Source of the DNA: Bacteroidales bacterium UBA3684
GTDB taxonomy: Bacteria > Bacteroidota > Bacteroidia > Bacteroidales > P3
NCBI GenBank assembly: GCA_002372855.1
Contig: DFIZ01000064.1
Coordinates: 1 to 31,433 of the forward strand
Length of the DNA: 31,433 nt
Reading direction: 5' to 3'
The translations under genes and the position numbers were made by a program. Shown here in pieces: positions 1 through 31,433 of this stretch. The first letter of the stretch is position 1. Each line of letters starts with the position of its first letter. Under the pieces are notes generated by a model that searched no databases, was not told the DNA's origin, and worked only from the letters and a program-made list of their open reading frames with translations.

Positions 1-29
1 ATATAAGAAATGCCGAATTATGTACCTCT
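1..29. repeat. Left copy of a 29-bp inverted repeat at the window ends
   Basis: The first 29 bases are the exact reverse complement of the last 29 bases (31405-31433). The match stops at base 30 (C here; the partner would need T). No transposase lies next to either end, and what lies outside cannot be seen. An assembly boundary at a dispersed repeat is the simplest reading; a true element end is possible. Confidence 0.95.
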
Positions 30-40
30 CGGGTAGGTAT

Positions 41-93
41 CGGGTGGGTATGCGATGGGTGGGTATGTGATGGGTGGGTATGTGATGGGTGGG
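41..93 (+). repeat. G-rich 15-bp tandem repeat
   Basis: A unit of the form GATGGGTGGGTATGT is repeated at 54-68 and 69-83 and partly at 84-93, after a diverged copy at 41-53. The G-rich character continues to about 135. Each unit has two GGG runs, so two units could form a G-quadruplex on this strand. The array lies just upstream of the promoter of the giant surface protein, so a change in copy number could affect its expression; that effect is inference. Confidence 0.85.
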
Positions 94-157
94 CGGAAGG
101 GGGGTGGTGAGGAGGTAGTAGGGCGGAGAGGACAAAATGACACGGTTGATGAAGTTT

Positions 158-190
158 TTTTCATAAATATAAAATAAAAGCGTATATTTG
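158..190 (+). promoter_or_regulatory. Probable Bacteroidota promoter of the giant surface protein
   Basis: TATATTTG at 183-190 fits the -7 consensus TAnnTTTG. A T-rich -33 element (TTTT, 158-161) lies 21 nt upstream. Transcription would start near 197, giving a leader of about 85 nt. The leader holds a possible 11-codon open frame starting at 195, but that ATG lies almost at the predicted start site, so it may be chance. Confidence 0.6.
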
Positions 191-281
191 CAAAATGAAC
201 CTCGAAAGGGTACCTATTATATATATATAAGTATCAAATATTTATTTAGAAAAACAACATACAACTGGAACTACAAAACCA

Positions 282-3200
282 ATGAAAACAGACATAAAAG
301 ATACTTTTAGAAGTAGCCGAAAGGGATATCGCCGACGTATTTTTGTCATACTGATGATGCTGGTGGCGGGTGTGGCCGGACAGGCGCAGACATGGTACAT
401 GGAGAACGGCGACACGGTGCGGATTATCGGCTGCCAGGCCAACGCCGGCACTCTTTACGACGACGGCGGAGCGGACGGGGACTACAACAACAACTTCAGC
501 GGCTATGCCGTTATCGAGGCCGTGGAGGGTGCCACCATCAGCCTGACGGGCACATACAATCAGGAGGAGTGCTGCGACCGCCTCAGCATCTGGGACGGCA
601 ACATGATGACAGGCACCAAGATTGTGGACGAGATAGCCGGCACGGGTACCTTCAATGTCACAGCCACCAGCGGTGTGGTCACCATCTGGTTCCACAGCGA
701 TGGTTCCGTGACAAGCAGCGGCTTTGAGATTACATGGAATGTGCAGGGGATTTCGACGACATGCTCGGGCAGCGCCAGCGGACTGACGGTGGACGCGGTG
801 AGCGCCACAGGGGCCACGCTGTCGTGGACAGGGGATGCCGGTTCATACAACGTGTATGTCGACAACCGGATGGTGGCGACGACCAGCGGCACAAGCCATA
901 CGCTCGCCGACCTCAATCCCGGCATGGCACACGAGGTGACGGTTACGTCCACGGGCATCGGCGCCACCATCTGCTGCTCGGACACGGCATTGATACGCAG
1001 TGATTTCTGCAATGGAACGGAATTGCCGCTGCGGGAGAAATTCGACGATATCACCCTCGGCGCGATACCTGCGTGCTGGATACGCAGCATGAACTTCGAC
1101 GACGAGGAATCGAAGCCCCAGGTGGTCGAAGCAGGAAGACAGGGACGTGCGATGCTGTTGAGCAGCGGCAACAATGCCACTCCGAGCCATTTCGGCATGG
1201 TGGTGGGGCCGCACATCGGCGACGTGGAGACGACCTGGCACGTTGGATTCCGCCTGAAGGCGAGCCACGATTGGACCCGCCTTGTGGTGGGATTCTGCGA
1301 CAACACAAGCTCGGAATACAACAGCTACGGCTTTGTTCCGATGGACACCCTGGAGCTGATGCAGCCGGGCACGTGGACAGAGCACCATTACACCTGGACC
1401 AGGCCTGCGGGCAAGAGCCGCCTGGCATTCCGCATGATACGCGACATGCAGGACGGCGACATGAGGACGGTGTACATCGACGACGTGCGGATTGAGAAAT
1501 GCGGCATCTACAACCTCCGCAACTACAGGACGGACGCCTTCGGAACCTACGTAGAATGGACTACGAGCGGCACGCCCGTCGTCAGCATCGGCATCCGTCG
1601 GGCGGACCGGACGAACGACTCGGTGGTGACCACCGGCACCTCACCGATGCACATCACGGGGCTTGAGGCCGGCACACGCTACGTCCTTTCGTTCTACACC
1701 CAATGCGGCAGCGAAGAGGGGCTGGTGGACCAGCTGACATTCACGACCGCCCCGGCGGCCATTGCATTGGACCACCTGTGCATCGACAAGCGCACCGGAG
1801 CACCGTTCGACCAAATCAACATAGAGGACGCCAACGGCAACGAGGAACGATACAGCATGCGAAGCGGGCCCAACGGCCCGGCCTACCTTGTGTCGCCACA
1901 ACTGATTGGACACGAAGGCAAGGAGATTGTGCTGAAGGCCAATGGATATTACAGCAATGTATCCATCGGGACCATGACCTACCGCGACGACACATCGACG
2001 TTCACACCGCTGGCATCAGGGTTCACGTCGTACTACGGGATGATATACCTGAAGGCGACAATTCCTGCTTCGACCACAGACAATTACGTCGCCGTAAGGT
2101 TCAATTCGGAGTTTAGCGTCCACAATCTAGAGATTGGCATGTGCCTGATTGACAGCCTGCGGGTGACGCACCGGCGGGGCACGTCGGTGACCCTGGCATG
2201 GCAGAGCAACGGACCGAACGACACCGTGCTGGTGGAATACGGCGAAGAAAACTTCGTTCAGGGAACAGGTACCGTGGCAACCTTTGTCGGACAAAGGCGG
2301 GGAAGAATCAATGGACTGGCTCAGGACCGCCGCTACGATTTCATCGTCTACCGCCCGTGCAGCACACCGGTCTGCGGGAGTTCCCGGATGATAACCTATA
2401 CGGTGGACCAGGATTATCCCCTGCCGTTCTGCGAGGACTTTGAAAACGCGCCATGGCATGGCAACGCCTGGAATCCGGTGGAAGGTTTCCTGAACTACCC
2501 CAGCATCAGGGACGAATACTTCCTGAACCAGAGCAACAAGGCCCTGGAGCTTGGGGCTGCAGGTGTGGATTGGGGCTATCGGGGTGTCATAGAGCTGCCG
2601 GACGTGGAGATTGACTCGAACTCGGTGCTGAGCTTCTACGCGACACACTTCGCGCCGGGCGGGAAACTGCTGCTTGGGTGGCGGACCGACACATGGGAAA
2701 ACCGCATCATCGACACGATTGACCTTGGCGGGACGAACATCCGCACCCACTACAACATTCCGCTGCCGGCGACAGACGAAGTGCTGGACCACCGGCTGGC
2801 GTTAATTTACTACCACAGAATTGAATACAGCAATTTGCGCTGCTATATCGACGAGCTGCAGATTACGCACGGGAGCTATGATTACCACGGGACGACCTTT
2901 GTGGAGCGCGACTCGGTGGCACTGCGGTTCACCTATGCAGGCCCCTCGGCAAACGCCACGGTAACAATGGTGAGCGACGCGACCGGCCACAGCTATACGC
3001 AGACATTGGGCACGAGCGATACGATTGCCGCAGGATTCAGACTGCCTGCGGGAAGCTACCATTGCTACTTTGCCCCACAGCAGGACGGATGCACATCGCT
3101 GGTGGACTGGCTGCAGATTGCCGATACCGGCGGGGGATGCTTCTACTACGACATGCACGACCTGCTGAGCTACGAGTTGCCCGGGGGCTGGATGGCCGCC

Positions 3201-6200
3201 GGCAGCACCCAGGTGGAGGACAGCGTGCTGGTATTCGACAGTCTGCTGGTCAGCAGTCCTGCGCCCACACTGCAAGGGCTGTACCTGCAGTTTGTGGCAT
3301 CGGGCACGAGGCTGCTCGTTGGCTACACAACAGACAACAACCTGTCGTCCACGACGGTGGTAACAATAATCGACACGGTGGAACTGGCAGCGGAACAGCA
3401 GATGTACCATGTGCTGATGAATGCTCCGGACGGGGCGAGAATATGTTTCGTGGCGGAAGGCGGGGCCTGCAGCTTGAGGCAGGTCTACCTCTCGTCGTGC
3501 CTGCCCCCGGCATATCAGATTGTTGGCGGGAACCTGGTTTTCAGCATGCCCGAAGAGATCCCCGACGCGGAATACGACCTGACCTTCTACAGCACCCTTA
3601 ACAATGGACGCTATGCCTACCACGTCGATGCTGCGCACCCTGTGGTCCACGCGTTGCCGCGAGGCGAGGTTTTCAATATGGAATACAGCTGCAACAACGC
3701 CGTCTACACATGCCATCCGCCGATACGGGTGTACATCCCCGACAGCATATACCTGCCGTACTGCGAGCCTTTCTACCACGAAAACGGGCAATCGGGACTG
3801 CCTAACGGCTGGAGCATTTTCTACACAGACACCAACTGCCAGCCCCACCTGTTCTTCGACTGGGGCGAACTGCCACTGGTCGTTGGCTGCGAAGCCAACG
3901 AATGGGGTCGGAGCCAGTACACCGTAATGCCCCCGGTGGCAACGCACGGACACCTGATAATCAGGGCAACGATACATTGCAACTGGGATTCGGAGCGCTG
4001 GATTGAAATCGGCACCATGGCCGACGGAACAGACACGGCCTCGTTCATTCCCTTGGTACACAGTACGCGGTGGGACGACTGGGAAACACTCTATGCCGAA
4101 ACCGACTCGCTGGGCGACCGTCGCATTGCCTTCAGAACCTACCATGGCAACGTGTTCCTCAACAATGTCAGCCTGGGCAACTTCCCCTCGGTTGCCGTAA
4201 GGCTCGTGGACTCACACACGCTGCGACTGGATGCCGACCAGAGTGGGCAATACTACATCCACTATAACAACTATAACGGTGGCGACTCCGTCCTCACCAT
4301 CGACACGACGCCATACTTCATCCGCACCGAGGAATGGATCAACGACGTGCAAGTGGACATGGTCATGGACTCGTTGGGAACCATCTGCGACAACCGTTAC
4401 CGCACCTACCAGCTGAGCGAACGTTTCGGACTGCCTTTCTGCAAGTCCGACGGCTGGTGGGACTGGTGGCTGCGTCGCCACGGCACAGGACCGATAGACT
4501 ACTTCACCGCCGAAGGAAACCACGTCATTGGCTTCCACACACACCAGATGTACCCCACAAACGAATACCTGCTCCTGCCCGACTTCGACATCGACTCCAT
4601 GCGCCATGCCAGCATAAGTTTCCGCCTGCGCTCGGCCTATTATACCGACACGCTGGTGGTAGGCATCATGACCGACGCCTACGATACCACCACATTCGTT
4701 CCCGTCGACACTGTCGTCTATGACGACGACGAGCGCCAATGGCATACCTTCCGGACTTCTCTCGACGCCTACCGTGGCGACGGGCGCTGGATTGCTTTCC
4801 ACCACCGCAACGGCAGCCACCCCGCAGGCAACGACGAGACTTTCCTGCAGCTGGACGACGTGAAAGTCACCTCCTGCCCCGCAGCCATCGCCACCGCCAC
4901 CCTCAACAGCTACAATACCGTCCAAATCATCGCCCCTGGCGACAGCCTTGAAGCGCCCTACCTGGTCGAGTACGGTCCGCGAGGATTCTCGCAAGGCAGC
5001 GGTACCCTGATCCGCATCACCGCCAATCCAACCCTGCTGACCCTTGCTCCCAACAGCGACTACGACTTCTATTTCCGCTGCGACAGCAACACCATGAGCT
5101 GCGACAATGCACAGCAGATACACACGCTCAACGCGCCCATCGTTCCGCCCGTCTGCTTCAACTTCGACGACCTCCCTGTCGACGGCATACCGGAAGACTG
5201 GACATCGCAGAGCGCCGCCACCGCCGTCAGCAACAGCACGTCCCACTCCGGTGCCAATGCCCTGTGCGTAGCCAATCGCATCGTCACCACGGCCATCGAC
5301 ATCGACTCGCTCCAGCAAATGTCTTTGGGGCTGTGGGTCTATGCCGAACATCCCTCCGACCGACTCCTGGTGGGCACCATGACCGATCCCGCCGACCCCG
5401 CCAGCTTCACGCGGATGCTCACCATCGTACCCAGCCAGACCGGCGTGTGGGAGCACCGCATCGTCTCGTTCCGTTCGGCACCCTGTGACGCACACTTCAT
5501 AGCCTTGCGCCATGCCAATGCCACCACGCCCACACTCCAGCCCACACTCTTTGTCGACGACCTGAGCTTCAACACCTGCGCCGCCTTCGACATGCGCGTA
5601 GTCAAAGCCGAGAGCGACTCCGTCATTCTCACGTGGGAGATGGTGGGAACACCCAATGTCACCATCTCCGTCACCCGCGACGACAATACCCCCGTCGGCA
5701 CCTACACGCCCTCGCAGCCGCCGCTGGTGATTGCGCCGCTCTCGCCACACCACGGCTACCAGATTGTCTTCAACTCCTCCTGCACCTCCGGGACCACCCC
5801 GTGCGACATCGCCATCCTCGACACCGCCACCATCGTCACCCCCAAACCCGGCTCCGGATGCGTCAACACCACCGACCTCTCGTCGGCCGACGCCCTCTTC
5901 ACCAGTGGCACCTTCGGCAACCCCTACGACCACGCCGGCGCCGTCAACTATGGCAGCCTGAGCGTCGACAGCCGGCACACCGTCTGCTACGACACCACCC
6001 AGCACGACCCGCGCACCGGCGGCCTGCTGCGCACCATTCCTTCCGGCAGCACCTCAAGCGTCCGCCTGGGCAACTGGAGCTCCAACCCCTACCGTCCCGA
6101 AGCCGAAGCCATCACCTACAGCCTCTTCGTCGACACCCTGAGCTTCAACCTCCTCATCATGCGCTATGCCGCCGTGCTGCAGAACCCCATGCATGCCCCC

Positions 6201-9200
6201 GAGGACCAGCCGCGCTTCCGTCTCGAATTGCTCGACTCCTCCTTCACCCCCATCAACCCCGAATGCACGTCGGCCGACTTCATCGCCGACCAATCCCTGG
6301 GCTGGAACGAAGCCGCCAACAATGTGCTGTGGAAAGACTGGACCACCTTCGGCATCGACCTCTCGGCCTACGCCGACCAGCAGGTCTACGTCCGCCTGAC
6401 GACCTTCGATTGCAACGAGGGCTCGCACTTCGGCTATGCCTATTTCACCCTCGAGTGCATGCGTCGCAACGTCGTCACCGAGAACTGCGGCGACGTCAGC
6501 AGCAATACCCTCACCGCCCCCATGGGCTTCAACTACCGCTGGTACGACAGCACCAACGCCACCCTCGGCACCTCCCAGGCCCTCACCATCCCCTCGGCCA
6601 ACACCACCTACTACTGCGACGTCTCCTCGCAGGAGAATCCCGCCTGCTCCTTCACCATCTCGGCCTTCGCCGGCTCACGCTACCCGATGGCGCGTTTCGA
6701 CACCGTGGTCACCTACAAGGACTGCGGCTTCCAGGTCCGATTCATCAACAACAGCACTGTCTCCTCCGACGGCATCACCCCCTTGGGCACCGACGAGCCC
6801 TGTGAAAGCGCCCGCTGGGACTTCGGCAACGGTGCCACCTCCACCAGCTACCACGGACAGACCTTCTACAACCAACCCGGCACCTACACCGTCACCCTCG
6901 TCAGCGGCATTGCCGACGGTTCCTGCACCGACACCGCAACCCTGACCTTCACCCTGGCCTATCCGCCCTACACGCCGCAAATCAGCGGTCCGGAATCCCT
7001 CTGCTATGGTGCCGTGGACACCCTGCATCTCCTCGACGCCCACACCGCCAACACCACTTGGCATACCCACGACAGCACCCAATTCCTCCCCTGCTCGCCG
7101 AGCAACTACGTCCTCGGCAAGAACGTCTACACCATCGAGGCCACCGACCCCAACGGCTGCGACGTAAGCCTGCAGCACATTCTCTTTGTCAACCCCGTCT
7201 ACAGCCAGAGCGACACCCTGCTGCTCTGCTCGCCCCAGCTGCCCTACTCCTATGCCGACACCGTTTTCCAGCCCGGAACCACCTCGGCCGAGTTCCACCG
7301 CCACTTCACCTCCTCCGACGGCTGCGACAGCAGCTTCCACCTCTGGCTCTCCGTCAGCAATTCCTCGGCAGCCCTGCACTTCGACACCCTCGACGCCGTC
7401 ATCTGCGACAACCAGCAGTACTCCTTCTTCGGCAACACCTACAACACCCCCGGCCAACACTCCGAGGTGCACCTCGACGATGCCGGCATCTGCGACAGCA
7501 TCCACATCCTCAACCTCACCGTCAACGCCACCTCCACCAGCGACACCTCCGCCAGCGCCTGCGACCGCTTCGTATGGTACGGCACCACCTTCACCGCCGA
7601 CACCAACACCGTCCACGTCACCTCCAACGCCCTGGGCTGCGACAGCACCATCACCCTCCACCTCGCCCTCCGCCACTCTTCCGACACCATCATCACACAC
7701 TACATCGTCGAGAACGCCCTGCCCTACCGATGGAACGGCATCTCCTTTGCCAGCGACACCACAGGCTTCGTCCATACCCTCTTGAACCATCAGGACTGCG
7801 ACAGCACCGTGACCTTCAACCTCGTCGTCTACCGCAACCACACCGCCACCCTCGCCGACAGCCTCTGCGAGGGCCTCCTGCCCTACACCTGGAACGGCGT
7901 CCTCTTCAGCCCCGACGAGGCCGACCCCGTCACCTCCGTCATCACCCACCAAACCGTCATCCCCACCGTCCACGGGGCCGACTCGCTCATCACCATGCAC
8001 CTCACCGTGCTCCGCAACAGCACCCGGACCATCCACGACACCCTGGTGCAGAATGCCCTTGCCGCCTACTCCTCGCCACTCACGCCTGCGCCCACCATTC
8101 CCGACGCCGTCGACGCCTCGGCCCCGGCCCTGCTCTGCCTGGCCGACACCGTGTGGCACACCGTCAACGCCGCCGGCTGCGACAGCACCGTGACCTACAC
8201 GCTCCACGTCTACCGCAACTACGCCGACACCCTCCACGTCAACCGCTGCGACAACCAGGTGCCCTACACATGGCACAGCCACACCCTCGCGGCCGACACC
8301 ACGCTCTCCGACACCCTGGCCTCCGTCCACGGCGCCGACTCCGTCACCACGCTCGTCCTCGCCGTCCATCCCACCTACGACCTTGCCGACACCATCGTCG
8401 TCTGCCCCGGCAGCGGATTCATCTACGAGGGCGTCGACTACGGCGGCCCCACCGAATTCGACAGTCCCCACCTCACCATCCACGACTGCGACAGCATGGT
8501 GCATGTCGTACTGCGTCCGCGCGACGGCTCGGTGCGCCTGGCCCCCGTCGTCAGCCTCGACGGTTCGCCCTGGATGACCTACGACACCACCCTCCTCGAC
8601 TGCCGTCCCTCCGAGCTGCGCCTGCTCGACACCGCAGCCTCCGTCTCCCGCCAGTGGACCTTCTGGCCCGCCGACGGACAGGGCGACACCCTCTCGGGAA
8701 CCGACAGCCTCCTGACGGCCAGCTTCGACACCACCGGCATCTTCTCCTTCCAACTCATTGCCGTCGACAGCAACCTTTGCAACGACACCATTCGCCGCGA
8801 CTCCGCCCTCTGGGTCTTCCCCACCCCCGAGGCATCCTTCATCTGGTCGCCTGACCATGTCTCCATCCACAACCCCGAGGTGCACTTCTACAACCAGTCC
8901 ACGCCCGAAGGCCTCTCCTTCCGCTGGCTTGTCTCTCAGGACCAGAGCGGTAGCTCCTTCGACACCCTGCTCGACGAGAGCCCTGCCTACCGCTGGGAGG
9001 TGCCCGTCGAGGCCGGCGACTACCCAGCGAGCCTCGTCGCCTACTGGCTCCACCACGGACCCGACACCCTCACCATCACCTGCACCGACACCTCCACCGT
9101 CCCCATCGCCATCGTCAACACCTACCTCCAGTTCCCCAACTCCGTCACCCCCAACGGCGACGGCATGAACGACCGCTGGGTCATCGTCAACCTGCTGGAG

Positions 9201-9404
9201 ATGGGCGAATACAGCATGAACGAACTCTGGATTTACGACCGCTTCGGCGCGCTGGTCTATCACGTGGAGAACATCCACCGGCTCTCCGACTTCTGGGACC
9301 CCAACCAGACCAACTCGCCCGACGGCACCTACTACTACCGCTTCAGCGCCAAAAACAACTTCGGCCTGGTGAAGCGCAACGGCGTCATCGAGGTGTCCCG
9401 TTAG
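282..9404 (+). CDS. Giant T9SS-secreted adhesin-like protein with CUB, Fn3/MAM-like, PKD and gliding-associated C-terminal domains
   Basis: A 3040-residue protein, probably exported and attached to the cell surface. It has a Sec signal peptide with a long basic start (hydrophobic core about residues 20-33, GQAQ cleavage region), then a CUB-like domain (about 38-155). Fn3-type segments alternate with jelly-roll, MAM/cleaved-adhesin-like modules, each opening with a phrase such as LPFCEDFE (near residues 247, 709, 1156, 1383 and 1623). A PKD domain follows (about 2140-2225, core WDFGNG). About eight repeats of 50-75 residues then end in the motif xCDSxxxxxL (about 2305-2746). The C-terminus (from about 2949, TPNGDGMNDRW) is the gliding motility-associated type B sorting domain of the type IX secretion system. 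Such proteins act as adhesins or matrix components; no enzyme domain is recognised and the ligand is unknown. Base skew changes sharply inside the gene (see findings). The start is supported by the promoter and signal peptide. Confidence 0.93.
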   Translation: MKTDIKDTFRSSRKGYRRRIFVILMMLVAGVAGQAQTWYMENGDTVRIIGCQANAGTLYDDGGADGDYNNNFSGYAVIEAVEGATISLTGTYNQEECCDRLSIWDGNMMTGTKIVDEIAGTGTFNVTATSGVVTIWFHSDGSVTSSGFEITWNVQGISTTCSGSASGLTVDAVSATGATLSWTGDAGSYNVYVDNRMVATTSGTSHTLADLNPGMAHEVTVTSTGIGATICCSDTALIRSDFCNGTELPLREKFDDITLGAIPACWIRSMNFDDEESKPQVVEAGRQGRAMLLSSGNNATPSHFGMVVGPHIGDVETTWHVGFRLKASHDWTRLVVGFCDNTSSEYNSYGFVPMDTLELMQPGTWTEHHYTWTRPAGKSRLAFRMIRDMQDGDMRTVYIDDVRIEKCGIYNLRNYRTDAFGTYVEWTTSGTPVVSIGIRRADRTNDSVVTTGTSPMHITGLEAGTRYVLSFYTQCGSEEGLVDQLTFTTAPAAIALDHLCIDKRTGAPFDQINIEDANGNEERYSMRSGPNGPAYLVSPQLIGHEGKEIVLKANGYYSNVSIGTMTYRDDTSTFTPLASGFTSYYGMIYLKATIPASTTDNYVAVRFNSEFSVHNLEIGMCLIDSLRVTHRRGTSVTLAWQSNGPNDTVLVEYGEENFVQGTGTVATFVGQRRGRINGLAQDRRYDFIVYRPCSTPVCGSSRMITYTVDQDYPLPFCEDFENAPWHGNAWNPVEGFLNYPSIRDEYFLNQSNKALELGAAGVDWGYRGVIELPDVEIDSNSVLSFYATHFAPGGKLLLGWRTDTWENRIIDTIDLGGTNIRTHYNIPLPATDEVLDHRLALIYYHRIEYSNLRCYIDELQITHGSYDYHGTTFVERDSVALRFTYAGPSANATVTMVSDATGHSYTQTLGTSDTIAAGFRLPAGSYHCYFAPQQDGCTSLVDWLQIADTGGGCFYYDMHDLLSYELPGGWMAAGSTQVEDSVLVFDSLLVSSPAPTLQGLYLQFVASGTRLLVGYTTDNNLSSTTVVTIIDTVELAAEQQMYHVLMNAPDGARICFVAEGGACSLRQVYLSSCLPPAYQIVGGNLVFSMPEEIPDAEYDLTFYSTLNNGRYAYHVDAAHPVVHALPRGEVFNMEYSCNNAVYTCHPPIRVYIPDSIYLPYCEPFYHENGQSGLPNGWSIFYTDTNCQPHLFFDWGELPLVVGCEANEWGRSQYTVMPPVATHGHLIIRATIHCNWDSERWIEIGTMADGTDTASFIPLVHSTRWDDWETLYAETDSLGDRRIAFRTYHGNVFLNNVSLGNFPSVAVRLVDSHTLRLDADQSGQYYIHYNNYNGGDSVLTIDTTPYFIRTEEWINDVQVDMVMDSLGTICDNRYRTYQLSERFGLPFCKSDGWWDWWLRRHGTGPIDYFTAEGNHVIGFHTHQMYPTNEYLLLPDFDIDSMRHASISFRLRSAYYTDTLVVGIMTDAYDTTTFVPVDTVVYDDDERQWHTFRTSLDAYRGDGRWIAFHHRNGSHPAGNDETFLQLDDVKVTSCPAAIATATLNSYNTVQIIAPGDSLEAPYLVEYGPRGFSQGSGTLIRITANPTLLTLAPNSDYDFYFRCDSNTMSCDNAQQIHTLNAPIVPPVCFNFDDLPVDGIPEDWTSQSAATAVSNSTSHSGANALCVANRIVTTAIDIDSLQQMSLGLWVYAEHPSDRLLVGTMTDPADPASFTRMLTIVPSQTGVWEHRIVSFRSAPCDAHFIALRHANATTPTLQPTLFVDDLSFNTCAAFDMRVVKAESDSVILTWEMVGTPNVTISVTRDDNTPVGTYTPSQPPLVIAPLSPHHGYQIVFNSSCTSGTTPCDIAILDTATIVTPKPGSGCVNTTDLSSADALFTSGTFGNPYDHAGAVNYGSLSVDSRHTVCYDTTQHDPRTGGLLRTIPSGSTSSVRLGNWSSNPYRPEAEAITYSLFVDTLSFNLLIMRYAAVLQNPMHAPEDQPRFRLELLDSSFTPINPECTSADFIADQSLGWNEAANNVLWKDWTTFGIDLSAYADQQVYVRLTTFDCNEGSHFGYAYFTLECMRRNVVTENCGDVSSNTLTAPMGFNYRWYDSTNATLGTSQALTIPSANTTYYCDVSSQENPACSFTISAFAGSRYPMARFDTVVTYKDCGFQVRFINNSTVSSDGITPLGTDEPCESARWDFGNGATSTSYHGQTFYNQPGTYTVTLVSGIADGSCTDTATLTFTLAYPPYTPQISGPESLCYGAVDTLHLLDAHTANTTWHTHDSTQFLPCSPSNYVLGKNVYTIEATDPNGCDVSLQHILFVNPVYSQSDTLLLCSPQLPYSYADTVFQPGTTSAEFHRHFTSSDGCDSSFHLWLSVSNSSAALHFDTLDAVICDNQQYSFFGNTYNTPGQHSEVHLDDAGICDSIHILNLTVNATSTSDTSASACDRFVWYGTTFTADTNTVHVTSNALGCDSTITLHLALRHSSDTIITHYIVENALPYRWNGISFASDTTGFVHTLLNHQDCDSTVTFNLVVYRNHTATLADSLCEGLLPYTWNGVLFSPDEADPVTSVITHQTVIPTVHGADSLITMHLTVLRNSTRTIHDTLVQNALAAYSSPLTPAPTIPDAVDASAPALLCLADTVWHTVNAAGCDSTVTYTLHVYRNYADTLHVNRCDNQVPYTWHSHTLAADTTLSDTLASVHGADSVTTLVLAVHPTYDLADTIVVCPGSGFIYEGVDYGGPTEFDSPHLTIHDCDSMVHVVLRPRDGSVRLAPVVSLDGSPWMTYDTTLLDCRPSELRLLDTAASVSRQWTFWPADGQGDTLSGTDSLLTASFDTTGIFSFQLIAVDSNLCNDTIRRDSALWVFPTPEASFIWSPDHVSIHNPEVHFYNQSTPEGLSFRWLVSQDQSGSSFDTLLDESPAYRWEVPVEAGDYPASLVAYWLHHGPDTLTITCTDTSTVPIAIVNTYLQFPNSVTPNGDGMNDRWVIVNLLEMGEYSMNELWIYDRFGALVYHVENIHRLSDFWDPNQTNSPDGTYYYRFSAKNNFGLVKRNGVIEVSR

Positions 9405-9450
9405 CCCCTCCGTCCACCCATTCCCCTACCATAAACCAACCAACCCCCAA

Positions 9451-9520
9451 TCATCTCCCACCGAGGTGGGAGTTGGTTGGGAGTTGGTAGGGTGTTGATA
9501 GGTGGTTATTAGGTAGTTAG
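9451..9520 (+). repeat. 70-bp dispersed G-rich repeat with hairpin, copy A
   Basis: An 8-bp hairpin (CTCCCACC, loop GA, GGTGGGAG; 9455-9472) is followed by TTGG/GGGAG-type G-rich sequence. A second copy, about 90% identical by eye, lies at 24610-24679 and differs in the loop (GT). This copy fills the space between two convergent genes (stops at 9404 and 9542), so the hairpin may also help end transcription. It is rich in GGG runs like the array at 41-93, but the units differ. Confidence 0.85.
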
Positions 9521-9541
9521 CGCCTATCGGATGTTTTATCG

Positions 9542-12340
9542 TTATTTGATAATAATTTCGTCGGTGAAGAGGTAGCTCGGCTGACCCGGGGCGGGGTGCC
9601 ACGAGGGCAGCGGACCGGGGTTGGGGACGACGATGCGGAGGTAGCGGGCAACAGGGTAGCCCAACGTGATCGGAGGCTTCCCGCTGCTGTTGTCCGTCAG
9701 ATCGATATGGTAGTTACGCAGACGCATGCCTGTTTCGCGGGGGTCCATGGGGAACGTCTGGTTCTTGAAAAAGCGCCAGTTTTTGCCGTCGTCGGAGGTG
9801 TAGATTTTGATTTCGGTGGGCGCCAGTATCCAGTCGAAGGTGTTCTGCATGAAGCGCATGTTGACCTCATGGAGCGCCGGCGTCTCGCCGGCAAATTCAA
9901 TCACAACGTCGATGCTGTCGCCCCAGTAGCCCTGCCAGTGGCCGTCGGCGTAGGTGGCGCTGCTGCCCAGCTGGCCGTCGACGAGGGCTTCGGGGCCGCC
10001 GCCGCTGTAGATGGCCTTGTAGGTGCTGTACTGCGTGTTGAGCTTTATCTTGGCGCCCATGCCGAGGTGGCTCAGCAGGTACTGCTCGCTGACGACGCCC
10101 TCACCGTATTCGTTGTAGCTGATGGCCTTGATGGTGGCGGAGCGTTCCAGGGGGAAGGGGCCGGTGTAGCGGGTCGAGGTGGAGTCGGGCTCCGAGCCGT
10201 CGAGGGTGTAGTAGATGGAAGCCTCACCCCCTGCCCCTCTCCCGTTGGAGAGGGGGGTGTAAAGCCTACGGAGCGTCACCATGGGGTATTCACTCCCCTC
10301 TCCCTTCGGAGAGGGGTTGGGGGTGAGGCCTATGAAGACGTGGCGGTCGAGGTCGAGCACCTCGCGGGCGAGCGCGTCGTATCTGTTCATTACCACATAG
10401 CGTTCGTAGTCGCCGTTCTCCTGGTCCCAGAGGCGGAGGTATTCGCGCTTGAGGGCGAAGAGGTCATCTAAATATACCTTGACAAGGGATTTTGGCAGCT
10501 GGGAGATCATCACATTGTTGGTCGTGTCGGTCAGTACGCGGTGTATCGAAGAGCGTAAATAGGCTTTCGTGGAAGTAACCAATATGCGGTCATAAGCATA
10601 TTGCGAATGAGGGTTAGCGGCAGAATCAATCTGAATGTCGCGCAACAGGTTGGCTACTTGCCCAATACGTTTGGCCATAGTTTCGCCGGTGTTGTCGGGG
10701 TTGAAGTTGAGCAGGGGCTCCATCAGCGCGGCGCTGGTGTACCAGTCGCCGACGGCGGGGTTGTACATCAGGGCGCCGACGGCGTAGAGCTGGTCGGTGA
10801 GCGGATGTCCACCCCTCACCCCTTCGGGGAGCTCCCCTGTCTCAGGGGAGCAGTTGGCTGACGCGGACTTGCTATTCTGCTGATCCCTTGTCTCAGGGGA
10901 GCAATTGGCTGACGCGAACTTGCCATTCTGCTGCTCCCCTGTCTCAGGGGAGCAGTTGACTGACGCGGACTTGCTATTCTGCTGCTCCCCTGAAACAGGG
11001 GAGCTGTCGCAAAGCGACTGAGGGGTGGATGCTCCATAAAACAGCCGCTCGAAGTTCTCGTTGAACTGCTCCTCGCGCCGGCGCAGCTCCTCGGGGTCGT
11101 CAGTTTTGAGCGGGTTCCAGGCCATCTCGGCGGCCCAGTACTGGGCGTGCCAGCTGTTGTCGAAGAGGGCCTCGCCGTTGTCGTCCCAGCAGGTGAGCAT
11201 GGCACCCTCGGCACCATCTCGATAGCCGTCGCGGTAGAGGTTGGCGATGTTCTTGATGTAGCGCTGCGGCGTGGAGGTCATGGTGGCGCTGTGGCCCGTC
11301 GAGGCCGCCACCCAGAAGGGGTTGCCCTGGTTCTTGAAGGGGGCTATGAGGTGGCGGAAGCTATCTATGGGTTCGTAAGCCCACATGATGTAGGTCATGT
11401 CTTTGGGCAGCTGGCGCATCATATCGGGGTTCTTGGCCACGATGTCGCCCCACATGGCCAGCCTGATTGCGTTGGTTCCCTCGGACTTCACCATCTCGTA
11501 GCACTTGTTGATGAAATCCACATAGACCTGGTCGGCGCCTTTCTCGTCCACCAGTTTCTTGGCGCGTCCGGTGCCAAGCTGCTCGGTCTCGTCGCAGTTG
11601 ATGATGAAGAAGGGCGAGTTGGGGATGCGGTCGTAGGCGGCCTTGATGCGCTTGCGCAGGAAATCGTAGACCTTGGGGTTGCCGGGGTTGAAGTTGGCGC
11701 GGCTGTCCATCAGGTCCTCGTAGAAGGGGATGCGCAGCGTCTCCTCGGCGTGGGCGAAGAGCTGCAGGTTGATGACCTCGTCGGGGTGCGGCGTGCAGTC
11801 GGCCAGGTAGGCCGGCGCCAGGTCGGGGTACTCCTCCTGGTAGAGGGTGTGCTCCGTGTAGTAGTTGCAGAAGTTGTACTTCAGCGCATGCAGCGTCTGC
11901 CACTGCTTCTGGCGGTAGGCGGCGTGCGGCACGGGTCCACGGCTCTGGTCGTCCATCCAGCCACGATAGCTGTAGGCGGGCCAGTCGAGGATGGTGCAGC
12001 AGGGCAACGTGTCGTGCAACTGACGCAGCTGGGCGAGGGTCAGACGGGCATACTTCAATCCCCTGGTGCCTTCGTAATCGATGGTAATCTTGCGAGGTTC
12101 AATGGTCAAGCGGTAAGCCTGGCTATAGTTGCCGTCGAAATGAGGCGCCTGCGGTCCGCGGCCCCATTTAAAGCGCTGTTCCTTCACCTTGGCCTTGGCC
12201 AGCACACACGATTTGCCCTCCGGCGAGAGGGTCACCTGTTGCGGCGTGGGTATCAGGCCGAGGTTGACTTGTTTTTCCTGTGCCGCCGCCGTCAACCCGA
12301 CGGCCAGCAGCACAATTATCATTATCCTTTTCATAGCCAA
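9542..12340 (-). CDS. Secreted beta-N-acetylhexosaminidase-like glycosidase (GH20 type) with C-terminal F5/8 discoidin domain
   Basis: A 932-residue exported enzyme. A signal peptide (1-20, ending AAAQ) precedes a GH20b-like domain (IPTPQQVTLSP, about 30-100). The TIM-barrel catalytic region (about 115-430) starts with DWPAYSYRGWMDD and carries the likely catalytic Asp-Glu pair at D250-E251 (INCDETEQLG). Then come a chitobiase/HEX C-terminal-like segment (YYTLDGSEP, about 710) and a discoidin domain (about 760-932). GH20 enzymes release terminal N-acetylhexosamines from glycans, here probably in the periplasm or at the surface. The barrel motif is divergent, so substrate is uncertain. Three repeat-coded insertions interrupt it: about residues 437-510, 670-706 and 814-823. 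It follows the CDF gene by 51 nt, a gap filled with short tandem repeats. A start at the third codon (12334) is equally possible. Confidence 0.82.
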   Translation of the reverse strand: MAMKRIMIIVLLAVGLTAAAQEKQVNLGLIPTPQQVTLSPEGKSCVLAKAKVKEQRFKWGRGPQAPHFDGNYSQAYRLTIEPRKITIDYEGTRGLKYARLTLAQLRQLHDTLPCCTILDWPAYSYRGWMDDQSRGPVPHAAYRQKQWQTLHALKYNFCNYYTEHTLYQEEYPDLAPAYLADCTPHPDEVINLQLFAHAEETLRIPFYEDLMDSRANFNPGNPKVYDFLRKRIKAAYDRIPNSPFFIINCDETEQLGTGRAKKLVDEKGADQVYVDFINKCYEMVKSEGTNAIRLAMWGDIVAKNPDMMRQLPKDMTYIMWAYEPIDSFRHLIAPFKNQGNPFWVAASTGHSATMTSTPQRYIKNIANLYRDGYRDGAEGAMLTCWDDNGEALFDNSWHAQYWAAEMAWNPLKTDDPEELRRREEQFNENFERLFYGASTPQSLCDSSPVSGEQQNSKSASVNCSPETGEQQNGKFASANCSPETRDQQNSKSASANCSPETGELPEGVRGGHPLTDQLYAVGALMYNPAVGDWYTSAALMEPLLNFNPDNTGETMAKRIGQVANLLRDIQIDSAANPHSQYAYDRILVTSTKAYLRSSIHRVLTDTTNNVMISQLPKSLVKVYLDDLFALKREYLRLWDQENGDYERYVVMNRYDALAREVLDLDRHVFIGLTPNPSPKGEGSEYPMVTLRRLYTPLSNGRGAGGEASIYYTLDGSEPDSTSTRYTGPFPLERSATIKAISYNEYGEGVVSEQYLLSHLGMGAKIKLNTQYSTYKAIYSGGGPEALVDGQLGSSATYADGHWQGYWGDSIDVVIEFAGETPALHEVNMRFMQNTFDWILAPTEIKIYTSDDGKNWRFFKNQTFPMDPRETGMRLRNYHIDLTDNSSGKPPITLGYPVARYLRIVVPNPGPLPSWHPAPGQPSYLFTDEIIIK
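9870..9899 (-). repeat. In-frame palindrome coding AGETPAL (hexosaminidase copy)
   Basis: Arms GCCGGCG (9876-9882) and CGCCGGC (9886-9892) flank a TCT loop. The 30-bp stretch matches 13714-13743 in pdxJ at 27 of 30 positions. It is read as AGETPALH inside the discoidin domain. Confidence 0.85.
10221..10329 (-). repeat. 109-bp inverted-repeat cassette inside the hexosaminidase gene
   Basis: The outer arms of 22 nt (10221-10242 and 10308-10329) are complementary at about 20 positions. Each half also forms its own hairpin: CCTCTCC-CGTT-GGAGAGG and CCCCTCTCC-CTTC-GGAGAGGGG. The cassette is translated as about 36 residues running from LTPNPSPKGEG to GRGAGGEA, just before the YYTLDGSEP motif. Confidence 0.88.
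10809..11028 (-). repeat. 220-bp repeat cassette with three 51-bp units inside the hexosaminidase gene
   Basis: The cassette is bounded by CCACCCCTCA (10809-10818) and its complement TGAGGGGTGG (11019-11028). Inside are three 51-bp units (10831-10881, 10882-10932, 10933-10983) and a partial fourth from 10984. Each unit holds a hairpin such as CTCCCCTG-TCT-CAGGGGAG. Because 51 is a multiple of three, each unit adds 17 residues (SKSASVNCSPETGEQQN-like) without breaking the frame. Confidence 0.92.
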
Positions 12341-12351
12341 TTAAACATTAA

Positions 12352-12390
12352 CAACTCTACAACTCTACGCCTCTACAACTCTACGTCTCT
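12352..12390. repeat. Short tandem repeat between CDF and hexosaminidase genes
   Basis: Units like AACTCTACG are repeated about four times and make up nearly all of the 51-nt gap between the CDF stop (12392) and the hexosaminidase start (12340). No separate promoter is visible here. Confidence 0.7.
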
Positions 12391-12391
12391 A

Positions 12392-13492
12392 TCACTCACT
12401 ATAATTATGGTCCACCACGATGCTCACCTGCATGTCGGGCACCAGGGGTTGTATCTCGGCGGCCACCTGGGCCACGAGGGCCTCCTCGTCCACCTTGTCG
12501 TCCGGCACGATGTCGACCGAGAGCATGCGGTCTTGCTCCGAATAGTAGAAGGCGTGCGCCTGGAGGATGTCCTTGTGGTTCGCCACCACCTGCATGACGG
12601 CCGCCTGCAGTTCCGCCCGGCGGTTGTCGCCGGTGGCCACGCTGTAGAAGCCCACGGTCATGATGATGCCGTGGCGGGCAAACATCTCGGTGGCGATGCG
12701 GCGGCCCAGGCCGTGGATGTCGTAGGCCGTCAGGGTGTCGCGGACGCTGACATGGAGCGAGCCGATGATGACGCTCGGCCCGTAGTTGTGCAGTATCAGG
12801 TCGTAGACGCCCTGCACCTCGTCGAAGGCCATCACCTCGTTCTTGATCTCGTTGGTCAGCTCCTTGGGGATGCTGGTGCCCAGCAGCTGGTTGATGGGCG
12901 AGGCCAGCATCTCGACGCCGGCCTTGATGATGACCAGCGAGATGATGGCGCCCAGTATGCCGTCCAGCGACACCTGCCACAGCAGCATCACGCCCGCCGA
13001 GACAAGCGTCGCCAGGGTGATAATGGCGTCGAACAGGGCGTCGGAGCCCGAGGCCACCAGGGCGTCGCTCTTCAGCTGCTCGCCTTTGCGCTTCACGTAG
13101 CGCCCCAGCAGCAGCTTGGCCACGATGGCCACGATGATGACCACCAGCGTGGCGGTGGTGTAGGAGGGTACGGTGGGGTTGAAAAGTTTCTTCACCGATT
13201 CGATGAGCGACGTCACGCCTGCCGACAGCACGATGACAGCGATGATGATGGCGCTGAAATACTCTATGCGGCCGTGGCCGAAGGGATGCTTGCGGTCCGC
13301 CGGACGCAGCGAGAGCTTGGTGCCCACGATGGTGATGATGCTCGACAGGGCGTCGCTGAGGTTGTTCACGGCGTCCATCACGATGGCCACACTATTGGCC
13401 AACAAGCCCACCGCCGCCTTGAAGGCTGCCAGCAGCACGTTGGTCACAATGCCGACCCAACTGGTTCTGATAATCTGCGCACTCCTGTCCAT
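12392..13492 (-). CDS. Cation diffusion facilitator (CDF) family divalent metal transporter
   Basis: A 366-residue inner-membrane protein of the CDF/cation efflux family, which exports divalent metals such as Zn, Fe, Mn or Co in exchange for protons. The transmembrane region spans about residues 10-215. The first helices carry the family's metal-site pattern: D40 and D47 in MDAVNNLSDA, then H69 and H73 in KHPFGHGRIEY. A cytoplasmic domain of the kind used for dimerisation and metal sensing follows (about 215-366). Length suits the family, with a slightly long tail. The metal cannot be told from sequence. The gene starts 7 nt after the pdxJ stop and precedes the hexosaminidase gene, so the three are probably co-transcribed, although no functional link is obvious. 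Confidence 0.93.
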   Translation of the reverse strand: MDRSAQIIRTSWVGIVTNVLLAAFKAAVGLLANSVAIVMDAVNNLSDALSSIITIVGTKLSLRPADRKHPFGHGRIEYFSAIIIAVIVLSAGVTSLIESVKKLFNPTVPSYTTATLVVIIVAIVAKLLLGRYVKRKGEQLKSDALVASGSDALFDAIITLATLVSAGVMLLWQVSLDGILGAIISLVIIKAGVEMLASPINQLLGTSIPKELTNEIKNEVMAFDEVQGVYDLILHNYGPSVIIGSLHVSVRDTLTAYDIHGLGRRIATEMFARHGIIMTVGFYSVATGDNRRAELQAAVMQVVANHKDILQAHAFYYSEQDRMLSVDIVPDDKVDEEALVAQVAAEIQPLVPDMQVSIVVDHNYSE

Positions 13493-13499
13493 TCTTTTT

Positions 13500-14249
13500 T
13501 TATTTTAAACAATCCAAGTATCTGTGTATCGTCTCCTCGATGCCGAGGTAGAGGGCGTCGGAGATGAGGGCGTGGCCGATGCTGACCTCGTCGCACCAGG
13601 GTATCTGCTGGTGGAAGAACGCCAGATTCTCCAGCGAGAGGTCGTGGCCGGCGTTGAGGCCCAGGCCGCAGTCGCGGGCCACCTTGGCGGCCTCCACGAA
13701 GGGGGCGATGGCCTGGAGCGCCGGCATCTTGCCGGCAATTTCATGATACTCCCTCGCGTAAGCCTCCGTGTACAGCTCCACACGGTCCGTGCCCGTGCGC
13801 GCCGCCATCTCGATCATCTTCGGGTTGGCGTCGATGAAGATGCTCACCCGGATACCGCAGGCCTTGAACTCCTTGACCACATCGCACAGGTAGTCCTGAT
13901 TTTTGACCGTATTCCATCCGGCGTTGGAGGTCAGGACCCCCTCGGCGTCGGGCACCAGCGTCACCTGCGCGGGCTTGATCTCCTTCACCAGGTCAATGAA
14001 TCCGTAGGGGCGGCTCTTGGAGATACCCTTGGGGTTGCCTTCGATATTGTATTCCACGCTTATCAGCGGCTTGATAGCCAGCGCGTCGGCGTAGCGGATA
14101 TGCCGCTCGTCGGGCCGTGGATGCACCGTGATGCCCTGCGCCCCGAAGCGCTCACAATCCACGGCAAACTTCAAAACATCAGGTGTGTTGCCACCCCGCG
14201 CATTGCGGATGGTCGCCACCTTGTTGATATTGACACTCAGCTTTGTCAT
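13500..14249 (-). CDS. pdxJ: Pyridoxine 5'-phosphate synthase
   Basis: PdxJ condenses 1-deoxy-D-xylulose 5-phosphate with 3-amino-2-oxopropyl phosphate to pyridoxine 5'-phosphate, the last ring-forming step of DXP-dependent vitamin B6 synthesis in the cytoplasm. The family signature is clear: [17 protein letters not shown] at the start, then [50 protein letters not shown] and [14 protein letters not shown]. With the start at 14249 the protein has 249 residues, normal for the family. An upstream in-frame ATG at 14330 is rejected because it lies upstream of the promoter (14276-14306). Residues about 169-178 (AGKMPALQ) come from a palindromic repeat shared with the hexosaminidase gene. The gene heads a pdxJ-CDF-hexosaminidase unit. 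Confidence 0.97.
13714..13743 (-). repeat. In-frame palindrome coding AGKMPAL (pdxJ copy)
   Basis: Arms GCCGGCA (13720-13726) and TGCCGGC (13730-13736) flank a TCT loop. Compared with the copy at 9870-9899, the base pair next to the loop is A-T instead of G-C, so both sides changed and pairing is kept. Confidence 0.85.
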
Positions 14250-14275
14250 CGTTGTATCGGTATTAAATTCGGCTG

Positions 14276-14306
14276 CAAAAATACGAAGAATGTACGGAAT
14301 GGCAAA
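14276..14306 (-). promoter_or_regulatory. Promoter of the pdxJ unit
   Basis: On the minus strand TTTG (14303-14306) and TATTTTTG (14276-14283, matching TAnnTTTG) are separated by exactly 19 nt, the classic Bacteroidota arrangement. The implied leader before the 14249 start is about 20 nt, with no Shine-Dalgarno sequence, as is common in this phylum. Confidence 0.85.
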
Positions 14307-14401
14307 ATAAAATACAAAAACCATCCCCACACGACCTCTTAGGTTTTACTCCCCTTTTACTCAAACCCTAATCAAACTTTACCTCGGTCCGTGTCTCCCC
14401 C

Positions 14402-15415
14402 ATGCCTCCAACGTCACACATCCAGCATTCAACCAGCCATGCACCACTTAAAAATAATGTTGGGTTGACGCCGATGTATTGGCATATCGGCGAACGCATC
14501 AACCATGAAGTGCTCAGCAACGAGCGTGCCACCTACGGAAAGCAAATTGTCGCGACGGTGTCGCGACAATTGCAGGAAGAGTTTGGAACAAAGGGGCTCG
14601 ATGCGAAAAGTATTCGTCGTATGATGCAATTTGCATCCTTGTTTCCTGAATTCCAAATTGTCGCGACACTGTCGCGACAATTACAATGGTCTCATTTTGT
14701 AGAGGTTATTCCTTTAAAAGACGACCTTCAACGAGAATTCTACCTGACGTTGGCAGCTTCCGAAAGATGGTCAATTCGCCAGCTGCGCAAAGAGATTGAC
14801 GGTATGCTCTACGAGCGTACCGCCATTGCGACGAAACCAGACGAACTGATCAAACAGGAACTGTCGGAACTGCGGGAAAACAACGTCCTCACCCCGGACC
14901 TTGTCTTCAAAAGCCCTTATTTCTTGGAGTTCACAGGGTTGAAAGGGATGTATAGCGAAAAGAGTCTTGAGGACAGTCTTGTGGCGCATCTGGAGCAATT
15001 TATACTGGAGTTGGGCAATGGCTTCACTTTCGTCGAGCGACAGAAGCGGATGATTATCGACGGCGAAGACTTCTATCTCGACCTGCTTTTCTATCATCGC
15101 AGGCTGCATCGGCTGATTGCCATCGATTTGAAACTCGGCAAATTCAAGGCGCAATACAAAGGACAAATGGAACTCTACCTGCGCTGGCTGGAACGCAACG
15201 AAATGGAGCCCGGCGAGGAGCAACCCCTCGGCCTATTGCTTTGCACCGAAGGTGGTGATGAGCAGATAGAACTGCTGCAACTCGACAAATCCGGCATCAA
15301 AGTGGCGCAGTATATGACCGAACTCCCCTCCAAAGAACTCCTGCAACGCCAGCTGCACAAAGGTCTTGAAGCCGCCCGCCAGCGCTGGGAGGCCGACTCT
15401 GCTCTTCTTTCGTAG
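14402..15415 (+). CDS. DUF1016 (YhcG-type) PD-(D/E)XK nuclease family protein, N-terminus atypical
   Basis: The protein (337 residues from 14402; 313 if it starts at the ATG at 14474) belongs to the DUF1016/YhcG family. An N-terminal helical DUF1016 domain (MYWHIGERI, then RMMQFASLFPEFQIVATLSRQL and WSHFVEVIPL) precedes a PD-(D/E)XK nuclease-like domain (about 170-310) with the core DGEDFYLDLLFYHRRL and AIDLKLGKF. Family members occur in defence islands and beside restriction genes; the biochemical role is not firmly known. The first 24 residues look unrelated to the family, and the usual helix before MYW is missing, so the 5' end may be truncated or replaced. Two perfect 12-bp-arm palindromes lie in the gene (14545-14571, 14656-14682). 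It is divergent from pdxJ. No promoter was recognised. Confidence 0.85.
   Translation: MPPTSHIQHSTSHAPLKNNVGLTPMYWHIGERINHEVLSNERATYGKQIVATVSRQLQEEFGTKGLDAKSIRRMMQFASLFPEFQIVATLSRQLQWSHFVEVIPLKDDLQREFYLTLAASERWSIRQLRKEIDGMLYERTAIATKPDELIKQELSELRENNVLTPDLVFKSPYFLEFTGLKGMYSEKSLEDSLVAHLEQFILELGNGFTFVERQKRMIIDGEDFYLDLLFYHRRLHRLIAIDLKLGKFKAQYKGQMELYLRWLERNEMEPGEEQPLGLLLCTEGGDEQIELLQLDKSGIKVAQYMTELPSKELLQRQLHKGLEAARQRWEADSALLS
14545..14571 (+). repeat. Palindrome 1 inside the DUF1016 gene
   Basis: Arms AATTGTCGCGAC (14545-14556) and GTCGCGACAATT (14560-14571) flank a GGT loop. It is translated as part of QIVATVSRQLQ. Confidence 0.92.
14656..14682 (+). repeat. Palindrome 2 inside the DUF1016 gene
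   Basis: The same 12-bp arms (14656-14667 and 14671-14682) flank an ACT loop, exactly 111 bp (37 codons) after palindrome 1. It is translated as part of QIVATLSRQLQ. Confidence 0.92.
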
Positions 15416-15434
15416 CCCGCAGCTTCTTGTAGCC

Positions 15435-15515
15435 GTGACGGAAGAAAATATTGGGGGCGAGGGCAATAAAAACATATATGATGCGTTAATAGAGCAAAAC
15501 AATGATGTAATTTAA
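15435..15515 (+). pseudogene. Possible remnant of a small coding gene
   Basis: A short open frame with a GTG start reads TEENIGGEGNKNIYDALIEQ and ends in NNDVI before TAA at 15513-15515. The composition (NIYDALIEQNND) looks protein-like and resembles the start of small hypothetical proteins of this phylum, but this is from memory only. It begins 20 nt after the DUF1016 stop and ends 7 nt before the DUF4160 start. It may be a decayed antitoxin-like gene or chance. Confidence 0.25.
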
Positions 15516-15522
15516 AACGACT

Positions 15523-15771
15523 ATGCCGCTGCTTTTCATATTCTTCGGATTGAGATTCCAGTTCTACTCCAACGACCACGAGCCGATACACGTCCACGTC
15601 GTGGCTGGCAAGGGCAAGACCGCCCGCAAGGCCAAGTTCAACGTCCTGCCCGAAATTCGCCTCGTGGAAAATGACGGCCTCAAGGCCAACGAGCTGAAGA
15701 TGGCCGAGATGGTGATTGAGGAGAACCGCGAAATCATTATCCAGCAGTGGCACACGTTTTTCGGAAAATAA
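15523..15771 (+). CDS. DUF4160 domain protein
   Basis: An 82-residue protein that fits the full DUF4160 family: a hydrophobic start (LLFIFFGLRFQFYSNDH) followed by the conserved EPIHVHVV motif, then RKAKFNV and a C-terminal region that ends WHTFFGK. DUF4160 genes are very often next to DUF2442 genes, as here (the next gene starts 17 nt downstream), and the pairs behave like toxin-antitoxin or small mobile modules in distribution. The molecular function is unknown. It lies in an accessory stretch with a DUF1016 gene, which fits a mobile or defence-related origin. Confidence 0.88.
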   Translation: MPLLFIFFGLRFQFYSNDHEPIHVHVVAGKGKTARKAKFNVLPEIRLVENDGLKANELKMAEMVIEENREIIIQQWHTFFGK

Positions 15772-15774
15772 AGT

Positions 15775-15781
15775 AAGGAGG
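15775..15781 (+). promoter_or_regulatory. Strong Shine-Dalgarno sequence before the DUF2442 gene
   Basis: AAGGAGG lies 7 nt before the ATG at 15789. A consensus ribosome site is unusual in Bacteroidota, where most starts in this window have none, and may reflect the gene pair's origin elsewhere. Confidence 0.75.
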
Positions 15782-15788
15782 AATCTTT

Positions 15789-16004
15789 ATGACAATGAAT
15801 GTAAGCAAGGTTTGGGTCGACAACGAATATGTACACATCCTGACTGACGGCGGGCAGGAGCTGCGCGAGCGCATCGCCGACTATCCGCGGCTGCGCGGAG
15901 CCTCGGCGGCAGAACTGCAGGACTACGAGACCGACCGCTACGGCATCAGCTGGCGCACACTGGACGAGGATCTCTGCTTCGAGTACTTCGTGCCGCTGAA
16001 CTAA
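15789..16004 (+). CDS. DUF2442 domain protein
   Basis: A 71-residue protein with the DUF2442 layout: VSKVWVDNEYVHILTDGG, then a Leu/Arg-rich middle (ELRERIADYPRLRGAS), and the end YGISWRTLDEDLCFEYF, which contains the typical IxWxxLDEDL motif. DUF2442 proteins are small, partner with DUF4160 proteins and some are related to helix-turn-helix regulators; the exact role is not established. It is preceded by a consensus Shine-Dalgarno sequence and probably co-transcribed with the DUF4160 gene. The start at 15789 is fixed by that site; a second Met two codons later is less likely. Confidence 0.9.
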   Translation: MTMNVSKVWVDNEYVHILTDGGQELRERIADYPRLRGASAAELQDYETDRYGISWRTLDEDLCFEYFVPLN

Positions 16005-16120
16005 CAATTGTAACGTATGAAAATACCCCCACATAACTCGCTGATTTCTACCCCCCCCTGCGAATTGCACAAGTAATCGCCGGGAGGCTTTCCTCTTTGT
16101 TTTTAATTCATTTGCCTGCA

Positions 16121-16144
16121 CCTGCCGACGGTTTGCTCGGCGGG
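16121..16144 (+). other. Weak hairpin between DUF2442 and Omp28-like genes
   Basis: CCTGCCGA (16121-16128) can pair with TCGGCGGG (16137-16144) with one G-T wobble and an 8-nt loop. It is followed by a short T-rich stretch. It could be a terminator for the DUF4160/DUF2442 unit; evidence is weak. Confidence 0.35.
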
Positions 16145-16181
16145 GCGGGATGGTTTTGTATAACTTCTAAATCTTTACCAT

Positions 16182-18065
16182 ATGAAAAAGTATTTTAGTA
16201 TCATTTGTCTGTCATTCATTGTATGCTATACTGCTTCAGCACAAACAATCGTTGACACGTTGCCGCACAACAGAAACGTTGTCCTTGAACAGTTCAACGG
16301 CTGCGGCTATTGCCCAGATGCTCACAGGATAAGTGACAGTATATGCAGTTTGCATCCCGACAACTTTTTTGACATCAGAATTTATACAGGACAATTCGCA
16401 GAATATTCCTTACCTCACTTTATTACTTCTTGGGGTAATGCCCTTACAAATATTTCTCCTTATTGGCTTGATGCATACCCTGAAGGGACAATTAATCGCC
16501 ACAAATTTTCAGCCTCTAATTTATCATATAGTTACGGCAATGGCTTCTATTTGGACAGAAAGGATTGGGCAACACGGACTGACAGTATATTGGCGATGCC
16601 TTCACCCGTCAATATTGCAGCAATGGTCGACTTCAACGATACAACCAGGGTTATGACTGTGTATGTGGAATTATACTACACAAGTTCATCTGCACAAAGC
16701 ACTAACTATCTTAATGTAGCTATCTTGCAGAACAACATCATTGATCAGAACATTAGCTTTCAGCAATGGTATCCAGAAATGGAGGTAAACGACACATTAT
16801 ACCGCTACATGCATGTGCTTCGTGATTTGCTTACAGGGCAATGGGGCGAAGCCATAAACAGCACTACAGCTGGCAGTTTTGTGTCGAAAACATACACATA
16901 CGTAATCCCAGACAGCATTGGAACTGTTGCAATACCTTCTCTTTGCGACCTTGAAGTAATTGCTTTTGTGACAGAAAGTCACAAGGAAGTATTGACTGGT
17001 TGCAGAGCTATTAGTAATATCATTGATACTGTTGCTGAGAATATTATAGTTAGTGTAAATGATACCAATATGGGATCTGTTAAGGTCGAACATTGCGCTT
17101 TGACTGGAGAAACATCTTTGTGGGCAATTCCTACATATGGATGTTCTTTCACTACGTGGAGCGATGGGGCTACCGATAATCCGAGGACTATTTCGGATGA
17201 AGACACCTCACTGACTGCCATCTTTAGCATTCGTCAGTTTTACATCGACCTGACTTCTTCTGATTCAACAAAAGGAACAGTTGTTGGCGGAGGATGGCAT
17301 AACTATATGGACACCATTGTGATTTCAGCCATACCTGCCACCAGTCATCATCATTTTATTCGTTGGAACGACAACGACACGTCGTCTGTACGCACAATCG
17401 TTGTGACAAAGAATAGGTCTTTAACCGCATATTTCGATATAGATAAGCATACCGTAACTGTCGCCCCTAACAACATATTGTACGGCACAACCGAAGGCGG
17501 AGGAGAACGGGAGTATGGTCAACCAATCACATTAACGGCGACAGCCTATAGTGGGTATCAGTTTGTACGCTGGAGCAACGGGGCCACATACAATCCCTAC
17601 ACATTTGCCGTTACAGGTGACACCTCGCTGGTAGCCCTGTTCTATCCTGTCGATTCGGTATTCAATATTGTGGCCACAGCCAACCCGACAATGGGTTCAG
17701 TGCAAGGAGGCGGCATCTATGGTTATGGAGATACCGTTGTATTGACTGCAACTGCCAATCCGGGCTACCACTTCACAAATTGGCACGATGGGAACACTGA
17801 GAATCCTCGTTCCGTAATTGCGACATCGGACATTACATATATTGCATATTTCGCAACGAGTAACGAAGGAATAGATGACAGCCCAGAACACAATGTTAGA
17901 GTTTTCGCACGCAACGGTAAGATTTGTGCAGAAGGTATGGCGGATGATACAATTATAGTATTCGACATATCTGGACGTCAAGTTGTGAATAACAATCTGT
18001 CTTCAGGGGTATATTTGGTTAAAATAAGCAATCGTTATTCAACAAAGATTTTGATACTTAACTGA
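16182..18065 (+). CDS. Omp28-like T9SS cargo protein with InlB-type repeats
   Basis: A 627-residue exported protein. The signal peptide (1-20, ending TASAQ) is followed by an Omp28/thioredoxin-fold-like domain (about 30-250), which holds the pair C41-G-Y-C44 in FNGCGYCPDAHR. Four repeats of about 70-80 residues come next (about 280-550), each with a W-x-(D/N)-(G/N) core such as WSDGATDNP, WSNGATYNP and WHDGNTENP, typical of divergent InlB B-repeats. The C-terminal 65 residues, with VFDISGRQV and SGVYLVKI, form a type A sorting domain for type IX secretion. It is probably surface-attached; Omp28-type proteins are linked to adhesion, and the CxxC pair may be redox-active or structural. The gene is clearly AT-richer than its neighbours, suggesting recent transfer. 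It is followed at 1 nt by the next gene. Confidence 0.88.
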   Translation: MKKYFSIICLSFIVCYTASAQTIVDTLPHNRNVVLEQFNGCGYCPDAHRISDSICSLHPDNFFDIRIYTGQFAEYSLPHFITSWGNALTNISPYWLDAYPEGTINRHKFSASNLSYSYGNGFYLDRKDWATRTDSILAMPSPVNIAAMVDFNDTTRVMTVYVELYYTSSSAQSTNYLNVAILQNNIIDQNISFQQWYPEMEVNDTLYRYMHVLRDLLTGQWGEAINSTTAGSFVSKTYTYVIPDSIGTVAIPSLCDLEVIAFVTESHKEVLTGCRAISNIIDTVAENIIVSVNDTNMGSVKVEHCALTGETSLWAIPTYGCSFTTWSDGATDNPRTISDEDTSLTAIFSIRQFYIDLTSSDSTKGTVVGGGWHNYMDTIVISAIPATSHHHFIRWNDNDTSSVRTIVVTKNRSLTAYFDIDKHTVTVAPNNILYGTTEGGGEREYGQPITLTATAYSGYQFVRWSNGATYNPYTFAVTGDTSLVALFYPVDSVFNIVATANPTMGSVQGGGIYGYGDTVVLTATANPGYHFTNWHDGNTENPRSVIATSDITYIAYFATSNEGIDDSPEHNVRVFARNGKICAEGMADDTIIVFDISGRQVVNNNLSSGVYLVKISNRYSTKILILN

Positions 18066-18066
18066 A

Positions 18067-18384
18067 ATGAGAGACAATTGCTCAAACAAAGACCTTCTGG
18101 AACTGATACCAGCATGCCCCAATCTGATTAATAAACTGTATAAGAAGGCCAGGCTGGATTTGATAGAAGCCTACAATATGGTAATGGGAGATTACAATAT
18201 GTCCTTTGGAACATTGCCACCATACTCGGAAGGAGAATCGTGGGGCTATTATTATTGCATCGACGGAGAGAAACATACTGTAGACAGCGGTGTTATACTC
18301 AAGACAAAGGCACAAGCGCAACTGGCAGCAGTATATGACACAAGATATAAATTAGAAAATCGAATAAAAGAATCTAAAAGTTGA
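18067..18384 (+). CDS. Hypothetical small protein
   Basis: I do not recognise this 105-residue protein. It has no signal peptide or membrane segment. The N-terminal half looks helical (LLELIPACPNLINKLYKKAR), the middle is Tyr- and Gly-rich (SEGESWGYYYCIDGEKH), and the end is a charged helix. It starts 1 nt after the stop of the Omp28-like gene and ends 3 nt before the next start, so the three genes almost certainly form one operon. Its codons are as AT-rich as theirs. A cytoplasmic accessory to the secreted neighbours, or a passenger of the same transferred block, are both possible. Confidence 0.75.
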   Translation: MRDNCSNKDLLELIPACPNLINKLYKKARLDLIEAYNMVMGDYNMSFGTLPPYSEGESWGYYYCIDGEKHTVDSGVILKTKAQAQLAAVYDTRYKLENRIKESKS

Positions 18385-18387
18385 AAG

Positions 18388-19011
18388 ATGAAGATACTAC
18401 AGCTTACTATCGTTTTAGCAATCGGTCTGATTGCAAGTTTCGTGAGCGACTTAAAGGCCCAAGATACTCTTGTTTTGAACACAGGCAAGGCTTACTTGGC
18501 AACAGTGACTGACATACGGGAAAGCTATATCAAATACAAAAGATACCCTGCCGGAGACGAACCTGCGGAAATACTTGACATACAGGCATTACTAGAGATC
18601 CGTTTTGCGGATGGGAATCGTATAACTTTCAACCGCATTCAGAAACAAGATTCAAAAGATGCAGAAAATAAGGAATCAAGTATAGTAAAGTACACCAAGG
18701 ATGTAGGCATATATGTGACAGACTTTAGTATGAAACCGCCATCATATTATCTGCAACAAAGCGCAAATTGTCAGTTCGTAGCCATCGGGACGGCAACCGC
18801 ATCTGGCCTTTTTGCACTATGGGGATTCAATAGTGCAGCAACTGGAAATAATAGCGATCCCTATGCCTCGGAGTTATTGTACGGTGCGTCGATAGCCTTG
18901 GGTGTGGCAGCCATCATTCTGGAGTTTGCATCGATATCGAACCTTAAAAAGGCAGGCAAGTCGCTTGAACGTATTCATTTACGGGGGAATGGAATTGTTA
19001 TTGACTTATAA
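18388..19011 (+). CDS. Hypothetical exported or membrane protein
   Basis: A 207-residue protein that I cannot assign to a family. It begins with a signal peptide (MKILQLTIVLAIGLIASFVS, cleavage near LKAQ). A small beta-rich segment follows (about 25-75, DTLVLNTGKAYLATVTDIRE and DIQALLEIRFADGN), similar to the short domain found at the start of many Bacteroidota envelope proteins that respond to or describe a target gene. Two hydrophobic stretches near residues 128-145 and 165-182 (VAIGTATASGLFALWGF, ASIALGVAAIILEFASI) are likely membrane segments. It is third in a tight operon after the Omp28-like gene and has the same low GC content. Function unknown. Confidence 0.75.
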   Translation: MKILQLTIVLAIGLIASFVSDLKAQDTLVLNTGKAYLATVTDIRESYIKYKRYPAGDEPAEILDIQALLEIRFADGNRITFNRIQKQDSKDAENKESSIVKYTKDVGIYVTDFSMKPPSYYLQQSANCQFVAIGTATASGLFALWGFNSAATGNNSDPYASELLYGASIALGVAAIILEFASISNLKKAGKSLERIHLRGNGIVIDL

Positions 19012-19029
19012 ACAAAAAAAAGTGCCGCT

Positions 19030-19191
19030 ATGGTGGACATGGAGGGCGAGAGCCTGATCCGCGATGTGCGGGTGCAGTTCATACCCGAACGCACTGTGAC
19101 GGCCGAGGGCAAGAGCCGAGTGAACCGCCACACCGGCGAGACAAGGATTGGCCTGATGGACAGCAGCGTGCCGATAGAAGCATTGCTGTAA
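19030..19191 (+). pseudogene. Gene 3' remnant, GC-rich, directly after the AT-rich operon
   Basis: A 53-codon frame (start ATG 19030, stop TAA 19189-19191) reads MVDMEGESLIRDVRVQFIPE and later VNRHTGETRIGLMDSSVP. It has the GC-rich codon use of the core genes and reads like the C-terminal part of a longer protein. It lies in the same frame as, and 18 nt after, the preceding stop, with an A-run between. I read it as the surviving end of a gene whose front was replaced by the AT-rich block. The family is not recognised; a real small protein cannot be excluded. Confidence 0.45.
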
Positions 19192-19214
19192 GGATTCAGA
19201 CCATCTCACTAACA

Positions 19215-19252
19215 AAGCAAGGCGTCGATATACATGTATCGGCGCCTTGCTT
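19215..19252. terminator. Terminator-like hairpin between convergent genes
   Basis: AAGCAAGG (19215-19222) pairs with CCTTGCTT (19245-19252), and the stem continues inward with mismatches (CG...CGATA with TATCG...CG). It is followed by TCTTTCCTT. It lies between the end of the plus-strand genes (19191) and metK (stop at 19279), so it could serve both. Confidence 0.65.
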
Positions 19253-19278
19253 CTTTCCTTCGAATTCTACTATACTAT

Positions 19279-20559
19279 TTACTTTAGTTTAAACTCCTTC
19301 TTGATGGGGTCCACCATGTCGAGTTTTTCCCAGCCGAAGAACTGGACGGTTTTTTGCTGGGGTTTGCCGTTCTTGTAGACGGTGACCTCGGCTTCGTAGG
19401 GGTCGCGGCCCATGTGGCCGTAGGCGGCGGTGGGACGGAAGATGGGGTTCTTCAGGCCGAAACGCTCCACGATGGCGTAGGGGCGCAGGTCGAAGAGTTT
19501 CTTCACCTTCTCGGCAATCTCACCGTCAGTCATCTTCACATGGGCGGTGCCATAGGTATTGACATAGAGTCCCACGGGCTCGGCGACGCCGATGGCATAG
19601 GCCACCTGCACCAGGCACTCGTCGCAGACACCGGCAGCCACCAGGTTCTTGGCGATATGGCGCGTGGCGTAGGCCGCCGAACGGTCCACCTTCGACGAGT
19701 CCTTGCCGCTGAAGGCACCGCCGCCATGGGCACCACGGCCACCGTAGGTGTCGACGATGATCTTGCGGCCCGTCAGGCCCGTGTCGCCGTGAGGACCACC
19801 GATGACGAACTTGCCGGTCGGGTTAACGAACAATTTAAAATTGAAAATTGAAAATTGAGAATTGACTGACGCACTGCCTTTTGCTCCAAAGAGCTTCTGT
19901 GTCTCCTTCGGCAGGCGCTTGATAACGCGCGGGAGGAGCACCTTCTCCACGTCCTTGCGGATCTGCTCCTGCTCCACATCGGGGTCGTGCTGGGTGGAGA
20001 CGACGATGGTATCGATGCGCTCGGGACGGCCCTCGTCGCTGTACTGCACCGTCACCTGGCTCTTGGCGTCGGGACGCAGGTACTTCATCTGCTTGCCCTC
20101 GCGGCGGATGCGGCTCAGCTCCTGCAGGATGATGTGCGCCAAGGTGATGGGTAGCGGCATCAGCTCGTCGGTCTCGCGGCAGGCGTAGCCGAACATCATG
20201 CCCTGGTCGCCGGCGCCCTGGTCCTTCTTGGCCTTGCGGCTGACGCCCATGTTGATGTCCTGGCTCTGCTCGTGGATAGCGCTGAGCACGCCGCAGCTCT
20301 CGGCCTCGAACTTGTACTCGCCCTTGGTGTAGCCAATCTCGCGGATAACGTCGCGCACGGTGGTCTGCACATCGACATAGCCGTTGCACGTCACCTCGCC
20401 GCTCACCACGGCCAGGCCGGTGGTCACCAACGTCTCGCAAGCCACATGGCTCTCGGGGTCGTGACGCAGGAATTCATCCAACAAAGCGTCGGAAATCTGG
20501 TCGGCCACTTTGTCGGGATGGCCCTCGCTTACACTTTCACTTGTGAAGAAATAACTCAT
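19279..20559 (-). CDS. metK: S-adenosylmethionine synthetase with a repeat-coded insertion
   Basis: MetK makes S-adenosylmethionine from methionine and ATP in the cytoplasm. All signatures are present: SEGHPDK (residues 11-17), [12 protein letters not shown], the glycine-rich loop [14 protein letters not shown], and [16 protein letters not shown]; 426 residues is near the family length for this phylum. Between [12 protein letters not shown] and [16 protein letters not shown] lies an unusual segment (about 227-243, [15 protein letters not shown]). Its DNA (19831-19867) is an AT-rich tandem repeat inside a GC-rich gene. This is the surface-facing end of the central domain in known structures, so the enzyme may tolerate it. 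The gene has its own promoter (20694-20724) and a leader with a 10-bp hairpin just before the start codon. Confidence 0.97.
19831..19867 (-). repeat. AT-rich tandem repeat inserted in frame in metK
   Basis: About four copies of an 8-9-bp unit like AAAATTGAA occur in an otherwise GC-rich gene. Directly next to it is the motif coding SASVN, also found in the hexosaminidase 51-bp units (shared core GCGTCAGTCAA on the coding strand). Confidence 0.85.
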
Positions 20560-20562
20560 TTT

Positions 20563-20605
20563 TGTTACATTTTAACTTGTTGATACATATGTTCTAAATG
20601 TAACA
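20563..20605 (-). promoter_or_regulatory. Leader hairpin directly before the metK start codon
   Basis: TGTTACATTT (20563-20572) and AAATGTAACA (20596-20605) form a perfect 10-bp stem with a 23-nt loop. It ends 3 nt before the metK ATG, so folding could block ribosome access. It does not match any SAM riboswitch class I can recognise. Confidence 0.6.
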
Positions 20606-20693
20606 GATTTGAGAATGAAGTCGCAGTTGAACAACGCTTTAGCATTTTTTCAAGTGGTTGCAATCATTACAAATCTATCCACATTTGCGGATG

Positions 20694-20724
20694 CAAAGAT
20701 ACGAAATAAAGGCGATGTGGCAAA
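20694..20724 (-). promoter_or_regulatory. Promoter of metK
   Basis: On the minus strand TTTG (20721-20724) and TATCTTTG (20694-20701, matching TAnnTTTG) are 19 nt apart. The implied leader is about 125-130 nt, long for this phylum, which leaves room for RNA-based control. The -33 element touches the 3' end of the radical SAM gene (stop at 20726). Confidence 0.85.
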
Positions 20725-20725
20725 A

Positions 20726-21817
20726 TTATTTTTTCAGGCGATTGTAGTGGCAGGTGAGCAGGCGCCCCTCGTCGTCGTAGAGGTGGAGGCCGGAACCCTC
20801 GCAGTAGCGCCACACCTTGCACGTGGCGCACTGGTCCTTCCTGGCCCAGCTGCGGTCGCGCATCACCTGGAAACGGTTCTCCCACACATCCCAGAAATCG
20901 TCCTTGTAGATATTGCCCTGGTCCATGTGGCTGCGCACGGAGGTGCAGCCGCTGATGGCGCCGTCGCAACGGATGCTGGCCACGTCGACCCCGCTGCGGC
21001 AATGGAAGAGATGGTCGCGCACCTTCTGCTCGTACTCGCCTAGGAAACCCTCGCAGGCGTAGCTTACTGTAAATGATGAGTGATGAGTGGTGAGTGATGA
21101 GTCATTGTCTCTACACTCTTTGATGAAGTCCAGCAGCCCGCGGAACTGCTCGTCGGAGAACTGCAGCTCGGGATTGCCGGCGGCGCGCCCCATGGGGAAG
21201 ATGCTGAACAAACGCCAGGCGGGAACGCCCAACGACACAAGATATTCGCGGAACTCCTTCAGATGTGGATAGTTGCGCGGATTGACGCAGGTGACCACAT
21301 CCCACAGGATGTCCTTCTGCTGCGCCAGCAGGCGGATGGCGGCGGTGGCCTTCTCGAAACTCTGCGGATGGCGGCGGATCCAGTTGTGCTGCTCCTCGAA
21401 GCCGTCCAGGCTGACGGTGATGGAGTGCATGCCGCTGGCCATCAGGCTCTGCAGCCGCCGCTCGTCGAGCAGGAAACCGTTGGTCACCACGCCCCACGGG
21501 TACTCGCGGCGGTAGAGCTCGAGGCCCACCTCCTCCAGGTCGGGACGCAGCAACGCCTCGCCCCCGGTGAAGATAATGAAAACCTTGTGGGTGTCGACAT
21601 GCGGCGTAATGGAGTCGATGACGCGGAGGAAATCCGCCGCGGGCATATCCTTCACATCGGGTTGCACCTTGCAGTCGCTGCCACAGTGGCGGCAACTCAT
21701 GTTGCAACGCAACGTACACTCCCAGAAGAGCGTCCGCAACGGATGCAGCTGCGCCTCGTTGTGCCGCAGCGACCGCTGCAGCTCCAACCCAACCTTCTGC
21801 CTGAGCGACAAACCCAT
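20726..21817 (-). CDS. Radical SAM/SPASM enzyme of the rSAM/lipoprotein system
   Basis: A 363-residue radical SAM protein. The 4Fe-4S site is C38-x3-C42-x2-C45 (RCNMSCRHC), followed by GGEALLRPDL. The C-terminal SPASM region carries several cysteines for extra clusters (C-R-S-G, IRCDGAISGC, DQCATCKVWRYCEG, LLTCHYNRL). Enzymes of this type modify peptides or proteins. Its place directly after two lipoprotein genes matches the rSAM/lipoprotein arrangement known from Bacteroidales, for which the reaction and target are, to my knowledge, undetermined. Residues about 237-250 (DSSLTTHHSSFTVS) are coded by a 7-bp tandem repeat at 21069-21105 and look inserted between two conserved segments. It starts 6 nt after the small lipoprotein stop. 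Confidence 0.9.
   Translation of the reverse strand: MGLSLRQKVGLELQRSLRHNEAQLHPLRTLFWECTLRCNMSCRHCGSDCKVQPDVKDMPAADFLRVIDSITPHVDTHKVFIIFTGGEALLRPDLEEVGLELYRREYPWGVVTNGFLLDERRLQSLMASGMHSITVSLDGFEEQHNWIRRHPQSFEKATAAIRLLAQQKDILWDVVTCVNPRNYPHLKEFREYLVSLGVPAWRLFSIFPMGRAAGNPELQFSDEQFRGLLDFIKECRDNDSSLTTHHSSFTVSYACEGFLGEYEQKVRDHLFHCRSGVDVASIRCDGAISGCTSVRSHMDQGNIYKDDFWDVWENRFQVMRDRSWARKDQCATCKVWRYCEGSGLHLYDDEGRLLTCHYNRLKK
21069..21105 (-). repeat. 7-bp tandem repeat inserted in frame in the radical SAM gene
   Basis: Units of GATGAGT or GGTGAGT are repeated about four to five times, coding a Ser/Thr/His-rich stretch that does not resemble the rest of the enzyme. Confidence 0.82.
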
Positions 21818-21823
21818 AGCACT

Positions 21824-22006
21824 TTAATTTATTGCTCTGAAATCCGTCTCACGCACACCGTACATCGGTTCCATACCGGTGGAATCATTATAGTCCGGCT
21901 CCGGGCACCCGTACATATCCTCCTGCTTCTCGCACGAGGAAAGGCCCAACAAGCCCATCAGCGTGATGAGCAGCCAGTGCTTTGCTTTCAGCAGACGGAG
22001 TTTCAT
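21824..22006 (-). CDS. Small lipoprotein with two MYG motifs, rSAM/lipoprotein system
   Basis: A 60-residue lipoprotein precursor. Its signal peptide ends in the lipobox GLSSC (C25) and is nearly the same as that of the larger lipoprotein upstream (MKxxxLKxxxWxLxTxM...GLSSC). The mature part is only 36 residues and carries two copies of a motif: MYGCPEPDY and MYGVRETDF. The larger lipoprotein has one copy (MYGVPSMNF) at the start of a folded domain. This one stops just after its second copy, so it is either a truncated paralogue or a natural short substrate of the radical SAM enzyme encoded 6 nt downstream. It starts 9 nt after the larger gene's stop. Confidence 0.82.
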   Translation of the reverse strand: MKLRLLKAKHWLLITLMGLLGLSSCEKQEDMYGCPEPDYNDSTGMEPMYGVRETDFRAIN

Positions 22007-22015
22007 AAAGGGATA

Positions 22016-22558
22016 CTATTTGTTTTCCAACTTGATTTTCACCTCTTTGTTGTAGGTGCCCTGGTACATGCCGCTGGCATCGGAGCGGTCCACATCGTCG
22101 GCTTCCACCTTCATGTCGACCACCTGATTGCGGAACTGGCCGTTCTCCATGCCGTCCACATCGCGCACCAACAGGCGCACCTGTTCCTGCGGAAGGCCGG
22201 AGTTCTGGATGGTGAAACGTCCTTCGTCGTCGGTACGCACGGCGGTGTTCTCCAGATAGTGCTTCACATTCTCGGGGTCGCCCTGCAACTCGCCGTCCGC
22301 CACCTCCATGCCACGCTCGAGCATATTGACGCGAATGTCGCGCACGGGGCGTCCGCCGGCATCCTTCACCTGGCCGCGAATCATGAAATTCATGCTCGGC
22401 ACACCGTACATCAGACGTATCGGCTCCTGGTCGCGGACGGGGGGATTGTCCGGCTGAGGATTGGCCAACTCCTTGTTGCTGTGGCAAGAAGAGAGTCCCA
22501 TGGCACTCATGACGGTGACCAAAAACCAGTTCTTTAATTTGAGATATTTTATTTTCAT
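22016..22558 (-). CDS. Putative lipoprotein of the rSAM/lipoprotein system
   Basis: A 180-residue lipoprotein: signal peptide with lipobox GLSSC (C25), a linker, the motif LMYGVPSMNF (about 49-58), then a beta-sandwich domain of the carboxypeptidase-regulatory/transthyretin-like kind (IRGQVKDAGGRPVRDIRV, later DDEGRFTIQNSG). It fits the putative lipoprotein that accompanies radical SAM enzymes in Bacteroidales. It would sit in the envelope after lipidation. It is first in a three-gene unit with the small lipoprotein and the rSAM enzyme. It is divergent from the DAHP synthase gene across 73 nt; no clear promoter was seen on this strand. Whether it is modified is unknown. Confidence 0.87.
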   Translation of the reverse strand: MKIKYLKLKNWFLVTVMSAMGLSSCHSNKELANPQPDNPPVRDQEPIRLMYGVPSMNFMIRGQVKDAGGRPVRDIRVNMLERGMEVADGELQGDPENVKHYLENTAVRTDDEGRFTIQNSGLPQEQVRLLVRDVDGMENGQFRNQVVDMKVEADDVDRSDASGMYQGTYNKEVKIKLENK

Positions 22559-22592
22559 ATTATTTTAACGCCGATAATTCGAAAATATTGTG

Positions 22593-22600
22593 TATCTTTG
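22593..22600 (+). promoter_or_regulatory. -7 element of the DAHP synthase-chorismate mutase gene
   Basis: TATCTTTG matches TAnnTTTG. No good TTTG is found 19-21 nt upstream, so the -33 element is weak. It lies 31 nt before the ATG at 22632, and rules out an earlier in-frame ATG at 22590. Confidence 0.6.
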
Positions 22601-22631
22601 CAAAACATTTTTCATCGAAAAAAAGAAGCCC

Positions 22632-23666
22632 ATGAGCAAGACCATCATAGCAGGACCCTGCAGCGTGGAGAGCCCGTCCCAGCTGCGCGACGTGACGCTG
22701 GCGCTGAAATCCATGCCGGAAGTGACGATGATCCGCGCGGGGGTGTGGAAACCCCGCACACGTCCCGGAGCCTTCGAAGGCCTCGGGGAACCCGCCTTGG
22801 GCTGGATGCGCGACCTCAGCGCCGAGCTGGGCGTGCGCTACTGCTGCGAGGTGGCGCGTCCCGAGCATGTGGAGCTCTGCCTGGCCTACGGCATCGACAC
22901 CCTCTGGCTCGGCGCCCGCACCACCACCAACCCCTTCATGGTCGACGAAATCTGCCAGGCCCTGCGCGGCAGCGACGTCCACCTGCTGGTGAAAAACCCC
23001 GTCTGCCCCGATATACGCCTGTGGCTCGGTGCCCTGGAGCGCCTGCAGAAAGCAGGCATCGACGACCTTACCGCCGTGCACCGCGGCTTCAGCATGTACA
23101 ACAACCACGGCTACCGCAACGCCCCCCTGTGGGAGGTGGCCATGGAGCTGCGCCACGAACGCCCGGAGCTGCCCATCCTCTGCGACCCCAGCCACATGGG
23201 CGGCCGCGCCGACCTCGTAGGACCCCTGGCGCGCGCCGCACACCAACTGGACTACGACGGCCTCATGGTCGAGGTGCACCCCCACCCCTCCGAAGCCCTC
23301 ACCGATGCCGCCCAGCAAATCACCCCCCAGGCCCTGGCCGACGTCATAGCCCACTGGGCCACAACGCCCTACCCCACCTCGGTGGCCGAAGCCGCCCGGG
23401 CCCTCGAGCCCCTGCGAAGCAAAATCGACGACATCGACCACGACCTCATCTCGCTGCTCACACAGCGCATGGCGGTGTCGAAGCGCATAGCCACCGTCAA
23501 ACGCGAAGCCCACATGCCCGTCTACCAGCAGGCACGCTGGGCCGACATGATGAACGACCGCCTGCGCCAGGCCACCTCCCTCGGCCTCGACGCCGACTTC
23601 ATGAAAGAGCTGCTGGAGAAAATCCACGCCGCAAGCGTACGTGTACAGCTGGAAAACGGAAAATGA
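22632..23666 (+). CDS. Bifunctional 3-deoxy-7-phosphoheptulonate synthase / chorismate mutase
   Basis: A 344-residue two-domain enzyme of aromatic amino acid synthesis. The N-terminal part (about 1-255) is a DAHP synthase of the short AroA/KDO8P-type family (IAGPCSVES, IRAGVWKPRTRPGAFEGLG, LLVKNPVCPD, LCDPSHMGG, MVEVHPHPSEALTDAAQQ), which joins phosphoenolpyruvate and erythrose 4-phosphate. The C-terminal part (about 260-344) is an AroQ-type chorismate mutase (LRSKIDDIDHDLISLLTQRM and KRIATVKRE), which converts chorismate to prephenate. In such fusions the mutase domain can mediate feedback control of the synthase by prephenate; here that is inferred from the family. The ATG at 22632 is chosen because the -7 element lies at 22593-22600. 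It is transcribed alone, away from the lipoprotein unit. Confidence 0.96.
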   Translation: MSKTIIAGPCSVESPSQLRDVTLALKSMPEVTMIRAGVWKPRTRPGAFEGLGEPALGWMRDLSAELGVRYCCEVARPEHVELCLAYGIDTLWLGARTTTNPFMVDEICQALRGSDVHLLVKNPVCPDIRLWLGALERLQKAGIDDLTAVHRGFSMYNNHGYRNAPLWEVAMELRHERPELPILCDPSHMGGRADLVGPLARAAHQLDYDGLMVEVHPHPSEALTDAAQQITPQALADVIAHWATTPYPTSVAEAARALEPLRSKIDDIDHDLISLLTQRMAVSKRIATVKREAHMPVYQQARWADMMNDRLRQATSLGLDADFMKELLEKIHAASVRVQLENGK

Positions 23667-23680
23667 CAAACAAAAAAAAA

Positions 23681-23700
23681 CTGCCCGTTGACGCGGGCAG
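23681..23700. terminator. Bidirectional intrinsic terminator between the DAHP synthase and rpmA genes
   Basis: CTGCCCG (23681-23687) pairs with CGGGCAG (23694-23700) around a 6-nt loop. A run of nine A lies on the left, which is a T-run for the minus strand, making it a strong terminator for rplU-rpmA. On the plus side TTGTTGT follows, a weaker U-tract. Confidence 0.85.
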
Positions 23701-23736
23701 TTGTTGTCTGAAGCAAACTTGTGCTTTTTACTTTCT

Positions 23737-23994
23737 TTATTCGGCAGGAACCACGGAGACGAAGCTGCGGTCCTCACGGCCTTTATGGAATTTCACCACG
23801 CCGTCGACGAGGGCGTAAAGCGTGTGGTCACGACCCATGCCAACATTCTGGCCGGGGTTGTGGGCGGTGCCGCGCTGGCGGACGATGATGTTGCCGGCGA
23901 TGCATTTCTGACCACCAAAAATCTTGACGCCTAAGCGTTTGCTTTCGGATTCGCGACCGTTACTGGAACTACCAACACCTTTTTTATGAGCCAT
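23737..23994 (-). CDS. rpmA: 50S ribosomal protein L27
   Basis: An 85-residue protein matching L27 over its full length: [20 protein letters not shown] at the start, then LGVKIFGGQ and [10 protein letters not shown], with [18 protein letters not shown] and a C-terminal [13 protein letters not shown]27 sits at the base of the central protuberance of the large ribosomal subunit, with its N-terminal tail reaching toward the peptidyl transferase centre. No N-terminal cleavage extension of the Firmicutes type is present. It lies 37 nt downstream of rplU and shares its promoter; the terminator at 23681-23700 ends the unit. Confidence 0.98.
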
Positions 23995-24031
23995 AATATA
24001 CTGTTTTTAAAAGGTTAGACACTACGGTTAA

Positions 24032-24340
24032 TTAGTTGATGCTATCGATTTTGATCTGGGTCAGATAGTCACGGTGGCCGTTCATCTTCTGGAAGCCTTT
24101 GCGACGGATCTTCTTAAACACCAAAACCTTATCGCCCTTGAGGTGGCGGAGGACGGTGGCCTTTACATTAGCACCAGCAATGTAAGGTTTACCAACCTCG
24201 ACGTTGCCATCATTGTCTTTAAGCATCACGGTGTCAAAAGAAACTTCGCTACCCTCGTCGTTCTTCAGACGGTTGACGAAAATCTTCTGATCTTGGGCGA
24301 CCTTGAATTGCTTGCCTGCGATTTCTACGATTGCGTACAT
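24032..24340 (-). CDS. rplU: 50S ribosomal protein L21
   Basis: A 102-residue protein typical of L21: YAIVEIAGKQFKVAQDQKIF, SFDTVMLKDNDGNVEVGKPY, VKATVLRHLKGDKVLVFKKI and RRKGFQKMNGHR. L21 binds 23S rRNA in the large subunit. The gene precedes rpmA in the usual bacterial order. It has a strong promoter (24409-24439) and a leader of about 60 nt that holds a 6-bp hairpin (24379-24397), which may be a control site, as many ribosomal protein units are autoregulated; that role is inference. Confidence 0.98.
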   Translation of the reverse strand: MYAIVEIAGKQFKVAQDQKIFVNRLKNDEGSEVSFDTVMLKDNDGNVEVGKPYIAGANVKATVLRHLKGDKVLVFKKIRRKGFQKMNGHRDYLTQIKIDSIN

Positions 24341-24378
24341 TTTTAACTGTTTGTTTTTTAATTACTTTCACTAATCCA

Positions 24379-24397
24379 CAGGGTATTTTCCACCCTG
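24379..24397 (-). promoter_or_regulatory. Leader hairpin of the rplU-rpmA unit
   Basis: CAGGGT (24379-24384) pairs with ACCCTG (24392-24397) around a 7-nt loop, within the first ~25 nt of the predicted transcript. It could be a ribosomal-protein leader element or only a 5' stabilising hairpin. Confidence 0.4.
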
Positions 24398-24408
24398 ATT
24401 TCGGACTG

Positions 24409-24439
24409 CAAAGATACGACTATTTTCCGAACTGGCAAA
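24409..24439 (-). promoter_or_regulatory. Promoter of rplU-rpmA
   Basis: On the minus strand TTTG (24436-24439) and TATCTTTG (24409-24416) are 19 nt apart, the same arrangement as the metK and pdxJ promoters. Confidence 0.87.
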
Positions 24440-24483
24440 ATATTTTTTCATTTTACGACTTTTTAACCATCTTCGCCCCCTTC

Positions 24484-24513
24484 TGTAGAGACGCGGCATG
24501 CCGCGTCTCTACA
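24484..24513. repeat. Perfect 30-bp palindrome in the intergenic region
   Basis: The arm TGTAGAGACGCGGCA (24484-24498) is followed directly by its exact complement (24499-24513), with no loop. I recall closely similar GTAGAGACGCGGCA palindromes scattered in many bacterial genomes; that is memory, not a search. It sits in the 432-nt gap between rplU and the DUF4249 gene, upstream of the rplU promoter. Confidence 0.92.
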
Positions 24514-24609
24514 ATATAAAAAAATATCTGTGAATAGGATTCCGTCGCCGGGAACCGATTTGACATTTTCACCTTTTTCCAATCCCTTCCCCACCCTATT
24601 TTCGACCTA

Positions 24610-24679
24610 TCATCTCCCACCGTGGTGGGAGTTGGGTGGGAGTTGGTAGGGAGTTGATAGGGGGATAGTAGGTAGATGG
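24610..24679 (+). repeat. 70-bp dispersed G-rich repeat with hairpin, copy B
   Basis: This is the second copy of the element at 9451-9520, in the same orientation, with the hairpin CTCCCACC-GT-GGTGGGAG at 24614-24631. Apart from this copy, the palindrome at 24484-24513, the rplU promoter and the terminator at 24719-24741, the gap 24341-24772 holds nothing I recognise. Confidence 0.85.
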
Positions 24680-24718
24680 AATGAATAAAACACACTATTA
24701 TACAGCGTTTTAAACAGA

Positions 24719-24741
24719 AAAAGCACCGTGGAGGTGCTTTT
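24719..24741 (-). terminator. Intrinsic terminator after the DUF4249 gene
   Basis: AAAAGCACC (24719-24727) pairs with GGTGCTTTT (24733-24741) around a 5-nt loop. On the minus strand the stem ends in a T-run (TTTTT), 32 nt after the stop at 24773. It would end the receptor/lipoprotein transcript. Confidence 0.87.
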
Positions 24742-24772
24742 GAGGGGTGATTTTTTGACAGAAAGTCGTTTT

Positions 24773-25867
24773 TCAGTGTCGCTGCGGGGACAGGAGACGC
24801 TGCACCTCGGGCGACGGCAGGAGGGCGGGACCCGAGGGGTCGTTGACAACGGGGAGGGTGTCGGGCCAGAAGGTGATTTCGCTCTTGGCGGAGCCGGCGA
24901 AGATGCCGAGGGCGCCGTCGACGTTGCCGCGCACCTGGCCCTGCTCGGTAAAGAAGCTGTTGGAGGAGCCTTGACGCGAGACATCGATAAGGTATCGCAG
25001 GCGCGCGTAGGTCATGCTCTCGAGGGTGACGGTGTACTCGTGCTTGAAGGGCTGCACCTCGTTGGTGTCGATGAGGTGGAGAATGTTGATGGAGGTACGG
25101 TAGTTACGGCCATCGATTTGACTGTCGTTGAAGAAATTGCGTGTGTAGAGGTAGCCGAGCATGGGGCGGCTGTAGGAGGCGTCGCCGGTGATTTCGGGGT
25201 TGGTGCGGAGCATGAAATAGGTGGCGCGGACGGTGTCGACGGTGTCGAAATCCTGCTTCCAGTCGTTGTAGCGGATGCCGCTGTCGCGCACCATGACGCG
25301 GAGGTTGTAGTACTCGTCGATGCCAGGGTGGTCCTGGAAGTCGAGCTCGGCCTGGTAGTAGCGGAAGGTGTGTCCGGCGTCGATGTTGGAGAGCTTGATG
25401 TTGGAGAAGGTGGGGATGTAGGGCACATAGGTGGTGGCTGTGGCCTGGAGGCTGCCGGCGGCGGCCAGGAGGGTGAGGGTGTCGCCCTCGGTGCAGGTGT
25501 AGGGGAAGAAATACTTGCAGTTGGCCACGGAGTCGGCACCGAGGGGGCTGCCGTTGACAAAGAGGGTCACCGAGGCGCTGTCGAGGGGCTGGTTGTTGGA
25601 GGGGTCGAGGAAGAAGCGCGTGTGGGCGAAATAGACGAAGGCGCGCTTGCCGGCCTGGGGCACGGCGTTGACGACGAGCTGGGCGTCGGAGGGGTCGTTC
25701 TCGATGTCGAGGATTTTCTCGCAGGAGGCCAGGAAGGGCGCGGCGGCCGCGAGGAGGAGCGCCAGGGAGAGGAGGCGGGCCGGACGGGAGGGCGATGCCG
25801 GGCGGACGGGGACTGCCGAACGCAAGCGTTCGGCCACGGGACGAAGGATACGGGATATGTTTTTCAT
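24773..25867 (-). CDS. DUF4249 family lipoprotein, partner of the TonB-dependent receptor
   Basis: A 364-residue outer-membrane-type lipoprotein of the DUF4249 family. Lipobox LASC ends at C49; the mature part has EKILDIENDPSDAQLVVNA and a beta-rich body with the typical ASVTLFVNG and EGDTLTLLAAAG segments. DUF4249 proteins are encoded next to TonB-dependent receptors in Bacteroidota and are thought to help bind the receptor's substrate; the substrate is unknown. It starts 46 nt after the receptor stop. The start at 25867 is preferred because an upstream in-frame ATG (25900) lies in a tandem repeat. The signal peptide is unusually long (48 residues) because a palindrome at 25815-25834 adds VAERLRSA and a Pro/Arg-rich stretch before the hydrophobic core. 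Confidence 0.87.
   Translation of the reverse strand: MKNISRILRPVAERLRSAVPVRPASPSRPARLLSLALLLAAAAPFLASCEKILDIENDPSDAQLVVNAVPQAGKRAFVYFAHTRFFLDPSNNQPLDSASVTLFVNGSPLGADSVANCKYFFPYTCTEGDTLTLLAAAGSLQATATTYVPYIPTFSNIKLSNIDAGHTFRYYQAELDFQDHPGIDEYYNLRVMVRDSGIRYNDWKQDFDTVDTVRATYFMLRTNPEITGDASYSRPMLGYLYTRNFFNDSQIDGRNYRTSINILHLIDTNEVQPFKHEYTVTLESMTYARLRYLIDVSRQGSSNSFFTEQGQVRGNVDGALGIFAGSAKSEITFWPDTLPVVNDPSGPALLPSPEVQRLLSPQRH
25815..25834 (-). repeat. In-frame palindrome in the DUF4249 signal peptide
   Basis: GCCGAACGC (25815-25823) and GCGTTCGGC (25826-25834) form 9-bp arms around AA. It codes AERLRSA in the n-region of the signal peptide. Confidence 0.85.
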
Positions 25868-25880
25868 AGACTGGGAATGC

Positions 25881-25917
25881 TTAAACTTAACACTTAACAC
25901 TTAACGCTTAACACTAA
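25881..25917. repeat. Short tandem repeat between the receptor and DUF4249 genes
   Basis: About four units like CTTAACACT fill the gap between the receptor stop (25914) and the DUF4249 start (25867). This is AT-rich DNA inside a GC-rich operon, like the gap at 12352-12390. Confidence 0.75.
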
Positions 25918-28466
25918 AAATAGAGCGTGTACCCCACACTGGGCAGGATGGGGAAGATGCTGAGCTGGACCAGGGCCGAGGGGTAGCCGTTGTAGGTCTC
26001 GGTGCGGGAGCGGTAGAGCATGTAGGGGTTCTGGCGGTTGTAGACGTTGTAGATGCTGACGCTGATGGTGCGGCGGGCGCGACGAAACTTGCGGTGGAAG
26101 TTGGCGCCGAGGTCGAGGCGGTGGTAGTTGGGCATGCGGTAGTTGTTGCGGCCCTCGACGACGCTGATGGTGTTGCGGCCCGGGGTGTCCTCGTCGTAGT
26201 CGTCGGGGTCCTCGAAGGCCGTGGGATAGGTCTGCGTGGCCAGCGAGGCGGCGTTGCCGGTGGAGAAGACCCAGGTGGCGCTGAGGTCGATGGTGGGGCT
26301 GACCTTGTAGGAGAGGACGATGGAGAGGTCGTGGCGACGGTCGTACTTGGCGGGGAAGGGGTCGCCGCCGTTGATGACCTGGCCCTCGCGGTCGAACTGG
26401 CGCATGGAGCGGCTCCAGGTGTAGCCGATCCATCCGGTGAGGTCGCCGAACTCGCGCTGGATGAGGAACTCGAGGCCGTAGCTCCAGCCGCGGCCGCTGT
26501 AGACGAGGTTCTCCCAGTTCTCGCTGGAGCCGAAGAAGGCGGCGCCGTCCTTGTACTCGATGAGATTGTCCATGCGCTTGTAGTAGGCCTCGATGCTGAA
26601 GTCGGCAATGCCGCTGAGGCTGTAGCTGACGCCGGCGGCAATCTGGTCGGAGGTCATGGGCTCGACGCGCTCGGTGACGGGGACCCAGAGGTCGGTGGGC
26701 AGGGTGACGGAGGTGGTGGAGAGGAGGTGGACATACTGCGACATGCGGGCGTAGCCGGCCTTGAAGGAGAGGTCGGGGGTGATGAGCACACGGCCCGAGA
26801 GGCGGGGCTGGATGGAGTGGTAGAACTTGTCCTGCACGAAGAAGCCGCTGAGGTGGAGGCCGTAGTTGAGCTTGACGCTCTCGGTGATGGCCCAGTCGTC
26901 CTCGATGTAGGCCACGAACTCGTTGGCGGGCACGGTGCTGGAGATGATGGAGGAGTCGATCTGCAGGGCACGGTTCATCTGGATGGAGTCGAAGTAGTTG
27001 ACGCTGGCGTTGGCCACCTCGGGGGTGAACCAGTGGCGTGTGGCCGAGGCGCCGAACTTGACGGTGTGCTCGGGCGTGGGGGTGAAGTCGAAATCGGAGC
27101 GCAGGGTGAACTCGCGGATGCCGGAGTTGTAGTCGCCGGTGATGGTGGAGGCATTGGTGGCGTTGGGGGTGGCCAGCTTCTCGACGGAGCCGACGATGTT
27201 GTTCTTGTACTGCGTGTAGGCGGCGGAGAGGTTCATGAAGATTTTGGGCGAGAGCTCGTAGTTCCAGCGCAGGGCGCCGACGAGGTTGCCCCAGAGGGTG
27301 GAGAAACCGAGGTTGATGTCCTCGTCGAGGGCGGTGACGGTGTGCACCTTGCCGTGGATTTTGTCGTCGCCCATGTAGAATGAGGCGTAGAGACGGCTCT
27401 TGTCGCTGAACTTGTGGGTGAACTTGGCGTTGATGTCGTAGAAATAGTATCCGGCGTCAAACTTGGCGTTTTCTGCCAGGGCGCCGCCAGGTTCGTCCTC
27501 GGTTTCGGAGGTGGCATCGTTGAGCCACATGATGGCGGGGATGACGAAGAGTTCGGCATAGGTGCGGCGGGCCGAGAGGGAGAAGGTGGTCTTCTCCTTG
27601 ACGATGGGCCCTTCGAGGTTGAACTTGGCGGAGATGAGGCCCACCGAGAGGTTGCCGTGGATTTCCTTGTCGTTGCCGTTGTTCTGTGTGACGTCGAGCA
27701 CAGCGCTCAGACGGCCGCCGAAACGGGCGGGGAAGGAGCCTTTGTAGAGGGTGACGTTCTTGACGGCGTCGGTGTTGAAGGTGGAGAAGAAGCCGCCCAT
27801 GTGGGTGACGTTGTAGAGGGGCACGCCGTCGAGGAGGAAGAGGTTCTCGTCGGGGCCGCCGCCGCGGACGTACATGCCGCTGTTGCCCTCGCTGCCGGTC
27901 TGCACTCCGGGCATGAGCTGCAGGGCCTTGATGAGGTCGGCCTCGCCGAACATGACGGGCACGGACTTGATTTTCTCCACGGTCATCACGTTGGCACTCA
28001 TCTGGGCGGAACGGACGTCGCCGGTGCGCTCGGCGGTGATGACGACTTCGTTGAGGGTAACGCTGGAGGAGAGCTTGACGTTGAGCTCGCGGTTGGCGTC
28101 GAGCTTGAGGTTGAAGAATCGGGGTTCGTAGCCCACGAAGGAGACCTTGAGGTTGACGGAGTCGCGGCGCACGGTGAGGGAGTAGTGGCCGTAGACGTTG
28201 GTCACGGCTCCCTTGCCGCTGCGGGTGTCGAGCACAGTGGCGCCGATGAGGGTCTCGCCGGTGGCGGCGTCGGTGATGGTGCCGCTGATGGTGGCGTTCT
28301 GGGCCAGGGCTGCGAGAGGGAAGAGCAGCAGTAGCAGTATGCAACTGCGTGCCCAGCCCCGCAGGGGCGCAGGCCTACAGGCAGGGGTTTCAACCCCTGC
28401 ACACCATACACGATTCTGCCGGAACCCCGAAGGGGTGGCAGGTTTTTTATTTTTGTAAAAATGCAT
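25914..28466 (-). CDS. TonB-dependent outer-membrane receptor with carboxypeptidase-like regulatory domain
   Basis: An 850-residue receptor that would import a bound substrate across the outer membrane with energy from TonB/ExbBD. After the signal peptide core (CILLLLLFPLAALAQ, about 42-56) comes a carboxypeptidase-regulatory-like domain (ISGTITDAATGETLIGA, about 58-135). The plug domain follows (about 155-265; VMFGEADLIKALQLMPGVQ, MYVRGGGPDENLFLLDGVPLY, FPARFGGRLSAVLDV), then a beta-barrel ending in GYTLYF. It is not SusC-like; the partner is a DUF4249 lipoprotein just downstream. The first 41 residues are odd: coded by palindromic repeats (28357-28437), Pro/Arg-rich, with three Cys, and overlapping the end of the transposase gene by 20 nt. 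No nearer in-frame ATG exists, so either the repeat supplied a new start or a non-ATG start is used. Confidence 0.92.
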   Translation of the reverse strand: MHFYKNKKPATPSGFRQNRVWCAGVETPACRPAPLRGWARSCILLLLLFPLAALAQNATISGTITDAATGETLIGATVLDTRSGKGAVTNVYGHYSLTVRRDSVNLKVSFVGYEPRFFNLKLDANRELNVKLSSSVTLNEVVITAERTGDVRSAQMSANVMTVEKIKSVPVMFGEADLIKALQLMPGVQTGSEGNSGMYVRGGGPDENLFLLDGVPLYNVTHMGGFFSTFNTDAVKNVTLYKGSFPARFGGRLSAVLDVTQNNGNDKEIHGNLSVGLISAKFNLEGPIVKEKTTFSLSARRTYAELFVIPAIMWLNDATSETEDEPGGALAENAKFDAGYYFYDINAKFTHKFSDKSRLYASFYMGDDKIHGKVHTVTALDEDINLGFSTLWGNLVGALRWNYELSPKIFMNLSAAYTQYKNNIVGSVEKLATPNATNASTITGDYNSGIREFTLRSDFDFTPTPEHTVKFGASATRHWFTPEVANASVNYFDSIQMNRALQIDSSIISSTVPANEFVAYIEDDWAITESVKLNYGLHLSGFFVQDKFYHSIQPRLSGRVLITPDLSFKAGYARMSQYVHLLSTTSVTLPTDLWVPVTERVEPMTSDQIAAGVSYSLSGIADFSIEAYYKRMDNLIEYKDGAAFFGSSENWENLVYSGRGWSYGLEFLIQREFGDLTGWIGYTWSRSMRQFDREGQVINGGDPFPAKYDRRHDLSIVLSYKVSPTIDLSATWVFSTGNAASLATQTYPTAFEDPDDYDEDTPGRNTISVVEGRNNYRMPNYHRLDLGANFHRKFRRARRTISVSIYNVYNRQNPYMLYRSRTETYNGYPSALVQLSIFPILPSVGYTLYF
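28357..28437 (-). repeat. Palindrome cluster at the receptor 5' end, downstream of the RAYT gene
   Basis: Three hairpins lie in a row: GCCCC-GCA-GGGGC (28357-28369), GCAGGGGTT-TC-AACCCCTGC (28382-28401) and ACCCC-GAA-GGGGT (28425-28437). The block starts 10 nt after the RAYT stop on the minus strand. It shares GGCCTACA-x-GCAGGGGT with the cluster on the other side of the RAYT gene. Confidence 0.88.
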
Positions 28467-28905
28467 ATCCTTCTGTATTATCTATATTATACGCTTTTGC
28501 GAACAAATCCACTTCTTCACGAAAGGTTCTTTGTCTATGGTGTTCTTCCTGATTGGCAATATATCTCTTTGTCTTGTCCAACAAAGAAGGACTGACGGAG
28601 AAGGCCCCATAGCCTTCCTGCCAGGCGAATTTGGTGTATCGAGGAGAGATGCCTTTAATCCACTTGCTGCTTTTGGCCTTGACTGTTCGGGCGAAATCGG
28701 CCACAGTGACGGTCGGGGGAACAGAAACCAGGGCATGCACATGGTCGGATACACCGCCAACAATAAACGAGATGCCGCCAAGCGAACGAACGATGCCACC
28801 TATGTAATCGAACAAGCGTGGCAGGTCGTCACGGCTAACAGTGACTCCATCATATTTGACATGGAATACCAGGTGGATATCGTTCTTTACAAGTGAGTTG
28901 GGCAT
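28447..28905 (-). CDS. REP-associated tyrosine transposase (RAYT, IS200/Y1 type)
   Basis: A 152-residue single-strand DNA transposase of the Y1/HUH class. The HUH metal site is H55-V-H57 in GVSDHVHALVSVP, and the likely nucleophile is Y115 in RYIANQEEHHRQ. WQEGYGAFSVS and HLVFHVKY are further family landmarks, and the length is complete. RAYTs are thought to cut and move short REP palindromes rather than themselves. This fits the setting: palindrome clusters lie on both sides (28357-28437 and 28923-29030), and many more palindromes lie in the window. It is the last gene after glnA and folK, 7 nt after the folK stop. The start at 28905 (MPNSLVKND) fits the family; an earlier ATG at 28971 would add repeat-coded residues overlapping folK. 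Confidence 0.9.
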   Translation of the reverse strand: MPNSLVKNDIHLVFHVKYDGVTVSRDDLPRLFDYIGGIVRSLGGISFIVGGVSDHVHALVSVPPTVTVADFARTVKAKSSKWIKGISPRYTKFAWQEGYGAFSVSPSLLDKTKRYIANQEEHHRQRTFREEVDLFAKAYNIDNTEGYAFLQK

Positions 28906-28912
28906 GGCAGAG

Positions 28913-29530
28913 TCATTCGTTAGGGGGTCCTTCCACCCCCTGCGGGGGTTCCATGGACACTTCCGTATCATCTACAGGGGTTTCGCTTTGCTCCACCCCT
29001 GCTTGTAGGCCCAGCACCCCCTGCGGGGGTTCCTTCAAAAGGGCTCGCACCGTTTTTTTCAATACGGGGTGGACGTAGTCCGGCATGATTTCGGCCAGAG
29101 GTTCGAGGACGAAGCGACGAAGGTGCATGCGGGGATGGGGGATGACGAGGTCGGGGGTGTCAATAACGTCGTGGTCGAAGAAGATGAGGTCGATGTCGAT
29201 GGGACGGGAATGGTAGGTGCGTGCCCCTTGGGTCGCGCCAGACGACGAAGCCTGCGGGCGCTGGCGGCCGAGGTCTTTTTCTATGTCGAGGGCTTCGCGG
29301 AGGGCTTCGTGGGCGGACAGGGGGGTGGAGACCAGGAGGGCCTGGTTGAGGAAGTTCTCCACCTTCCGCTCCCCGTTCTCCTCTTCGAAGGTGCCCCAGG
29401 GTTCAGTCTCGTAGATGCGGGAAAAGGAAACGACAGAGCCGATACGTTGCCGTATCTGCTCTGTCGCTTGCTGTATCAACAGATGGCGGTCGCCTTGGTT
29501 GCCGCCGATGAGTAGGGCCAGACGATGCAT
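28913..29530 (-). CDS. folK: 2-amino-4-hydroxy-6-hydroxymethyldihydropteridine diphosphokinase with repeat-coded C-terminal tail
   Basis: FolK (HPPK) transfers pyrophosphate from ATP to 6-hydroxymethyl-7,8-dihydropterin in folate synthesis. Visible signatures: LIGGNQGDR at the start, IYETEPWG, FLNQALLVST, and the metal/ATP segment RPIDIDLIFFD, then HPRMHLRRFVLEPLAEI. The normal end of the family is near HPVLKKTVRALL (about residue 164). About 40 more residues (EPPQGVLGLQAGVEQ..., EPPQGVEGPPNE) are coded entirely by palindromic repeats (28923-29030), so the tail is probably disordered and dispensable. A further unusual stretch, PQASSSGATQGA (about 93-104), interrupts the loop before the active site and may be another insertion. 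Its ATG shares one base with the glnA stop, suggesting coupled translation. Confidence 0.94.
   Translation of the reverse strand: MHRLALLIGGNQGDRHLLIQQATEQIRQRIGSVVSFSRIYETEPWGTFEEENGERKVENFLNQALLVSTPLSAHEALREALDIEKDLGRQRPQASSSGATQGARTYHSRPIDIDLIFFDHDVIDTPDLVIPHPRMHLRRFVLEPLAEIMPDYVHPVLKKTVRALLKEPPQGVLGLQAGVEQSETPVDDTEVSMEPPQGVEGPPNE
28923..29030 (-). repeat. Palindrome cluster at the folK 3' end, upstream of the RAYT gene
   Basis: Two identical 15-bp hairpins ACCCCC-TGC-GGGGGT (28935-28949 and 29016-29030) flank a block with CAGGGGTTTCG and CCACCCCTG. GGGGGT (28923-28928) can also pair with ACCCCC (28935-28940), giving alternative folds. The cluster codes the last ~40 residues of FolK. Confidence 0.88.
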
Positions 29531-31035
29531 CAGCCGCAGTGTAAGAAGCGCTCCACGAGGGTCAGGGTCTTCTCGGAGTCCTTGCCGATGTCGGCGCGGA
29601 GGGTGCGGTCGTCGAAGGCGCGGAGCTGCTTGATGATGCCGTCGATGAGTGCGGGGGCGAAGATGCCGTCCTGCTCGTAGAGGGCACGGTCGCGCTCCAG
29701 CAGGTCGGCACTGGCGGCACAGCTGTCGGGCAGCACGTCGAGACGGCTGAGGACATCCTCGTGCTCGAAGATGTTGACGCTGACGTAGCGGTCCTTAGCA
29801 TACTGGATGGCGTCGTTCATCTCGAAGCCGTGGCGGGCGGCAACGGTCATACCGGCCAGGAGCAGGTAGACGTTGGCGGAGCCGTCGGGCGTGCGGAGTT
29901 CGATGGTCTGCTTGTAGGAGAAGTCGACGGGGTCTTTGCTCTCCAGGGGGTTGGCGTGGGCCATCATGTTGCCGGAGCCTTTGTTCCAACCCAGCGGCAC
30001 ACGCACCATGGCGGAGCGGTTGCGGTCGCCCCAGCAGATGTTGGTGGGAGCCTCCTGGTGGGGCACCAGGCGGAAGTAGGAGGTGGGGTTGGTGTTGCCG
30101 AACGCGGTGAGGGAACCGGCGAGGCTGAGGATGCCGGCCATGGTCTTCAGGGCCACATCGCTGAGGCCATTCTCGCCGACGTACATATTCTTGCCGTCCT
30201 TGCTGACGCGGGTGTGGATGTGCATGCCGCTACCGGCCTTGCCGACGGTGATCTTGGGAGCGAAGGTGACGGTGACGCCCTGTTCGTAGGCCAGTTCGCG
30301 CATCATCCATTTGGCGATGACCAGCTGGTCGGCGGCAGCTTCGAGGTCGGTGGGAAGGAACTCAATCTCGTTCTGCTCGTACATCAGGTCGCCATGGGTG
30401 AAGTTGCCCACCTCGCTGTGGCCGTACTTGATTTCGCCACCGGCGGAGGCAATCATGCGCATGGCCTCGGTGCGGAAGGTCTCGAACTTGCAGAAGGGCA
30501 TGGAGACATGGTAGCCGTGCTGGTCCTCGGGCAGGTACTCGTCCTCCTTGGAGGCGATGACGTAGTACTCCAGCTCGCCCATCACCTGGAACTCCATGCC
30601 GCCGGTGGCCTCGCGGAAGGCGCGGGCAGCTTTCTGCAGGGTGTACTCGGGGGCCATCTCGAAGGGCTCGCCGTCCTTGTTGTAGAAGGAGCAGAGGAGG
30701 TCGAGGGTAGGCACCTGGGTGAAGGGGTCGAGGAAAGCGGTGCGGAAGCGGGGGATGACATAGAGGTCGCTGTTGCCGGCCTCGATGTAGGGGAAGAGGC
30801 TGGAGCCGTCGACACGCTCGCCGGAGGTGAGGACCTCGTCGGCATGCTCGAGGCTCTGGATGACGAAGTTGAGGGTGTGCAGACGCCCATCGTCGGCCAT
30901 GTAGCGGAAGTTGATCATCTCAATCTGGAACTCCTCGATGACCTTGAGGATATCGGCCTTGGTGAATTCCTTCATGGGTTTCTGCAGGAAGCTGACCAAG
31001 GGGTTGGGGTTGAATTTGAGTTTTTCCTGTGTCAT
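29530..31035 (-). CDS. glnA: Glutamine synthetase
   Basis: A 501-residue glutamine synthetase, which forms glutamine from glutamate, ammonia and ATP in the cytoplasm. The N-terminal beta-grasp part holds INFRYMADDGRLHTLNFVI and RVDGSSLFPYIEAGNSDLYV. The catalytic part has MGELEYYVI, GHSEVGNFTHGDLMYEQNEIEF, APKITVGKAGSGMHIHTRVS, ICWGDRNRSAMVRVP and VDFSYKQTIELRTPDGSANV. It is of the type I size class rather than the large GlnN type III class found in many Bacteroidetes. The usual adenylylation motif near the C-terminus is not seen, so control by adenylylation is unlikely. It is the first gene of a glnA-folk-RAYT unit. The upstream 31036-31120 region is AT-rich but shows no clear TTTG/TAnnTTTG pair. 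Confidence 0.96.
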   Translation of the reverse strand: MTQEKLKFNPNPLVSFLQKPMKEFTKADILKVIEEFQIEMINFRYMADDGRLHTLNFVIQSLEHADEVLTSGERVDGSSLFPYIEAGNSDLYVIPRFRTAFLDPFTQVPTLDLLCSFYNKDGEPFEMAPEYTLQKAARAFREATGGMEFQVMGELEYYVIASKEDEYLPEDQHGYHVSMPFCKFETFRTEAMRMIASAGGEIKYGHSEVGNFTHGDLMYEQNEIEFLPTDLEAAADQLVIAKWMMRELAYEQGVTVTFAPKITVGKAGSGMHIHTRVSKDGKNMYVGENGLSDVALKTMAGILSLAGSLTAFGNTNPTSYFRLVPHQEAPTNICWGDRNRSAMVRVPLGWNKGSGNMMAHANPLESKDPVDFSYKQTIELRTPDGSANVYLLLAGMTVAARHGFEMNDAIQYAKDRYVSVNIFEHEDVLSRLDVLPDSCAASADLLERDRALYEQDGIFAPALIDGIIKQLRAFDDRTLRADIGKDSEKTLTLVERFLHCG

Positions 31036-31136
31036 GATATATATGTTGATTTTAAAATTGGTTTAGGGATAACGGCACGGCGATACAATTATTGTGCATG
31101 GTGGAAGAAAAAAATGTTGGGTCCGCGCAGCATCCA

Positions 31137-31338
31137 GCCACGTAGTGGCGACAGTCGCTAGCCGTGGGCGTAAGCCCACGGGCAGAAGCAGGAACGGCAA
31201 CCGAGCCCTGCAAGGGCGGCACCAAAACAAACGACAGAAAACCCCACCCGTGCCGCCCCTACGGGGCTGGAAACAATGCTTTTCACCTGTCATCCGTGGG
31301 CTTACGCCCACGGCTAGCAACTGTCGTCACTCCGTGGC
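31137..31338. repeat. Inverted-repeat cassette upstream of glnA
   Basis: Two 45-bp arms (31137-31181 and 31294-31338) are reverse complements with three mismatches. Each arm contains its own hairpin CCGTGGGC-GTAA-GCCCACGG. The 112 nt between hold a weaker inverted pair (GCCCTGCAAGGGCGGCA against TGCCGCCCCTACGGGGCT). No gene is seen in it. The rest of 31036-31433 holds the glnA upstream sequence and a T/C-rich tail before the window-end repeat. Confidence 0.88.
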
Positions 31339-31404
31339 TCGAACGCCACACACAGCAGTGCGGCGAGCATCAAACCTACCCCATCCCTCCCAAAGAGGGG
31401 TCGA

Positions 31405-31433
31405 AGAGGTACATAATTCGGCATTTCTTATAT
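31405..31433. repeat. Right copy of the 29-bp inverted repeat at the window ends
   Basis: Exact reverse complement of bases 1-29. The bases just inside the two copies differ, so the shared element ends at this point or continues outside the window. Confidence 0.95.

Follow-up and report, generated by a model that had tools for sequence, protein, structure and literature searches.

In the window (the 31,433-nt stretch of Bacteroidales bacterium UBA3684 analyzed here), a gene for a Y1 HUH transposase forms the middle of an inverted element with six hairpins, and the enzyme probably recognizes, and would cut, the hairpin modules of its own element. The entire gene-bearing element (28356..29030, minus strand) has the order B2-A-B1-gene-B1-A-B2 and is mirror-symmetric around the gene. 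On the side of the TonB-dependent receptor it comprises hairpin B2 (GCCCCgcaGGGGC, 28356..28368), a linker between A and B2 (CTGTAGGCCTGC, 28369..28380, minus strand) whose minus-strand reading starts with CT, the predicted cut dinucleotide, hairpin A (GCAGGGGTTtcAACCCCTGC, 28381..28400) and hairpin B1 (ACCCCgaaGGGGT, 28424..28436), which adjoins the enzyme stop codon. On the folK side, hairpin B1′ (ACCCCCtgcGGGGGT, 28935..28949) lies at the enzyme start and overlaps an alternative hairpin at 28919-28938; it is followed by hairpin A′ (CAGGGGT...ACCCCTG with a 13-nt loop, 28975..29001), a linker between A′ and B2′ (CTTGTAGGCCCAGC, 29002..29015, plus strand) and hairpin B2′ (29016..29030). The first-pass annotation had described palindrome clusters with a common core on both sides of the gene, and this is borne out by two inverted core arms of 17 nt (28372-28388 and 28995-29011) that are 94% complementary. 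The arrangement folK-element-TonB-receptor is common to five genomes of different species; with the folK site kept in all five and its hairpin A unspread, the window element looks resident.

The enzyme gene (28447..28905, minus strand) encodes 152 aa, in an open reading frame that is readable from 28971. A profile search gives a Y1_Tnp domain match of 68.8 bits, and the catalytic residues H55-V-H57 and Y115 are intact, as had been read from the sequence at the outset: H55, H57, and Y115, together with Q119, H122, and H123, do not vary across all 22 sequences of an alignment that includes the window enzyme. The tyrosine motif YIANQEEHH fits the pattern Y---Q--HH (YxxxQxxHH), which is present in 78 of 80 loci from named records; DHVH and WQ both occur in the window protein, and some relatives have NHVH or NHIH. 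The nearest solved folds are those of IS200/IS605 TnpA. Judged by these motifs, the enzyme is a probable member of TnpA_Y1 subclass 1.2; it is not strictly a RAYT, the name under which it had first been annotated. In the consulted parts of the survey that defines it (Quentin 2018, PMC6006769), subclass 1.2 is a close relative of the IS200 transposases with the motifs DH[IV]H, WQ, and Y---Q--HH, about 150 aa and few diverged copies per genome, found mostly in Cyanobacteria and Bacteroidetes; it is described there as having low copy number, no IS properties and no known DNA partners, is generally without IS200 end structures, and has REP listed as "no". Among the matches listed in PubMed Central, only PMC6006769 uses "subclass 1.2" in this sense. 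The enzyme family studied here resembles that description in motifs, length and diverged copies (the two enzymes of the window genome, G000, are 38% identical to each other), and differs from the consulted parts of it in two respects: a conserved two-hairpin module flanks many members, and relatives, mostly from MAGs, also occur, by record title, in Verrucomicrobiota, Planctomycetota, Calditrichota, and Methylobacter.

The association of hairpins with enzymes of this type extends well beyond the window. At least two hairpins within 200 bp are found on both sides of 25 of 42 enzyme loci vs. 6 of 343 control ORFs from the same stretches. A module of hairpin A, a linker of 9–15 nt, and hairpin B flanks 73 of 178 enzyme loci (counted after removal of six loci duplicating other genomes) vs. 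3 of 317 control genes; the flanked loci belong to Bacteroidota, Planctomycetota, and other phyla, and strict detection finds no module at the remaining 105 of the 178. In 84 of 122 cases the first bases of the linker are CT or CCT. This CT rule was used as the test of orientation in place of the count of inward (74) and outward (130) A-B pairs, which was set aside because short-loop hairpins are detected in both readings. The two flanks of one enzyme agree better with each other than with the flanks of other enzymes in the same genome in 61 of 76 comparisons. In the flank-agreement set of 103 loci, the outward reading is better than the direct one in 68 and worse in 34, and agreement between the 5′ and 3′ flanks is weak in 25, including the second enzyme of the window genome. 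Of 115 enzyme matches, 104 were used (the 11 omitted are fragments, contig-end cases, and a few that were not refetched), one of which was left out of the flank-agreement set for a short or masked flank; for identities, the stop sign was removed wherever a homologue has an internal stop, as a few do. Kinship among loci inflates the counts, against which 70% clustering and within-genome permutation serve as guards. Across loci, hairpin sequence changes along with enzyme sequence. The REP-like tie between enzyme and flanking palindromes that had been proposed for this locus is thus upheld. Many related genes, some of them in other phyla, likewise have their own hairpins alongside, on one or both sides, so the DNA that this poorly understood group of enzymes would cut and disperse likely consists of these hairpins.

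Hairpins in the same arrangement are also found without a gene. A CCGTGGGC-type element at about 31137..31338 has the identical six-hairpin order, with inner hairpins A′ (31162-31181), B1′ (31205-31217), B1 (31255-31267), and A (31294-31313) and an outer right hairpin that is degenerate (3 bp). Gene-less elements with the hairpin order of the gene-bearing ones are dispersed elsewhere, and modules also form tandem arrays with a period of 66–80 bp; this comparison of order and arrays took 122 of 267 CCGTGGGC copies (G014, G096, and most of G116 were left out, as were duplicate entries for self-complementary hairpins and the majority of G116 contigs with one match) and, as a second set, 49 of 51 pattern matches. 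CCGTGGGC is hairpin A of the dispersed elements of the window genome, where it has 11 exact copies and flanks neither of the two enzymes. The CCCCTNCGGGG core has 35 copies vs. 1 in the backward control, and these belong to several families. The 1.89-Mb assembly (estimated to be 79% complete) has exactly two sites with the CAGGGGT/ACCCCTG hairpin, and likewise only two at which GTAGGCC precedes a B hairpin. The first-pass annotation had suggested that the locus is a source for the many palindromes of the window; this is ruled out because the enzyme's own hairpin A is confined to two sites, both beside the gene, so that, within this assembly, the flanking hairpins occur only here, an outcome that the annotation itself had named as refuting. 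Its observation is confirmed, and its interpretation as a whole is partly supported.

Across genomes, hairpin families and enzymes are linked to differing degrees. Within the genus, presence of the CAGGGG pattern goes with presence of the enzyme in 18 of 19 cases (p 7e-5), the CCGTGGGC pattern does so at a borderline level (15 of 20, p 0.05), and the CCCAGGGC pattern does not reach significance (9 of 12, p 0.15). At least 28 of 76 CAGGGG matches lie within 600 bp of an enzyme, as do at least 12 of 28 CCCAGGGC matches, plus at least 0 of 20 in G111; enzyme positions were available for 46 of the 115 matches, so these values are lower bounds. Such hairpins occur with no detected enzyme of this type in 9 of 149 genomes, 8 of which have no Y1_Tnp match whatever; among them G111 has 20 copies of CCCAGGGC, and G096 and G131 have 13 and 6 copies of CCGTGGGC.

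The alternative that fares best, possible though somewhat unlikely, is that an ordinary insertion sequence of IS200/IS605 type comprises the whole gene-bearing unit and moves as one piece, and that deletions in it gave rise to the gene-less elements (MITEs). The shared hairpin order of gene-bearing and gene-less elements fits this account, as do the nearest solved folds and the situation in the Phycisphaerae genome G151, which has, beyond the query enzyme, three enzymes 69–73% identical to it (C90, C130, and C167) with copies of the same hairpin A, found to either side of the C90 and C130 enzymes and, by pattern, to one side of the C167 enzyme; a 31-residue enzyme fragment adjoins another copy of this hairpin (G151 C130:11739-11831). 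Likeness to IS200/IS605 elements (IS608, ISDra2) extends to the HUH and Y positions and to hairpins near the ends. However, 66 of 98 same-genome enzyme pairs are less than 45% identical and their hairpins differ, and the window element has a single copy and keeps its place beside folK across five genomes; the low copy number and lack of IS properties given for the subclass in the consulted parts of the survey (PMC6006769) also argue against an insertion sequence. Near-identical multiple copies, characteristic of IS200/IS605, are absent from G000, the window element has no second gene inside, and its layout is mirror-symmetric whereas in IS200/IS605 elements the left end differs from the right.

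It is improbable that, rather than being substrates, the hairpins work at the RNA level to terminate or attenuate transcription of the enzyme gene and adjacent genes. At many loci B hairpins do lie within tens of bases of start or stop codons, but the same modules recur elsewhere as gene-less palindromes and tandem arrays, and a terminator role would give no reason why hairpin types go with enzyme types.

The palindromes flanking the enzyme had also been reported to be translated, and in part they may be: the frame of folK (28913..29530, minus strand) passes through B2′, A′, and B1′, that of the TonB-dependent receptor (25914..28466, minus strand) passes through B1, A, and B2, and both enter the hairpins in the orthologues read. 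The "first 41 residues" of the receptor may be an untranslated leader, since the only ATG, GTG, or TTG start of this frame in the window is the ATG at 28466, which falls inside the enzyme gene at its 3′ end, and in three orthologues a TTG closely follows hairpin B2. Relevance of these extensions for either protein is unproven, and it is very improbable that the palindromes owe their retention to a benefit of the FolK and receptor tails that they encode. A 14-codon repeat in G139 does preserve the receptor frame; against this, the FolK stop shifts from -162 to +53 relative to the enzyme ATG across five orthologues, stops would in any case be rare in GC-rich hairpins, and at other loci, as judged by eye, the modules often adjoin non-coding sequence or other genes. 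Least credible of all is a canonical RAYT (TnpA_REP, class 2) with GTAG REPs, for which the inverted palindromes around the gene and the GTAG in both window linkers speak, but which is rejected on its motif (YxxxQxxHH in place of YxxxNP) and is opposed by hairpin A at two sites only and by a GTAG that lies 6–7 nt off hairpin B2 and is not conserved on both sides in orthologues (GTAT, GTAA, and GTGT stand at that place).

Because orthologues differ in this way, a GTAG foot was given up as a defining mark. Nor does the window locus have GT[AG]G at 0–2 nt from the hairpin foot, a trait of class 2 RAYTs, and cognate palindromes dispersed in the genome, another such trait, are absent from the 79%-complete assembly. 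The element nevertheless resembles RAYT/TnpA_REP systems with their REPs, BIMEs, and REPINs (REPtron) in that the gene lies between inverted hairpins of its own, each enzyme has one family of hairpins, inverted doublets lacking a gene occur elsewhere, and CT stands beside the hairpin; it differs in its class 1 type catalytic motif, its lack of a fixed GTAG foot, and its two different hairpins per module and six per element. TIRtrons, as far as the consulted parts of their description go (Di Nocera et al. 2013, PMC3733652), are similar in that tyrosine transposase genes lie within inverted repeats, some of them double palindromes and some families dispersed; TIRYTs, according to Quentin et al. 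(PMC6006769, consulted in part), probably correspond to subclass 2.1, and are set apart here by description and not by repeat sequences.

Under the preferred reading, in which the enzyme acts on its own modules, it would bind hairpin A-linker-hairpin B as folded single strands and cut at the CT directly after hairpin A; the predicted C|T rests on position and on analogy with TnpA_REP, for which the cut site is given as C|T in the consulted parts of PMC8266576. Single-stranded modules would then be copied or moved to new sites, and gene-less elements would be mobilized in trans. Counting against this reading are the loci at which strict detection finds no module, the 25 with weak flank agreement, the uneven link between hairpin pattern and enzyme within the genus, the undispersed hairpin A of the window and, as the chief counter-evidence, the nine genomes that have such hairpins but no detected enzyme. 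A search for a clean empty site also found none: the place of 31137-31338 is unoccupied in G139 and G065, which are too diverged there to yield a junction. The two-hairpin module is a concrete candidate substrate for subclass 1.2 with a predicted cut site, and its function is therefore directly testable with oligonucleotides. A broader proposal, offered tentatively and at a little under even chances, is that subclass 1.2 enzymes are the engines of a widespread, unrecognized class of single-stranded DNA mobile elements, mirror-symmetric and six-hairpin in form with a mobile module A-C|T-B. Such elements would range from Bacteroidales to Planctomycetota, with a gene, without one, or in tandem, and their hairpins would co-evolve with the enzyme. 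The two-hairpin module would also account for palindrome families (CCGTGGGC..., CCCAGGGC...) that are dispersed in bacteria of the gut and the environment, and it provides an independent case of enzyme-palindrome co-evolution, an open question for RAYTs. Among the 19 length differences listed, three are informative as to empty sites because they fall between entire array units; they measure 91, 73, and 32 bp, and each involves L097 (G038). The 32-bp difference, the border of which is ambiguous because of the repeat, starts and ends behind ...GGCT, in agreement with the predicted C|T.

The transposase gene (28447–28905, minus strand; 152 aa from MPNS, with an ORF readable from 28971) lies between folK (28913–29530) and a TonB-dependent receptor gene (25914–28466) in an assembly of 88 contigs and 1.89 Mb that is 79% complete. 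Outward from the gene, either side carries hairpin B1 (3-nt loop), a spacer, hairpin A, a linker starting with CT and hairpin B2, located on the receptor side at 28424–28436 (B1), 28381–28400 (A), 28369–28380 (linker) and 28356–28368 (B2), and on the folK side at 28935–28949 (B1′), 28975–29001 (A′), 29002–29015 (linker′) and 29016–29030 (B2′). The palindrome clusters that the first-pass annotation placed on both sides of the gene are present, as inverted hairpin sets with 94% complementarity over a 17-nt stretch; as single-strand folds, these sets scored z −2.9 and −1.7 against shuffles.

Such flanks are widespread among related enzymes. A search with the window enzyme through 149 genomes of the family returned 115 relatives, found in 54 of the genomes, and the surrounding stretches of 104 were taken into analysis; at least two hairpins within 200 bp on both sides occurred at 25 of 42 enzyme loci vs. 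6 of 343 control ORFs from the same stretches. A further 80 named loci came, by record title, from Bacteroidota, Akkermansia and other Verrucomicrobiota, Phycisphaerae, Calditrichaceae, Methylobacter and others; 78 have the subclass 1.2 motif, and 5′ and 3′ flanks agree in 65 of the 78 loci that could be scored (score at least 16; maximum for shuffled flanks of the family-genome set, 15). Agreement was very strong at a Haloferula locus (L237, 88) and an Akkermansia locus (L201, 112). When loci were pooled, a strict A-linker-B module was detected on at least one side in 73 of 178 (both sides in 35), vs. 3 of 317 control ORFs and none of 178 resampled flanks; after reduction to a single locus per 70% cluster, the count was 44 of 89. 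Of 122 modules, 84 have a linker beginning with CT or CCT, against 13.6 expected from shuffles. Strict detection found no module at 105 of the 178 loci, and some enzymes have single-hairpin arrays or no visible hairpins.

Each enzyme tends to be accompanied by its own hairpins. In 25 genomes with at least two enzymes, the mean flank score was 29.9 between the 5′ and 3′ sides of one gene vs. 12.4 between different genes of the same genome; the own flank was the best match in 61 of 76 cases, and none of 2000 permutations reached the observed own-flank score sum. Flank similarity also rises with enzyme identity (Spearman 0.42 over 4726 non-syntenic cross-genome pairs, which are not independent). 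Together these form the pattern that enzyme–hairpin co-evolution would give, as for RAYTs and REPs; 5′/3′ agreement was weak at 25 of 103 loci. Seven stretches of different genomes (L071, L074, L076, L084, L087, L088, and L091) share long homology and carry enzymes with different hairpin A types; such elements may favor this neighborhood or have been retained there for long.

The suggestion that the enzyme was the source of the window's many palindromes fails: in its 79%-complete assembly, its own hairpin A (CAGGGG pattern) occurs only twice, each time next to the gene. Likewise, the second enzyme of this genome (contig C81) has a hairpin confined to two sites beside that gene, and none of the 11 copies of another, dispersed hairpin A type (CCGTGGGC) flanks either enzyme. 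Whether hairpin families follow enzyme presence in relatives received a mixed answer. The CAGGGG pattern nearly always occurs with an enzyme of this type (21 of 22 pattern-bearing genomes among the 149; 18 of 19 within the genus, where the link is clearly significant for this pattern only), whereas the other two patterns do so in 9 of 12 and 15 of 20, and nine pattern-bearing genomes lack such an enzyme, eight of them without any Y1_Tnp match. Elements are present with no Y1_Tnp match at all in G111 (20 copies), G096 (13), and G131 (6); the G111 copies are of the form CCCAGGGC...GCCCTGGGCT, mostly with a GGT loop. Enzyme loss, assembly gaps (breaks at repeats) or another mobilizer are possible explanations.

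Elements without a gene keep the same architecture. For the CCGTGGGC type, spacing was counted for 122 of 267 hairpin A copies: 20 of 24 outward-facing pairs have a spacing of 116–139 bp, 14 of 19 same-direction pairs have one of 66–80 bp (tandem arrays), and inward-facing pairs number 4. Outward pairs in the named genomes are spaced at 122–128 bp (n = 3) or 567–625 bp (n = 5), and those at 533–625 bp in both sets enclose an enzyme in 7 of 8 cases; among three pairs of previously unknown content in genome G151, two hold an enzyme and the C163 pair does not. Twenty short-spacing elements were fetched (A′ to A 138–156 nt, by selection), and all 20, judged by eye, have B hairpins inside and just outside, i.e., the six-hairpin order, alike in Bacteroidales and a Phycisphaerae genome. 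One lies in the window at about 31137–31338, its outer right hairpin degenerate and its single-strand fold far better than shuffles (z −11); the corresponding place in G139 and G065 is without it, with no clean junction. In G151, a 31-residue enzyme fragment (C130:11739–11831) adjoins a hairpin A copy at 11879 and may represent a stage in the decay of a gene-bearing element into a gene-less one.

TnpA_REP binds a folded hairpin and cuts C|T beside it, whereas in IS200/IS605 enzymes a guide just 5′ of the hairpin selects the site of cutting (PMC8266576; PMC6006769). In the module, CT immediately follows hairpin A and in most cases (95 of 130 pairs) lies 11–13 nt ahead of hairpin B. The enzyme rather probably recognizes its own A-linker-B modules as folded single strands and, by analogy, would cut at the CT behind A; the related prediction for G151 held in two of three new cases. 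Since CT stands between A and B, such a cut would let A act as the hairpin of a right end or B as that of a left end, and cuts at every A–B junction would be consistent with tandem units and unit-sized length differences. An insertion sequence with MITEs, its gene moving with the element, is the alternative; spread of modules while the gene stays (REPtron-like) is favored because the folK site is stable and the copies are strongly diverged.

Judged from sequence, the folK insertion site is old, because G000 (the window's genome), G139, G065, G117, and G105 share it; in G145 an enzyme relative lies between folK and glutamine synthetase instead. At each of the five orthologous loci the folK frame enters the hairpins, its stop falling anywhere between −162 and +53 relative to the enzyme ATG. 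In the window, G139, G065, and G105, no stop codon breaks the receptor frame between the enzyme end and the receptor (in G117 the motif was not located by the script). Three orthologues have TTG immediately behind B2, and the sole usual start codon of this frame in the window is ATG at 28466. Of the proposal that the palindromes form their neighbors' coding ends, the overlap of frames and hairpins holds in sequence, but a role of the peptides is unproven.

In the literature searched, PMC6006769 alone was found to treat subclass 1.2, its consulted sections reporting no associated hairpins. TIRYTs carry inverted repeats, double palindromes included, at tyrosine transposase genes (PMC3733652); the layout is therefore not a wholly new kind, and what is new, within that literature, is hairpins at subclass 1.2 enzymes.

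Other palindromes occur in the window. A perfect 30-nt palindrome (24484–24513, TGTAG...CTACA, ends GTAG and CTAC) resembles REPs of the “double foot” kind reported in subclass 2.4, and other elements of the genome (L011, L014) have comparable GAGACGCGGCATGCCGCG stretches close by. Two near-identical 27-nt palindromes (AATTGTCGCGAC...GTCGCGACAATT; 14545–14571 and 14656–14682) fall within a DUF1016/YhcG-type nuclease coding frame. The large ORF 9542–12340 contains two CCCCTCTCC..GGAGAGGGG hairpins (10234–10316) and three GCTCCCCTG..CAGGGGAGC hairpins (10831–11004), families distinct from the enzyme-linked hairpins.
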